From contig JAGCDE010000025.1 of the NCBI GenBank assembly GCA_017651315.1, forward strand, positions 1 through 54,331: DNA of 54,331 nucleotides, written 5' to 3'. The notes below the pieces were generated by a model, which was not told the origin of the DNA, searched no databases, and was given only the letters and a program-made list of their open reading frames with translations. Below are positions 1 through 54,331 of this stretch, one piece after another. This DNA comes from Bacteroidaceae bacterium. GTDB lineage: Bacteria; Bacteroidota; Bacteroidia; Bacteroidales; Bacteroidaceae. The position numbers and the translations under genes were made by a program. Numbering within the stretch: the stretch's first letter is position 1; every line of letters begins with the position of its first letter.

Positions 1-1632
1 AATATTCCCTTCCAGTACCGTCAGACCAAGGCGGTCTATAAGACCCGGATATATATAATCATAAACATCAGGGAAAAGAGAGTCATCAACATCTTTCAGA
101 CCAACGCTGGCCGAATTCCCGAAATGAGACACTGACATATCGGCAAAGTTCATATATACACCCGTTACACAAGGTATGGCAGATATCCTTTCTTTCAGGC
201 TATATTTGCTCTCCAATTCATCCAGATAGACATCACCCCAGTATGGTCTGCCATCATCACTGTACATACTCTCCTTAGGAAAAAAGACAATAGCCGTATT
301 TTTTCTCTGTGTTCCCCAATTGAGATTCTCCATAAAACTGAACTGATGATACATAACAACCAGAGCAAACATGAGTATCATACCAGATGCAATCTGAATT
401 CCTACACCTAATCTACGGAATGCCTTATCATTGTTTTGCCTGATGCTTGTCTGAACAGTCCGATGGTTAATTACAAGAACCTCTATAAGACTCAGAATCA
501 CGGAAGCTGACAGCACTGCCAATATAATGAAAATACTGCCCTTCATATAATATGAGTCTGTCATTTCTATATCAGCAAGGCGCATATATGGCTTCTTAAG
601 CACCATTACAACCCATAAACCCATAAACAGAGAGACAATCACCGGAATACTGCTCTCAAAAACCATTTGTGTTGCAATACTGCCGGTTGATGCTCCACAA
701 ACCTTGCGCAGAGACATTTCACGCCTCCTGCTCTTCAAATAATTCAGGAAGAAGGTAAAGTGATTGACTATGGCACAGAGCAATATCAGAAGACTTGCCT
801 TAGATAACAGTTCAAGGCCGTCATATTTTACGAAAGTTTCTGCATCGGTCTCCTCCAGATTTTTATAGACCTCTTTTAGAGGGATAATGCTTTTGCCTCT
901 CATCACATATGTCATTGACGTTCCATATCTATCAGCAAAAAACGCCTCACATCGGTCAAGCATATCCTGTACGCTTATGCCTTCATGTAATTTAAAGAAC
1001 AGCCAATTGTAATAGAAAATGCTTTCATATTTCCATTTTCTCATAAGGTCAAACTCCAGGAAGGAATGGTCATAATCTTCAAAAACCGCGCCGACAGTAT
1101 AATGATCACGCCATACGGTTATTTCCTTTCCTATGGGGTTATCATCTCCATATTCCTTTTGGGCGTATGATTTTGACACCGCAATTTTTCCCACATCTTC
1201 CAGGAAAGACCAGTCACCCGCCACCAGGACAGGATTGAAGAAATTAATGAACGCTGAATCAATATCCATACATTTTGTGCCCTTGTCATCAACCGAGTAC
1301 TCCTGGAGATATGAATACATTATGGATTCTATCCCTAAGGAATCAAGAATATTACGGCTGTCGAAATCCCGGAACAGCATATAGAACATATCACCGTTGC
1401 CTGAACGGGCCCTCTCATTTCCTATCGATGTCTTGCCGTCTTCATGATATGCAAACGTATAGATTCTGTCCGCATCCTTATGAAAAGTGTCATAGGAGTT
1501 CACATAACCGGTCCAGAGCGATGAAAACGCGTACGCCACGAAACCAGCTGAAAGGCCCACCATACTGATGATATTCTGCATGGCAAACTTGCGCATGTAT
1601 CGGAAAGAGGATTTGAGATAATGTATAAACAT
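1..1632 (-). CDS. FtsX/MacB-type ABC transporter permease, 3' part outside window
   Basis: Reading the minus strand from the ATG at 1632 gives an open frame to base 1 (544 codons, incomplete). It starts MFIHYLKSSFRYMRKFAMQN, like the two complete permeases at 6049-8418 and 8607-11030. A first membrane segment near residues 19-40 is followed by a large extracytoplasmic MacB_PCD-like domain, a cluster of hydrophobic segments from about residue 280 to 420 (FtsX core), and the start of a second extracytoplasmic domain ending in LGLTVLEGNI at the edge. The family normally works with a separate ATPase in the inner membrane for export or envelope signalling; no ATPase is visible here. The start agrees with a TAATTTTG promoter box 30 bases upstream. 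Confidence 0.88.
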   Translation of the reverse strand, partial: MFIHYLKSSFRYMRKFAMQNIISMVGLSAGFVAYAFSSLWTGYVNSYDTFHKDADRIYTFAYHEDGKTSIGNERARSGNGDMFYMLFRDFDSRNILDSLGIESIMYSYLQEYSVDDKGTKCMDIDSAFINFFNPVLVAGDWSFLEDVGKIAVSKSYAQKEYGDDNPIGKEITVWRDHYTVGAVFEDYDHSFLEFDLMRKWKYESIFYYNWLFFKLHEGISVQDMLDRCEAFFADRYGTSMTYVMRGKSIIPLKEVYKNLEETDAETFVKYDGLELLSKASLLILLCAIVNHFTFFLNYLKSRRREMSLRKVCGASTGSIATQMVFESSIPVIVSLFMGLWVVMVLKKPYMRLADIEMTDSYYMKGSIFIILAVLSASVILSLIEVLVINHRTVQTSIRQNNDKAFRRLGVGIQIASGMILMFALVVMYHQFSFMENLNWGTQRKNTAIVFFPKESMYSDDGRPYWGDVYLDELESKYSLKERISAIPCVTGVYMNFADMSVSHFGNSASVGLKDVDDSLFPDVYDYIYPGLIDRLGLTVLEGNI

Positions 1633-1661
1633 ATATGGACTGTTGTTTTTTATTTCTGCTC

Positions 1662-1747
1662 CAAAATTATCCCCTCTACGCAGCATACTCCAAGAAAAAA
1701 ACTCAAAATCGTACTTTCCGCCCCAAAATCGTCTAATTTTTTGACAC
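1662..1747 (-). promoter_or_regulatory. Shared permease promoter element, copy 1
   Basis: Minus strand: -7 box TAATTTTG (1662-1669), a TTG -33 box (1691-1693) 21 bases upstream, then two direct copies of ACGATTTTG (1704-1712 and 1724-1732, period exactly 20) and a distal GTGTCAAAAAATT block (1735-1747). Identical spacing recurs at 8455-8540 and 11057-11143. The -7 box fits the Bacteroidetes consensus TAnnTTTG; the direct repeats look like an activator site. LytTR regulators bind two 9-bp direct repeats about two helical turns apart just upstream of -35, and a LytTR gene lies at 4928-5317, so it is the favoured binder (inference). Confidence 0.75.
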
Positions 1748-1807
1748 CAACGTAAGAATCTGTTCTATCAAATACAGTTTTGCATTTAGCTTTTATTCAG
1801 GAATCAT

Positions 1808-1838
1808 TTTGTTGTACAAAATATTGTACGTACTTTTG
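1808..1838 (+). promoter_or_regulatory. Promoter and operator of the Phd/YoeB-like operon
   Basis: TTTG at 1808-1811, a 19-base spacer and TACTTTTG at 1831-1838 match the Bacteroidetes promoter pattern, 17 bases before the ATG at 1856. The spacer contains the inverted repeat GTACAA-N4-TTGTAC (1814-1829), well placed for autorepression by the Phd-family antitoxin encoded directly downstream. Confidence 0.7.
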
Positions 1839-1855
1839 TAACAAAACAGACAACT

Positions 1856-2095
1856 ATGGTTACAACAACTATTTCTGATTTCAGAAAAAGCATAAAGGAT
1901 TACGTAGATGCGGTCATTTCAAATAATGAGCCGGTATTGATAAACCGCGGCAGGCAGGGAGCCGTCCTTGTGTCGCTTGACGAGTATAATGTCCTGGCCC
2001 GCACAGCTTCTATTCTAAACTCAAGAAGTGCAATTGACATTATTGAAGCTTCAAGTGAGCAAAAGTTTGTAGAAGTTGATATTGACGCGTTATGA
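1856..2095 (+). CDS. Phd/YefM-family antitoxin
   Basis: 79-residue protein of typical Phd/YefM size. The N-terminal half (MVTTTISDFRKSIKDYVDAV, then PVLINRGRQGAVLVSLDEYN) is the family's DNA-binding dimerisation fold; the C-terminal tail (about residues 50-79, acidic) would be the toxin-binding segment. The stop overlaps the start of the next gene by 4 bases (ATGA), so the two are translationally coupled. Expected role: neutralise the partner and repress the operon through the inverted repeat at 1814-1829. The family call is firm; the activity of its partner is doubtful (see next gene). Confidence 0.9.
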   Translation: MVTTTISDFRKSIKDYVDAVISNNEPVLINRGRQGAVLVSLDEYNVLARTASILNSRSAIDIIEASSEQKFVEVDIDAL

Positions 2096-2841
2096 AACTT
2101 CTGTTCACACCTGAAGCTCTTGAATCATTTCAGGAGATAAAACGCGTATCCCAGGAGGATGCCGATAAGGTTAAAGAGATACTAAAGGACATCTTGCTTC
2201 ATCCTGAAGATGGCAAAGGTAATCCAGTACCATTAACAGGAGCCTTATCTGGGCTATGGAGTAGGGAGTATGGAATTCAGCAGCAGATAGTATATTCAGC
2301 AAGCAATGACGAGGTCAAGATTTTTGCTGTAGGACAGAGCATCATAACGACAAATCAAATCGGTCAAGCTGAATTATCCCAGACACAATACAGCGAGCAG
2401 GAATACCGCTCTGTCCTTAAACAAATGGCTGCCAACCGCGGAAAGGGCGAAGACCCGAAAGTTGGTATATTCTGGTATAACATAGGGCGCGATGAACTGT
2501 TTGGGGTAGTATCGCACCCTTTGAACGATTATTCCAGAGCAAATGCATCGGACGGAAGAATAACGTGCTCAGAACTGCATGAGGACGTCTGGAAAAAGGA
2601 ATTCCGCAAGCAACGTTATAAAGGCGATAACAGCGGACCTTTCATAGGGGCTTATCAAGACAAACCGCGTGGACGCATATTCTACAACATTGAGGCTGAC
2701 ACATTCGAGGTGGCTACAGGCAAATGGCTGCAGGATTATCCGCATGTATATGAGTTGATTCTGCGAGAGTTCAACCTTCCTCCAGAGAGGACTTCCGCCA
2801 AATATGCCGTCCACTGGGATATTGGTCAGTCCTGGCAATAA
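2092..2841 (+). CDS. YoeB/Txe-fold protein lacking catalytic residues, with a 165-residue C-terminal extension
   Basis: Residues 1-84 align without gaps to E. coli YoeB, including GKGxPxPL (41-48), LSGLWSR (52-58) and IVY (66-68). The YoeB RNase residues are replaced: Glu46 is Val, Arg65 is Gln, His83 is Ser (and Tyr84 is Ile). Residues about 85-249 form an extra domain absent from YoeB (249 versus 84 residues), with segments KVGIFWYN, RGRIFYNIEADTFEV and KYAVHWDIG; I do not recognise this domain. Coupled to a Phd-type antitoxin by a 4-base overlap. It may be an inactive toxin scaffold carrying a different effector domain, or a repressor partner. Fold confident; function unknown. Confidence 0.8.
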   Translation: MKLLFTPEALESFQEIKRVSQEDADKVKEILKDILLHPEDGKGNPVPLTGALSGLWSREYGIQQQIVYSASNDEVKIFAVGQSIITTNQIGQAELSQTQYSEQEYRSVLKQMAANRGKGEDPKVGIFWYNIGRDELFGVVSHPLNDYSRANASDGRITCSELHEDVWKKEFRKQRYKGDNSGPFIGAYQDKPRGRIFYNIEADTFEVATGKWLQDYPHVYELILREFNLPPERTSAKYAVHWDIGQSWQ

Positions 2842-2857
2842 TACAATATAGATTGAT

Positions 2858-2896
2858 TCACTCGCTCTTGATAACATCGGCCGGATTCTCGCGTGC
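2858..2896 (-). pseudogene. Scrap of an ABC permease 3' end (…RENPADVIKSE stop)
   Basis: On the minus strand the bases read A-R-E-N-P-A-D-V-I-K-S-E-stop. The two complete permeases in the window end in MENPADVIKSE and RTNPADVIKSE, so this is the exact conserved tail of that family with no gene body attached; upstream bases run directly into the 3' end of the zeta-like gene (stop at 2899). It marks a place where a permease gene of the array was replaced or interrupted by the neighbouring toxin-antitoxin modules. Confidence 0.8.
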
Positions 2897-2898
2897 GG

Positions 2899-3489
2899 TT
2901 ATGGAATCACTGCACGGACCCACTCCGGCAAGTCATCCGTATAACGTTTGGCTATCCTGCCATCGGTGGTTCTGAGAATCAGGCGCGGGGCGGCGTTTTC
3001 TGTCGAGTTGTCATAGAGATAAACCCTGTCGGCAATCTTTATGGCCTCTGATATGTTCTTGAGTGAGCTGTAGTATCTGGAGATAGTCTTGGAAATGGGC
3101 ACCTCATGCCCGCCGTTAAGATAACGTTGCGCTATGCGGTTTATGTTTATCAGCGGCGATTCCGTGCACACATAAAATATCCTGATGAAAAAGCCTGCAT
3201 CCTTAGCCTTGCGCAGGAAATCCATTTTCTCGGCCGATGAAAACACCGTTTCAAACACAAAGTCAGTTCCGTTTGACAAGCATTCGTATCGCTGTCCGGT
3301 AGCCGTCTGTGCCGCTTTCAGGACTGCATCGGCAGAGTTCCAGTCACCGTATTGTTCCTGTGCGATATTATCGGGATTGATGTAAAGACTGTCAGCGCCC
3401 CACTCATTCTTGAGTAGCTGTTCTGTAGTTGTGGTCTTTCCCGAACCGTTCGGCCCGGCCACAATACACATTACAGGTCTCTTTTTCAT
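2899..3489 (-). CDS. Zeta-toxin-like P-loop kinase
   Basis: 196 residues. The N-terminus carries a Walker A loop GPNGSGKTT (residues 12-20) followed by INPDNIA, then a segment FVFETVFSS typical of the zeta toxin/COG4185 group (predicted ABC-type ATPase/kinase). Zeta toxins phosphorylate UDP-N-acetylglucosamine; whether this relative does so is not known. It is encoded 6 bases downstream of an XRE-type regulator (3496-3858), an arrangement common for COG4185 kinases in Bacteroidetes, instead of the epsilon antitoxin of Gram-positive plasmids. Its stop lies against the permease scrap at 2858-2896, consistent with insertion. Confidence 0.82.
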   Translation of the reverse strand: MKKRPVMCIVAGPNGSGKTTTTEQLLKNEWGADSLYINPDNIAQEQYGDWNSADAVLKAAQTATGQRYECLSNGTDFVFETVFSSAEKMDFLRKAKDAGFFIRIFYVCTESPLININRIAQRYLNGGHEVPISKTISRYYSSLKNISEAIKIADRVYLYDNSTENAAPRLILRTTDGRIAKRYTDDLPEWVRAVIP

Positions 3490-3495
3490 AGTATC

Positions 3496-3858
3496 TTATT
3501 TTAAGCTCTTTATCTCTTCCAGTTTTTTGCGCAACACCTCATGGGCGTTGAATGAAGATGCCATTGCCGATTCGCAAACCTGATGCATTATCTCCTCAAG
3601 CATGTATTCCTGCGGCTCTTCCAATGATGACAGCCTGTATTGCCTGATGTCCTGCCTTTTTACAGCCTCGTCATCCACGCCGCATCGGGTACCGAAATAG
3701 GCCAGCACCTGATTAACCTTGTCCATCCTGAGACTCTGCTTGCCCTGCTCCAGTTCACGCAGGAACCTCAGCCCCACACCGGCCCTTGCCGCCAGCTCCG
3801 GCTGCGTAAGATGCCGCTCCTTGCGGCATCTCTTTATATAAGCGCTGATACTCTCCAT
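3496..3858 (-). CDS. XRE-family HTH regulator, putative antitoxin of the zeta-like kinase
   Basis: 120 residues: a HipB-like helix-turn-helix at about residues 6-62 (RKERHLTQPELAARAGVG, then LRELEQGKQSLR) and a C-terminal helical extension (about 75-120). The gene precedes the zeta-like kinase by 6 bases on the same strand, so both are presumably one operon. A 20-base imperfect palindrome overlaps the probable transcription start (3861-3880), suggesting autorepression. Antitoxin role is inferred from position only. Confidence 0.8.
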   Translation of the reverse strand: MESISAYIKRCRKERHLTQPELAARAGVGLRFLRELEQGKQSLRMDKVNQVLAYFGTRCGVDDEAVKRQDIRQYRLSSLEEPQEYMLEEIMHQVCESAMASSFNAHEVLRKKLEEIKSLK

Positions 3859-3860
3859 TT

Positions 3861-3885
3861 TTACACCCTTTTGGGTGCAAATATA
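3861..3885 (-). promoter_or_regulatory. Promoter box and palindromic operator of the XRE/zeta operon
   Basis: Minus-strand TATATTTG (plus 3878-3885) fits TAnnTTTG. Directly downstream, between this box and the ATG at 3858, lies CACCC-TTTT-GGGTG (3864-3877), extended with one mismatch to 20 bases (3861-3880). A repressor bound here would cover the transcription start. Confidence 0.6.
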
Positions 3886-4047
3886 CTAACACATCTTAAT
3901 ATATTACCATTAGACGGGTATATATTTAAGCATTTGACACATTATTCGCTCGGCCCGAAGGAACGCTTTGACTTTCCCCCTACGGGGCAGTAGATCTGAA
4001 CCTTCACCAAGCGAAGCGACTGAAATTTGCGCTGTTTTTAAAATATC

Positions 4048-4935
4048 TCAATTCCCTCGCCAAACGATATAATTCTCATTCCGATAAGTGCCGCGGTGAA
4101 TATCGGGAGCAAAAAGCGTCTTCTCCCCAGTCTTGTCTATGTACCACCCGAAGGAAGAATGGCTGCCCACTAAATAGATGGCATTCTCCACACCGAGGTC
4201 AACAAGTGCCTGAGCAAAATCATGCATCGATTCATCGGATTCACTGACAGCTACGATTATCTGGCCGGCACGGGAGCAAAGGGCCTTACGCATGGTTTTG
4301 TTCTTCAGTTCGCTCTCCACAAGCTTGCCGTTATCGACCAGCGGATACTGTCGGAAGAAATATCCGCCCTTTTCAGTAGCCTCTTCAAATAATGGTGAGT
4401 TCTCCGATACTCCCACAGTAACATTACCGTCAATAATGGCGCAATAACCTTTCTTGGAAAGCCCCCAGGCGAGAGGTTCACCTTTCAGGACGAATGCTCC
4501 CAGTATCTTGCGATTGTCCTGACGTATATCGGCTGCCTGTGCTGCAAGGATTATACTGTTGTCATTCCGGTCAGGAACACCCACTGTCAGTTCCGGAACG
4601 GCATTATGCGGAATATATATGGAAAGGTGTACATCATTGATTATTGTATCAAGTTTCTCTGTAGCTGTCAGTGAGGAATCTGTTCCCAAAGGAATAATTA
4701 CCGGGGGTATAATAATTTCGGGTACATATTCAAATACCCCTTCAATAGGATTCTCTGGAAGTTCTTTAGGCTTTTTACTGAATACTGCTACGATGATTGA
4801 AATAACAATGATAAAACCTGCCGTTAAAACCCACCACCATCTTCGCCGTTTATTTTTGACGGCTATATTCTGCTGAGTGGAGTGCCCTATTACACGGAAC
4901 TCATCATCCATTATGTCTTTTTCTATATCAGCCAT
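4048..4935 (-). CDS. Membrane-anchored NAGPA-like (phosphodiester glycosidase family) protein
   Basis: About 295 residues from the ATG at 4935 (an upstream ATG at 4953 is also in frame). A cytoplasmic N-terminus of about 30 residues is followed by one membrane segment (WWWVLTAGFIIVISIIVAVF) and an extracytoplasmic domain. Segments GYCAIIDGNVTVG, MRKALCSR and ALVDLGVENAIYLVG resemble the NAGPA/DUF2233 fold; in active enzymes the last motif usually reads LDGGGS, here LVGSHSS, so catalysis is uncertain. The start overlaps the LytTR gene stop by 8 bases, implying translational coupling. It may be the sensor or restraining partner of the LytTR protein (inference). Confidence 0.72.
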   Translation of the reverse strand: MADIEKDIMDDEFRVIGHSTQQNIAVKNKRRRWWWVLTAGFIIVISIIVAVFSKKPKELPENPIEGVFEYVPEIIIPPVIIPLGTDSSLTATEKLDTIINDVHLSIYIPHNAVPELTVGVPDRNDNSIILAAQAADIRQDNRKILGAFVLKGEPLAWGLSKKGYCAIIDGNVTVGVSENSPLFEEATEKGGYFFRQYPLVDNGKLVESELKNKTMRKALCSRAGQIIVAVSESDESMHDFAQALVDLGVENAIYLVGSHSSFGWYIDKTGEKTLFAPDIHRGTYRNENYIVWRGN

Positions 4936-5317
4936 GATTAATAGTTGTATCAATATAAGCTTTCAATTTAATAAGGACATCACGTGAGGCAGTGAGGTCA
5001 TGATAAAAGCAGGCACAATCAGACAGGACGACACGCTGCCTGGCGATGTCAATGAAATAGACGAAATCGGTGTTTATGATCAGACCGCGGCCCAGACGGA
5101 CGAAGTTTCCTCCGGCATCGCCTAACTGGTCTGCAATCATATCCTCAACCTGTCCTAACTGGAAAGATACCATCTGGCTCCTGTTGTCTTGGGTGACTAT
5201 GTTGGCGTAGTTGCCGTCGGCCGAAATATAGACCAGCCGTCCGGCGGGAATTCGGAGCATCTCTGTGCCTTTGCTTATGATCAGAAACCTTTCCATCTGC
5301 TCAACTGGGATATGCAA
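4928..5317 (-). CDS. Stand-alone LytTR DNA-binding regulator
   Basis: 129 residues, essentially a single LytTR domain: GRLVYISADGNYANIVTQDN (about 27-46), FVRLGRGLIINTDFVYFID (about 73-91) and a C-terminal amphipathic part. There is no receiver domain, so it is not a classical response regulator. A second in-frame ATG (MERFL, 5296) is a possible start. It overlaps the membrane NAGPA-like gene downstream. Such receiver-less LytTR proteins are known in streptococci as pairs with a membrane inhibitor (HdrRM, BrsRM). Likely targets are the direct-repeat promoters of the nearby permease genes. Confidence 0.88.
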   Translation of the reverse strand: MHIPVEQMERFLIISKGTEMLRIPAGRLVYISADGNYANIVTQDNRSQMVSFQLGQVEDMIADQLGDAGGNFVRLGRGLIINTDFVYFIDIARQRVVLSDCACFYHDLTASRDVLIKLKAYIDTTINHG

Positions 5318-5519
5318 AGATATGATATCTTCATCTCATAGATACCACGGAATGACGGTAATGTATGAAATCAAAGAATAGAGTATGAAATGGGTGGTCG
5401 GAAGGACATTCATACAGCACTGTTTCATTCCGTACAAGAAGCCTTAGAATAATTGTCTATATGTACGTTTTTGATGAATTTTACCCACCGGAATAAACAT
5501 ATTATACACTATAAAAGAT

Positions 5520-5987
5520 ATGAAGAAGACTACGACAACCTCAACGGCTCTCACCACCCGCACTCTGCTGTTTTCGCTTTTGCGTAAACTTAATCTTTCC
5601 TATGACATAGAAGAAAATCAGGACATAGTGTTCACATATCAGGGTGAACGCATTGAGATAACTGCCAATGATGAAAGAAAATATATTCTCATCATGGATT
5701 TATGGTGGTATTACGCCCCGTTGGATGATATCGAGAATCTGGCCATTTTCCACCGTGCAGTAAACGAGTGTAACTACTATAATTCTGCAAACACGCTTAC
5801 ATATTATCAAGATAACGATGACAGCACCATAAACCTTCACACATTCCGCGCATTGTACCTGACACCTGAAATACCGGAGATAGATGCATATTTTAAAGCG
5901 GCATTAGACAGTATGATGTATATGCATCACCTTTTCTTTAATACGATGGAAGACATCCGCAGAGAGAAGCACCTGGAATCTGTTTAA
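5520..5987 (+). CDS. Hypothetical protein, possibly YbjN-like fold
   Basis: 155 residues, no signal peptide or membrane segment. Alternating strands (IVFTYQGERIEITANDERKY, LIMDLWWYY) followed by helices (IENLAIFHRAVNECN) and a strand INLHTFRALYLTP recall the YbjN/type III chaperone-like fold seen in many Bacteroidales cytosolic proteins, but I cannot confirm this. It is the only plus-strand gene between the LytTR pair and the permease at 6049, and is separated from the latter by a long hairpin. Confidence 0.65.
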   Translation: MKKTTTTSTALTTRTLLFSLLRKLNLSYDIEENQDIVFTYQGERIEITANDERKYILIMDLWWYYAPLDDIENLAIFHRAVNECNYYNSANTLTYYQDNDDSTINLHTFRALYLTPEIPEIDAYFKAALDSMMYMHHLFFNTMEDIRREKHLESV

Positions 5988-6045
5988 GAATCTGTTTTGA
6001 TTTGTTCCGTGAAAAGATTATGGGAACAGATCAAAACAGGTTCTT
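5986..6045. terminator. Long bidirectional terminator hairpin
   Basis: A 23-base-pair stem (5986-6008 with 6023-6045; only two G-T wobbles) with a 14-base loop fills the gap between two convergent genes (stop at 5987 on plus, stop at 6049 on minus). T-rich bases flank the stem on both sides, fitting a two-way intrinsic terminator. Confidence 0.8.
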
Positions 6046-6048
6046 ATG

Positions 6049-8418
6049 CTATTCACTCTTGATCACATCAGCAGGATTCTCCATCATTGCCCGGCGGATG
6101 TTGCCGAACACGGTCAGGCCGATGACCAGCAGCATGCAGATGAACACTGATATATAAACCCATACCGTGACGTGAGTCTGACGCACATAGTTTGAAAGCC
6201 AACGGTGCATTACCGCCGCTCCTACCGCAAAGGCTGCAATTGCACTCAAAATGACGATAGGCAGATACTCTATGATGAACATCCTGAGGATATCATTCAT
6301 TCTGGCACCGTGTATCTTGTGTACGGCTATCTCCTTCCGGCGTTTCTGGCACAAAAGGGCGACAATGCTGTAAAGGCCGCTTATGGCAATGACTATACAC
6401 ACAAATGTAATGATTCTCAATAATTTGCCTAACGTGTTTTCTGACTTTATGTATCCCATGTAATCAGTTTCCATATTGGTGAAATGATACGTGGCATCAG
6501 GCCTTATTTCAGTCATAATATCCTGTATCTTCTCTTCCAGCTCATTCCACTTGACCCCCTCTTTAAAGCTGAAAAGGAAAGTGTTGGGTTGGTTTATCTC
6601 CGATACGTTTCCCTCTTTCTGGAACTCATAAATGAATGGTCCGGATGCACTTTTGGGATCGAAATAACACACATCGCTTATCACACCCTTGACCGTCACC
6701 GGACCTCGTAACAGTGATATTTTTCTTCCAACAATCTGATCTGCTCCACCAAACCGGTCTGCAAGAGTCTCATTTATGAGTATGGTGTTTCCGGATTCAT
6801 TTTCAGAGAACAACTCTCCGGCAACGGGTTTCACCTCTATCAGGTCCAGATAAGACCTGTCAGCCTGGATTGCCACTATGCTTATCAGGCTCTCTCTACT
6901 AAGGTTTGCAGTATCAGTATAGACATAACTGTATCTGCGGTATGAGTTTGTCGGCTGGAATCCATATAACACCTTGTCCAGCTCCGGCAGTGCCTTGAGT
7001 CTCTCACGTGCGGCCGCCACTTCGGATTCTGACAAACCGTATTGATAGCAGTAACCTATATTGTGTTTCCTGTAACCCATATCCGATGACTGCAACAGAT
7101 GGTTAATCTGCCGGCTGATAACAACTGAACAGAATATGGAACAAATACTTACAGCCAGTTGGAAGCCGATGCTTATCTTGTACCCGATTGTGGCTACAGG
7201 CTTGTTTGTGGAGTTTCCGAAGTATCGGGCCAACTGCTTTCGTCCGGTCAATGCGATGAAAACCAATGCAATCAGAACAGAAATGACACCGATGACTGTT
7301 GCTGAAAGCAGATAGCTGAAGACAAGGGAAGGGACAGGTTTGTCCATCACACTGAGTTCCTTGAAGTATGGCAGTGTAAATATGCAGATTACAGCACCTG
7401 CAAACAAAGAGATGACAAGCATCAGTACTATCTCGGTGCAGAACAGCATTACAATCTGTGCCATACCTGCACCGTTGGCATATCGTAATGATATTTCTCT
7501 GACCCTCATTCTCATTTTGGTGACAAACAAGGTAAAATAATTGGTCAATGAACATACTATCAGCACAATACCCAAAAGCATCAGGATATACACGTAATGT
7601 AATCTGACATTCAGTTTTACAATCGAGTCCTGAAGAACCCCCTCTTCCCTGACCTTTGAAAGAGGCATCACCCTGTAGTTGCTGATAGTAATTCCCTTTA
7701 ATTCACCATAGGTTTCAATAAGAGTGTCACAGGCTATATCATCAGCCAATTGCTGTAGATTATCGCTGTTTATCCTGACAAACAGCCTTGACATCCGGAT
7801 CCCTGATCTGTTATATCTCTCTATATCATATCCTGTCAGGAAATCGTATGGCAATGAGGTGGGTTTCCGAGGGTCCTCAATTACAGATTTGACAATAAAA
7901 TCACCTTTATCGGTTTGCAGCGTCTGACCTATGGCATCACCTCCTTTAAAGAGCCGCTCTGCCTGAATTTTTGTCAGGGCAGCTTCATTACGGGCAAGAT
8001 TCAGGACATTGTCACCCTCCAACACCTTGACGCCAAAGAAATCCCTGAAGTTTTCATCAACGCTCATCCCCGTGAGTTCGGCAATGACATTGCCGTCACG
8101 GCTGACCGAGTAACTTCCCTCCTGCTGGCATCTTGCAAAAAACTCTATCTGTGGGTATTTATCTGACAGATAGGTTCCTTCAGGGTAAGAAGTATATGAA
8201 CTTCCTGTTTCACCTTCATATCTTGAATCCTGTCTCAATATCAGATATATGTCATCGACATTACTGTAGAAGGAATCATACTTACGTTCATACTGAATCC
8301 ATACGAACGTGAGTGAACAGAAAACCATTCCAAGTGCTATTGACAACACCACTATAGTGTTCTGGGTCTTGTACTTGGCTATGTTACGGACCGCGACTTT
8401 CAGATAATGGCTGAACAT
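6049..8418 (-). CDS. FtsX/MacB-type ABC transporter permease
   Basis: 789 residues. First membrane segment at about residues 20-42 (TIVVLSIALGMVFCSLTFVW), extracytoplasmic MacB_PCD domain to about 270, three membrane segments (about 285-400), a short membrane stretch near 430, a second extracytoplasmic domain, and a final three-segment FtsX core ending NPADVIKSE. This doubled FtsX layout is standard for large Bacteroidetes permeases. The ATPase partner is not in the window. Transcribed from the shared promoter element at 8455-8540 and ending at the hairpin 5986-6045. Substrate unknown; such permeases often respond to envelope or antimicrobial stress in this phylum (family knowledge). Confidence 0.93.
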   Translation of the reverse strand: MFSHYLKVAVRNIAKYKTQNTIVVLSIALGMVFCSLTFVWIQYERKYDSFYSNVDDIYLILRQDSRYEGETGSSYTSYPEGTYLSDKYPQIEFFARCQQEGSYSVSRDGNVIAELTGMSVDENFRDFFGVKVLEGDNVLNLARNEAALTKIQAERLFKGGDAIGQTLQTDKGDFIVKSVIEDPRKPTSLPYDFLTGYDIERYNRSGIRMSRLFVRINSDNLQQLADDIACDTLIETYGELKGITISNYRVMPLSKVREEGVLQDSIVKLNVRLHYVYILMLLGIVLIVCSLTNYFTLFVTKMRMRVREISLRYANGAGMAQIVMLFCTEIVLMLVISLFAGAVICIFTLPYFKELSVMDKPVPSLVFSYLLSATVIGVISVLIALVFIALTGRKQLARYFGNSTNKPVATIGYKISIGFQLAVSICSIFCSVVISRQINHLLQSSDMGYRKHNIGYCYQYGLSESEVAAARERLKALPELDKVLYGFQPTNSYRRYSYVYTDTANLSRESLISIVAIQADRSYLDLIEVKPVAGELFSENESGNTILINETLADRFGGADQIVGRKISLLRGPVTVKGVISDVCYFDPKSASGPFIYEFQKEGNVSEINQPNTFLFSFKEGVKWNELEEKIQDIMTEIRPDATYHFTNMETDYMGYIKSENTLGKLLRIITFVCIVIAISGLYSIVALLCQKRRKEIAVHKIHGARMNDILRMFIIEYLPIVILSAIAAFAVGAAVMHRWLSNYVRQTHVTVWVYISVFICMLLVIGLTVFGNIRRAMMENPADVIKSE

Positions 8419-8454
8419 GAGAGCTGTTATATTAGGTTATTGTTTTTTCTGACT

Positions 8455-8540
8455 CAAAATTATCCCCTCCCGCCACCATCCTCCAAGAAAAAAACCAAAA
8501 ATCGTACTTTCAGCCCCAAAATCGTCTAATTTTTTGACAC
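8455..8540 (-). promoter_or_regulatory. Shared permease promoter element, copy 2
   Basis: Minus strand: TAATTTTG (8455-8462), CTTG (8484-8487) 21 bases upstream, ACGATTTT direct repeats at 8498-8505 and 8518-8525 (period 20), distal GTGTCAAAAAATT. All spacings equal those of copies 1 and 3, while sequence between the boxes drifts. Confidence 0.78.
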
Positions 8541-8606
8541 TCGCCCACAGTTTCCGCCAAAGTGCTTACTTTTGTACAACCTTATAGCAAATCTAAGATG
8601 ATACCC

Positions 8607-11030
8607 CTACTCGCTCTTGATCACGTCAGCCGGGTTAGTTCGCATTATTGCGCGTACTCTTCTAAGCAAGGTCAATGCAACCACCATAACTATAATGGCC
8701 AATGATACGGGAAGCACCCAACTTACATAACTGTCAAGCATTATAAAAGATCCCTCTTTTGACGCCTTGACAATCGGCATAACGCTGAATATATAACCTG
8801 CCACGAAAGCAATAGCCACTATTATGCCGTAAGGTCTGACAAACAATCCGGCTATGTCACGTGCCTTGGCACCGTTGATTTTACGCAGGGCTACTTCCTT
8901 ACGACGTCTTGCGGCATCGGCCGATACCGAAGATTTGACACTCAGGATTGCCAACAGGAGACAGATGAAAGCAACTGCTGTATATAAGGAAGAAGCCGTC
9001 TTTACTTCATCCTGATATGAATAAGTTTCTATATCATTTAGTTTTAACTCTACTGTTTCAGGCAGATGTCCCGACACCACCTCATTGACCAGTTCCTGAC
9101 CCTTCTCCCTGCTTATACCGGGCGCAAATCTGACATACAGATAATTGGTGACCGAATTATTGATTGTAATGGCATCGCCCTTACTGTCCAATACCTCCTC
9201 ATTATTGCGGACAGCCCCAAAATTCCGCTCGTAAACTCCGGCTACTGTATATTTCCGGCTTGCATGCGATATGATATTTCCATTCATGTCAAAACTAATC
9301 ACACCCCCTGGATTATTCAGTTCCAATGGCTGCGTGACATCAACCCCATCGGCCAGCAGATTATCATACAACCTGCGGCTCAGATATATCTCATTGCCTG
9401 TTTCCGGCACACCTGTCCTGTCACACGGTATATTGAAGAATTTGAAGTAATTGGCATCTACCTGTGAAAACCAGGTGTGGCTGTTGCCGATTGACATCAG
9501 AGTTCCTAGTCCGGCACTTCCGCAACGACAGACATCTTCAATCTTAGGCATGGAACTCAGTTCCCTCAACAATTCCTCAACGGGAACATACTGTTCAATT
9601 ACTGACCTGTCTTCAAGATCCAGCCTGTATGTTCTCTTGCTGACATCTCCAGGCATAGGGTTATACCGTTTCTCTGAAAATCCGATAAAGATCAGGGACT
9701 GACATATTCCATAAACTGCCACAGACAGTTCTATACCTATAATCAGATTGGTTATGAGGTGTCTCTCCTTGCGTGACGTTCTTTTGGCGGCAAAGGCTCT
9801 TTTCACAAAACACAAGGCAGTTATGAATACTACCACTATACATATTGCCAGTATTATGATCGATGAGGATGCTTCGATAGCAGCAATATCCCCCATGGGC
9901 AGGCTGTGATACAGATTATAGTTCTCTCTGTTCACGTTTAGGAATTCCGTCAGGATTGACGAAATGTAAATAGACAACAACGTTGACGCCAGCAACATGA
10001 TTACCACTTCAATCATCTGCAGGGAGAATATATGCCAAACACCTGCTCCCATGCAGAAATGTATCTGTTTGGCTCTCTTATTCTGAACTACAGACTGAAC
10101 AAGCCTTTTCAGGAAACTGACAACTACTACGGCCAGTATGACAAGGCGCAGCAGCGTCAGGACAAACTGGTTACCGGAATCCGAATATCTAAGGGTTGTC
10201 AGTTCAGGAGTTTTGGGCTCTCCCCATGAATTCATGAACTGTTTTGCCTTAAGCCTCTCGTTTACCGTTTCCTTATCGGCTCCGGGAGAGAGAATGACAT
10301 CCGGGGTGAAGACCTCATTGACACGGGTTGCATCAAGCCAATGGAAACAGGCAAACTTCACCTCAAAAGCCCATTTGTCATCCATAATTACATTGACTAT
10401 CCTGTACTCCCTACCAGACTGACTGTAATCGGATAATATAGGTTCAACAGTATATGATCCTATCTCATTAATATCCAGCCCAATCCTTTTTATAACAGAC
10501 TCCTTTATTATTATCTCGGAATCGTTGGATGGCATACGGTCACCCATCATAAGAGTAAGGTTCCTATACTTGTAATATGACCCGGATACACATCTTTGCT
10601 TGGCCTGGACACCGCTTTGGAAATAATATGGGATATCCTTTCCGGCAGCATGAAACATAAGACCGATCTCATTTGCGAACTCATCTCTTGAGTCCTGCAA
10701 CACTATACCCTCTACACCTTCCACATAGAAACAGGATGCATCAAAGACTTGCGGGCCGAAAGTCGCCAAGTTCCTGTTGTAAGTCTCCATGAAACCGCCG
10801 AAATCAGATGCGGCCGCTTTCTGCTTCTCCTTGATTGAATCCGGAACAGTCAGTTCGGTACTATAAGTCCTGTCAGAACCTGGATAACGCGTCTGGTAAT
10901 AACGGTCTTCCTGTACTGTCATGACAGCATTGATGGAAAGACCGGCAGCAAGGCAAAGAGTAATAACAAGGAAATAGCTCCAGTCACGCTTTATATTGCG
11001 TAAAGCAATCTTAAGGAATTGGTAAAACAT
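8607..11030 (-). CDS. FtsX/MacB-type ABC transporter permease
   Basis: 807 residues, same doubled architecture as the permease at 6049-8418: N-terminal membrane segment (YFLVITLCLAAGLSINAVM, about 19-37), MacB_PCD-like domain, FtsX membrane cluster (about 290-410), one more segment near 440, second extracytoplasmic domain (about 460-680), final three segments and the tail RTNPADVIKSE. The N-terminal domain is diverged from its neighbour, so the copies are old paralogues rather than a recent duplication. It has its own copy of the shared promoter element at 11057-11143, so it is probably an independent unit of one regulon. Confidence 0.93.
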   Translation of the reverse strand: MFYQFLKIALRNIKRDWSYFLVITLCLAAGLSINAVMTVQEDRYYQTRYPGSDRTYSTELTVPDSIKEKQKAAASDFGGFMETYNRNLATFGPQVFDASCFYVEGVEGIVLQDSRDEFANEIGLMFHAAGKDIPYYFQSGVQAKQRCVSGSYYKYRNLTLMMGDRMPSNDSEIIIKESVIKRIGLDINEIGSYTVEPILSDYSQSGREYRIVNVIMDDKWAFEVKFACFHWLDATRVNEVFTPDVILSPGADKETVNERLKAKQFMNSWGEPKTPELTTLRYSDSGNQFVLTLLRLVILAVVVVSFLKRLVQSVVQNKRAKQIHFCMGAGVWHIFSLQMIEVVIMLLASTLLSIYISSILTEFLNVNRENYNLYHSLPMGDIAAIEASSSIIILAICIVVVFITALCFVKRAFAAKRTSRKERHLITNLIIGIELSVAVYGICQSLIFIGFSEKRYNPMPGDVSKRTYRLDLEDRSVIEQYVPVEELLRELSSMPKIEDVCRCGSAGLGTLMSIGNSHTWFSQVDANYFKFFNIPCDRTGVPETGNEIYLSRRLYDNLLADGVDVTQPLELNNPGGVISFDMNGNIISHASRKYTVAGVYERNFGAVRNNEEVLDSKGDAITINNSVTNYLYVRFAPGISREKGQELVNEVVSGHLPETVELKLNDIETYSYQDEVKTASSLYTAVAFICLLLAILSVKSSVSADAARRRKEVALRKINGAKARDIAGLFVRPYGIIVAIAFVAGYIFSVMPIVKASKEGSFIMLDSYVSWVLPVSLAIIVMVVALTLLRRVRAIMRTNPADVIKSE

Positions 11031-11056
11031 ATTTGAGTCTGTTATTATTTACGCCT

Positions 11057-11143
11057 CAAAATTATTCCCTCCCGCCACCACTCTCCAAGAAAAAAGGGCA
11101 AAATCGTAGATTCAGCCCTAAAATCGTCTAATTTTTTGACACA
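11057..11143 (-). promoter_or_regulatory. Shared permease promoter element, copy 3
   Basis: Minus strand: TAATTTTG (11057-11064), CTTG (11086-11089), ACGATTTT direct repeats at 11100-11107 and 11120-11127 (period 20), then GTGTCAAAAAATT. The stretch between the repeats differs from copies 1 and 2 (for example AGGGCTGAATCT), so the conserved parts stand out as functional. Confidence 0.78.
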
Positions 11144-11217
11144 CTCCACTCATTGAGATAAATCTTACAGCACAAATCGTCTTTTTATTGAATTCTTTTT
11201 TGTATTCTTGCAGTCTA

Positions 11218-11235
11218 TTACGAAAAAAGTCGTAA
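11218..11235 (+). promoter_or_regulatory. Inverted repeat before the ATPase gene
   Basis: TTACGA-N6-TCGTAA, perfect 6-base arms, lying between a TATTCTTG sequence (a weak TAnnTTTG match near 11203-11210) and the start codon. Position suits a repressor site; the binder is unknown. Confidence 0.35.
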
Positions 11236-11251
11236 CGAAAAAATGCGTAGT

Positions 11252-12316
11252 ATGGAAAATCCTTTTAAGTTCGGTACAATTGTTGAGGACAACTATTTTA
11301 CAGATAGGGTGAAGGAGGTTGCTTACATAGGCCAGTTTATCCAAAGTGCCAACCATCTGGTTATAATCAGCCCGCGTCGTTTTGGAAAGAGCAGCGTTGT
11401 GACAAAAGCAGTTAGGCAAAGCGGACGCAAGCATATCACATTGAACCTACAGAAAGTAACATCTGTATCGGATTTGTCCGCCAAACTGCTAAGGGAGTTT
11501 TTCAAGATTCACCCGCTGGAACGGGTCCGTCACTTGATTACTCATTTCCGCATCATACCTACAATCTCAACCAACCCTCTTACAGGAATGATGGATGTTT
11601 CTTTCCAGCCGGGCGCTGACGGTACTGTTCTTATAGAGGATGTATTAACTCTGATTGAGAACGCCCATTTTGAGAGTGACCGTTTGGTTGTGGTTCTGGA
11701 CGAGTTTCAGGAGATACGTGACATTGCTCCAAAACTGGATAAACAATTGCGTTCCATAATGCAAGAGCAAAAACACATCAATTATATATTGTTGGGCAGC
11801 CAAGAAAGTATGATGACTGACATTTTTGAGAACAAGAAGTCACCATTCTATCATTTTGGCGAATTGATGCGTTTGGGCAAGTTGCCACGTGAGGATTTCC
11901 ATCGTTATCTCTCTGAACGTTTGGCATATTGTTATCCCGATAATTGCGAATCTTTATCGGACAAAATCCTGGACTACACAGGATGCCATCCGTATTACTC
12001 GCAACAATTAGCTTCAAGCGTATGGCAGATAGGTGTACTGCAGCCGGACATAGATGATCCCATAACAGAAGCGATAGCCAATATTGTAAGAACTCATAGT
12101 CTGGACTATGAGCGCCTATGGATGAACTTTAACCGCACTAACAAATGGATTATGCAACGTCTGGCATCGGATCAACCATTACAGTCAGGCCACTACCCCA
12201 CCAGTACGGTTTACAGTGCTCTGAAACGGCTGCAGAAAGATGGATATGTAATCTATTCAGACCGATACGAACTGGAAGACCCGTTCTACAAGCAGTGGAT
12301 TCTGAATGGAAATTGA
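11252..12316 (+). CDS. STAND-like ATPase with C-terminal winged helix
   Basis: About 354 residues from MENPFKFG (ATG at 11252; an ATG at 11243 adds three residues). Walker A is SPRRFGKSS, Walker B LVVVLDEFQE, followed by LLGSQESMM (sensor region), all near the pattern of archaeal-type ATPase_2/MNS-clade STAND proteins. The C-terminus (about 290-354; YPTSTVYSALKRLQKDGYV) reads as a winged helix. No effector domain is fused. Members often occur singly in Bacteroidales and have no agreed function. It stands alone, divergent from the permease at 8607 and convergent with the hydrolase at 12415. Confidence 0.85.
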   Translation: MENPFKFGTIVEDNYFTDRVKEVAYIGQFIQSANHLVIISPRRFGKSSVVTKAVRQSGRKHITLNLQKVTSVSDLSAKLLREFFKIHPLERVRHLITHFRIIPTISTNPLTGMMDVSFQPGADGTVLIEDVLTLIENAHFESDRLVVVLDEFQEIRDIAPKLDKQLRSIMQEQKHINYILLGSQESMMTDIFENKKSPFYHFGELMRLGKLPREDFHRYLSERLAYCYPDNCESLSDKILDYTGCHPYYSQQLASSVWQIGVLQPDIDDPITEAIANIVRTHSLDYERLWMNFNRTNKWIMQRLASDQPLQSGHYPTSTVYSALKRLQKDGYVIYSDRYELEDPFYKQWILNGN

Positions 12317-12414
12317 TAACAGAATCTACGATGATACAGTTCCTGCCCGACCAAGGTATTCCGCGCCTCATATTGCTCATGTGACGCATTAGGAAACGGC
12401 CCCTTTGCGGAGTT

Positions 12415-13482
12415 TTAAAGTACGGGAATCAGATACTTCCAGATTATGTCCATATAGGGTTGATAGAGGTTGGAGTCTGTGGTGAGCACCAGCACGGCAT
12501 CCTTATCGGGGAATACCATGAAATACTGGCCGTTGGCTCCGTCGGCACGGTAACCGTTATCGGAGCATATCCACATTTGATAGCAGTAGCCCTTGGCCCA
12601 CTGGTTGTTCTCCTTGGTGATACCTAAGCGCGGCATATCCTCCAGACGGGTTCCTGCGGGGCCCGATTCCACCTTGTAGGTTGACATCTCCCTGACCCAC
12701 GATGCAGGAATCACCTGCTTTCCGTTCCACTTGCCGTTCTGAAGCATGCACTGTCCCATGCGGGCCATATCTTCGGTCTTAAGGTGCAGACCCCAGCCAC
12801 CGCAACTCATTCCCTGCGGACTCTTGTCCCATTCGGGCTTGTCTATACCTAACGGTTGCCACAGACGCGGCTCCAGATAGTCATTCATATCCTGTCCTGT
12901 CACCTTGGTAATTATGGCCGACAGCATATAAGTACCCACTGAATTATATACAAAGTAAGTTCCGGGGGTATGCTTAACCGGCTCAGCCAGAAATCCCTCA
13001 ACCCAGTCAGGAGCGGTGTAAGTATTGAAGTTGATGGCCACATCATGTCCGCAGGTCATGGTAAGCAGGTCACGTATTGTCATTGCGGCCAGATTATCGC
13101 TCACCTGTGCCGGCAGTTTGTCTGGGAAATACCTGATAACCTTGTCATCGACCTTAATCAGCCCCTCATCAACGGCAAATCCTATGGCTGCGGCCGTAAA
13201 GGTCTTGCTCACTGACCACATGGTATGCGGCTTTTCGGCCGATTCACCGTTATACCAGCGCTCCAGCACCACCTTGCCGTGCTTGAGCACCATAATACTG
13301 TGCAGGTTGATATGGTCCCTGCCCTTGGGCTCGGTCCGCGTGGCCTCATAGAATGCATCGGCCGCAGCGATAAGCTCCGCACTGGCCTTGCCACGTTTGA
13401 GTTCATTGTTATCCGATGAACTGCAGGCGGCAAAATTCATCATCACGGCTGCCGCCATCAAATACAAAACACACTTTTTCAT
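12415..13482 (-). CDS. Beta-lactamase-family serine hydrolase, lipoprotein
   Basis: 355 residues with a lipoprotein signal (lipobox ending AAC near residue 20). The PF00144 core shows S90-V-S-K93 (SxxK nucleophile/base), a tyrosine motif FVYNSVG in place of the usual YSN, and a late segment WAKGYCYQMW near the oxyanion strand. Such enzymes are D-alanyl or ester hydrolases; substrate unknown. It follows the carboxylesterase gene by 11 bases, so the two envelope hydrolases are probably co-transcribed. Confidence 0.88.
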   Translation of the reverse strand: MKKCVLYLMAAAVMMNFAACSSSDNNELKRGKASAELIAAADAFYEATRTEPKGRDHINLHSIMVLKHGKVVLERWYNGESAEKPHTMWSVSKTFTAAAIGFAVDEGLIKVDDKVIRYFPDKLPAQVSDNLAAMTIRDLLTMTCGHDVAINFNTYTAPDWVEGFLAEPVKHTPGTYFVYNSVGTYMLSAIITKVTGQDMNDYLEPRLWQPLGIDKPEWDKSPQGMSCGGWGLHLKTEDMARMGQCMLQNGKWNGKQVIPASWVREMSTYKVESGPAGTRLEDMPRLGITKENNQWAKGYCYQMWICSDNGYRADGANGQYFMVFPDKDAVLVLTTDSNLYQPYMDIIWKYLIPVL

Positions 13483-13493
13483 AGGTCTTTGTG

Positions 13494-14858
13494 TCAGTTA
13501 ATATCCAGAATCTGCGTATAAGGAGCCTTTCTTGTGGAGCGCTTCCAGCCTCCCTTTGGATCGGCATACTTACAGAAATTAGTCCAGAAATCCATCATGC
13601 GGTCACTCAATTCGTAATCGGCCCTGGTGAACGGGCGCCAACTGCGGTCAAGTGTGTGGAACATATACCATAGTTCCGATGAATGGAACGCACCCGGATC
13701 CTGCTCCGGGCCATCATCATCACCGGGTGGGTTACGCTGGAAGAAATACTTATATACAGGCTTGCTGCTGAGCGAGTCACGCACATCGGCAAAACGATCT
13801 ATTGCAGCACCACCCAGACCGCCCATATCCTGCGCCGTACATCCTATCATATATGGTATATCAGCCACAGAGTTATCCCATACAGCCTCATCAAAAGACT
13901 CAGTAAGCATCACACCATCGGTATGAGGACGATACGAAACTCCGCGCGGGAGCTTAGCGACAGCAGCTTTCAGTTCATCGGGGGTAGCGGAACGCATTGC
14001 TTTCAGGTCTGCAAAACCGCCTGCCTGCTGGATGCCGGTGCCGGTACGGTCATAATCAGCCTGCCCGCCAGCCTGGCCTCCACGCCCCTGAGGGTTCAAT
14101 CCGCCACCGCTTTGTATTATAGCCTTGGCTATCAGACCCTTTGACAGAGGCGATGTAACCAGATTCTTTACACTCATAGCTCCGGCACTCTGTCCGAACA
14201 CCGTTATATTATCCGGATCACCACCAAAAGCCTTTATATTGTCATGAACCCACTGCAATGCCGCAATCTGGTCATACATACCATATCCGCCCGATGAGCC
14301 CCCACCCTCCTCGGTAAGTTCAGGATGGTTAAGGAATCCCATCAGTCCGAGACGGTAATTTATGGTTACCAGTATTACGCCACGCTGAGCCCACGCATCA
14401 CCATCCATAGTTATCTCATTGCTGTAACCGTTATGGAATGCTCCGCCGTGTACCCATACAGCAACCGGCAGTTTCGCTCCGGGTTTGTTCACAGAACCCG
14501 CCGGTGCATAAACATTAAGGTAGAGACAGTCCTCACTCTGAGGAGGAAATCCCATGTAGTAGAATTCCTTCCAATAGAAAGACCCTTCATCATGTCCCAA
14601 CTGGATACTGATATTACCGAACTCACTGCAATCCCTCACTCCTTTCCAGGCAATAACAGGCTGAGGTTCTTTCCAGCGCAGTTCACCAACAGGCGGAGCC
14701 GCGTATGGAACACCCTTGAACACAGTCACATCCGAAGCCTCGGACTGTACACCTCGGATCTGTCCGCCATCAACCTTAACCACAAGAGGATCGCTCTGAC
14801 CGCACGAAATGCCCGAAAGCAGGACAGCCACTGCGGAAACAACACGTAACAATCTCAT
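13494..14858 (-). CDS. Type B carboxylesterase, lipoprotein
   Basis: 454 residues with lipoprotein signal (SGISC, Cys near 19). Alpha/beta-hydrolase of the COesterase family: oxyanion region VWVHGGAFHNG, nucleophile motif FGQSAGAMS (Ser224), and catalytic His in GAFHSSELWY near residue 390. Slightly shorter than typical family members (about 500-550) but all key elements are present. First gene of a two-gene unit with the serine hydrolase; likely a periplasmic or outer-membrane esterase acting on an acylated carbohydrate or xenobiotic (inference). Confidence 0.88.
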   Translation of the reverse strand: MRLLRVVSAVAVLLSGISCGQSDPLVVKVDGGQIRGVQSEASDVTVFKGVPYAAPPVGELRWKEPQPVIAWKGVRDCSEFGNISIQLGHDEGSFYWKEFYYMGFPPQSEDCLYLNVYAPAGSVNKPGAKLPVAVWVHGGAFHNGYSNEITMDGDAWAQRGVILVTINYRLGLMGFLNHPELTEEGGGSSGGYGMYDQIAALQWVHDNIKAFGGDPDNITVFGQSAGAMSVKNLVTSPLSKGLIAKAIIQSGGGLNPQGRGGQAGGQADYDRTGTGIQQAGGFADLKAMRSATPDELKAAVAKLPRGVSYRPHTDGVMLTESFDEAVWDNSVADIPYMIGCTAQDMGGLGGAAIDRFADVRDSLSSKPVYKYFFQRNPPGDDDGPEQDPGAFHSSELWYMFHTLDRSWRPFTRADYELSDRMMDFWTNFCKYADPKGGWKRSTRKAPYTQILDIN

Positions 14859-14945
14859 AATGAACGGTTAGTAACTATAAGTGAATAATGACTTCCCAAA
14901 GATAGTCATTATCCGTATAATACAAAAGCATTAAACCATATTGGG

Positions 14946-17144
14946 TTATCGGCGGGATTTGCGGGGTTTTGCTGCGGTACGGGAGACCTTTCTGCCGTTC
15001 ACCTTCTCCATGCGGGCCGGTTTTGCCTTGCGGGCCGATGTTTTCGCCTTGCGTTTGGAGGCTCGGGCTTCCTGACGGTCTGAACCTCGACGGGAACGGC
15101 CGTTGTCGCTGCGGAAGAACTGGTGCCAGTCCTCGTTTTCAAAATTGTTCCAGAAATCATCATCCTGGGCAATCTGCACCTGCGGGGCTCGCTGGGGAGA
15201 ACGGCGCTCTGTCCTTGAGCCGCGGACCTTGCTCTCCGTTTCCTCCTTACGCTTGGAGGTTTTTCCGCTTTTTGAGGACTTTTCTTGAATCAGGATCTCA
15301 TCCCGTCTCTTTTTTCCGCTTTTTCGCGGTTTCTCATCAAGGAATGTTTCTTCACGATGGATTTTATCCACGCGACCGGGTCTCTCATCTGTACGAGACA
15401 TTATCTCACTGCCAGGTTTCTCATCACCGATGGAAGTCCAGTCCTCCCGGCCGGGCTTTTTTCCTGTACGGGTCTTACGTTCCCTAACCGGTTTTGTATC
15501 AATCACCTCACCATCCTCAGAGCGTGTCTCGGCCACCTCAACATGAACCTCACGCCCCTTGTAGTTCACACCGCTCATACCCTCGATAATCTCCTCAGTA
15601 TATTCCTCCGGGCATTCGAAGAACGAGAAGTTCTGCATCAGGTCTATGCGGCCCACATCCACGCGTCCGGCCACATTACGGTTAAGCATCTCGATTATAT
15701 GGACCGGCTGGACATGATCCTTCTTCCCTATATTGATAAAGAAACGCGTATAGCCTTTCTGCGCACGGCGGCGGTCCTTCTTCTTGCGTTTCTCGTTATC
15801 GGCATCCTTGCGGGTCACCTCCTCCAGTTCAGGGGCATCCTTATAATAGCGCACAAACCGCCCGAACTCACGGGTCACAATGCGCTTTATGATGTCATTC
15901 TTGTCCATCCAGTCTAAACGGCGGAATATCTCAGGCAGGAAACCCTCAATCTGCTCCTCATTCACCTGAATACGTTCCAGGTCATCAATCACCTTATAGA
16001 GCTGTTTCTCGCATATCTGGGTGCCGGTGGGCATCACACCCTGTACAAATGTCTTGCCGATGGCCTTCTCAATGAAGCGGATCTTTCCCTTCTCACGCAG
16101 ATTGACAATGGATATGGAAACGCCCTTCTTGCCGGCACGCCCCGTACGTCCGCTGCGGTGCGTATAGTTCTCAATGTCATCGGGCAGCCCGAAATTGATT
16201 ACGTGGGTGAGGTTATCCACATCTAATCCGCGTGCTGCCACATCGGTAGCCACTAAAAGCTGCAGCTGGCGCTTGCGGAACTTGTTCATGGTAAGGTCAC
16301 GCTGCGCCTGCGACAAATCACCGTGCAGGGAGTCGGCATTGTAGCCGTCCTGCATCAGCTTGTCGGCAATCTCCTGCGTCTCCAGGCGGGTGCGGCAGAA
16401 AATGATGGCGTATATTGAGGGGTAATAGTCAACAATGCGCTTCAGGGCCAGATACTTGTCCCTGGCGTGAACCATGTAATATACATGCTCCACATTCTCC
16501 GCCCCCTCATTACGTGTGCCGATGACAATCTCGCGGGCATTATTGAGATACTTCTGCGATATGGCCTGAATCTCCTTGCTCATGGTAGCCGAGAACATGA
16601 GCATCTTACGCTCCACCGGAACGGATGAGAGTATCTTTTCAAGATCCTCAGAGAATCCCATGTTGAGCATCTCATCGGCCTCATCAAGGATTACTGTGCG
16701 GATGGTATCGAGTTTGACCACACCGCGCTCCATCAGGTCAATCAGACGGCCCGGGGTAGCCACAATCACATGTGCCCCGCGCTTGAAATTGCGTATCTGG
16801 TTCTCTATCGACGAACCGCCGTACATAGGGATAACGTGCAGGCCCTCAATGTAATGAGAGAAATCAGCCAGGTCACTGGCTATCTGGACGCAGAGTTCAC
16901 GGGTAGGACTCAGGATAAGGAACTGGGCATCACGGCTGTCCACATCGGTACGTTGTATAACGGGAATCCCGTAAGCGGCAGTCTTGCCTGTTCCGGTCTG
17001 TGCCAGAGCCACGACATCGCCGCTGCCCTCCTCCAGCAAGTACGGTATAACCGCCTCCTGAACTGGCATCGGGTTCTCGAATCCCAACTCTTCAATTGCC
17101 TTGAGTATCCGGTCCGATACCCCAAGTTCGCGGAAAGTACTCAT
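14946..17144 (-). CDS. DEAD-box RNA helicase with DbpA-like RNA-binding domain
   Basis: 732 residues from the ATG at 17144. RecA domain 1 holds the Q motif, AQTGTGKT, PTREL, DEAD and SAT; RecA domain 2 holds HRSGRTGRAGK. A linker and a DbpA/CsdA-type RNA-binding domain follow (about 470-550; GRVDVGRIDLMQNFSFFECP). The last 180 residues are a basic, low-complexity tail with degenerate DEKPG-type repeats. Expected roles are ribosome assembly and cold-shock RNA remodelling. It lies 15 bases after the coiled-coil gene and is in line with valS. Confidence 0.95.
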   Translation of the reverse strand: MSTFRELGVSDRILKAIEELGFENPMPVQEAVIPYLLEEGSGDVVALAQTGTGKTAAYGIPVIQRTDVDSRDAQFLILSPTRELCVQIASDLADFSHYIEGLHVIPMYGGSSIENQIRNFKRGAHVIVATPGRLIDLMERGVVKLDTIRTVILDEADEMLNMGFSEDLEKILSSVPVERKMLMFSATMSKEIQAISQKYLNNAREIVIGTRNEGAENVEHVYYMVHARDKYLALKRIVDYYPSIYAIIFCRTRLETQEIADKLMQDGYNADSLHGDLSQAQRDLTMNKFRKRQLQLLVATDVAARGLDVDNLTHVINFGLPDDIENYTHRSGRTGRAGKKGVSISIVNLREKGKIRFIEKAIGKTFVQGVMPTGTQICEKQLYKVIDDLERIQVNEEQIEGFLPEIFRRLDWMDKNDIIKRIVTREFGRFVRYYKDAPELEEVTRKDADNEKRKKKDRRRAQKGYTRFFINIGKKDHVQPVHIIEMLNRNVAGRVDVGRIDLMQNFSFFECPEEYTEEIIEGMSGVNYKGREVHVEVAETRSEDGEVIDTKPVRERKTRTGKKPGREDWTSIGDEKPGSEIMSRTDERPGRVDKIHREETFLDEKPRKSGKKRRDEILIQEKSSKSGKTSKRKEETESKVRGSRTERRSPQRAPQVQIAQDDDFWNNFENEDWHQFFRSDNGRSRRGSDRQEARASKRKAKTSARKAKPARMEKVNGRKVSRTAAKPRKSRR

Positions 17145-17159
17145 CAAAAAAAAGGAAAA

Positions 17160-18053
17160 TCAGTTAAGTGTTACGCTCTGCTCGCCAATCATCACTCCAT
17201 CCACAAACAGATAAGCGGTATATAACCCTGCACTGAGATATTCCTCCACATCCCAGTACATGGTAACCTCCTGCTGCTCACCCGTGTATTCGATATACTT
17301 CTTGGCCGAATACTCCAGATTCACGTTCTCATAGCGGAATGTGTTGCTTGCATCCTTCACGAGCGGCTCTCCGTCGGGTTTGGTAAGACGCAGATATACG
17401 GTCTTCTCACCCGTCTGGACAGTTATGTTCTTGACTATCGTGAAATTCACCACGAACTGGGTCACATTCTTGACCTTATGTTCCTCCTTGCCGCGCTTGT
17501 TGCGTGGAACAACGGTAATGGCGGCAGCATCAAGCTGTGACGCAAGAGCCACCTTCTCCTCAGCCTTCTCCTTCTCAACAGTCAGTTTCTCCACCACCTT
17601 GGTCTGCTCCTGATACTGCCTGCGTACGCGGGTATTCTCCTGAGCCAGCTGCTTGTTGATCTGATCAAGCGAGTCAATCTGGGCCACATACGAGCGCATG
17701 ACGGCGCGCACGGTGGCCAGTTCTTTCTTGAGCCTGGTAATCTCAGCAGCATTGGTGGCTTTAGTCTGGCGAAGCTCCTCCAGAAGCTGCTGTGTACGCA
17801 GTTTCTCCCTTTCCAGCTGATGCCTCAGCGAATCATTCGACAGATGCACCTGCAGTTCGTCATACTGCATGGCGAATCCGGAATACTCGTTCTCCATCTC
17901 CTCCTTCTCTATCTCGAAGAGCTGGGTCATCTCATCAATCTCCCTGCCTTTATTCCTGACCGAGAGAAAGAGCCATACAACAGCTGCAGCAAGAACTGCA
18001 ATTGCAGCCAATGCTATGGCCAGACCTGTCTTTCCTGATTTCTTCTCTTCCAT
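17160..18053 (-). CDS. Coiled-coil membrane protein of unknown function
   Basis: 297 residues: cytoplasmic N-terminus, one membrane segment (LAIALAAIAVLAAAVVWLFL, about 11-30), a long coiled coil (about 35-170), and a C-terminal beta-rich domain (about 185-297) with repeated strand patterns such as TVYLRLTKPDGEPL and GLYTAYLFVDGVMIG. It begins at the base next to the valS stop and precedes the helicase, a conserved-looking neighbourhood in Bacteroidales as far as I recall. No enzymatic motif seen. Confidence 0.75.
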   Translation of the reverse strand: MEEKKSGKTGLAIALAAIAVLAAAVVWLFLSVRNKGREIDEMTQLFEIEKEEMENEYSGFAMQYDELQVHLSNDSLRHQLEREKLRTQQLLEELRQTKATNAAEITRLKKELATVRAVMRSYVAQIDSLDQINKQLAQENTRVRRQYQEQTKVVEKLTVEKEKAEEKVALASQLDAAAITVVPRNKRGKEEHKVKNVTQFVVNFTIVKNITVQTGEKTVYLRLTKPDGEPLVKDASNTFRYENVNLEYSAKKYIEYTGEQQEVTMYWDVEEYLSAGLYTAYLFVDGVMIGEQSVTLN

Positions 18054-20744
18054 TTACTTTCTGAGAGCTGCCATGCTCTCCTTTATTGTTGCAATTTTCT
18101 GAGTGGCATCGGCCTGCTTCTTGCGTTCGTTTTCAACCACGGCGGCAGGTGCGTGTGCCACAAAGTTCTCGTTCTGCAGCTTGGCGTTCACACCCTTGAG
18201 GAATCCCTCTAAGTGCTCCAGCTCGGCCTGCATCTTCTTAAGCTCAGCCTCCACGTCAATGAGTCCGCCTAAACGTACCGCGTACTCCCGGGTTCCAATC
18301 ATGAACGCGGCAGTTCCATCGCTCTTGGCAGCAACCACTACAATATCATCCAGTCCGGCCATCTTGAGTATCACGCTGTTCAGAGCGGCAAGCGGGTTCT
18401 GCTCCACAGCCTCAACCGTAAGCGGCTCACGCGGGCCTATGTTCTTGCTCTTGCGCACCGAACGGATCTCAGTCACAATCTGCTTAGCCTGCTCAAAGCG
18501 GGCGAGCAGAGCGGAATCGGCCTTACCCTTAACCAGACTAACTATGCTCTGGTTCATGATGCTCTCACCATCCTTGCGCTCGCGGACTGCATGCCACAGC
18601 TCCTCAGTGATGAACGGCATGAACGGATGCAGCAGCATGAGCAGCTGCTCGAACATATCAAGTGTGGCAGCGTATGTCTTTGAGTCGACAGGCTGTCCAT
18701 AGACCGGCTTGATTATCTCAAGATACCAGCTTGCAAACTCATCCCAGAACAGTTTATAGACTGCCATCAGGGCCTCACTTATGCGGTACTTTGACATCAG
18801 GTCATCCATCCCGGCGGCCGTATCGACCAACTTATTGCGGAACCACTCCACAGCCACCCTTGCGCTCTCGGGCTGCTCTATATCGGCCACGCTCCAGGTC
18901 TGTGTAAGACGGAAAGCGTTCCAGATCTTGTTGTTGAAGTTACGTCCCTGCTCGCAGATGGCCTCGTCAAACGGTATGTCATTACCTGCGGGGGCCGACA
19001 GCATCAGACCCATACGTACGCCGTCGGCTCCGTACTGCTCTATCAGGCCGATAGGATCGGGTGAGTTACCCAGTGACTTACTCATCTTGCGGCCCAGTTT
19101 GTCACGGACTATACCGGTAAAATATACGTTGCGGAAAGGCATATCCTTGCGATACTCGTAACCCGACATGATCATACGTGCCACCCAGAAGAAAATGATA
19201 TCCGGACCGGTAACCAGGTCATTTGTGGGATAGTAGTACTTGATTTCCTCATTATCGGGGTTGTTGATGCCGTCAAACAGGCTGATGGGCCAGAGCCATG
19301 AGCTGAACCAAGTATCCAGCACATCCTCATCCTGACGCAGGTCGGCAGCGGTAAGGCTACCGTCACCGCTCTTGGTGCGGGCCAGCTCTACAGCCTTCTC
19401 TATTGTCTCGGCCACCACGAATCCGCCCTTGGGCATAAAGTAAGCCGGGATGCGGTGTCCCCACCAGAGCTGGCGGCTTATGCACCAGTCCTTGATGTTC
19501 TCCAACCAGTTGCGGTATGTATTCTTGTATTTGGGCGGATAGAACTTGAGCTCGTCATTCATGACAGGAGGCAGAGCCATATCGGCAAAGTGCTGCATCT
19601 TGAGGAACCACTGCATGGAGAGCTTGGGCTCAATCACTGTATCCGGATTGCGCTCGCTGTAACCCACCTTGTTGGTGTAATCCTCCATCTTCTCTAAAAG
19701 ACCGGCGGCATCCAGGTCAACGGCAATCTGCTTCTTTACGGCAAATCGGTCCATCCCGATGTACAGGCCGGCCTTCTCGCTCAGTGTGCCGTTGTCGTTG
19801 AATATGTCGATGGTCTCCAGGTTGTACTTTTCGCCCAGCATATAGTCATTGACATCATGGGCAGGGGTTACCTTAAGACAACCGGTACCGAACTCGATGT
19901 CAACATAATCATCCTCGATTACAGGAATAACGCGGTTAACCAGCGGAACTATCACCTTGTGACCCTTCAACCAGCCGTTCTTGGGATCGGCCGGGTTGAT
20001 ACACATGGCAGTATCACCCATGATGGTCTCGGGACGTGTGGTGGCCACCACTGCGTAGTAGCCACGGGCATCCTTATGGACAATCTCACCATCGGCACCG
20101 GTGGTCTTTACCGGGTTCTGGTCTGCATCGGCCACATAGTACTTCAGGTAGTACAGCTTGCTGTGCTCCTCCTTATAGACCACCTCCTCATCGCTCAGAG
20201 CGGTCTGTGCCTTGGGGTCCCAGTTCACCATACGCACGCCGCGATATATCAGGCCCTTGTTGTAGAGGTCCACAAACACCTTGATCACGCTCTCCGAGCG
20301 CAGGTCATCCATGGTGAATGCGGTGCGGTCCCAGTCGCAGCTGCAACCTAAGCGGCGGAGCTGCTTGAGGATTATGCCTCCGTGCTCCTCCTTCCAGGCC
20401 CACGCGTGCTTAAGGAACTCATCGCGTGTCAGGTCAGTCTTCTTTATTCCTTCGGCTGCAAGCTTGGCCACGACCTTAGCCTCCGTAGCAATCGATGCAT
20501 GGTCCGTTCCGGGCACCCACAGGGCGTTCTTGCCCATCATGCGGGCCCTACGCACCAGAATATCCTGGATAGTGTTGTTAAGCATGTGACCCATGTGCAG
20601 CACACCGGTCACGTTTGGTGGCGGAATGACTATGGTATAAGGCTCACGGCCATCGGGCTCCGAGTGAAAAAACTTGCCATCCTCCCAGTACTTGTACCAC
20701 TTACCCTCCACATCGGCAGGGTTGTATTTGCTTGCTAATTCCAT
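18054..20744 (-). CDS. valS: Valyl-tRNA synthetase
   Basis: 896 residues from MELASKY (ATG at 20744); the longer in-frame start at 20777 is rejected because AAAGAGGTG sits just upstream of 20744 and the family starts there. Class I signatures: [14 protein letters not shown] (HIGH equivalent), KMSKS in [14 protein letters not shown], editing domain with [10 protein letters not shown], and a C-terminal coiled-coil tRNA-binding arm (about 830-896). Charges tRNA-Val with valine. A TAACTTTG box lies at 20775-20782 (minus strand), giving a short leader. Confidence 0.98.
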
Positions 20745-20819
20745 AAAGAAACACCTCTTTTTCCAAATTAGCCGCAAAGTTACTCATTTTTCCGCCAATA
20801 CGGTCTCTTAATTAGGAAC

Positions 20820-21215
20820 TATTACCAAAATGTTACAATGCTTTGTGCCATACTCAAGGGTATGGCTACCCTATGGCAACCCTATGGGTAGAGTATGGAT
20901 AGAGTGAGAGTAAAACGACTGAAAAGGTTGACATTTTCCTGAAAAGGTTGACAGTGCCGGAATATTCAGGAGATAAAAAACATTTACAAAGTAGCACAAA
21001 GGGGAACCTGACCCTTCTGTACCACTTGTGTTGCCATTATGAACGAAAAAACTTACGCTCCAGTTAGGAAAAAATTTTTTCCCAGTTGGGGCGTAAATTT
21101 TTCCCTACTGGAGAGACAGCCGGAGAGTTGAGGACATAAGGCGCCGGCCGAATGCTCCGGACAGAAAAAATCTTTACAAGAACACAAAAACAGTGCAATT
21201 GGGGCCTGTCCCCTT
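20820..21215. repeat. Gene-free, repeat- and hairpin-rich segment (REP/MITE-like)
   Basis: No gene here. Contents: hairpin GCCATAC-N6-GTATGGC (20847-20866); 15-base direct repeat CTGAAAAGGTTGACA (20919-20933, 20939-20953); two diverged copies of a roughly 45-base unit containing AAAAAA-NN-TTTACAA and CACAAA (about 20956-21003 and 21146-21190); a strong inverted repeat 21058-21073/21098-21113 (14 of 16 pairs) around the palindrome GGAAAAAATTTTTTCC (21067-21082); and two G-tract/C-tract hairpins in opposite orientation (GGGGAACCTGACCC near 21001; minus-strand GGGGACAGGCCCC near 21201-21213). The last is the kind of core seen in REP elements tied to Y1 transposases (recollection). Its right end cuts the CotH-like gene. 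Confidence 0.6.
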
Positions 21216-21662
21216 TTGCACCCAGTTGCGGTCACGGTAGCGCTCAACGCCGGCAATGGGGTCCGCCTTGCGCTCCAGCTTGACCAGGTAAGAGGCCTTC
21301 TCCCTGCGGCCGGACCAGTTGCCGCAGAGCCTGATGGTCATGCCGCTCACGGACTTGACGTATAAGCCGCTGTCATAAAGAGTGTCACTGGAGCAACGCA
21401 CCATATACACACGGCCGCTGACTGAGGTCCGGTTGGTTATGGTGGCGCCGAAACAGCCCTCGGGAGGGTCGGCGGGGTCGGCCGTGGGGAGAGCCATGCT
21501 GTCGGTGTCTACAATGAGGACCGGAAGACCGGAAGCGTACAGGGAGTCCAGGCTGGGCATGTAGGGTTCGGCGCACAGGGCGGGACGGCACAGGAACAGG
21601 GGCACCAGCAGGAGCGCAGGAACAGGCGCAGGAATCATGGATTTATGGAATAAAGGATTCAT
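21174..21662 (-). pseudogene. Truncated CotH-like secreted protein
   Basis: 162-residue frame; start either 21662 or the ATG at 21638 (MIPAPVPALLLV), which begins a signal peptide ending near RPALCA. Residues LPVLIVDTDSMALP, GNWSGRREKASYLVKLERKADPI and RDRNW match the N-terminal beta domain of CotH-type kinases (pattern LPVhyIdT, GNS..K.PY.IKL..K.d, KDRnWVL). Full proteins exceed 400 residues. After W-V the frame reads QKGTGPNC, which is simply translation of the G/C hairpin repeat at 21195-21213, then ends. So the gene is probably broken by that repeat; no remaining CotH sequence was found beyond it. Confidence 0.55.
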
Positions 21663-21888
21663 TTTAAGAGTATTATGTTATAATGTTTTGTTCCGGAAAA
21701 GGCATAAAGGTATCCTGGGGGGCTGGCTCCGCTTACAGCGGTGCCAGTCACACGGAGAGAATATTAAAACAGATGATTTACTCTGTGGTCAAAGAAAGGG
21801 AGGACAGTCTTCAGGACCTCTTCAGCTTATGTCAATACCGAACTATGGATAGGTGATTGTCCAGTTCAGACTATCCAGATCCTACATG

Positions 21889-22227
21889 CTATTTCTTTCT
21901 CTTTAAAACAACAGTAACAATATCGTCTCTTCTATAATAAGACCGATACTTTTTCATTTTCTTTTTATATCCTTCTTTTTCAAAAGAGAGAGAAGATTTA
22001 GGGCAAAAACCACCAACCATTGAGTTATACTCAAAGATTCCAAGACTATCAGTATAAATGTCTCCTATATCACAAATATCGCAATATACATTCCCTTTTA
22101 CCAATACACTATCAATTGGTAATCGGGTTTTGGAATCAATCACTACGCCTTGTATGTGTACCAAGCAATCACATGAGATAAAAAGCGTAACGACAAACAA
22201 TACAATAATATTTTTTATCTTTTTCAT
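21889..22227 (-). CDS. Small lipoprotein with carboxypeptidase-regulatory-like fold; candidate immunity protein of the orphan Rhs tip
   Basis: 112 residues, lipoprotein signal with Cys19 (LFISC). The rest (HIQGVVIDSKTRLPIDSVLV, TDSLGIFEYN, LSFEKEGYKKK) follows the CarboxypepD_reg-like pattern GxVxDxxTxxPIxxVxV. Its ATG is one base after the stop of the Rhs-tip gene (22229-23596), the position where immunity genes of polymorphic toxins lie. Low GC like the tip. Immunity is an inference from position and size. Confidence 0.72.
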   Translation of the reverse strand: MKKIKNIIVLFVVTLFISCDCLVHIQGVVIDSKTRLPIDSVLVKGNVYCDICDIGDIYTDSLGIFEYNSMVGGFCPKSSLSFEKEGYKKKMKKYRSYYRRDDIVTVVLKRKK

Positions 22228-22228
22228 T

Positions 22229-23596
22229 CTAAGGGAAAGTTGTTCTTTTTATTCCTAATAAATAATAATAACCAAGTCTTTGAAAGGCATAAAAGTTAGC
22301 CCCATATTCCAACGTTCCAGAAGTTTTATATGTATTAAAGAAGCCATTTGTCATGTATTCTTTTGCAGTACGATAATAGAATTTACCATTTCCTGTTATA
22401 TTTATTTGAGAAAGATGACCTGTTTCGTGTTTTAATAAATATCTGTCATATTCAATATCACCAGTTAACTGTACAGAAACGTTTCGCCCTAACGTTATTC
22501 CTGCCCCATTTTTAATAAATATTGACCCTCTTCTATAAACTTGTCCAAAGTCTTCAAATGTACCATATTTAGAATCAGGAATAAAACTTGTTCCTAATGC
22601 AGCAATCCTCAATCCAGCCATACCTGTGTTTAATGCTGCTCCCATTAAAGCTCCTTTCCACAAATAATTTGGATCTTGTTCCATAGCTGCCATCATAGCA
22701 CCTTCTGAAAGACCAGTCGCTACACCTTTTAGTGCGGAATGTCCTAATTCATACATTCCGTTCTTAAAAGGACCTCCTGCCACACCCGAAAAATCGCCTA
22801 TTGCAGCACCTATGCCACCAGATATTGCACCTCCAAATCTGCCCATTAACATACCTTTTGTCATATTGTACATAATATCGTTTATATTACCTCCCATAAT
22901 GGCAGTCATTCCAGCACCATTAATTCCACCTGAAACCATACCACCCATCATGCCACCTGCAACACCTGCACTAATAGAACTTGCTCCGCTAGCTAAAGCG
23001 GAAGCAACGACGCTTGCTCCAATTGCGGCACCTGCATACCCCGCAAGACCTCCAACAGCAATACCTGCATAAGTTTGCCAAGTATCATAATCCCATTTTG
23101 CAGGATTAAATGTACCATTAACTGAAGATCCTCCTACATATGCACCTATTACAACTGCCGGGATCCAAAACCACTCTCCATCCGGATCAGTATATTTCAG
23201 CGGATTGTTCAAACAGTACGAGTATCTGTTGAAACTCTGCGAGAAACCGGGGAGCTGAACATACATGTCGGGACTCAGGAACCTGCCTATCAGCGGGTCA
23301 TATACACGACCGTTCATGTTGATAAGGTCAAAACCGTCTATATGCTCGTGACCGGTGAAGCCCCTGCGGAACTCCAGCGTGGAGGTGGTCTGCGTGCGCT
23401 TGCCCCAGGCGTCGAACGACGCGCCCATGACCTTGGTGCCGCTGCTGTTGTACAGGGACGTGATGCTGCCTAAGTGGTCGGTCTCAACGGCGTACGGCGT
23501 GTAGGTGCTGGTGCGGCTGTCATAACGCACTATTCCGGACAGGCCGTCAGGGGGGTAGCTGTATGTGGTGGGGTTACCCATGTGAGCTGTAGTCAT
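22229..23596 (-). CDS. Orphan Rhs core fragment with variable toxin tip (HExxH motif)
   Basis: 455 residues. Residues about 15-140 repeat the C-terminal core of the large Rhs protein (24191-30949), ending NRYSYCLNNPLKYTDPDG (135-140 is YTDPDG). After that the sequence is unrelated: a glycine/alanine-rich hydrophobic stretch (about 150-310) and a terminal domain (about 320-455) with LLKHETGHLSQ, a zinc-metalloprotease-type HExxH at 390-394. The first 15 residues (TTAHMGNPTTYSYPPDGL) are a chimera with an earlier YD-repeat region. No signal peptide, so probably silent unless recombined into the main gene, or a remnant. Immunity candidate follows at 22227. Confidence 0.8.
   Translation of the reverse strand: MTTAHMGNPTTYSYPPDGLSGIVRYDSRTSTYTPYAVETDHLGSITSLYNSSGTKVMGASFDAWGKRTQTTSTLEFRRGFTGHEHIDGFDLINMNGRVYDPLIGRFLSPDMYVQLPGFSQSFNRYSYCLNNPLKYTDPDGEWFWIPAVVIGAYVGGSSVNGTFNPAKWDYDTWQTYAGIAVGGLAGYAGAAIGASVVASALASGASSISAGVAGGMMGGMVSGGINGAGMTAIMGGNINDIMYNMTKGMLMGRFGGAISGGIGAAIGDFSGVAGGPFKNGMYELGHSALKGVATGLSEGAMMAAMEQDPNYLWKGALMGAALNTGMAGLRIAALGTSFIPDSKYGTFEDFGQVYRRGSIFIKNGAGITLGRNVSVQLTGDIEYDRYLLKHETGHLSQINITGNGKFYYRTAKEYMTNGFFNTYKTSGTLEYGANFYAFQRLGYYYLLGIKRTTFP
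23184..23548 (-). repeat. 365-bp Rhs core repeat shared with 24999-25363
   Basis: Colinear, gap-free match at an offset of 1815 bases to the 3' core of the large rhs gene, with roughly two dozen differences counted by eye. It gives a homologous tract through which the toxin tip of the orphan could replace that of the main gene. Confidence 0.85.
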
Positions 23597-23618
23597 AGAC
23601 CGTTAAAGACCTCTGTTC

Positions 23619-24173
23619 TCAGCGGAAGAATTTGTTCGTACTATCCGGCTTGGCTTCAGTCTTATGGAAACTATACAGATAATCTATGGTTTCGTAATCG
23701 GACTTATCAGACTGTTTTCCTTTAATCATGTGGAAAGTGGTATCATTAAGAATTGTTCCTTGCATCAAATATGTATGATGACCATACATGCTTGGCAGGT
23801 AATACTCCAATCTGATAATACTATCCTCTATTTCGAACAATCCCCACCAATCTATAACGTCAGCATAATAGCCTTGAGCTTGTTCTTCAATCAAACTATT
23901 ATAAGTCTCATAGACTTTAGAATAGTATGTTCCAACTCCTCCCATTACAATACCATTTCTATAAAACACAAAAATTTTTGTTGTATGATCGTAGTAGTCA
24001 TCTTTTGAATCATAGCAATAGAAACCATCAATGCGAAGGTTTTCACCTTCATATCTTTTTTGTTCTAAAGTAGGTTTGTCATCAGGGAAAAGCCATTCCC
24101 ACAGACTCTCGCAGAAACAAGAGGAAACAAACATCAACACAAATACTATTAATAAAATACGTAATATCTTCAT
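23619..24173 (-). CDS. Lipoprotein, candidate immunity protein of the large Rhs toxin
   Basis: 184 residues from MKILRILL (ATG at 24173; a start at 24197 would overlap the rhs stop). Lipoprotein signal with Cys19 (FVSSC). The remainder is rich in aromatic and acidic residues (FYCYDSKDDYYDHTTKIFVFY, then DSIIRLEYYLP), with no family I recognise. It is the first gene after the rhs stop (24191), 17 bases away, low in GC like the tip. The immunity role is positional inference; being a lipoprotein suggests protection in the cell envelope. Confidence 0.72.
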   Translation of the reverse strand: MKILRILLIVFVLMFVSSCFCESLWEWLFPDDKPTLEQKRYEGENLRIDGFYCYDSKDDYYDHTTKIFVFYRNGIVMGGVGTYYSKVYETYNSLIEEQAQGYYADVIDWWGLFEIEDSIIRLEYYLPSMYGHHTYLMQGTILNDTTFHMIKGKQSDKSDYETIDYLYSFHKTEAKPDSTNKFFR

Positions 24174-24190
24174 AATTTCTGTTTTAATTA

Positions 24191-27100
24191 TTACCACATT
24201 GTATTACCTGTACCAGAACCTATATAAAAGAAAAAAGAGTCATCCTGTCCATTATCTAGTACCCAAGGATATACCTTTCCATAATTATATTTCCATAGAT
24301 GATCGTGAGCCATCCTATTTTGAAAAGTATGCCTTATTTTTTCCGAATCCCATCCAATACGGAATGGGCCAAATCCCACTGATAGAATTCCGTGATGTTG
24401 TTTATCTATATCACCTCCATTAAAATGACGAATACCTTTTTCTATAATAATCCTTTCTTCATCTTCACTTGTCGAGCCTGTATGGAGATTCGTCTGTAAA
24501 GTAAACGGACCCCTCTTAATAGATACAGCTGCAGTCCTGTAACGATCGTCATTATCGTATTTCGGGACTCCTGGTAGTTTAACAAACAATTCTGTGTCAT
24601 TTTCATAAGTAGTCCTCCGGAAAGGCAACATACTGAGTGATACAGAATTTGTTGTTTGACTGTTTATTCCAGAAAATTTTGTTCCGCTATAATTAATATA
24701 GTAAGGTATACCATAAGGCAAGCCTTGGAAGCCCCATTCTCCTCCTTCTCTATATTCCCAACCGGAATTGCTACCATATGTTTTCCAAAAATACGTTTGT
24801 CCGTAGTGATTTCTATAGCTGATTGGAGAGCTTGTTGGTAATCCAACAGAAACATCAAATCCAAGTCCTAACTGATGTGTTCCCAAATGAACATCAACAT
24901 GAAGAGCGACAGGAGATAAAGCCTTCTGAACATTATAACCCTCTTCCGTTAGTAACAGAAACGCAACAGCTCCTACAATCAACCAAGATTCTCCGTAAGG
25001 ATCAGTATATTTCAACGGATTATTCAAACAGTACGAGTAGCGGTTGAAACTCTGTGAGAAACCGGGAAGCTGCACATACATGTCAGGACTCAGGAACCTG
25101 CCTATCAGCGGGTCATAAACCCTTCCGTTCATGTTTATCAGGTCGAAGCCGTCTATATGCTCGTGACCTGTGAAGCCCCTGCGGAACTCCAGGGTTGAGG
25201 TGGTCTGGGTGCGCTTGCCCCAGGCGTCGAACGACGCGCCCATGACCTTGGTGCCGCTGCTGTTGTACAGGGCCGTTATGCTGCCTAAGTGGTCGGTCTC
25301 AACGGCGTACGGCGTGTATGTGCTGGTGCGGCTGTCATAACGCACTATCCCGGACAGGCCGTCTGGCGTGTCCACATAGTAGGTGCGCAGAGTGTAGGCG
25401 GTCGTGCCGGGCTCCTGGTGGTAGCAGTTCTCATAGCCTACTCCGTAATAGGTGTAGTACTGCGTAACACCGTTCTTCTTGTAGTAGGTATAGCAACGCT
25501 CCAGGTCAGGGCCGTAGGTGATGGTGTACTTGTATGTGTCACTGCCTATCACGCTCGTGATCTCGCTCACCTTGCCCCAGGCGTTGTAGCTTACTGATTG
25601 GGTGTGCTCCGGGATGATACCTGACGCGTTCTCAACCGCCACCACTGCATGGGGCTTGGAAGAGCTGCTGTACTCGTATGAGCCTATGCCGGTCTTGGAG
25701 GTTATGTTACCGTTAGAGCCGTAGGTCATGTCAAGGGTGGTCTGGTTGCCCGTCTGCACTTTCTTGAGGCGGTCCAGCAGGTCGTAGGTGAACGTCTCGG
25801 TGGTGTTTCCCACCGTGCGGGAGGTGAGGTTACCCGTGACGGGGCTGAAGGTGTACGTCTCGCCGCGAAGGGTAGCGCTGTTCCTTGTCAGGGACATGGC
25901 GTTAAGCATGCCGTTGGAGTCAAGGGACGTGGTGCGGACAAACGGGTATGAGCCGTTCTGCAGGGCAAGGGAGGAGGTGGAGGAGGCACCGGTGTAGCCT
26001 GTCCTGCTCCACATCATGGCACCGGACACGGCGTTTATGCCGCTCACGTTGCCGTAGCTGTCATACGTGTAGGTGTCGGTCTTGTTTCCGGGGTGTGTCA
26101 CACTGGAGAGAAGGCCGTCAGTGGTGTAGCTGTATGTGGTGTTGTTGCCCATGTGCGATATTGTCGTTGTCCTGCCGTATGTGTCGTAAGCGTAACTTTT
26201 AGTCATGCTACCCTTGGTCTCCTGTACAAGGCGCATGGCACCAGTACCGGTCGTTCCGTAGGTGTAGGTTATCTGCTCGTTGCCGGCAGTTCGTGCCGTC
26301 ACGCGGCCAAGATAGTCATAAGTTGTTGAAAATGCAATACCTCGGCCGTCATTTCTGCTGATTTCACGGCCTAACGCGTCATAAGTGTATGTGGTGGTGC
26401 CCGCATCGGGGTCCGATAGCGAGGTACGGTTGCCTACCGCGTCATAACTGAACGTATAAGTGAGGCTGCCCACCGAAGTGCTCTCCGGCTGGCCGTTGGA
26501 GGTGTAGCTGTAGGTTATGTTCTGTGATGATGGGTCGGTGACACTGACCACATCACCCCATGCGTCGTATGCTGTGGTTACACTGCGGCCGTTATGAGTG
26601 ACGGTGACACGGCTGGTGACGATGCTGCCTGACTGAGGACCGGCATAGCTGTACGTGGTGACGGCATTGCCTGGGGCGGTCTCAGTCAGCACGCGCCCCC
26701 GGCTGTCATACGTATAGGTGGTGGAGAGGCTAAGGCTGCCTTCTGTGGAGGTCTGGCCACTAACCAGGCCCTTGCTGTTGTATGAGGTGGTGCTTGTAAG
26801 GGAGACGTTGTTGGGGCCAACGCTCTCTGTCCTGACCTCACGGCCACGGTTGTCATACCAGGTCTTGACCCACGGGCGGTGGCTGCCCTGCTCCAGAACG
26901 AAAAAGCGCTGGGCGGGGTCATGGGACCAGCCGCGGATGTAACGTATCTCGCCACAGCCGGGTATCCCGGTGAGAGTGAGGTTGCCCCAGCCGTCGTATG
27001 TATGGGTCACGGTGTTCTGGATGCTTGTGTTAACGCTGTCCTGTTCGGTGAGGACGTGGCCCCAGGTGTCGTAGGTGCGTCTCAGGACTGAGGATGAGGG

Positions 27101-30100
27101 GCTTGTGTATGTCCTCAGGGGGAAGCGGTGTGTGGAGTCGTATTTATGGTACGTGGTGAGCGTGGTGATGCCGGTGGCGCTTACCTGCTCGCTAAGGACG
27201 TTCCCCCACACATCGTAGGTGTAGTTTGTGGTCAGCTCAAGCGAGGTGCCCTGGTTGTCCTTGCGCTGGGTCACAAGGCCTGTTGCACTGTTGTAGAGAT
27301 ACTTGGTCTTGCGGCTGAAAAGGGAGCCGTCATCGGCGTGGGTCTGGGACGCGGTGACCGTTTCGGGACGGTAGGCTCCGCCGGACTGGGAGTAGCCGGC
27401 ATACACAGTCCTGCGGATCATGCCGTTCCCGTACGAGGACTGTTCCCTTATCATATAGCCGTATGTGGTGTTGTACGTGCGCGTGGTGGTGACGGTGTTG
27501 CCGTCAAGGTCGGTCGCCACGGTCTGGTAGGGATAGGCGAAATACTTCCTGTTCTGCTTGTCAACTACGGTGAAAGTGGTGGTGGACTGGGCGTTCAAGG
27601 AACCCACGGAGGTCTTGGTGTACGTGGCGGTGGGGATATAGCGGACGACGTCCCACTGCGTGACACCGCTCTCGGTGGTCACGCCCATGGTAGTGTTATC
27701 GGCTGTCACCTTGCTGAAGCCTAAGAGGCCACGGCCCTGGAGATGGGTCCTGAGACCCTCGTAGGAGTACAGGGTGGTCTGGCTGCCGGCGGCGCCGTTG
27801 TTTTCAACTGTCTGCCTGACAACATTCAACGGGATGGTGTAGCGAGGTGCGGGATAGGCATCGGTGCCTCCCTTGCTATATACCGCGGGATTGGAGAGTG
27901 TGGAGTACGTGATAGTGGTGGTGGCACCGAAATCGCCTGTAACGGAGGTCACCCTCCCGCTCTGGGCGGTAAGGCTGCTGTTCTTGTAAATACGCCAGAC
28001 AGGGGAGCTGTTAGAGTTGGAACCGTTGACACAGTCGTACCCGTAGTTGACGAGCTCGGCAAGGCCGTCGCCGTCAAAGTCGCCGGTCGTGTATCTGTTG
28101 GAATCAGCATCAGAGACCTTGTTGGATGTAGCATGATAGACCTGTGTAAGACCTGTACCCGTGGAACGCATCCAGTAGGTATGGGTCTTTTTGAACTCTC
28201 CGTAATAACCGTCAATACTCCACTTCCTTTCAAACACGGCTTTTGTTACCACGATGTCACTCCTCCCGTCACCGTCAAAATCAAATACGTCAACGTGGAA
28301 TCTGTCATCGTCGCCGCCAGTGAAACTCTGATCATAAAGGTCCAACGTACACGCCTCCATCCTCTCAAAGCTACCGTCGCCGTTGCTGAGATTGAAATAC
28401 CAGCTGCTGTTACCACTGCCGTTTGTCAATATATCAAGGAGACCGTCACCGTTGAAATCACCGGAAGTAACCATATTATAATTCTCCAGTTCCGTACCAT
28501 GATGATGGTACGCATTGTCAGTATAACCATTCACATAAAGCGGATTAGAATCAGCAATACTGCCACCGCAGTTCCATAGGACATCATATCCGTTGGCATA
28601 AAGTATCAACATATCTATCAGACCATTGCCATTCATATCCGAAAGGAAAATACGCCTCGGAGTAGACCTCAGATACAAGTCATAGTCAAGGGAGTATGAA
28701 AGGGGATCACCAAAAACATCAAGGATGGAGTACTCGGAAGGATCCACTGAACTGGACAGTATATGAAGCCTCCCACATCCGTAGGAGTCACGAACTGTTT
28801 CAAGGACAACTATGTCGGTTCTGCCGTCATTGTCTATGTCTGCTGCTGAATATAGCGGCGTGCAGTTATTCCTCAACATGGTCGCGGTGGCATTAGCATA
28901 ACTGTTGCCCCTGATAAAGATAAACTCGACATAATGTTCCAGGGTATCAGGAAAGGTACCTGTACTGAGCTTATTGTAACGGTGGCCTATCATGAGCTCA
29001 TTACTGCCGTCACCGTCAAAGTCAACAGTGGAGGTGCCGCCGATACTCGACTGCGCAAGGGCGTATAAATAATAATCAGAATATCCGGACGCAGTGGTAT
29101 AGGATGGGGTAACCGTCTGGTATATGGTATCATAGTAGTTCGTGTTTCCATTGGCTGCGGCCTGTGACAGGTATTTGTACAGATAGAGCTTCTTGTCGTC
29201 GCTGTCGTCTGACTGGCCGTAAGCTATCATGTCGTCAATACCGTCACCATTGAGGTCGCCTGACGCAACGGTAGGATCGTCAATGGTAGCGAACATGGTC
29301 GACATGTTCTGAAGGGCCAGGGAATTCGAGTTATAGCTGACGGAAGGCAGGTATGACCACCCCAGCTGCGTGGAGGGGAGAGTCTCGTTCTGGGCGTTCT
29401 TCTCAGTCACACTTACAAGGCGCGAGTACTTCAGAGAGGTGCCGTCACCCGTGGTGTTGTACGTCAAGGTGTATGTGCGGAACGTGGTGCCGCCGGTCTT
29501 GCCCGTGATGGTCTTGAGGCGTTTGCCCATACTGCCCTGCTGGCCGTCAAAACGTATCGGTATCACGTCACTGCGGCTCTCGTAGGTGAACTCTACCAGG
29601 TTGAAATGCGAAGTGTTCTGGGATGAGTTGCCACCGTAGGAGATCTGGTAGGGATACACGCAACTGTTGCTGGTAGTATAGCTGTACGTCATGTAGTTGC
29701 CCGTGGGCTGCTCGGCACGGCACAGGTACCACGAATGTATCCTCTGTGAATTGCCTACAGTGTATGACAGGCGCGAGTCGGTGGTGTAGCCGTAGCGGTA
29801 ATTCATGCCGTCCGGGGTCTGGACCTCATACCATGTGCTGTTAGACGTGGAGGTGCAGGTGCCGTGGGCTATGACACGGGTGAAAGGGTCGGACTCGGGG
29901 TTATAGACCGCGCCGTCCTGGCCCGCAGTGCCGGAGGAGAGGATGAGACGCACACCGTCAAGATAGAGCGCGTCATCGGCCAGGTACTTGAGACCCTGGG
30001 CGGTGGTGTCATGGTAGATGTCCCTTGGGCCGCGGGTGATGCAGGAAAGGCCGGAAAGGCCCGTGCCGTAACCGGCCATCCCGTTGCCGGACTGGCTGTT

Positions 30101-30949
30101 GTACGTGATGGATATGCTCGGCTGGAGGCCTCCCACGCCGACGGGTACCTCTATCGGGATGCTGCACACGGCACCACCCAACGGAGAGACGCTGAACCGG
30201 GTGCCCATGCCGCCCACGGCATTGCCCGGGTCGGTGCTGTAGGTGGAGGGAATGGAGGGATAGCCGTAGCCTGCCTCAACGTTGCCCGTTATGTTGGTTT
30301 TGATTATTCCATTCGTGGAATAACCCTCTGACACCACGTAATAGGTGCCTGCCGCGAGCTGGCGGCGGATGAAAGCCTGACGGGTGTCAAAGCAATGCCC
30401 GTCGCCTGAATAGTCATTGTTGGATTCTATCAATGTGCCAGAAGAGTCAAGAAGCGACATGTACGTGTCGAAAACATTGGAACCGTCATGGGTTATGGTG
30501 ACACTCATGGACACCGTCAAAGTGAATTTATAGAATATGTCATTTTCATTGCGCCCCACGTATTGGTTGGAATAGTCCTGGGTGTTAAGGATACTGGAGT
30601 AACTGAAGGCATCGGACTTGCTACCTATATCTATTGGATTCGAAAAGAAATCTCCTACTGGTATGTCTGGATCAAAAGGGCTGGGTGGGTCATCGGGGTC
30701 CGGATTGGGGTTGTTGGGGTCCTGACGGTCATTGCCACCCTCACCGGAGTCGTCGCCGACATCAAACGGGGAGTCAGGGCCATTCGTGCGGATAGTGTCA
30801 CTGGCGGCACCGGGAATGTCAGCATAAGTGGTGTCGGGCGCATCTATTCCCGTGCTGTCCGCGGGGAAAGGAATATCCGAGGACTGGGACTGAAGCTGTA
30901 TGCACTGTAACGACAGAGCAACGACAAAGAGAATGCTTTTCGCTTTCAT
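24191..30949 (-). CDS. Large secreted Rhs/SpvB-type polymorphic toxin
   Basis: 2252 residues. Order: Sec signal peptide (1-22); Pro/Asp-rich linker (24-97); PPC-like beta domain (about 100-225); SpvB-like segment (GLQPSISITYNSQSGNGMAG, about 270-290); at least seven calcium-type DxNxDG loops of FG-GAP/VCBS repeats (about 565-1000; e.g. DLNGDGIDD, DFDGDGRSD); TcdB-middle-like region; many YD repeats (about 1300-1900; GNRTSLSDPDAGTTTYTYDALGR type); Rhs core ending YTDPYG (1981-1986); then a 266-residue variable tip with DRYRTAAVSIKRG and IGWDSEKIRHTFQNRMAHD, resembling polymorphic toxin type 23. GC falls sharply in the tip. Immunity candidate directly downstream; YD/T9SS and DUF3244 genes upstream. 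Confidence 0.93.
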   Translation of the reverse strand: MKAKSILFVVALSLQCIQLQSQSSDIPFPADSTGIDAPDTTYADIPGAASDTIRTNGPDSPFDVGDDSGEGGNDRQDPNNPNPDPDDPPSPFDPDIPVGDFFSNPIDIGSKSDAFSYSSILNTQDYSNQYVGRNENDIFYKFTLTVSMSVTITHDGSNVFDTYMSLLDSSGTLIESNNDYSGDGHCFDTRQAFIRRQLAAGTYYVVSEGYSTNGIIKTNITGNVEAGYGYPSIPSTYSTDPGNAVGGMGTRFSVSPLGGAVCSIPIEVPVGVGGLQPSISITYNSQSGNGMAGYGTGLSGLSCITRGPRDIYHDTTAQGLKYLADDALYLDGVRLILSSGTAGQDGAVYNPESDPFTRVIAHGTCTSTSNSTWYEVQTPDGMNYRYGYTTDSRLSYTVGNSQRIHSWYLCRAEQPTGNYMTYSYTTSNSCVYPYQISYGGNSSQNTSHFNLVEFTYESRSDVIPIRFDGQQGSMGKRLKTITGKTGGTTFRTYTLTYNTTGDGTSLKYSRLVSVTEKNAQNETLPSTQLGWSYLPSVSYNSNSLALQNMSTMFATIDDPTVASGDLNGDGIDDMIAYGQSDDSDDKKLYLYKYLSQAAANGNTNYYDTIYQTVTPSYTTASGYSDYYLYALAQSSIGGTSTVDFDGDGSNELMIGHRYNKLSTGTFPDTLEHYVEFIFIRGNSYANATATMLRNNCTPLYSAADIDNDGRTDIVVLETVRDSYGCGRLHILSSSVDPSEYSILDVFGDPLSYSLDYDLYLRSTPRRIFLSDMNGNGLIDMLILYANGYDVLWNCGGSIADSNPLYVNGYTDNAYHHHGTELENYNMVTSGDFNGDGLLDILTNGSGNSSWYFNLSNGDGSFERMEACTLDLYDQSFTGGDDDRFHVDVFDFDGDGRSDIVVTKAVFERKWSIDGYYGEFKKTHTYWMRSTGTGLTQVYHATSNKVSDADSNRYTTGDFDGDGLAELVNYGYDCVNGSNSNSSPVWRIYKNSSLTAQSGRVTSVTGDFGATTTITYSTLSNPAVYSKGGTDAYPAPRYTIPLNVVRQTVENNGAAGSQTTLYSYEGLRTHLQGRGLLGFSKVTADNTTMGVTTESGVTQWDVVRYIPTATYTKTSVGSLNAQSTTTFTVVDKQNRKYFAYPYQTVATDLDGNTVTTTRTYNTTYGYMIREQSSYGNGMIRRTVYAGYSQSGGAYRPETVTASQTHADDGSLFSRKTKYLYNSATGLVTQRKDNQGTSLELTTNYTYDVWGNVLSEQVSATGITTLTTYHKYDSTHRFPLRTYTSPSSSVLRRTYDTWGHVLTEQDSVNTSIQNTVTHTYDGWGNLTLTGIPGCGEIRYIRGWSHDPAQRFFVLEQGSHRPWVKTWYDNRGREVRTESVGPNNVSLTSTTSYNSKGLVSGQTSTEGSLSLSTTYTYDSRGRVLTETAPGNAVTTYSYAGPQSGSIVTSRVTVTHNGRSVTTAYDAWGDVVSVTDPSSQNITYSYTSNGQPESTSVGSLTYTFSYDAVGNRTSLSDPDAGTTTYTYDALGREISRNDGRGIAFSTTYDYLGRVTARTAGNEQITYTYGTTGTGAMRLVQETKGSMTKSYAYDTYGRTTTISHMGNNTTYSYTTDGLLSSVTHPGNKTDTYTYDSYGNVSGINAVSGAMMWSRTGYTGASSTSSLALQNGSYPFVRTTSLDSNGMLNAMSLTRNSATLRGETYTFSPVTGNLTSRTVGNTTETFTYDLLDRLKKVQTGNQTTLDMTYGSNGNITSKTGIGSYEYSSSSKPHAVVAVENASGIIPEHTQSVSYNAWGKVSEITSVIGSDTYKYTITYGPDLERCYTYYKKNGVTQYYTYYGVGYENCYHQEPGTTAYTLRTYYVDTPDGLSGIVRYDSRTSTYTPYAVETDHLGSITALYNSSGTKVMGASFDAWGKRTQTTSTLEFRRGFTGHEHIDGFDLINMNGRVYDPLIGRFLSPDMYVQLPGFSQSFNRYSYCLNNPLKYTDPYGESWLIVGAVAFLLLTEEGYNVQKALSPVALHVDVHLGTHQLGLGFDVSVGLPTSSPISYRNHYGQTYFWKTYGSNSGWEYREGGEWGFQGLPYGIPYYINYSGTKFSGINSQTTNSVSLSMLPFRRTTYENDTELFVKLPGVPKYDNDDRYRTAAVSIKRGPFTLQTNLHTGSTSEDEERIIIEKGIRHFNGGDIDKQHHGILSVGFGPFRIGWDSEKIRHTFQNRMAHDHLWKYNYGKVYPWVLDNGQDDSFFFYIGSGTGNTMW

Positions 30950-30976
30950 AACACAAAGGACTTTACGGTTAACTGG

Positions 30977-31423
30977 TTACTTCTTTATTATCTTCCAGGT
31001 ACTGGTCTTGTCATCCAGAACGATGATGAAATAATAGACGGCCGACGGGTAACCCGTCAGGTCTATCTCATTGGAGTCCGAGAGCGGGTTGACGTTCATC
31101 AGCAGCTGGCCGGACTGGTTGTAGGCCGACAGGGAGGAACGGCCGACACGCTCCATACCCGTGATGTCGATCTTAAGCAGTCCCTCGGTGGGATTGGGAT
31201 AGACGGTCACCTTATTATATACCGAGAGCGTATCCGAGTATTCCTCGGGGAACTCGGACTCGCCGTCCACCACAGAACGCGTCCTATAGACTATCTCCTT
31301 CTCGCGCAGGGTGCGGTTACCGGAGGCATCGTAGGTATAGACTATGCGGTCGGCGCGGACTGTATTGAAGTTCAGTAAGAACAAAATAAGAATGACTGGA
31401 ATGTGAAACCGGTTCTTTTTCAT
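30977..31423 (-). CDS. Small secreted protein: one YD repeat plus type IX sorting domain
   Basis: 148 residues from MKKNRFHI (31423). Signal peptide to about residue 24 (FNTVRA). The mature N-terminus IVYTYDASGNRTLREKEI is a single Rhs/YD repeat. Residues about 70-148 form a T9SS type A C-terminal domain: VTVYPNPTEGLLKIDI, LSAYNQSGQLLM, IDLTGYPSAVYYFIIVL, ending TWKIIKK. T9SS substrates are sent through the outer membrane and anchored or released. It sits 27 bases upstream of the large rhs gene, on the same strand, so the pair is probably co-transcribed; a role in display of the toxin is conjecture. Confidence 0.85.
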   Translation of the reverse strand: MKKNRFHIPVILILFLLNFNTVRADRIVYTYDASGNRTLREKEIVYRTRSVVDGESEFPEEYSDTLSVYNKVTVYPNPTEGLLKIDITGMERVGRSSLSAYNQSGQLLMNVNPLSDSNEIDLTGYPSAVYYFIIVLDDKTSTWKIIKK

Positions 31424-31493
31424 CTTCAAAATCAATTAAGGTTAAAAACTAAGAACAGGAAAATAGCATAACAGTGTATGACGAACGCATACA

Positions 31494-31874
31494 CTATAAC
31501 ACATAATCACCATAATAGGAACTGCCATCCGAGAGCGTGAAAGTAAGTCTGTAAATGCCAGCATCGGAAGGAACTGCAATCTGGAGCATATTACTGTTGC
31601 TGCTGTCACTCCATTGCATGTTGTCACTCCTACGAGTAACAGTCCCATTAATGAAAGTAATGTCACTACCACCTACTATATATACATATCCGTCTTGATA
31701 GAAGCAATGCAGTTGATCAACTGAACGTGGACGTGGAGAATTACCAGAACTGGTTAGAACAATTTCACTATAGTCATCGCCATCTGGTATGAATGCCAGT
31801 ACACTTGAATTAATGATACTCAACACTATTAAAAGTGTCATAAATCTAAATTTGTTTTTTCTGATTGATCTCAT
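31494..31874 (-). CDS. Secreted DUF3244-like small protein
   Basis: 126 residues with signal peptide (to about residue 27, VLAFIP). The mature part is a single Ig-like beta domain: RSVDQLHCFYQDGYVYIVGG, then a C-terminal strand pair GIYRLTFTLSDGSSYYGDYVL typical of DUF3244 proteins in Bacteroidales. First gene of the presumed toxin operon, 70 bases before the YD/T9SS gene, downstream of a TATATTTG box. Function unknown; related proteins recur beside TPR regulators and Rhs genes, as far as I recall. Confidence 0.75.
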   Translation of the reverse strand: MRSIRKNKFRFMTLLIVLSIINSSVLAFIPDGDDYSEIVLTSSGNSPRPRSVDQLHCFYQDGYVYIVGGSDITFINGTVTRRSDNMQWSDSSNSNMLQIAVPSDAGIYRLTFTLSDGSSYYGDYVL

Positions 31875-31896
31875 AAGTCATAATAATTGGTCACGA

Positions 31897-31904
31897 CAAA
31901 TATA
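31897..31904 (-). promoter_or_regulatory. -7 promoter box before the DUF3244-like gene
   Basis: Minus-strand TATATTTG lies 22 bases before the ATG at 31874 and fits TAnnTTTG. No well-spaced TTTG -33 box is present, which would suit an activator-dependent promoter; the TPR regulator gene upstream is the obvious candidate. Confidence 0.45.
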
Positions 31905-32090
31905 TATGTATTATGAGTCCAAAACGCTTGAAATCACGAAAAACAATCGGACATTTATATCACACACCAATTTGATTATCAACATATTACGAATAGTTAA
32001 AAAATGCAGATTGGACACATAAGCTACATTGTGCTGTAAACCAGCACTTTAAAAGGCCACCTGTAATGTGAACTCAGATAGTCATTATGG

Positions 32091-33791
32091 CTACAATAAG
32101 GATGTCAGTTCATGGTAAAGAACAGTATTTGTTTTCTCAAGACGGGAAAGGATACGTGTCTTTTTCTTATACACATTATCTATTGTCTCACCAGTAAGCA
32201 CATTTATGGATTTGGCCGAGAAGCCTGCAAGATACAGCCTTATGAGCATGATGTCCCTCTTCTCAAGCCAATCTATTTCGGTGGTCAGTTTTCCAAGGAT
32301 ATTGTCAAAAGTTGAGTTAATCATTTTGTCCAGGTCGGAAATGCTTGCTGGGGACATCATCTCTTTTATGGAACTTTCGGCCTTAAGATACATCTCATCC
32401 TTCCTCCTTCTGGTCACCTTACTGCCATAGAAACCTGTACAAAGGTCATTCAGGTCCGCAAACTGGTTGCGGAACAGTTTCTTGAGTTGAACGTGCATCT
32501 CAGCCGATTTGGCAGACGAGCGGTCCAGCAGGTCAATCTGCTCCCTGATGGTTGTCACCAGCTCCAGCTGTTTCTGTTCACTCTTGCGTCTCTCATTCAT
32601 ATATACCATGAACAGGATAATAAAGACAAACGCAGAAACAACAAGTACAAGTATCAGCACAATACTTTTCAGCTTGGATTTCAAATATGCAATATCAAGT
32701 AATGACTTGTATAAATCATTAGAACCTTCCGAAATAGGTTGTTTAAGGAGATTTATAGTCTGTTTATTCTGATATATCACAGTACACCTGTAATACATCA
32801 ATGCGCTGTCAGGATTCCCCATCCTTTCATGCAATACAGACATGTTATACATTATGCTTATGGAATCATTCAGTGAGGGATTACATTCCAACGCTTTGGT
32901 AATACAATCTTTAGCTATGGAAAGATTGTCAAGGGAAAGATAATATTCTGCCATGGAAGACATAAACCCTGCATATTCCGGCAATGTCCCAAATTTTTCA
33001 TGATAATGTTCTGTATAGTCTTTAACACCTGTAGAATCATTGTTCTTAATTGCAATGGTTGCAAGATTAATAAGACAATCCGAAACAAGACCATCCTCAT
33101 TATTGGATTCAGCCCATTCCAAGACTTTCTTGAACAAATCGGAACTACTATCATATTCTCGTTTTTCAATTAAGCATCTACCCATGTCACGCTCTCCATA
33201 TCTGGCATATAACTCCAGATTGGCATTCCTGTAGTTCTCTATTGCCAACCCGAAATAATACTGGGCCTTGTCAAAATCAAACGAATGAAAAAACACATCG
33301 CCCAACTGCGAGTAAAGCAGTCCTTTTTCATAACAGCCCACTTTCCGCTTGGACAGTATCTCGGCCTTTGTCAATGATAGGGCGGCTTTCTGGTATTGTC
33401 TTGAGTTGTTATAGATACAGCCCTGATAATAGTATGACAGAAAACTGTGATAATCGTCATTCGTGTTCGAATAGTAATTCACGGCAATGTTGATGAGTGA
33501 GTCACTGGTATCATCAATGAACAGTTTGTACCGCGCCTGTGACACGAGCAAGGCATAATGTGCTGAATCTTTCCGCGAGCTGAGTGATACGGGATCTACC
33601 TCTTTCAGAATAGCATACGCCTGTCCGGTGCTGTCATTCATCAGGTGCTCCGCCCTCTCAAACTGTTTTTGCACTTTACCGCCATCTGGACCCGAACAAC
33701 CTGCAAACAGAAACTGTGCACATACTGCTGATGCGCAAACAAGCATCATCATCGGCCTGACAGCCTTGAAAAAACTGATTCTACTGCTCAT
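32091..33791 (-). CDS. TPR membrane regulator with C-terminal helix-turn-helix
   Basis: 566 residues. Signal/lipobox-like N-terminus (FAGC, Cys32), TPR repeats across about residues 45-350 (e.g. ALSLTKAEILSK, KAQYYFGLAIENY), one membrane segment (about 375-397), a coiled coil, and a C-terminal region (about 505-560; LIRLYLAGFSAKSINVL then VYKKKTRILSRLEK) that matches the LuxR-like helix-turn-helix of Bacteroidales TPR regulators. Such proteins sense outside the inner membrane and act on nearby promoters. Directly upstream of and collinear with the DUF3244/YD-T9SS/rhs genes, hence the likely controller. Nine bases separate it from the hipA stop. Confidence 0.85.
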   Translation of the reverse strand: MSSRISFFKAVRPMMMLVCASAVCAQFLFAGCSGPDGGKVQKQFERAEHLMNDSTGQAYAILKEVDPVSLSSRKDSAHYALLVSQARYKLFIDDTSDSLINIAVNYYSNTNDDYHSFLSYYYQGCIYNNSRQYQKAALSLTKAEILSKRKVGCYEKGLLYSQLGDVFFHSFDFDKAQYYFGLAIENYRNANLELYARYGERDMGRCLIEKREYDSSSDLFKKVLEWAESNNEDGLVSDCLINLATIAIKNNDSTGVKDYTEHYHEKFGTLPEYAGFMSSMAEYYLSLDNLSIAKDCITKALECNPSLNDSISIMYNMSVLHERMGNPDSALMYYRCTVIYQNKQTINLLKQPISEGSNDLYKSLLDIAYLKSKLKSIVLILVLVVSAFVFIILFMVYMNERRKSEQKQLELVTTIREQIDLLDRSSAKSAEMHVQLKKLFRNQFADLNDLCTGFYGSKVTRRRKDEMYLKAESSIKEMMSPASISDLDKMINSTFDNILGKLTTEIDWLEKRDIMLIRLYLAGFSAKSINVLTGETIDNVYKKKTRILSRLEKTNTVLYHELTSLL

Positions 33792-33800
33792 AATTCACTA

Positions 33801-35291
33801 TCAAAGTCTAAAAAACTTTTCCGCCATTGCTTTAAGCTGCTTCTCTGTAAGGTTGGCTACACCGGTTTTCTCTATCAGCTGGAACTCATTCTTGTTCCTA
33901 CCAATGACATACTTGCGTTCCAGTCCGTCAATATTTGCCAGAAGGTGATAGTTGCCTTTATACGCTTGCTCTATACGTAAATTCTTCATGGAGTGTCCGT
34001 TGACAATCAGATATGATGAAACTTCTTCGTCTTTCCACTCTCCCCATGCTTTCAGATGGTCAATGATTGTGGCTTCCACACGGCCAATCCATTCATCTTT
34101 CACTCCGTTTTTTTTAGCTATAGTTCTGAAAGAAGCAACAGCCAATGCAACTTTTCTGATAATGGATTCCGGTGCACGAATACCTGTTTCTCCAGCAAAA
34201 GCAATAATATCCTCACGACTGATACCCCTAAGTTTGCCTCCTATCATCATACAATGATCCTTGTTGGGCAGGTAACCTCCAGTATCAAAAATATATGTCA
34301 TGTCGTATGCTGGTGATAGCCGCCATGTGCCTTGACGATTCATGATAAATGTAAAGTTCTTGTTATGGTCATCCGTGTTGTTGGCCAGGATATTGAACAC
34401 AAGCCTGCGAAACAGTTCCTGGCAATCAACCTCCGGAAGATGCAATTTACGGCATACCATAAACACTTTCTCGTAGCTATCGGCTTCAGGATATATGGCG
34501 GCCAAAGTCTGGGTATGTAACTTACCTGTTTTATCACGATCAAAACGCTTGGTCAGGAAATGGTTAATCCCCTCCACTTCGAACAAACGTGACTCCATCA
34601 TATTAATGCCAGCGACTAAAGCCATTTCATAATACGTCTGTTCCAGTTCTGCGGCAGAACGTTTATCGTCACCAAACTTCAGGAGGTAATATTCAAAGCC
34701 AGGCTCGGTTTCTGACTGACCGGAACGTATCTCTCCCGACTCAGAATTCATGGCTATAATACCTTTAGGTTGACGGCCACCGACCGATGTTCCAACGGAT
34801 ATCAACGACTGGAGTGTCAATGATTCATGGGGCAGAATTCTTACTTTTTCACGTTCCAAAGCGACCTTTTCCGCCAAATCCGCCAATGCCTTGATTTCTA
34901 TTTTATCATCCATCGGACCACGATCTATCTCGGGAACATATTCCAAAGCACCCATACCACGACGTCCTATGAAAGCCAGTTTCTCTAATGGTGTAACCTC
35001 ATTATCTGTCAGTTTGTTTTGTTTGCGCCATTCCTCAAAAAGCAGGTTACCCCAGGCATCAGGGAGAGAATCGGCTATAAAAGACGGCAATTTATGATAT
35101 AGACGTTCCGTTTCACCAAAAATGGCACGGCTACTCAAAGGATTGTGTATGGAAGCAACTAATGGAGCGACATCCAGATTTCCCTCTATGAACTCCGGAT
35201 TGTAGATAAAATATGACAGGTGTCTGCCTTCATGCCAAGCAAGACGACCTATTTCCTTACCCCACAAGAATACTTTCAATGAATATCTCAT
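33801..35291 (-). CDS. hipA: HipA-family serine/threonine kinase toxin
   Basis: 496 residues, about E. coli HipA length or slightly longer. N-terminal subdomain (LKVFLWGKEIGRLAWHEG; PLSSRAIFGETERLYHKLPSFIADSLPDAWG split across about 50-85), phosphate-binding TSVGGRQPKG, catalytic loop NNTDDHNKN (Asp307/Asp308) and metal-binding SPAYDMTY. E. coli HipA phosphorylates GltX and induces persistence; catalytic residues here look intact. The start overlaps hipB by 4 bases. The TPR regulator gene follows within 9 bases. Confidence 0.93.
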   Translation of the reverse strand: MRYSLKVFLWGKEIGRLAWHEGRHLSYFIYNPEFIEGNLDVAPLVASIHNPLSSRAIFGETERLYHKLPSFIADSLPDAWGNLLFEEWRKQNKLTDNEVTPLEKLAFIGRRGMGALEYVPEIDRGPMDDKIEIKALADLAEKVALEREKVRILPHESLTLQSLISVGTSVGGRQPKGIIAMNSESGEIRSGQSETEPGFEYYLLKFGDDKRSAAELEQTYYEMALVAGINMMESRLFEVEGINHFLTKRFDRDKTGKLHTQTLAAIYPEADSYEKVFMVCRKLHLPEVDCQELFRRLVFNILANNTDDHNKNFTFIMNRQGTWRLSPAYDMTYIFDTGGYLPNKDHCMMIGGKLRGISREDIIAFAGETGIRAPESIIRKVALAVASFRTIAKKNGVKDEWIGRVEATIIDHLKAWGEWKDEEVSSYLIVNGHSMKNLRIEQAYKGNYHLLANIDGLERKYVIGRNKNEFQLIEKTGVANLTEKQLKAMAEKFFRL

Positions 35292-35599
35292 ATTTTTTTA
35301 TGTCGCACACGCTGCGCCTTTTTATGGTTTTCTTTATACAGATATGGTGATTCAGGCTGTTCCGGCATAAGTTCATCCAAATCATTAATGCAACCCACAG
35401 ACTTGAGAAGCAGAAGGAAAGTACTGAGAGAAATGTTCCCTACTGAACCGTTCTCGAAACGATGAATGGTCAGTATGGAAAGGCCTGACATCTCTGCAAC
35501 CTCTTTCTGAGTCCAATTAGCTCTCATCCGATAATCCTTAAACCTCCTACCAAGCATCTTAACAAGTTCAGGAGCAGAATAATCACAATAATCATTCAT
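35288..35599 (-). CDS. hipB: HipB-like XRE antitoxin
   Basis: 103 residues. Helix-turn-helix at about 12-70 (RMRANWTQKEVAEMSGLSIL, then HRFENGS), with a Pro/Lys-rich C-terminal tail. Stop overlaps the hipA start by 4 bases. Expected to bind and neutralise HipA and repress the operon at the palindromes 35627-35653. Confidence 0.9.
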   Translation of the reverse strand: MNDYCDYSAPELVKMLGRRFKDYRMRANWTQKEVAEMSGLSILTIHRFENGSVGNISLSTFLLLLKSVGCINDLDELMPEQPESPYLYKENHKKAQRVRHKKI

Positions 35600-35626
35600 A
35601 TTATTACATTAACTATTTGATAGTTT

Positions 35627-35653
35627 ATATCAGAAATCTGATATTATAATATC
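35627..35653 (-). promoter_or_regulatory. Palindromic operators of hipBA
   Basis: Two overlapping dyads 28-54 bases before the hipB start: ATATCAG-N4-CTGATAT (35627-35644) and the perfect palindrome GATATTATAATATC (35640-35653). Position and AT-rich dyads fit HipB autorepression. A plus-strand TATATTTG box lies next to them at 35667-35674. Confidence 0.6.
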
Positions 35654-35733
35654 ATTTATGAGAATTTATATTTGCAATATTACCACTTATTGCCCAAATC
35701 ACCAAGCCGTAACATAAATAAGTAACTCCACAC

Positions 35734-35765
35734 TTGAAAATTAACGTAATAAACCACTATTTTTG
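35734..35765 (+). promoter_or_regulatory. mazG promoter
   Basis: TTG at 35734-35736 and TATTTTTG at 35758-35765 with a 21-base spacer, ending 16 bases before the mazG start codon. Confidence 0.55.
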
Positions 35766-35781
35766 CAGCAAAATCATTTAT

Positions 35782-36567
35782 ATGCACACAAAAGAGGAAA
35801 AGATGCAGGCGTTCGGCCGCCTGCTTGACATAATGGACGAGCTCCGTGTAAAATGCCCGTGGGACCGCGTACAGACAAATGACTCGCTGCGCCAGAACAC
35901 CATCGAGGAGGTATATGAACTATGTGACGCCCTGATGAAGGACAGCAAGTCCGATATCTGCAAGGAGCTTGGCGATGTACTGCTGCACATAGTGTTCTAC
36001 GCCAAGATTGGCAGCGAGACTAATGATTTCGACATAAAGGATGTGTGTGACAAGATCTGTGACAAGCTGATATTCCGCCATCCGCACGTGTTCGGCACCA
36101 CGCAGGTGAATGGTCAGGAGCAGGTCCTGCAGAACTGGGAGCAGCTCAAGCTCAAAGAGAAAGGTGGTAACAAGCGCGTGCTGGCCGGAGTGCCCGATGC
36201 GCTTCCATCGATAATCAAGGCTTTCCGCATCCAGGAGAAAGCCGCCCATGTGGGTTTTGACTGGGACACCGCAGAGCAGGCTATGGACAAGATTCAGGAG
36301 GAGTATGCCGAACTGAACGCCGAAATCACCGCCGGCAGCAAGGAGAAAGCGGAGCAGGAGCTGGGTGACCTGCTGTTTGCGGTGATCAATGTGGCCCGCT
36401 TGTGTGACATCCATCCGGACAACGCCCTGGAGCGCACCAACAGAAAGTTCATCCGCCGTTTCAACTATGTGGAGGAAGCAGCCATCAGTCAAGGCAAGCA
36501 GCTCAAGGATATGACTCTGGAGGAGATGGATTCCCTCTGGAACGAAGCAAAATCAATAGGTCTCTAA
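35782..36567 (+). CDS. mazG: Nucleoside triphosphate pyrophosphohydrolase MazG
   Basis: 261 residues from MHTKEEKMQAFG (ATG 35782; the longer in-frame start at 35734 overlaps the promoter). Two MazG folds in tandem as in E. coli: CPWDRVQTNDSLRQNTIEE with EELGD-type metal site (KELGDVLLHIVFYAKIG), and a second KIQEEYAEL...EQELGDLLFAVINVAR. Hydrolyses noncanonical or excess NTPs to NMP. It lies between hipBA (divergent) and higBA (same strand). Confidence 0.96.
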   Translation: MHTKEEKMQAFGRLLDIMDELRVKCPWDRVQTNDSLRQNTIEEVYELCDALMKDSKSDICKELGDVLLHIVFYAKIGSETNDFDIKDVCDKICDKLIFRHPHVFGTTQVNGQEQVLQNWEQLKLKEKGGNKRVLAGVPDALPSIIKAFRIQEKAAHVGFDWDTAEQAMDKIQEEYAELNAEITAGSKEKAEQELGDLLFAVINVARLCDIHPDNALERTNRKFIRRFNYVEEAAISQGKQLKDMTLEEMDSLWNEAKSIGL

Positions 36568-36589
36568 CAAACTGTCCCTATTTGTATTT

Positions 36590-36643
36590 ATTTCTAAAAT
36601 TTGAAATATAATTTTGGATTTTAGAAATTTCCCAGTATATTTG
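36590..36643 (+). promoter_or_regulatory. Promoter and operator of higBA
   Basis: TTTG (36613-36616), 19-base spacer, TATATTTG (36636-36643). A perfect 11-base inverted repeat ATTTCTAAAAT/ATTTTAGAAAT (36590-36600 and 36618-36628, 17 bases between) brackets the -33 box, a good site for HigA. Confidence 0.7.
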
Positions 36644-36682
36644 CATTAACTTTAATTACGAACGAGTAAACTATATCATGAA

Positions 36683-36979
36683 ATGAGAATCATTGCTAAG
36701 AAAAAACTTGTACTATTTTATCAGTCAAATAAAGATGCTGAAACATCATTGGAAGACTGGTATGAAAAAACAGAGAAAGCTGAATGGGATAACTTCGCTC
36801 AAATCAGAAAAACATTCAATTCAGCTGATTTTGTCGGCAACAATAGAGTGGTATTTAATATAAAAGGCAACAATTACAGACTTATCGCTTTAGTGTTGTT
36901 CAAAGTTAAGATGGTATATATCAGATTTATTGGAACACATGATGAATATGATAAACTGGACGATATAAAAAACATTTAG
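36683..36979 (+). CDS. higB: HigB-family mRNA interferase toxin
   Basis: 98 residues of the HigB (PF09907-type) family: MRIIAKKKLVLFY, AETSLEDWYEKTEKAEW, NNRVVFNIKGNNYRLIALV and MVYIRFIGTHDEYDKLD, the last containing the conserved H-x-x-Y. RelE-fold ribonucleases that cut mRNA at the ribosome. Toxin-first order and one-base gap to the antitoxin are usual for this family. Confidence 0.92.
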   Translation: MRIIAKKKLVLFYQSNKDAETSLEDWYEKTEKAEWDNFAQIRKTFNSADFVGNNRVVFNIKGNNYRLIALVLFKVKMVYIRFIGTHDEYDKLDDIKNI

Positions 36980-36980
36980 T

Positions 36981-37346
36981 ATGACAGCAATTGAAAATGA
37001 AATACAGTACAACTGCGTTATGGAACGCATTGAAGAACTGCTTAAGGTAGTTGACAATAATACTCCTGCCAACGATAAAAATAGCATAGAACTTGTCCTT
37101 CTTTCTAATCTGGTAGCAGATTATGAGGACATTCACTATCCTGTTGGAAAACCCACGTTAGTAGAGATCCTGAAACTTAGAATGTTCGAGATGGGTATTA
37201 CCCAGACCAAACTCGCAACTATTCTAGGTATGAATCCCTCAAAGGTCAGTGAAATCCTGTCCGGCAAAAGTGAACCCACCTTAAAACAGGCCCGAAAAAT
37301 GTCAGAGGAACTTAATATCAGCCCAAGTGTAGTTCTGGGTTTATAA
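36981..37346 (+). CDS. higA: HigA-family antitoxin
   Basis: 121 residues. N-terminal helical segment (about 1-55), then a helix-turn-helix (about 66-115; MFEMGITQTKLATILGMNPS, EILSGKSEPTL). Follows higB by one base; should neutralise HigB and repress from the inverted repeat at 36590-36628. Its end is two bases from the convergent GH30 gene stop. Confidence 0.92.
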   Translation: MTAIENEIQYNCVMERIEELLKVVDNNTPANDKNSIELVLLSNLVADYEDIHYPVGKPTLVEILKLRMFEMGITQTKLATILGMNPSKVSEILSGKSEPTLKQARKMSEELNISPSVVLGL

Positions 37347-37348
37347 AA

Positions 37349-38860
37349 TCATCTGACACCAACTACAAATGTGGTGACTGAGTTGGGGGCTAAAGTTACA
37401 TTCAGAGTGGAGCCTTTCACTTTAGGAAGGCGGGATTCGGCCCAGTGCTCTCCATCTGCAAACTGACCGCTGGTGCGGATCTGACGGACCTTGTTGCCTT
37501 TCAGTTTGAGTCCTTCCATACTGAAATCAACGTCTTTCGGCTCCGCTGTGGTGTTGGTGCAGACCAGCGCGAGAGTCTTTTTCCTGCGGTCTATGGCACC
37601 CAGTACCTTACAGCCTGAGCGGCGTTCTGTGGTGCAGTTGATGAGTGTGGCACCAGGACGGATGTAGCGGCTGAACTGACCGAAGGCATAGTATTTCTGG
37701 GTAAGCAGAATATCACCGGTATCATGGTTGGCGCAGGCTGTTCCCCAATAGCCTCCCTGTGTGCGCAACGGCCCTCCGTCCCTACGGCCTTGGTAACCGT
37801 CCTTACTGATATGAGTATCAATAACCTGCCACAGTACCCAGGCCGATGGTTCCAGCGCCTGTATATCGGAGATAATCTTGTCAGCAAGCCATAGACCGGC
37901 AGCCATCTCGCCGGCGTTCTGTCCGGCTGTGCCGTTGCCGTCCACCTCGCTCATCCACAGGTTGATTTTTTCATCCTTGGCAAGCTGCCCCATCTCACGG
38001 ATGCTGTTAACTCCGTAGGTATGCACGCTGATGCGGTTTATGGCCGCACGGGCATCGGGAGTCAAGGTCCTGATTTCCTCTATCTGCTTGCCCGGATTGG
38101 TTTCATCGCTGGTGGTCAGGATTATGTCATTGAGGCCGTAACGGTTCAAGGCCTGTTTGGTGAGAACCAGCAGTTTGGACTGAGACTCACCGGCATCGAT
38201 ATGGCAACCTTCCTGCTTGTAGTTCATAGCCGGCCAGTAGTTGGTGTTAGGCTCGTTCATGGGTGATACGCTCTTGACCTTGAGCCCCATCTCACGCGTC
38301 ATATAGTTGGCCACATGAGCCATATACTCTGCAAAGTCATCATACTCATCATCCTTAATGTTGTTCTCGTCGGACTTGAAGTTACCTGTGGAACAGCCGC
38401 TGTTGGTCATGAAGTATGGCGGTGAGTTGCTGAATATCTCTAAATAGGCGTCCTGACCGGCCGCCTTGAGGGCTGCCTTTACCACGTTGAGCTGACGGGT
38501 ATCAGCAGTGTAATCGTACTTGCGCTCACCGGTTGCAGGGTCTATTATCATCCAACCCGGGACATCGCTGTCCGTACGGGTGATATGGTGATGCGTAGGG
38601 TCATCGCCGCCACCTACATTATAGCGCATGATGTTCAGGCCGAGGCCATTTCTGGCACTGAAGAACAAATCGGCCGATTTGGAAGTCAATGTCTCATTAT
38701 ACCCTATGCGGTTGGCCCACCAGCACAGACTGGTCCCCCATCCTTCCCAATATCCTCCGTTGGTCATGATGGCGTTGTCCATTGACACTTTCACCTGAAT
38801 ACTCTCGGCGCGGCCGGCAAGACAGACAACCGCAAGCAGTGCAAATACGATTTTTCTCAT
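37349..38860 (-). CDS. Secreted GH30-type glycoside hydrolase
   Basis: 503 residues with signal peptide (to about 18). (beta/alpha)8 barrel (about 25-400) with acid/base Glu203 in SPMNEPN and nucleophile Glu305 in WMSEVDG, followed by a small beta domain ending LAPNSVTTFVVG. Motifs EGWGTSLCWWAN and NIMRYNVGGGDDP are typical of the GH30 endo-beta-1,6-galactanase branch. Probably degrades arabinogalactan-type or other beta-linked plant glycans in the periplasm or at the surface. Single gene, no SusCD pair in the window. Confidence 0.88.
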   Translation of the reverse strand: MRKIVFALLAVVCLAGRAESIQVKVSMDNAIMTNGGYWEGWGTSLCWWANRIGYNETLTSKSADLFFSARNGLGLNIMRYNVGGGDDPTHHHITRTDSDVPGWMIIDPATGERKYDYTADTRQLNVVKAALKAAGQDAYLEIFSNSPPYFMTNSGCSTGNFKSDENNIKDDEYDDFAEYMAHVANYMTREMGLKVKSVSPMNEPNTNYWPAMNYKQEGCHIDAGESQSKLLVLTKQALNRYGLNDIILTTSDETNPGKQIEEIRTLTPDARAAINRISVHTYGVNSIREMGQLAKDEKINLWMSEVDGNGTAGQNAGEMAAGLWLADKIISDIQALEPSAWVLWQVIDTHISKDGYQGRRDGGPLRTQGGYWGTACANHDTGDILLTQKYYAFGQFSRYIRPGATLINCTTERRSGCKVLGAIDRRKKTLALVCTNTTAEPKDVDFSMEGLKLKGNKVRQIRTSGQFADGEHWAESRLPKVKGSTLNVTLAPNSVTTFVVGVR

Positions 38861-38878
38861 AACAGTGCGAAGATAAAG

Positions 38879-38904
38879 AAAGGGGCGGAAAAAACCGCCC
38901 CTTT
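38879..38904 (-). terminator. Intrinsic terminator after the outer-membrane-like gene
   Basis: GGGGCGG-AAAAAA-CCGCCCC with A/T pairs extending the stem to 10 pairs; minus-strand T-rich stretch follows. Terminates 38937-39428; it lies just upstream of the GH30 gene. Confidence 0.8.
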
Positions 38905-38936
38905 ATACTGAATAATCTGTGTATCCGGTTAAATAA

Positions 38937-39428
38937 TCAGAATTTCAGCGAAAGACCGGCACGCACTTCAGGGAATTTGTAGCTGTAACCTGCCTCAAAC
39001 ACTACAGAGACTCCATCTGCAAAGAAATAACGGCAACCCAAGAACTCACTGTGATACAGGAAGGAATTCTTGTCCGTCACATTGTCATAGCTGTATCTTT
39101 CAACACCGAACCCGACACCTGCTATTGCATGTACCTCGAATTCCGGTGAGATGTTAAGACCGTAGGTAACACGAGGAGTTCCACCGGTGGCTCTCGTATG
39201 TCTGGCCACTTTACTGAAATCGAACTCACCACCAACTGTGAAATGGCCTTTCCACCAATTGTCAAACAGGACATAGTCCAAGGATATTCCACCACCGACA
39301 GGCTGAATACCTGCTTCAAAATTCATCAACACTGTACCCTTTGACCACTGGGGAGCAAGTTCTGCATGAGCACCGTACGATACCATTGCCAATGCGGCAA
39401 CAGCAAGAATCTTTCCGAATCTTTTCAT
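38937..39428 (-). CDS. Small outer-membrane beta-barrel-like protein
   Basis: 163 residues with signal peptide cleaved after GAHA (about 22). Alternating strands with aromatic ends (TVLMNFEAGIQPVGGGISLD, FTVGGEFDFSKV, VHAIAGVGFGVERYSY, VSVVFEAGYSYKF) and a terminal Phe (LSLKF) suggest an eight-stranded outer-membrane barrel. No specific family recognised. Single gene ended by the hairpin at 38879-38904. Confidence 0.75.
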   Translation of the reverse strand: MKRFGKILAVAALAMVSYGAHAELAPQWSKGTVLMNFEAGIQPVGGGISLDYVLFDNWWKGHFTVGGEFDFSKVARHTRATGGTPRVTYGLNISPEFEVHAIAGVGFGVERYSYDNVTDKNSFLYHSEFLGCRYFFADGVSVVFEAGYSYKFPEVRAGLSLKF

Positions 39429-39599
39429 ATTTCAATCAAAATTTAAAGGTTAATCAATTCTATTCTGCAAAAATAAATCAAATTCAAGACAAAACATAAG
39501 AATCTGTTATTTTTTGTCGGCTCTCATTCCTGCTACGGCATAGAGAGCTGTTTTGTCTCTTTGTCCCGCATAACGGAAACGTCCGGTAATTCACTATGG

Positions 39600-41444
39600 T
39601 CATTTACTGACCACCTCCATCACGCAGTTGAGGCAGTCAAAACGGAGGCGGAAGCAACGGTCATCCTGCATACGCAGATACAGAGGCTCACGGACCTTCA
39701 TCTCAGAATCATGATGTTTTGGACATAGTCCGATGGCATATCTTATACAGTGACGGCAGGTCATAATCACCGCCCTGTCAGGGGCTGTTCTCTCAAAGGC
39801 ATAGTCGATTCTCCTGACACCGTGGTCACGGTAGAATGTACAGGCCTCATCGTTCATGACATTGCCGGAATAAGTCAGTTCCTTCAAGGGATATGCCGGA
39901 ACAGGAGTTGCCGCCACGCCGACAGCAGGACGCTTATATGATTCCATCCTCAGGCTCTCTAACCGTTCTGTCACCCGCCTTCGCATATCGGACAGCAATG
40001 ACGATGGAATGAAACGCTCTCCTTCCGTCCTGACTTCAACTGACCGGACCTCAAAACGTGTGTTACCCATTTTGGAAAGCTGTATCCTGATGTTGTTCTC
40101 CTGCGGGGTACGGGCATTCTCTTTACTCCATTCTGATAATCCGGCAGCCACATTGCCGTCCTCATCGGTCATTTCCACCCGATACCCCTCCTCAGTCTCT
40201 TCCAGCACAATATCAACGCCAATCCTTCTTGAGGCCGATTCCTTGGCGAGCGTCTTCTCGAACTCGTAGTCATAGTTCCGATATACCACGGTCCCGGGCT
40301 TGACAGCAGGCATCCCGCCACCCTCAAGGAACAGGAATATGCGGCCACCCTCCACACGGTTTACACGATATCCCTCAAGTTCTCCTTCACTGTTGAAGAA
40401 ACATAGTCCGTCACCGTTGCGGAAAGCCTTTAAACCTGCCACTGTAAGCCATCCGCGGCCTGTCTCCTTCACCGTTCCCATCCTCTCGCCTGTCGATTTC
40501 GGAGTTCCGAATGACCATATATCGGCTGTGCGGCCGTGAAGGAAATAGTCTGTAAATCCGCGGTTGAAGCTTTTGTTCACATCGGGTGTGAACAATACCG
40601 TACTTCGGCCTGACGATGCGCGGCTGAACTCCTTCCTGCGCTCCATTATCCTATCCACCGCCTGGCTGTAGGCGGCTGTCACGTTCTTCACGTACGATAC
40701 ATCCTTGAGCCTGCCCTCAATCTTGAACGAGCATACGCCGGCATCCAGGAGCTCCTCTATACTCTCCATGCGGTTCATGTCACGGAGTGAGAGCAGATGT
40801 TTGCCCTTGACTATGACATTGCCATCGGAATCGGTAAGGTCAAACTTGAGGCGGCAGAACTGGGCGCACTCACCCCTGTTGGCACTACGGCCGAAGCAGA
40901 ATTGCGATGCATAGCACTGACCGCTGTAGCTCACACACAAGGCTCCGTGCACAAAGCACTCCAGCTCCACATCGAGGCTGGCTTCATGAATGGCTCTGAT
41001 TTCATCCAGCGACAGTTCACGGGCCAGCACCACACGGGTGAATCCGCATCCGGCCAGGAAACGGACCTTCTCCACACTGCGAACGTCACACTGAGTACTT
41101 GCATGAAGCGCTATGGGAGGCAGATTCATACGCAACACCGCCATATCCTGCACCAACAGAGCATCGGCTCCGGCCTCATAGAGCTCCCATATAAGCTTTT
41201 CGGCATCCGCCAGTTCACTCTCCCTGAGTATGGTGTTCACGGTCACATAGACTTTCGCACCGTAAAAATGAGCGAATCTTGCAAGCGCGGCTATATCATC
41301 CACACTGTTGCCGGCAGCCTGACGCGCCCCGAAACGTCCGGCACCGATATAGACGGCATCGGCACCGTGCCTGACAGCCTCAATCCCGCACTCCAGGTTC
41401 CTGGCGGGCGAAAGCAGCTCTACGGTCCTCTTCCCTTTTTCCAT
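39600..41444 (-). CDS. Peptidase U32-family protein (RNA hydroxylation type)
   Basis: 614 residues. U32 TIM-barrel N-terminus (ELLSPARNLECGIEAVRHGA, VYIGAGRFGAR) with the signature ECFVHGALCVSYSGQCYAS and cysteines in SANRGECAQFCR, then a C-terminal region like DUF3656. E. coli relatives of this size (RlhA/YdcP) are needed for 23S rRNA hydroxylation, shorter ones (TrhP) for tRNA ho5U; the size and C-terminal domain favour the RlhA side. A late Cys cluster (CRHCIRYAIGLCPKHH, CLNCV) may bind a metal or cluster. Six bases after the M13 peptidase gene. Confidence 0.88.
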   Translation of the reverse strand: MEKGKRTVELLSPARNLECGIEAVRHGADAVYIGAGRFGARQAAGNSVDDIAALARFAHFYGAKVYVTVNTILRESELADAEKLIWELYEAGADALLVQDMAVLRMNLPPIALHASTQCDVRSVEKVRFLAGCGFTRVVLARELSLDEIRAIHEASLDVELECFVHGALCVSYSGQCYASQFCFGRSANRGECAQFCRLKFDLTDSDGNVIVKGKHLLSLRDMNRMESIEELLDAGVCSFKIEGRLKDVSYVKNVTAAYSQAVDRIMERRKEFSRASSGRSTVLFTPDVNKSFNRGFTDYFLHGRTADIWSFGTPKSTGERMGTVKETGRGWLTVAGLKAFRNGDGLCFFNSEGELEGYRVNRVEGGRIFLFLEGGGMPAVKPGTVVYRNYDYEFEKTLAKESASRRIGVDIVLEETEEGYRVEMTDEDGNVAAGLSEWSKENARTPQENNIRIQLSKMGNTRFEVRSVEVRTEGERFIPSSLLSDMRRRVTERLESLRMESYKRPAVGVAATPVPAYPLKELTYSGNVMNDEACTFYRDHGVRRIDYAFERTAPDRAVIMTCRHCIRYAIGLCPKHHDSEMKVREPLYLRMQDDRCFRLRFDCLNCVMEVVSK

Positions 41445-41450
41445 CCCTGT

Positions 41451-43418
41451 TCACCAGATTCGCACCCTCTCCTCCGGTGCAATATACATAGGATCCTGTT
41501 CCGTTATACCGAATGCCTCATACCACTCGTCAATATGCGGCAAGGCACCGTTCACACGCAGACGCGACAGAGAATGCTCGTCACTCTTGGTCTGCTGCAG
41601 CACCATCTCGTCACGACAGTTCTCGGCCCAGGTGCAGGCGTATGCTATAAAGAAACGCTGTAACGGGGTAAAACCCGTTTCCACATCTGCCGGTTTTCCT
41701 TTGCAGACCGTTCTGAAAGCCTCAAGTGCCACAGTCAAGCCTCCGTGATCCGCAATATTCTCTCCCAATGTAAGCTTTCCGTTCGCCTTGATTCCGGGTA
41801 GTACCTCTATCCCGCTGAACCAGTCCGACAGCACCTTGATACGATGGTTGAAACGGCGTGTATCGGCGTTACTCCACCAGTTCTGCATATTGCCGTCCTT
41901 ATCGAACTGACGGCCCTCGTCATCGAAACCGTGGGTCATCTCATGTCCCATGATAGTGCCTATGGCTCCGTAGTTGAAAGCGTCATCGGCCTCCATGCTG
42001 AAAAACGGATACTGGAGTATTCCTGCAGGGAAGCATATCTCATTGGTAGAAACATCATAATAGGCGTTTATCTCCTGCGGATTCATATACCATTCGGTTT
42101 GGTCAACAGGCTTCTTGAACTTGCGCTCCACCATATCGTTCCAGAAGAAACGGCTGATGGAGGCACTGTTTTCAAAAAGGGATTCCGATGAATCAATCTT
42201 CATCTTTGAATAGTCACGCCACTTGTCGGGATAGCCTATCTTGAATTTGAATGCCTCGAGTTTCCCAAGCGCCAGACGCTTGCTCTCATCACTCATCCAT
42301 TCCTGGGCCACGATACGGTGTGCGAGTGCGGATTTCAGGTTGTGGAACATATCTATCATACGCTCCTTGGCACCTTCAGGGAAATATCTCTCTACATAAA
42401 GGCGTCCCAGGGCATCGCCCAACGTTCCGTTAACAGCCGATGTGGCACGTTTCCACATTGGCTTGGGCTCCTTCTGCCCGCTGAGAGTACGGCCGTAGAA
42501 GTCAAAATCAGCATCGTCGAAGTCCTGACCCAACCGGGTTCCGTTCGAGTCAAGCATCTGCCACTCCATGAGAATCTTCTGGTTGTCAAGCGGTTCCTCA
42601 TTCAGTATCCGGATCGCCTCCTCTATAGCCTCGGGCTGCCCTACATCAACCCAATCCACTTCATTCAGACCCATTTTACTGAAGAAACTCTTCCAATCCA
42701 GTCCCGGCAACTGCCGGTAAAGTTCACTTATCGACCACTTATGATAGTTTGCTGCCGGATCACGCAGCCGGACATTGTTTCGTGACGCCAAAGCCAGTTG
42801 TTTTTCGATACGCCAGATGATACGCATGCGCCGGTGCGCTTCCCGCTTGTCATAACCCGCAAGCAGCAGCATCCTCACCACATGTTTCTTGAACGCTTTC
42901 CGGATATTCTGGGTCTGCCGGTCCCGATCGGTATAGTATTCCCTGTCGCCGAGTGTAAGGCCACCCTGACTCAAACCGACGATATTGGCCCTGCTGTCCT
43001 TCAGGTCAGGTCCGATACCGACGTCAAAATAACCGGTCACTCCGTATGGGTCCAGCTCCAACATCGCGTCTAACAGCTCTTCTGTATTACCGATGGCTCT
43101 GATACGCTCTATATAAGGAATCATGGGCTTAATACCCTCCTTGTCGCGGCGTCCGGTATCCATGACAAGGTTATACAGGTCGGCGATACGGGCGGCATCA
43201 CTGCCCGGAGCATTGTCCTGAGCAATGATTCCGTCTATAAGTTCCTTGAGCAGGCGCCGGTTATGCTCTGCCAGTTCATCGTATGTACCGTAGCTGGAAT
43301 AATCATCCGGCAGAGGATTGGAATCAAGCCATCCCCCACAGCTGAAACGGTAGAAATCCTGACCGGGACTTATGCTCCGGTCAAGATTCTCCTCTTTTAT
43401 TCCAACCGATGCACCCAC
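41451..43418 (-). CDS. M13-family metallopeptidase, copy B, without visible signal peptide
   Basis: About 655 residues if started at GTG 43418, six bases after the upstream stop; an ATG at 43499 is rejected because its first 25 residues are an out-of-frame reading of the upstream gene's end. Neprilysin-like: GHEMTHGFDDEGRQFD (HExxH) and GENIADHGG (third zinc ligand), NxxY-type NAYYDVSTNEICFPAGILQ, end RVRIW. The partner copy A has a lipoprotein signal, this one begins directly at the equivalent of GIKEENLD. Either cytosolic, or exported by other means, or start mis-set by sequence change. Confidence 0.85.
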   Translation of the reverse strand: MGASVGIKEENLDRSISPGQDFYRFSCGGWLDSNPLPDDYSSYGTYDELAEHNRRLLKELIDGIIAQDNAPGSDAARIADLYNLVMDTGRRDKEGIKPMIPYIERIRAIGNTEELLDAMLELDPYGVTGYFDVGIGPDLKDSRANIVGLSQGGLTLGDREYYTDRDRQTQNIRKAFKKHVVRMLLLAGYDKREAHRRMRIIWRIEKQLALASRNNVRLRDPAANYHKWSISELYRQLPGLDWKSFFSKMGLNEVDWVDVGQPEAIEEAIRILNEEPLDNQKILMEWQMLDSNGTRLGQDFDDADFDFYGRTLSGQKEPKPMWKRATSAVNGTLGDALGRLYVERYFPEGAKERMIDMFHNLKSALAHRIVAQEWMSDESKRLALGKLEAFKFKIGYPDKWRDYSKMKIDSSESLFENSASISRFFWNDMVERKFKKPVDQTEWYMNPQEINAYYDVSTNEICFPAGILQYPFFSMEADDAFNYGAIGTIMGHEMTHGFDDEGRQFDKDGNMQNWWSNADTRRFNHRIKVLSDWFSGIEVLPGIKANGKLTLGENIADHGGLTVALEAFRTVCKGKPADVETGFTPLQRFFIAYACTWAENCRDEMVLQQTKSDEHSLSRLRVNGALPHIDEWYEAFGITEQDPMYIAPEERVRIW

Positions 43419-43423
43419 GTTCC

Positions 43424-45457
43424 TTACCAGATACGTGCCCTCTTTCCGGGAGCCAGATAAAGCTTGTTGTCCGGAGTGATGCCGAAGGCTTCGTACCATG
43501 CGTCAATATGCGGCAGGGTGCCGTTCACGCGCCAGCGGCCAAGTGCATGGGGATCGCTCTTGGTACGGTTGCGTATCTCCTCGTCGCGGATATTGCCTGC
43601 CCAAACACCAGCGTATGCCATGAAGAAACGCTGTTCGGGAGTATAACCGTCAACGGTCTCCAGCGGAGCATCCTTGGTGGCGTTCTTAAATGCCTGATAG
43701 GCAACCATCAGACCGCCGTGGTCAGCGATGTTCTCACCCAGTGTGAGTGAACCGTTACCGTTCAGGTCAGGCAGAACCTTGATATTGTCAAAGTGATCGA
43801 CTATAACCTGTACGTGCTCCTTGAACTTGTCGGCATCACCCTCGGCCCACCAGTCGCTGAAGTTACCGTCCTTGTCGAACTGACGGCCCTGGTCATCGAA
43901 TCCGTGAGTCATCTCATGACCGATGACTACGCCTATCGCCCCATAGTTGAAAGCGTCATCGGCGCTCATGTCGAAGAACGGATACTGCAGGATACCCGCC
44001 GGGAAGCATATCTCGTTAGTGGTAGGATTGTAATAAGCGTTTACGGTCTGCGGAGTCATGAACCACTCCGTGTTGTCAACCGGCTTCTTATACTTACGCT
44101 CAACATTATCCTGCCAGAAGAAACGGGTCATGGCAATCTGGTTCTCGAACAGGGTCTTGCCGGGATCGATCACGAGTTTCGAGTAGTCCTTCCACTTGTC
44201 AGGATAACCTATCTTCACATAGAATGCGTCCAGCTTCTCATGAGCGCGGGCCTTGGTCGCGTCACTCATCCAGTCCTGGGCATCAATGCGCTCGCCAAGA
44301 GCTGTCTGAAGGTTCCTGACCAGTGTAACCATACGTTCCTTAGCCTCAGCGGGGAAATATTTCTCAACATAAAGCTGCCCGATAGCCTCACCCAGTACAC
44401 CGCTTACTGTTGATGTGGCACGCTTCCACCAGGGCTGCTGCTCCTGACGGCCGCTCATGACCCTGCCGTAGAAATCAAAGTTGGCCTCATCAAGCTCTGT
44501 TGTGAGTATTGAGGCGGCGTGATCTATAAGCTGCCACTCAATATATGACTTGTGTGCCTCAACCGGAACCTGGGCAAGAATAGCCTCCACCTCATGGATA
44601 GGTTCGGGCTGGCCTACGTCAACAAAATCGCAGTCACCTATCCCTAACTTGTCAAAATAGAGCTGCCAGTCTATACCCTTGAAATCCTTCTTGAGCTGCT
44701 CAAATGTCATCTTGTGATAGTTGGCAGCCGGGTCACGCTGCTGCACGTTGTTGTATGACTTGTCAGCTATGCGGGTCTCGATCAGCATAACATCCTCCAT
44801 CTTCTTCTGAGCGGTCTTCTCATCGAATCCGCAGAGTGTGAACATACGGACGATATGCTTCCTGAAAGCCTCACGGATAGCGGTGGTAGCCTCATCGGTA
44901 TCAAGGTAATACTCCTTCTCACCGAGTGACAGGCCACCCTGTCCGATGCTTACAAGGTTTGACTTGCTGTCCATCATATCAGCACCAATACCTACACCGA
45001 AATAGTTGCTTACCAGACCGTCAACATCCATATCGGCCATCAGGGGGAATATCTCCCTGCGGTCCTTAACAGCCTCAACCTTCTCAATCCATGGCTTGAG
45101 GGGGGCAAGTCCCTCCTTGTCGCGGCGTGCAGTGTCAAGCACCAGTTTGTAAAGGTCCGCTATCTTCTGGGCGTTCGAGCCGGGCTCGTTGTCAGCAGCC
45201 ACAATCTCATCAATCAGACCCTTGAGCTGCTCACGGTTATCCTCGGCCAGCTGGTCAAAGCTGCCGAATCGTGCATACTCGTCTGTAAGCGGATGTGCAG
45301 CGTTCCAGCCACCATCGGCAAACTGGAAAAAATCATCACCAGGCACCGCGCTTGTATCAAGGTTTTCCATCTTGATACCTATACCCTGCTTAGAATTGTT
45401 ACATGACATAATAGCCATTCCTGCAAATGCAATTGTAAATAAAGTTACTTTTCTCAT
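43424..45457 (-). CDS. M13-family metallopeptidase, copy A, lipoprotein
   Basis: 677 residues, lipoprotein signal with Cys19 (AIMSC). Full neprilysin/PepO-like domain: NAYYNPTTNEICFPAGILQ, GHEMTHGFDDQGRQFD with HExxH zinc site, ENIADHGG, and terminal RARIW. Zinc endopeptidase of the envelope acting on peptides. Tandem paralogue of copy B along the whole length, roughly half-identical by eye, so an old duplication. First gene of a probable operon with copy B and the U32 gene. Confidence 0.94.
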   Translation of the reverse strand: MRKVTLFTIAFAGMAIMSCNNSKQGIGIKMENLDTSAVPGDDFFQFADGGWNAAHPLTDEYARFGSFDQLAEDNREQLKGLIDEIVAADNEPGSNAQKIADLYKLVLDTARRDKEGLAPLKPWIEKVEAVKDRREIFPLMADMDVDGLVSNYFGVGIGADMMDSKSNLVSIGQGGLSLGEKEYYLDTDEATTAIREAFRKHIVRMFTLCGFDEKTAQKKMEDVMLIETRIADKSYNNVQQRDPAANYHKMTFEQLKKDFKGIDWQLYFDKLGIGDCDFVDVGQPEPIHEVEAILAQVPVEAHKSYIEWQLIDHAASILTTELDEANFDFYGRVMSGRQEQQPWWKRATSTVSGVLGEAIGQLYVEKYFPAEAKERMVTLVRNLQTALGERIDAQDWMSDATKARAHEKLDAFYVKIGYPDKWKDYSKLVIDPGKTLFENQIAMTRFFWQDNVERKYKKPVDNTEWFMTPQTVNAYYNPTTNEICFPAGILQYPFFDMSADDAFNYGAIGVVIGHEMTHGFDDQGRQFDKDGNFSDWWAEGDADKFKEHVQVIVDHFDNIKVLPDLNGNGSLTLGENIADHGGLMVAYQAFKNATKDAPLETVDGYTPEQRFFMAYAGVWAGNIRDEEIRNRTKSDPHALGRWRVNGTLPHIDAWYEAFGITPDNKLYLAPGKRARIW

Positions 45458-45468
45458 AATTATGTTTG

Positions 45469-47394
45469 TTATAAACCCTCTCCTTCCGTCATGGCCTCCT
45501 CCCAGCGTTTCTCCGCCTCGGCCAGGTCATCCTTGAGTTTTCCGTAAGCCTCGAACATAGCCTGGTTCTGCGCTCCTCCCGGAGTGGAAAGCCACTCCTC
45601 TATATCCTTGATCTCCTTCGATATGCGCTCCACCTCCTTCTCGCAGTCATCAATCTTTTTCTGAAGCTTGCGTTTGCGGCGCTCCTGTTCCTTTTTTGCC
45701 TCATAATCCTCTTTACCGGCCGATGCCTTATCCTGCGCGACCTGTACTGCCGGAGCGCCTTTCATGCGCCCGATATCGGCCAGATTATCCAGGTTCTTCT
45801 TCTGCAGGAAGTCATAGATACCTCCCAGGTGCTCACGCACGTGACCGTCGGCAAACTCATAGACCTTGCTGACCAGCCCGTCCAGGAACTCACGGTCGTG
45901 ACTGACCACAATCACCGTTCCGTCAAATGCCTGGATAGCCTCCTTTAGCACATCCTTGGATGCCATGTCCAGATGGTTGGTAGGCTCATCCAGTATAAGC
46001 AGGTTGTTTGGCGTAAGCAGCAGACGGATCATGGCAAGGCGGCTGCGCTCTCCGCCGGAAAGCACCTTAACCTTCTTCTGGCCGGCTTCGCCGCCGAACA
46101 TGAATGCACCCAATATATCATTTATACGTGTCCTGATGGGACCGGTAGCCACATTGTCTATCGTATCATGCACCGTCACCTCATCATCCAGCAGCTGCGC
46201 CTGATTCTGCGCATAGTAGCCTATCTGTATGTTGTGACCTATGGTCAGCGTCCCGTCAAACGGGATCTCGCCCATTATGCACTTGACAAGAGTTGTCTTA
46301 CCCTCACCGTTACGGCCTACGAATGCCACTTTCTCTCCGCGCTTGATAGTCAGGTCAACACCGCTGAAAACGGTATGATTACCGTAACTCTTGGCTACCC
46401 CCTCGCAGATGACCGGGTAGTTGCCGCTGCGGATTGCAGGCGGGAACTTGAGCCGCATGGTCTTGTTATCGACCTCGTCAATCTCTATTGGAACTATCTT
46501 CTCCAACGCTTTGATGCGGCTCTGGACCTGAACGGCCTTGGTGGGTTTGTATCGGAAACGCTCTATGAACTCCTTGGCATCGGCAATCTCCTTCTGCTGG
46601 TTCTCGTATGCCCTTAACTGCTGCTCACGGCGTTCCTTGCGCAACTCCACAAACTCACTGTACTTGACCTTGTAGTCATATATCACACCGCACGAAATCT
46701 CTATGGTGCGGTTGGTCACGTTGTTTATGAACGCACGGTCATGGCTGACCAGGATAACCGCGTTGCAGCGCCTGGCCAGGAACTCCTCAAGCCACTGTAT
46801 GCTCTCTATGTCAAGGTGGTTGGTAGGCTCGTCAAGCAGCAGTACGTCAGGATGACGCAACAGGATCTTGGCAAGCTCTATACGCATGCGCCAGCCGCCG
46901 CTGAACTCGCTTGTAGGGCGGTCAAAATCATCACGCCGGAATCCTAAGCCCAGCAGAGCCTGCTCCAGCTCCGCCTGATAGTTGCCGCCTCCCATCATCT
47001 GGTAGCGCTCACTCTCACGGGTAAAGCGGTCTATCAGAGCATGATAATCCTCACTCTCATAGTCGGTGCGCTCTACCATCTGGTTGTTCAGGCGCTCTAC
47101 CTCAGCCTTCAGCTTATGAATCTCCTCGAAGGCGGTCTCAGCCTCATCTCTCACGGTTCTGGTATCGGCCAGTCTCATAACCTGAGGCAGATACCCTATG
47201 GTCATCTCCTTCGGAACCGATACCGTGCCCGATGTGGGTTGCTGCAATCCGGCAATGATCTTCAGCATGGTAGATTTGCCTGCGCCGTTCTTGCCGACAA
47301 GGGCAATACGGTCCTTGTCACCTACCACGTAGCTGACATCATGGAACAGAGGACGGGCCCCGAACTCTACCTTAAGATTTTCAACTGAAAACAC
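45469..47394 (-). CDS. ABC-F family ATPase
   Basis: 641 residues: two ABC cassettes (Walker A GKNGAGKST and GRNGEGKTT; signatures SGGWRMRIELAK and SGGERSRLAMIR; Walker B LLLDEPTNHLD and LILDEPTNHLD), a linker, no membrane domain, and a C-terminal coiled coil (about 570-641) as in Uup. ABC-F proteins act on the ribosome in translation or antibiotic protection, Uup types also in DNA/ribosome maintenance. Stop is 11 bases from the M13 copy A start upstream region. Confidence 0.94.
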   Translation of the reverse strand: MFSVENLKVEFGARPLFHDVSYVVGDKDRIALVGKNGAGKSTMLKIIAGLQQPTSGTVSVPKEMTIGYLPQVMRLADTRTVRDEAETAFEEIHKLKAEVERLNNQMVERTDYESEDYHALIDRFTRESERYQMMGGGNYQAELEQALLGLGFRRDDFDRPTSEFSGGWRMRIELAKILLRHPDVLLLDEPTNHLDIESIQWLEEFLARRCNAVILVSHDRAFINNVTNRTIEISCGVIYDYKVKYSEFVELRKERREQQLRAYENQQKEIADAKEFIERFRYKPTKAVQVQSRIKALEKIVPIEIDEVDNKTMRLKFPPAIRSGNYPVICEGVAKSYGNHTVFSGVDLTIKRGEKVAFVGRNGEGKTTLVKCIMGEIPFDGTLTIGHNIQIGYYAQNQAQLLDDEVTVHDTIDNVATGPIRTRINDILGAFMFGGEAGQKKVKVLSGGERSRLAMIRLLLTPNNLLILDEPTNHLDMASKDVLKEAIQAFDGTVIVVSHDREFLDGLVSKVYEFADGHVREHLGGIYDFLQKKNLDNLADIGRMKGAPAVQVAQDKASAGKEDYEAKKEQERRKRKLQKKIDDCEKEVERISKEIKDIEEWLSTPGGAQNQAMFEAYGKLKDDLAEAEKRWEEAMTEGEGL

Positions 47395-47403
47395 GCTTCC
47401 TTA

Positions 47404-48309
47404 TCAGGCAAACAGCTTAGCGGGATAAACACCCTCTTTTACAAGTTCTGCAATCTTATCTACAACACCCTGACGATCCTCAGCGTATGTCACTCCGAAC
47501 CATTTGGATGTGGTATCCAGCACCTCACATGTGGCAATGCCGCTGTTGATCAGTTCATTGACCATCAACGGAATGAAATACTCTGATTTGGGTGTGTTGA
47601 TATTGGCCTTAAGCCACTGCCTGAAGAAATCCTCGGAGTATTTCATGTAATCAGGAGTGAACCCCCACACGTTCATTGATACTGGTGTGTTGTCATCGAT
47701 GCGCACCCAATCCTCGCCGTCCCTGTAGCAGATACCGTTCTCCCTGCGGATTATCTCAGTGCGCTCCACTACGGTGGTCAGATGACGCCTGGCATTTACC
47801 TCGCAAACACCGCGTGACACCTTTCCGTTCTCGCTCAGAGTGTTGGCCACACGGAAACCTACCATAGAATAGACATTCCTTGACCCTTCCGGCAGTGAAC
47901 CCAGGAACTTACCCATCACGGCAAAGCAGTCACGACCGTAGAAATCATCGGCATTGATTACGCAGAAAGGCTCGTTTATGACATCCTTGGCCATCAGCAC
48001 AGCGTGGTTGGTACCCCAGGGCTTGGTGCGGTCCTCCGGGCATTTGAAACCCTCGGGCAGGTCATTGATGCTCTGGAACACCACCTCAGTCTGGACATGA
48101 CCCTCGTATTTCTTGAGCACAAGACGGCGGAAATCATCCTCAAAATCCTTGCGGATAATGAACACCACCTTGCCGAATCCGGCGCGGATAGCATCGAACA
48201 CAGAGTAATCCATAATGGTCTCACCACTGGGACCCAGCGCATCAAGCTGCTTGAGTCCACCGTATCGGCTGCCCATACCGGCTGCCAGAACAACGAGTGC
48301 AGGTTTCAT
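47404..48309 (-). CDS. Sugar-phosphate nucleotidyltransferase family protein
   Basis: 301 residues. NTP_transferase fold with nucleotide loop LAAGMGSRYGGLKQ (about 8-21), TKPWGTNHAVL and metal-binding INADDFYG. The C-terminal segment (NVWGFTPDYMKYSEDFFRQW) is the cap region. Likely makes an NDP-sugar; substrate not assignable. A minus-strand TACCTTTG box lies at 48347-48354. Nine bases precede the ABC-F gene, so they may share a transcript. Confidence 0.88.
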   Translation of the reverse strand: MKPALVVLAAGMGSRYGGLKQLDALGPSGETIMDYSVFDAIRAGFGKVVFIIRKDFEDDFRRLVLKKYEGHVQTEVVFQSINDLPEGFKCPEDRTKPWGTNHAVLMAKDVINEPFCVINADDFYGRDCFAVMGKFLGSLPEGSRNVYSMVGFRVANTLSENGKVSRGVCEVNARRHLTTVVERTEIIRRENGICYRDGEDWVRIDDNTPVSMNVWGFTPDYMKYSEDFFRQWLKANINTPKSEYFIPLMVNELINSGIATCEVLDTTSKWFGVTYAEDRQGVVDKIAELVKEGVYPAKLFA

Positions 48310-48443
48310 AATTATGCTATTTTGATTAATATTCCGTTTTAATCTGCAAAGGTAATACTTTTACCACGATTTTTTGATACTTTGGCGTTGACGTTGGCTT
48401 TAGCCAAAAAAACATTATATTCGCAGTCAGAAAAAACAGAACT

Positions 48444-49328
48444 ATGAAAAAATATATTTTTGGTATTACGCTTATGATGGCATTGCTTCTTGCCACCAAC
48501 TGTAAAGACAACAAAGCAGCGGCTCCTGCCGAGGAGGTTGACGGTGACACCATCATCCTTGACGCCGACCAGTATGTCCGTTTTGAGACCACTATGGGCA
48601 ATTTCACCCTGAAGCTCTACAGGGAGGCGCCATTGCATCGCCATAGTATGGTACGGCAAGCCAGGAAAGGAATATATGACGGTCAACTCTTCTTCGGTGT
48701 CCAGAAAGGCTATAAGATTCAGTGCGGTGACCCTTACTCAAAGAATGCAAAACCGGGAGAGGAGGTTGGCGTCAGGGACGAACCCGACACCATAAAATCC
48801 GAGATAAACCCCTCACTCATGTACCATAAGCGCGGTGCGGTCGGTCAGGCAAGCCTCAGGCAGTTTGAATTCTCCACAAGCCGCCAGTTCTACATAGTTA
48901 CCGGTACCAAAAGCAACCGGTCTGCACTGGATAAACAGGAGACGGTCATAAACAAGAGATATCGTCAGGCAGTCAAGGATTCCCTCACCCAGTTCCGTGC
49001 CGAGGAGATCATACGCTACCGGAACCAGAAGAACAACCAGAAAATAAGTTCCATAAACAACGCCCTCAACCGTCAGACCGATGCGATAATGGCAAGCCGT
49101 AAGGAGTTCAGATATTCACCCGAGCAGATTGAAGTATATACCAAGATAGGCGGAACCCCCAGTCTTGACGGACTATATACAGTATTCGGTGAGGTTTGCG
49201 AAGGGCTTGATGTGGTGGAGGCCATCAACGGAGTCCATATCGACAAGAACTACCGCCCCCAGCAGGATATCAGGATAATCAAGGCGTATGTACTTGATGA
49301 GGCACCCGGGACAGTACAGAGCAATTGA
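48444..49328 (+). CDS. Cyclophilin-type peptidylprolyl isomerase-like lipoprotein
   Basis: 294 residues, lipoprotein signal with Cys20 (LLATNC). Cyclophilin core VRFETTMGNFTLKLYREAP, GIYDGQLFFGVQKGYKIQCG, QFYIVTG and YTVFGEVCEGLDVVEAI. Between QFYIVTG and YTVFG lies an insertion of about 90 charged helical residues, frequent in Bacteroidales members. The usual FHRV active-site motif reads FFGV: the catalytic Arg is Gly, so isomerase activity is doubtful. Preceded by TTGGCT-TT-AGCCAA (48394-48407) and a TATATTCG box. Confidence 0.88.
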   Translation: MKKYIFGITLMMALLLATNCKDNKAAAPAEEVDGDTIILDADQYVRFETTMGNFTLKLYREAPLHRHSMVRQARKGIYDGQLFFGVQKGYKIQCGDPYSKNAKPGEEVGVRDEPDTIKSEINPSLMYHKRGAVGQASLRQFEFSTSRQFYIVTGTKSNRSALDKQETVINKRYRQAVKDSLTQFRAEEIIRYRNQKNNQKISSINNALNRQTDAIMASRKEFRYSPEQIEVYTKIGGTPSLDGLYTVFGEVCEGLDVVEAINGVHIDKNYRPQQDIRIIKAYVLDEAPGTVQSN

Positions 49329-49341
49329 CACGCGGCAACGG

Positions 49342-50022
49342 CTACTCCTCTATCATTTTGCAGAACGACTGCCAGAGCGGATCCTTCGGCAACGGGGCTT
49401 TCACGCTTATAGTGTTGTGTGAAACAGGATGTTCGAACGTAACGCTGTATGCATGAAGAGAAATGCTTCCGTCCGGGTTGGAGCGTTCGGCACCATATTT
49501 GAGATCGCCCTTTATAGGACAACCCATATTGGAAAGCTGGCAACGGATCTGATGATGGCGTCCCGTTTCAAGCTCCACCTCAAGCAGCCAATATCTCTCC
49601 GATGCTGCAACCACGCTATACTTGAGTACAGCCTTCTTGCTGCCGGGCACCTCATGGTCATAGACGTATGAACGGTTCTGCTTTTCATTCCTGACAATCC
49701 ATCCTGTCAGTTCGGCTTCATTCAGGGAGGGCTTCTTCTTCACGATGGCCAGATACCTCTTGTCCACCTTTCCGTCACGGAACATCGCATTCATCCGGGA
49801 AAGAGCCTTGCCGGTCTTGGCAAACACCACAACCCCGCTCACAGGACGGTCAAGCCTGTGGGTTACTCCGACGAATACATTGCCCGGTTTGGCATACTTT
49901 TCCTTCAGATAAGCAGCCACTGTATCGGACAGGGGTGAATCGCCGGTTTTATCTCCCTGCACTATCTCTCCTGCCTCCTTCGAAACAATGATGATATGGT
50001 TGTCCTCGTAAAGAACCGTCAT
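49342..50022 (-). CDS. RluA-family pseudouridine synthase
   Basis: 226 residues, catalytic domain only (no S4 domain). Signature THRLDRPVSGVVVFAKT with the catalytic Asp, and ETGRHHQIRCQLS. Converts a uridine in rRNA or tRNA to pseudouridine; the target cannot be assigned from the sequence. Convergent with the cyclophilin-like gene; 28 bases after fabG. Confidence 0.93.
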   Translation of the reverse strand: MTVLYEDNHIIIVSKEAGEIVQGDKTGDSPLSDTVAAYLKEKYAKPGNVFVGVTHRLDRPVSGVVVFAKTGKALSRMNAMFRDGKVDKRYLAIVKKKPSLNEAELTGWIVRNEKQNRSYVYDHEVPGSKKAVLKYSVVAASERYWLLEVELETGRHHQIRCQLSNMGCPIKGDLKYGAERSNPDGSISLHAYSVTFEHPVSHNTISVKAPLPKDPLWQSFCKMIEE

Positions 50023-50050
50023 CGCTAACCGCCTGAACCGAAGTAAAAAA

Positions 50051-50797
50051 TTACATGCTCATTCCTCCATCCACCTGAAGCACTTGACCTGTGATGTACG
50101 ATGACTGGTCTGATACCAGGAACAGTGCAGCCTTAGCTATCTCATCCACGGAAGCGCCTCGCTGCAAAGGAATATTCCTGCACCACTCTGCAAGCTTCTC
50201 CTCCGGAATTTTTCCTGTCATCTCGGTCAAGACGAATCCCGGAGCGATCACGTTGGCACGAATCCCGCGAGATGCCAGCTCCTTAGCCGCTGATTTGGTA
50301 AGCCCTATAAGTCCTGCCTTGGATGCTGAATAGTTTGTCTGGCCTGCATTGCCATGAATACCTACCACCGATGACACAGTGAGTATGCATCCGCAACGCT
50401 GACGCATCATCTGGGGAGTACAGGCCTTGATATAATTGAATGCCGATTTAAGGTTAGTGTCAATAACCTCATCCCACTGCTGTTCGTTCATCCGCAGGAT
50501 CAGTCCGTCCCTCGTTATTCCGGCATTGTTCACCAGAACATCTATGCGTCCGAAATCCTTTACTATCTCATTTACGGTATCAACAGCTTCCTGATAAACA
50601 CTCACATCCGTCCTGTATCCCTTGACCTTCACACCGAAAGCCGACAGTTCCTGCTCCATCTCGGCAGCACGCTCTACACTGTTCACATAAATAAATGCGA
50701 CATCAGCACCTTCGGCTGCAAATAATTTTACCATGGCGTAACCGATTCCTCTGGTCGCCCCGGTAACGAGTACCGTTTTTCCGCTTAAAACACCCAT
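50051..50797 (-). CDS. fabG: 3-oxoacyl-[ACP] reductase FabG
   Basis: 248 residues, classical SDR: GATRGIGYAM cofactor loop, NNAG, catalytic Ser in LTVSSVVG, YSASK (Tyr and Lys), and C-terminal YITGQVLQVDGGMSM, very typical of FabG. NADPH-dependent reduction of 3-oxoacyl-ACP in fatty acid synthesis. 13 bases downstream of a TetR-family regulator gene, which may be co-transcribed with it. Confidence 0.93.
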   Translation of the reverse strand: MGVLSGKTVLVTGATRGIGYAMVKLFAAEGADVAFIYVNSVERAAEMEQELSAFGVKVKGYRTDVSVYQEAVDTVNEIVKDFGRIDVLVNNAGITRDGLILRMNEQQWDEVIDTNLKSAFNYIKACTPQMMRQRCGCILTVSSVVGIHGNAGQTNYSASKAGLIGLTKSAAKELASRGIRANVIAPGFVLTEMTGKIPEEKLAEWCRNIPLQRGASVDEIAKAALFLVSDQSSYITGQVLQVDGGMSM

Positions 50798-50810
50798 TTT
50801 GTAAAGTTAT

Positions 50811-51395
50811 TTAACAACATCCCAGAGCTCCGAAAATCAGTTTCTGGGTTTCATATCTTATCTCCTCTCTTGTATTTCCACGCCAAAGGTTACCCCTTAT
50901 GTAAGAGACCTCAAACCCTCTCATGCAATAATGGATAATCTCTGCCGTCCTGCGTACACTCGTCACATTGAAGACTCCGGATTCCTTGCCCTCACTTATG
51001 ATCTGCTGCAAAAGAACCTTCTCCTTCTGATCATAATCCTTCCTGAAATGCTCCAGTCCGAATACGTTCCTGAAAAATTCCGAACGAAGTGTGCCATTAC
51101 GGTCAACCATCTCCTTCAGCACTATGAAACGCCCGTAAATGAACTCTATTATTTTCTGTCTGGGATTCATAGGTTTGCAAGCAATCTCAGTGAGTTTGTC
51201 GATAATCCTGTCCGTCTCGGAGTTGATTACAGCCTGATAGATTTCCACTTTGCTTACAAAATATGTGTATAGTGTCCTGCGGCTCAAACCTGATTCCAAC
51301 GCTATGTCACTCATCGTGGTATCATCATATCCCTTTTTGATAAAAAGGTTTTTTGCTGCACTTATGAGCCTCTCTCTGTTTTTTTTATTCTTCAT
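50811..51395 (-). CDS. TetR-family transcriptional regulator
   Basis: 194 residues. N-terminal TetR helix-turn-helix (about 8-55: RLISAAKNLFIKKGYDDTTM, ALESGLSRRTLYTYFVSK), C-terminal helical ligand/dimer domain. Minus-strand TACTTTTG box at 51414-51421, 19 bases before the ATG. By position it may regulate itself and fabG in lipid metabolism; ligand unknown. Confidence 0.92.
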   Translation of the reverse strand: MKNKKNRERLISAAKNLFIKKGYDDTTMSDIALESGLSRRTLYTYFVSKVEIYQAVINSETDRIIDKLTEIACKPMNPRQKIIEFIYGRFIVLKEMVDRNGTLRSEFFRNVFGLEHFRKDYDQKEKVLLQQIISEGKESGVFNVTSVRRTAEIIHYCMRGFEVSYIRGNLWRGNTREEIRYETQKLIFGALGCC

Positions 51396-51462
51396 ATCTT
51401 TCGATTCAGGTTACAAAAGTAGTGTTTTTTGTGCAGTTTTTTGGATATTTAGTGTAAAAAGC

Positions 51463-51493
51463 TTTGCACATTAAAATGGAAGTAGTACTTTTG
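51463..51493 (+). promoter_or_regulatory. tRNA promoter
   Basis: TTTG (51463-51466), 19-base spacer, TACTTTTG (51486-51493), 13 bases before the mature tRNA 5' end: a textbook Bacteroidetes promoter. Confidence 0.75.
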
Positions 51494-51506
51494 CAACCGA
51501 AAACAT

Positions 51507-51578
51507 CGCGGAGTGGAGCAGAGGTAGCTCGTTAGGCTCATAACCTAAAGGTCGGAGGTTCGAATCCTTCCTCCGCAA
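51507..51578 (+). tRNA. Initiator tRNA-fMet (CAT anticodon)
   Basis: 72 bases. Acceptor CGCGGAG pairs with CTCCGCA leaving the C1-A72 mismatch that marks bacterial initiator tRNAs; GTGGAGCAG D-arm, loop CTCATAA with CAT anticodon, AAGGTC variable region, GGTTCGAATCC T-arm. The anticodon stem is TTAGG/CCTAA: only two of the three consecutive G-C pairs usual in initiators remain (29-41 is A-T). CCA is not encoded (A73 then CA AA). Promoter upstream at 51463-51493; its 3' end is part of a 30-bp inverted repeat. Confidence 0.93.
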
Positions 51579-51629
51579 CAAAGACAAGAGGTCCCGTTTG
51601 GGACCTCTTGTCTTTGTTGCGGAGGAAGG
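51566..51629. terminator. Perfect 30-bp inverted repeat overlapping the tRNA 3' end
   Basis: 51566-51595 and 51600-51629 are perfect reverse complements with a GTTT loop. The left arm includes the last 13 bases of the tRNA (T-stem 3' strand and acceptor). The inner part, from AACAAAGAC on, would serve as terminator, but no T-run follows directly after the hairpin (CTTTTTT occurs at about 51637). The outer pairing competes with tRNA folding. Confidence 0.75.
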
Positions 51630-51738
51630 GAAACTCTTTTTTAACCGCTGCGCGGACAGCCTGTCTGACCGGCCGCTCTCACTCGCCTATCCGCTTCGCC
51701 GCAACACGCCTGAACCTACGAAAGATGACGCATTCAGC

Positions 51739-53946
51739 TTATGCCAGGAAATCCTGTACGTCAAGTATGAGCATGGACTCGGCGGCTTCTGGTACAGCAG
51801 CGGGAGCTGGCTCAACCTTCTTCTCATATTTGAACTTATCGTTCTTGGTGATAGAGTAGATAAGATTGGTCCTATAGCAGACCCAGCAAATCAAGCCGAG
51901 ACATATCAGCCAATAAATCAGCTTCTTCCACCAGGGAGTCTTATCGGCAAACGGATCAGGCGCTGCCACACGGGGAGCATCGCTCACTTCCGTAAGTGTT
52001 GAACCGAATGTGATATTTACCTTGGCTGCAGCGTTGATAGCCCATCCGTTGGCGTTGAGCAGAGGCGACAGGCTGCGCTTACGCAACTTAAGCCAAGCTA
52101 AAATCATGGCGGGTCCCGAAATAACAAGCATAATTACCACAATAAGTATAAGCCACTGCCACCAAGTAAAACCTGAAAGGCTCTTCGCTATCAAACCTAT
52201 GCCTGCCATAATAGCTCCAAATGCAATTCCGATAGCAGCAAAGATACCTGCGTACTTGCCTATATCAAACATCTGTTTCTTCTCACCTGCCGCCGCGACC
52301 TGTGTGGTCATGTCTCCGGTAACCTTTTCATCCTTCTCGGAAGCATTCTTCTCAATTGTTTTCTCAATGAACCTGCCGAGTTTACGGTAGGGAGACCAGA
52401 AAGCCTGACGGATACTGATGGGATTTTCTATTATCTTGAAAACCGAAGCATCCCATATTTCTCCCCTCCTATCATAAAAAAGGCCGTTCTTTCCTTCCCT
52501 CAGAGAAGCTACATCGCCGTCCGTCATAACGGCAGCGATAATCATCGTTTCACCGCTGACCTTGTGTACGCAGTTGCAATAGAGAATAAACATACCGCTT
52601 AACCCGGCGGTAGCGTTGTGAGGCCCCATATCCGGAACCTTGATGCACAATTCACAGCAACGTTCGTCTATATAGAGCCGTCCAGCCTGGAAAATAGCTT
52701 TCTCTTCCGGATTGTAGAAATCCTTGAATGTGACAAAATTACACAGGAAGGTATAGAAATCCCTATACAGATGGACAAGTTTGTTCACCTCATCGATAGA
52801 GCGGGACTCCGATTCAAGAGCCTTGTCATCATCAACAAGCTTAAGCAGATCAGCCTTGCGGTCGGCCTTCAGGATTGCCTTCACCTCATCCAGTCCGAGA
52901 GCCTCTACCTCCGTTCCAGCCTTTGTCCCAAGCCATGCCTCATAAGCCCCGAATCTGGCTATCACAGAGTTCCACTGTTCCTCATTAATCTCCTTTGCAC
53001 CATTGAAATCTTTGTCAAATACAAGATTCTTGAGTTTGGAAAACGTTGACTGCCACACCGGATTTACCCTCTCGTCAATCGGGAGGTATCCGTTTGCTGA
53101 AATAGCGGCCAGAGGATATTGGGAAATCAAATCATAGCACTCAGACAGATCCTTGTCACTGATAGCCTCAATCTGGCTGACCGATACATCAAGCGCCGAA
53201 GCACTCTCCTTACTGAAGGCTGCAAGCTTGCAACGCATGAAATAATCGGCCACCTTTGCCTTTATGGAACCTACGGTTGCGTATGCCTCTGCAGTACCGT
53301 CACCGTAAGGGAAGACAGTCTCTCTGTCGTCCTCAGCTGATTTGATCCAAGCCGCGTATGAAGCGAGAGCAGAATAAAAAGCCTCTATCAGGTCTGAATC
53401 GATACCCGGTAGTCCGCTTCGGTCGGTTTTTGCACCCAATGTTGCTATACACTGGGCAATTGTTTTTTTGAGAATCTCATCATCTGTAGTCTGCTCAGTG
53501 ATTATTCCGTCACCGTTCAAAGCCGTCTTGGCAAAAATAGCGACACTGTCGTCGGTCTCAGCAATCGAAATGCTCTCCTTCTCAATTCCAAGATTTGAAA
53601 GTATCTGCCTGGCCGATGCAAGAAGTCTTGCACCGTCAGGATTCTTTGTGTTGAAGGCAGAGAAAGGTATGAAATCCTCCTTCCTGAGCAAAAGGTCAGG
53701 ATCGTTGATGATTGAAGTCAGCCAATCTGCAGTCTCAACCACCTCACTCACATGAATCCTGCCATCACTATTGGAGTCCAGCATCTTGAGAGTCTTCTCA
53801 TCAAACTCCAACCCTACCACAGGACTACTCAGTACAGTCCATAACTTCTGGTCAAGTTCACCAAGATGTCTGATGTCCTCACCGTTTGAAATGTTTACAC
53901 GGGACTTTCCACCTATTGTGGAAAATTTCCATTCATATTCACTCAT
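51739..53946 (-). CDS. Large EF-hand-like, C-terminally membrane-anchored protein of unknown function
   Basis: 735 residues from MSEYEWKF (53946). An EF-hand-like loop DSNSDGRIHVSE (about 56-67), a second weaker one LNGDGIITEQ (about 150), and DKDFNGAKEINEEQW (about 310-325) lie in a long helical N-terminal region (about 1-500) with no signal peptide. Three hydrophobic segments follow (about 575-600, 605-632, 680-705), then a Pro/Ala-rich tail. No enzyme motif found; cysteines in DERCCELCIKV and FILYCNCVH are notable. Bacteroidetes-type hypothetical; calcium sensing at the inner membrane is only suggested by the loops. Confidence 0.82.
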   Translation of the reverse strand: MSEYEWKFSTIGGKSRVNISNGEDIRHLGELDQKLWTVLSSPVVGLEFDEKTLKMLDSNSDGRIHVSEVVETADWLTSIINDPDLLLRKEDFIPFSAFNTKNPDGARLLASARQILSNLGIEKESISIAETDDSVAIFAKTALNGDGIITEQTTDDEILKKTIAQCIATLGAKTDRSGLPGIDSDLIEAFYSALASYAAWIKSAEDDRETVFPYGDGTAEAYATVGSIKAKVADYFMRCKLAAFSKESASALDVSVSQIEAISDKDLSECYDLISQYPLAAISANGYLPIDERVNPVWQSTFSKLKNLVFDKDFNGAKEINEEQWNSVIARFGAYEAWLGTKAGTEVEALGLDEVKAILKADRKADLLKLVDDDKALESESRSIDEVNKLVHLYRDFYTFLCNFVTFKDFYNPEEKAIFQAGRLYIDERCCELCIKVPDMGPHNATAGLSGMFILYCNCVHKVSGETMIIAAVMTDGDVASLREGKNGLFYDRRGEIWDASVFKIIENPISIRQAFWSPYRKLGRFIEKTIEKNASEKDEKVTGDMTTQVAAAGEKKQMFDIGKYAGIFAAIGIAFGAIMAGIGLIAKSLSGFTWWQWLILIVVIMLVISGPAMILAWLKLRKRSLSPLLNANGWAINAAAKVNITFGSTLTEVSDAPRVAAPDPFADKTPWWKKLIYWLICLGLICWVCYRTNLIYSITKNDKFKYEKKVEPAPAAVPEAAESMLILDVQDFLA

Positions 53947-54040
53947 AAGTATCAAGTTTTAAAAAATATCCAACCTGAGTTCAAAAATATGAAAATAACA
54001 CGCCAAACACAAAACAATCACAAAAAAAAGAGCCACAAAA

Positions 54041-54331
54041 CAATCGTACAACTGCCCCTACATGCAGTTATAGTAACGGCTCAAAGAGACGTTACCCGGC
54101 CGGAGGACGGCCCGTTTGCGGAGCAAACTAAAAAGAGGTGGCGGCGACATCAGGTCGCCGACGGCTTTCAGGACGCCTTAAACTGAAATACACAGACCAA
54201 TCATACAAACGCTCCCACATGCAGTTATAGTAACGGCTCCAAGAGCCGTTACCCGGCCGGAGGACGGCCCGTTTGCGGAGCAAACTAAAACAAGGTGGCG
54301 ACATCAGGTCGCCGACGTTTTTAAAAGCGCT
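54041..54331. repeat. Two copies of a four-hairpin repeat (period 157 bp), continuing to window edge
   Basis: No gene here beyond 53946. Copy 1 runs from 54041 to about 54162, copy 2 from 54198 to about 54316. Each contains in order GTAACGGCTC-N3-GAG(A/C)CGTTAC (54073-54095; perfect in copy 2), GGCCG-GAGGA-CGGCC (54098-54112), GTTTGC-GGA-GCAAAC (54114-54128) and GGCGAC-ATCAG-GTCGCC (54143-54159). Copy 2's last stem is followed by GACGTTTTT, as in an intrinsic terminator. The 35 bases between copies do not fold notably. Could be a REP-like element or a structured RNA. Confidence 0.75.

What the first reader, a model, noticed from the sequence alone, without database searches (positions are those of the whole stretch)
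2092..2841. YoeB-fold protein with all catalytic residues replaced and a new C-terminal domain
Ungapped alignment to YoeB puts Val, Gln and Ser at the positions of Glu46, Arg65 and His83, while fold-defining motifs are kept. A further 165 residues of unrecognised sequence follow. Together with an intact Phd-type antitoxin gene and a well-formed operator this suggests the toxin fold was reused as an antitoxin-binding module and the activity moved to the extension.
Basis: partly seen in the sequence, partly recalled or inferred. Interest (0 to 1): 0.72.

Follow-up and report, generated by a model that had tools for sequence, protein, structure and literature searches.

The report
Dead toxin fold carrying another domain
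In gut bacteria of animals, a toxin that normally cuts messenger RNA has lost its cutting residues, kept its antitoxin partner and DNA switch, and now carries a second, uncharacterised protein domain; it matters because it suggests toxin-antitoxin pairs can be turned into switches for other proteins.

Summary
Window 2092-2841 encodes a YoeB fold (AlphaFold2 mean pLDDT 90.5; best PDB match E. coli YoeB, TMt 0.94, 0.9 Å) with Val/Gln/Ser for Glu46/Arg65/His83, then a ~150-residue domain that no library names. It is not a lone decayed copy: of 31 fusion loci with a readable N-domain none has Arg65 and none has two of the three catalytic residues, while 46 of 46 distinct unfused YoeBs of the same family keep Arg65. 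Fused N-domains are one group (100/99). A Phd gene overlaps the fusion by 4 bp in 29 of 31. A YefM-type operator (paired TGTACA, 12 bp apart) precedes 29 of 30; the exception, L034, has a different antitoxin head with the same tail. The C-domain is not new to this protein: it also occurs alone, on viral contigs, behind short leaders and on L-aspartate-oxidase-like proteins, mostly without an antitoxin gene beside it. So 'toxin fold reused as antitoxin-binding module' is well supported by sequence; 'activity moved to the extension' is untested, and the free-standing copies speak against a poison. Best reading: a TA-derived repressor/carrier switch with a non-nuclease payload. Binding, repression and payload activity were not measured.

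The parts
1813..1830 (.). YefM/Phd-type operator: TGTACA (1813-1818) and TGTACG (1825-1830), 12 bp centre to centre
   Evidence: best pair starts at 1813; paired hexamers with at most 2 of 12 mismatches in 29 of 30 upstream regions, against 0.6% of base-shuffled sequences; core and spacing match the E. coli yefM-yoeB operator (PMC7730913, passages)
1831..1838 (+). TACTTTTG, fits TAnnTTTG (recalled as the Bacteroidetes -7 promoter element)
   Evidence: read; TAnnTTTG in 30 of 30 upstream regions, shuffle mean 2.4, max 8; the promoter meaning is recalled
1856..2095 (+). Phd/YefM antitoxin, 79 aa, tail KFVEVDIDAL
   Evidence: PF02604 E 3.1e-12; a Phd-like gene directly upstream of 29 of 31 fusions (by reading; Pfam-checked for the window and L048)
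2092..2841 (+). fusion protein, 249 aa
   Evidence: AlphaFold2 model mean pLDDT 90.5, pTM 0.59
2092..2337 (+). YoeB-fold domain, residues 1-82, lacking Glu46/Arg65/His83
   Evidence: Foldseek best hit E. coli YoeB 2a6r, E 6.6e-9, TMt 0.94, rmsd 0.9, 82 aligned columns
2338..2394 (+). linker, residues 83-101, low confidence in the model
   Evidence: mean pLDDT 62 and 73 for residues 81-90 and 91-100
2395..2838 (+). C-terminal domain, residues 102-249 (H-EE-H-EE-H-E-H), unnamed family
   Evidence: invariant over 58 aligned rows (28 fusions, the rest other architectures and viral copies): M112 G125 F127 W128 W167 Y188 P192 R193 G194 G210 L229 H241 W242 G245 W248

Best explanation
This is a YefM-YoeB toxin-antitoxin pair whose toxin has lost its nuclease residues and been kept as a docking and co-repressor module for an unrelated C-terminal domain. 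Phd binds the paired TGTACA operator and, through its VEVDIDxL-type tail, the YoeB fold; the complex represses the operon and holds the C-domain protein. Loss of Phd would both derepress the operon and free the C-domain protein, which then does whatever the free-standing copies do. Shown here, by sequence and prediction: fold, loss of catalytic residues, conserved Phd, tail and operator, purifying selection in the sub-groups where it could be measured, one origin of the fused N-domains. Inferred from YefM-YoeB: physical binding, co-repression, release by proteolysis. Unknown: the activity of the C-domain; I judge it more likely a binding or enzymatic payload than a poison.
For: Arg65 in 0 of 31 fused N-domains, His83 in 1, Glu46 in 6, Tyr84 in 0, never two of the catalytic three together, but Arg58 in 30 of 31. 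In 46 distinct unfused YoeBs of the family (taken by score from capped lists): Arg65 46, Glu46 43, His83 43, Tyr84 44, Arg58 46. Fused N-domains are one side of a branch, 100/99, in 100% of 200 bootstrap trees. Phd-like gene overlapping by ATGA in 29 of 31; L055 starts at its contig edge; L034 has another head with the tail EFIEVDIDNL. Paired operator in 29 of 30, absent only in L034. The best-scoring unfused, Arg65-bearing YoeBs (L025, L027 of the same genus; L026) have antitoxins ending NFVEVNIDEL or GIEVNLDEL. dN/dS over 12 usable pairs of 435: N-domain 0.13-0.35, C-domain 0.02-0.25 (11 pairs), Phd 0-0.13 (11 pairs). The N-domain matches YefM-bound and operator-bound YoeB structures 2a6q, 6l8e, 7v6w. 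Toxins usually act as co-repressors: PMC7730913, passage.
Against: No binding, repression or release was measured. None of the 12 dN/dS pairs includes the window or its own sub-group, the pairs share sequences, and 9 of 12 have dS above 1. The N-domain is the least constrained of the three parts, which also fits slow erosion. The tail type is not general: of 36 unfused YoeBs with an upstream ORF found, 3 end in it exactly and about 8 more carry it followed by WK, so it marks the ancestry more than it proves binding. A 98% identical sister copy (L002/L031, one record) has an in-frame TAG at invariant Trp128 with an intact Phd, so the payload is dispensable there, or the assembly is wrong. pTM 0.59 leaves domain orientation open. 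No C-domain match was recognised among the 50 hits shown of 536 (PDB) and of 680 (viral).
Confidence: 0.58

Rival explanations
1. One reading: the C-domain is a new toxin, neutralised by Phd through the dead YoeB fold, so this is still an addiction module.
For: Conserved antitoxin, tail and operator; strongly conserved C-domain residues and low C-domain dN/dS; a C-domain nested in the fusion group lies 15 bp behind an RHH-like/PIN pair in L082; sporadic, in 25 of 399 family genomes, one copy each.
Against: Of 80 loci, 18 encode it alone, 25 behind a short leader and 4 on NadB-like proteins. In the neighbourhoods I read by eye no antitoxin-like gene lies directly beside such a copy except in L082, though TA-like genes lie within a few kb in L065, L076, L087 and L094. 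A poison joined to a biosynthetic enzyme is hard to imagine.
Confidence: 0.2
2. Anti-addiction or decoy: the pair mainly supplies Phd, whose tail neutralises incoming active YoeBs; the dead toxin stabilises or stores it and the C-domain is a passenger.
For: The same tail type is found in antitoxins of Arg65-bearing YoeBs of the same genus.
Against: The C-domain is about as constrained as Phd and keeps its invariant residues in the 28 fusions aligned.
Confidence: 0.09
3. Decaying remnant of a YoeB toxin with an accidental read-through into a neighbour gene.
For: Triad lost; TAG in the sister copy; N-domain less constrained than the other parts; L042 and L054 are incomplete in the data held.
Against: 29 of 31 readable fusions run open through both domains (L031 has the TAG, L093 ends at its contig end), at identities to the window down to about 49%, all without Arg65 and in one group; N-domain dN/dS at most 0.35; operator kept in 29 of 30.
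Confidence: 0.04
4. The YoeB fold still acts on the ribosome or RNA by binding without cutting, with the C-domain modulating it.
For: Gly43, Trp56, Arg58 and Tyr68 are invariant in the 20 fused rows and held by 46, 43, 46 and 46 of 46 unfused ones; inactive-but-functional toxins were floated as a speculation by the authors of PMC2701414 (passage).
Against: Three fusions not among those 20 rows differ at 56 or 58 (L034, L055, L059), and positions 65, 83 and 84 are replaced by many different residues, not one new set.
Confidence: 0.06

Closest known systems
YefM-YoeB / Axe-Txe type II toxin-antitoxin systems
   Same: Toxin fold, Phd/YefM antitoxin directly upstream, paired TGTACA operator with 12-bp centre spacing (PMC7730913 passages)
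   Different: No catalytic Glu/Arg/His, a ~150-residue extra domain, below the NCBIfam Txe/YoeB cut-off
Cami1 (CARF-RelE fusion of type III CRISPR)
   Same: A RelE-family fold joined to another domain; Foldseek rank 26, E 3e-3, rmsd 22.4 over 153 columns, so a weak match
   Different: There the RelE part is the active effector and the other domain senses a ligand (recalled; papers seen only as a listing); here the RelE-type part is the stripped one
HipBST
   Same: A toxin-antitoxin system rearranged so that a piece of the toxin family serves as a partner protein (start of abstract seen in the listing; the rest recalled)
   Different: Kinase family, split gene, no payload domain (recalled)
Solo or exapted TA components discussed by Makarova et al. 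2009 (PMC2701414, passages)
   Same: The authors suggest TA derivatives exapted to other functions and possibly inactivated toxins
   Different: The main text held has no occurrence of 'YoeB'; I saw passages only

Membership tests
Txe/YoeB mRNA interferase | YoeB fold | tested here: met
   predicted model, TMt 0.94 to 2a6r
Txe/YoeB mRNA interferase | Profile score over family cut-off | tested here: inconclusive
   Pfam PF06769 over (42.2 vs 27), NCBIfam TIGR02116 under (43.4 vs 51.8)
Txe/YoeB mRNA interferase | Catalytic Glu46, Arg65, C-terminal His | tested here: not met
   V, Q, S in the window; Arg65 0 of 31 fusions against 46 of 46 unfused
Txe/YoeB mRNA interferase | Ribosome-dependent mRNA cleavage and growth inhibition | not testable with these tools
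   needs bench work
Phd/YefM antitoxin | Phd/YefM domain directly upstream of the toxin-fold gene | tested here: met
   PF02604 E 3.1e-12 in the window, 1.6e-12 in L048; 29 of 31 fusions by reading
YefM-YoeB operator | Paired TGTACA cores 12 bp apart centre to centre | tested here: met
   29 of 30 upstream regions, window at 1813
Type II toxin-antitoxin system | Toxicity neutralised by the partner protein | not testable with these tools
   no expression data
Named family for the C-domain (Pfam, NCBIfam, PHROGs, PADLOC, PDB sequences) | A match over cut-off or clearly significant | tested here: not met
   window protein in all four libraries; other members in Pfam, PHROGs, NCBIfam; PDB profile best E 0.68
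Any solved fold for the C-domain | Structural match of residues 102-249 | tested here: inconclusive
   only 50 of 536 PDB hits shown, all described as RelE/ParE/HigB-type or TA entries; no C-domain-only model could be made

The most novel reading that the evidence does not exclude
A lineage of toxin-antitoxin operons has erased toxin catalysis, most simply in one event, and kept the pseudotoxin, its antitoxin and its operator as an antitoxin-gated regulatory carrier that controls an unrelated, still unnamed protein domain, which elsewhere acts on its own, on NadB-like enzymes and on viral genomes.
Probability: 0.5. Interest if true: 0.72.

Novelty: new variant of a known kind. Interest (0 to 1): 0.6.

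Why it matters
Inactivated type II toxins have been suspected but are hard to tell from pseudogenes (PMC2701414, passage). Here some thirty loci share the loss of the active site while antitoxin, tail and operator persist, and one locus (L034) has a different antitoxin head and no matching operator but the same tail. That is a natural test case for a toxin fold persisting purely as a protein-interaction and regulatory module. It also puts an unnamed, strongly conserved domain with invariant Trp, His and PRG residues on the map, with NadB-like fusions as a functional lead.

Tried and rejected
Decay hypothesis: rejected on conservation, grouping and dN/dS, with the caveat that dN/dS could not be measured near the window. 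Internal duplication of the C-domain (two beta-beta-alpha units): profile comparison of the halves gave E 0.084, probability 0.7%, not supported. Naming the C-domain: nothing over cut-off; weak ones such as DUF5944 (E 0.035) disregarded. Annotated relatives in phage or plasmid records: a viral stand-alone copy against phages and a bacterial one against plasmids gave no match; with the full protein no record covered 80% of the query, and the rows shown (6 of 6 phage, 20 of 231 plasmid) match only its first 71-101 residues. Immunity-cluster idea for Bacteroides copies: Pfam of five proteins of L192 and L199 gave only REase-ARP over cut-off, left as a lead. Fold search with the full model. L034's 57-aa ORF has no Pfam hit over cut-off (ParG E 0.036), so its head is unnamed.

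Literature searches; none of the titles or starts of abstracts listed describes a YoeB pseudotoxin fusion. Only open-licence PMC papers are held, so this is weak evidence of novelty.

Full report
What is there. The window (G000:C21, a 2.69 Mb genome, 83% complete) holds a two-gene operon at 1856-2841: a 79-aa Phd/YefM antitoxin and, overlapping it by ATGA, a 249-aa protein. Its first 80 residues match YoeB_toxin (PF06769, E 8.2e-11), the antitoxin PhdYeFM_antitox (E 3.1e-12). Residues 46, 65 and 83 are Val, Gln and Ser where E. coli YoeB has its catalytic Glu, Arg and His (roles checked in passages of PMC7256200). No library names the rest. It is the only copy in its genome.

Fold. An AlphaFold2 model from 58 aligned relatives has mean pLDDT 90.5 and pTM 0.59. 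Residues 1-82 have the E-H-H-E-E-E order of YoeB; Foldseek puts E. coli YoeB first (2a6r, E 6.6e-9, TMt 0.94, rmsd 0.9 Å), followed by other YoeB and YefM-YoeB structures, two of them on operator DNA (aligned ranges are not printed, the aligned length of about 82 points to the N-domain). After a linker of low confidence, residues 102-249 form a second, mostly confident domain, H-EE-H-EE-H-E-H. I recognised no match to it among the 50 hits shown of 536 (PDB) or of 680 (viral, none at E <= 1e-3).

Relatives. A scan of genome contigs with the C-domain profile A1 gave 346 relatives, of which the tool kept the best 80; the other 266 were not seen. From their translations (middle part cut and L068-L076 reprinted) I count 33 YoeB-type fusions (31 with a readable N-domain; L042 is cut by a contig end, and L054's frame holds no N-domain), 25 with a short leader that looks helical by eye, 4 at the C-terminus of L-aspartate-oxidase-like proteins (one, L080, checked: FAD_binding_2 E 4.3e-87 and Succ_DH_flav_C E 7.8e-12; NadB is my reading) and 18 stand-alone, some with short leaders. 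Five more lie on viral contigs. By record title 76 of the 80 are Bacteroidota, 3 Spirochaetaceae and 1 Oscillospiraceae; many titles name ruminant or horse samples. In whole genomes the domain occurs in 25 of 399 of the family, one copy each, 10 of 295 of the order, one of them a fragment of 48 profile positions and one genome with two copies, and 2 of 395 sampled over the phylum, both in this family and one of them the window's own.

Unbiased look for unfused relatives. The 80 loci were found through the C-domain, so they cannot show whether the dead N-domain occurs without it. Two other searches can: the whole protein in 399 genomes of the family gave three other full-length fusions (98, 71 and 70% identity; the first with an internal TAG), and its best N-only hits had 34-37% identity; the fused N-domain profile in 251 genomes gave the same four fusions at E 1e-33 or better, then unfused hits from E 7e-22 down. 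The unfused ones that I could read keep Arg65.

Active site. In the 31 readable fusions Arg65 occurs 0 times, His83 once (L047), Tyr84 0 times and Glu46 6 times, never two of the catalytic three together, while Arg58 occurs 30 times (L031 is the 98% sister copy, and L045/L046 and L052/L053 are near-copies). As a control, 55 loci of unfused hits, taken by score from capped lists, gave 46 distinct proteins (L148 gave none): Arg65 46, Glu46 43 (Lys in 3), His83 43, Tyr84 44, Arg58 46; the three without His83 are L026, L029 and L171, of which L171 is short. The fused N-domains (31 rows with the window, without L031) are one side of a branch with support 100/99 and in all 200 bootstrap trees, on few columns. 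The replacements differ between members, so one new catalytic set is unlikely.

Antitoxin and operator. A Phd-like gene lies directly upstream with the 4-bp overlap in 29 of 31 (by reading; Pfam-checked in the window and L048). L055 begins at its contig end. L034 instead has a 57-aa ORF with the tail EFIEVDIDNL and a head without a Pfam name; relatives of that head occur in 3 of 151 genomes, in one of the four places (L152) followed by a RelE/ParE-looking gene (by eye). The 31 antitoxins listed (30 loci and the window) all end in [DN][IV][DE]xL; my script's stricter pattern scored 28, and the three misses end in TDIDAL. Of 46 unfused YoeBs an upstream ORF was found for 36; 3 of these (L025, L026, L027, the best-scoring unfused relatives) end in this tail type, about 8 more have it followed by WK, the others do not. 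Of 30 upstream regions (L044's is not held, L055 has none), 29 have two TGTACA hexamers 12 bp apart centre to centre with at most 2 of 12 mismatches, against 0.6% of base-shuffled sequences; exact GTAC pairs lie at spacing 12 in 24 regions, and at 16 and 24 in one each; the only region without the pair is L034's. The E. coli operator has this core and this spacing (PMC7730913, passages). Thus where the Phd head is absent its operator is absent too, and the tail is not.

Selection. dN/dS was computed for 435 pairs of 30 fusions (L031 and L093 dropped); 12 pairs had whole-gene dS of 0.02-1.6. N-domain ratios were 0.13-0.35, C-domain 0.02-0.25 and Phd 0-0.13 (11 pairs each for the last two). All are far below 1 and the N-domain is the least constrained. 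Limits: the pairs come from two sub-groups (L044-L046 and L048-L060), none holds the window, they share sequences, and 9 of 12 have dS above 1.

Evolution of the C-domain. In a tree of 85 C-domains (L031, L093, L054 and L103 dropped; few columns) the YoeB fusions form one group (99/96) with a single intruder, L082, a stand-alone copy 15 bp behind a PIN gene (PIN_3 E 1e-11) that follows a ribbon-helix-helix-like gene (hits below cut-off). L082 is a long branch, so its place is unsure. NadB-like fusions and viral copies are one group each (100/91, 100/96).

Mechanism. Best supported is a toxin-antitoxin operon turned into a regulatory carrier: Phd binds operator and dead YoeB, the complex represses the operon and holds the C-domain protein, and loss of Phd releases it. 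Fold (predicted), residue loss, conservation, operator and selection are shown within the limits above; binding, co-repression and release are inferred from YefM-YoeB. What the C-domain does is open. Its invariant Trp, His, Tyr and PRG residues are the same in 28 fusions and 30 other rows, so the payload probably keeps an ancestral activity; a divergent family member (L209) lacks part of the domain. In the neighbourhoods read by eye (3 C-domain-only loci, 8, 14, 8) only L082 has a TA pair directly beside it; TA-like genes lie within a few kb in L065, L076, L087 and L094. So I do not favour a poison. Against my reading: the sister copy has a TAG at invariant Trp128 while its Phd is intact.

Verdict. 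Observation confirmed, interpretation partly supported: reuse of the toxin fold yes (by sequence), a new toxin not shown, a new domain no. It fails membership of the Txe/YoeB nucleases on the catalytic residues but looks like YefM-YoeB in its regulatory anatomy.

Noticed in passing
window 2899-3858 (-): A Zeta_toxin kinase (PF06414, E 2.4e-14) with a Y4mF/HipB-type HTH gene (TIGR03070 E 7.4e-21) lies convergent to the operon, a second TA-like pair. In the 1.5 kb downstream of the sister copy (L002) I saw no zeta ORF, only a fragment resembling the HTH start (by eye).
   Followed up: partly
L077, L080, L081, L086: The same C-domain is fused to the C-terminus of L-aspartate-oxidase-like proteins in Prevotella or Prevotellaceae MAGs, one group (100/91).
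   Followed up: partly
L082:5196-6453: C-domain gene 15 bp behind an RHH-like/PIN pair; in the tree it sits inside the YoeB fusions on a long branch.
   Followed up: partly
L034:1050-1966: Small ORF with another head but the same antitoxin tail in place of Phd, and no paired TGTACA operator upstream.
   Followed up: yes
L002 / L031 (JAKSIV010000020.1): 98% identical sister copy with an in-frame TAG at invariant Trp128 and an intact Phd.
   Followed up: partly
L011, L020, L024: C-domain proteins with a further unnamed C-terminal stretch of roughly 120-130 residues.
   Followed up: no
L104:5998-6438: Stand-alone C-domain gene between penicillin-binding-protein-like and murE-like genes of a cell-wall cluster (named by eye).
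   Followed up: no
L111-L115: C-domain genes on viral contigs of 34-202 kb; of the two neighbourhoods read, L113's has tail-like and L111's queuosine-type genes (named by eye).
   Followed up: no
L199:78-1956: Stand-alone C-domain gene two genes downstream of a REase-ARP restriction endonuclease (PF22558, E 1.8e-12).
   Followed up: no
L209:1444-1857: Divergent relative in G233 that lacks the middle of the domain, PRG motif included; possibly an internal deletion.
   Followed up: no
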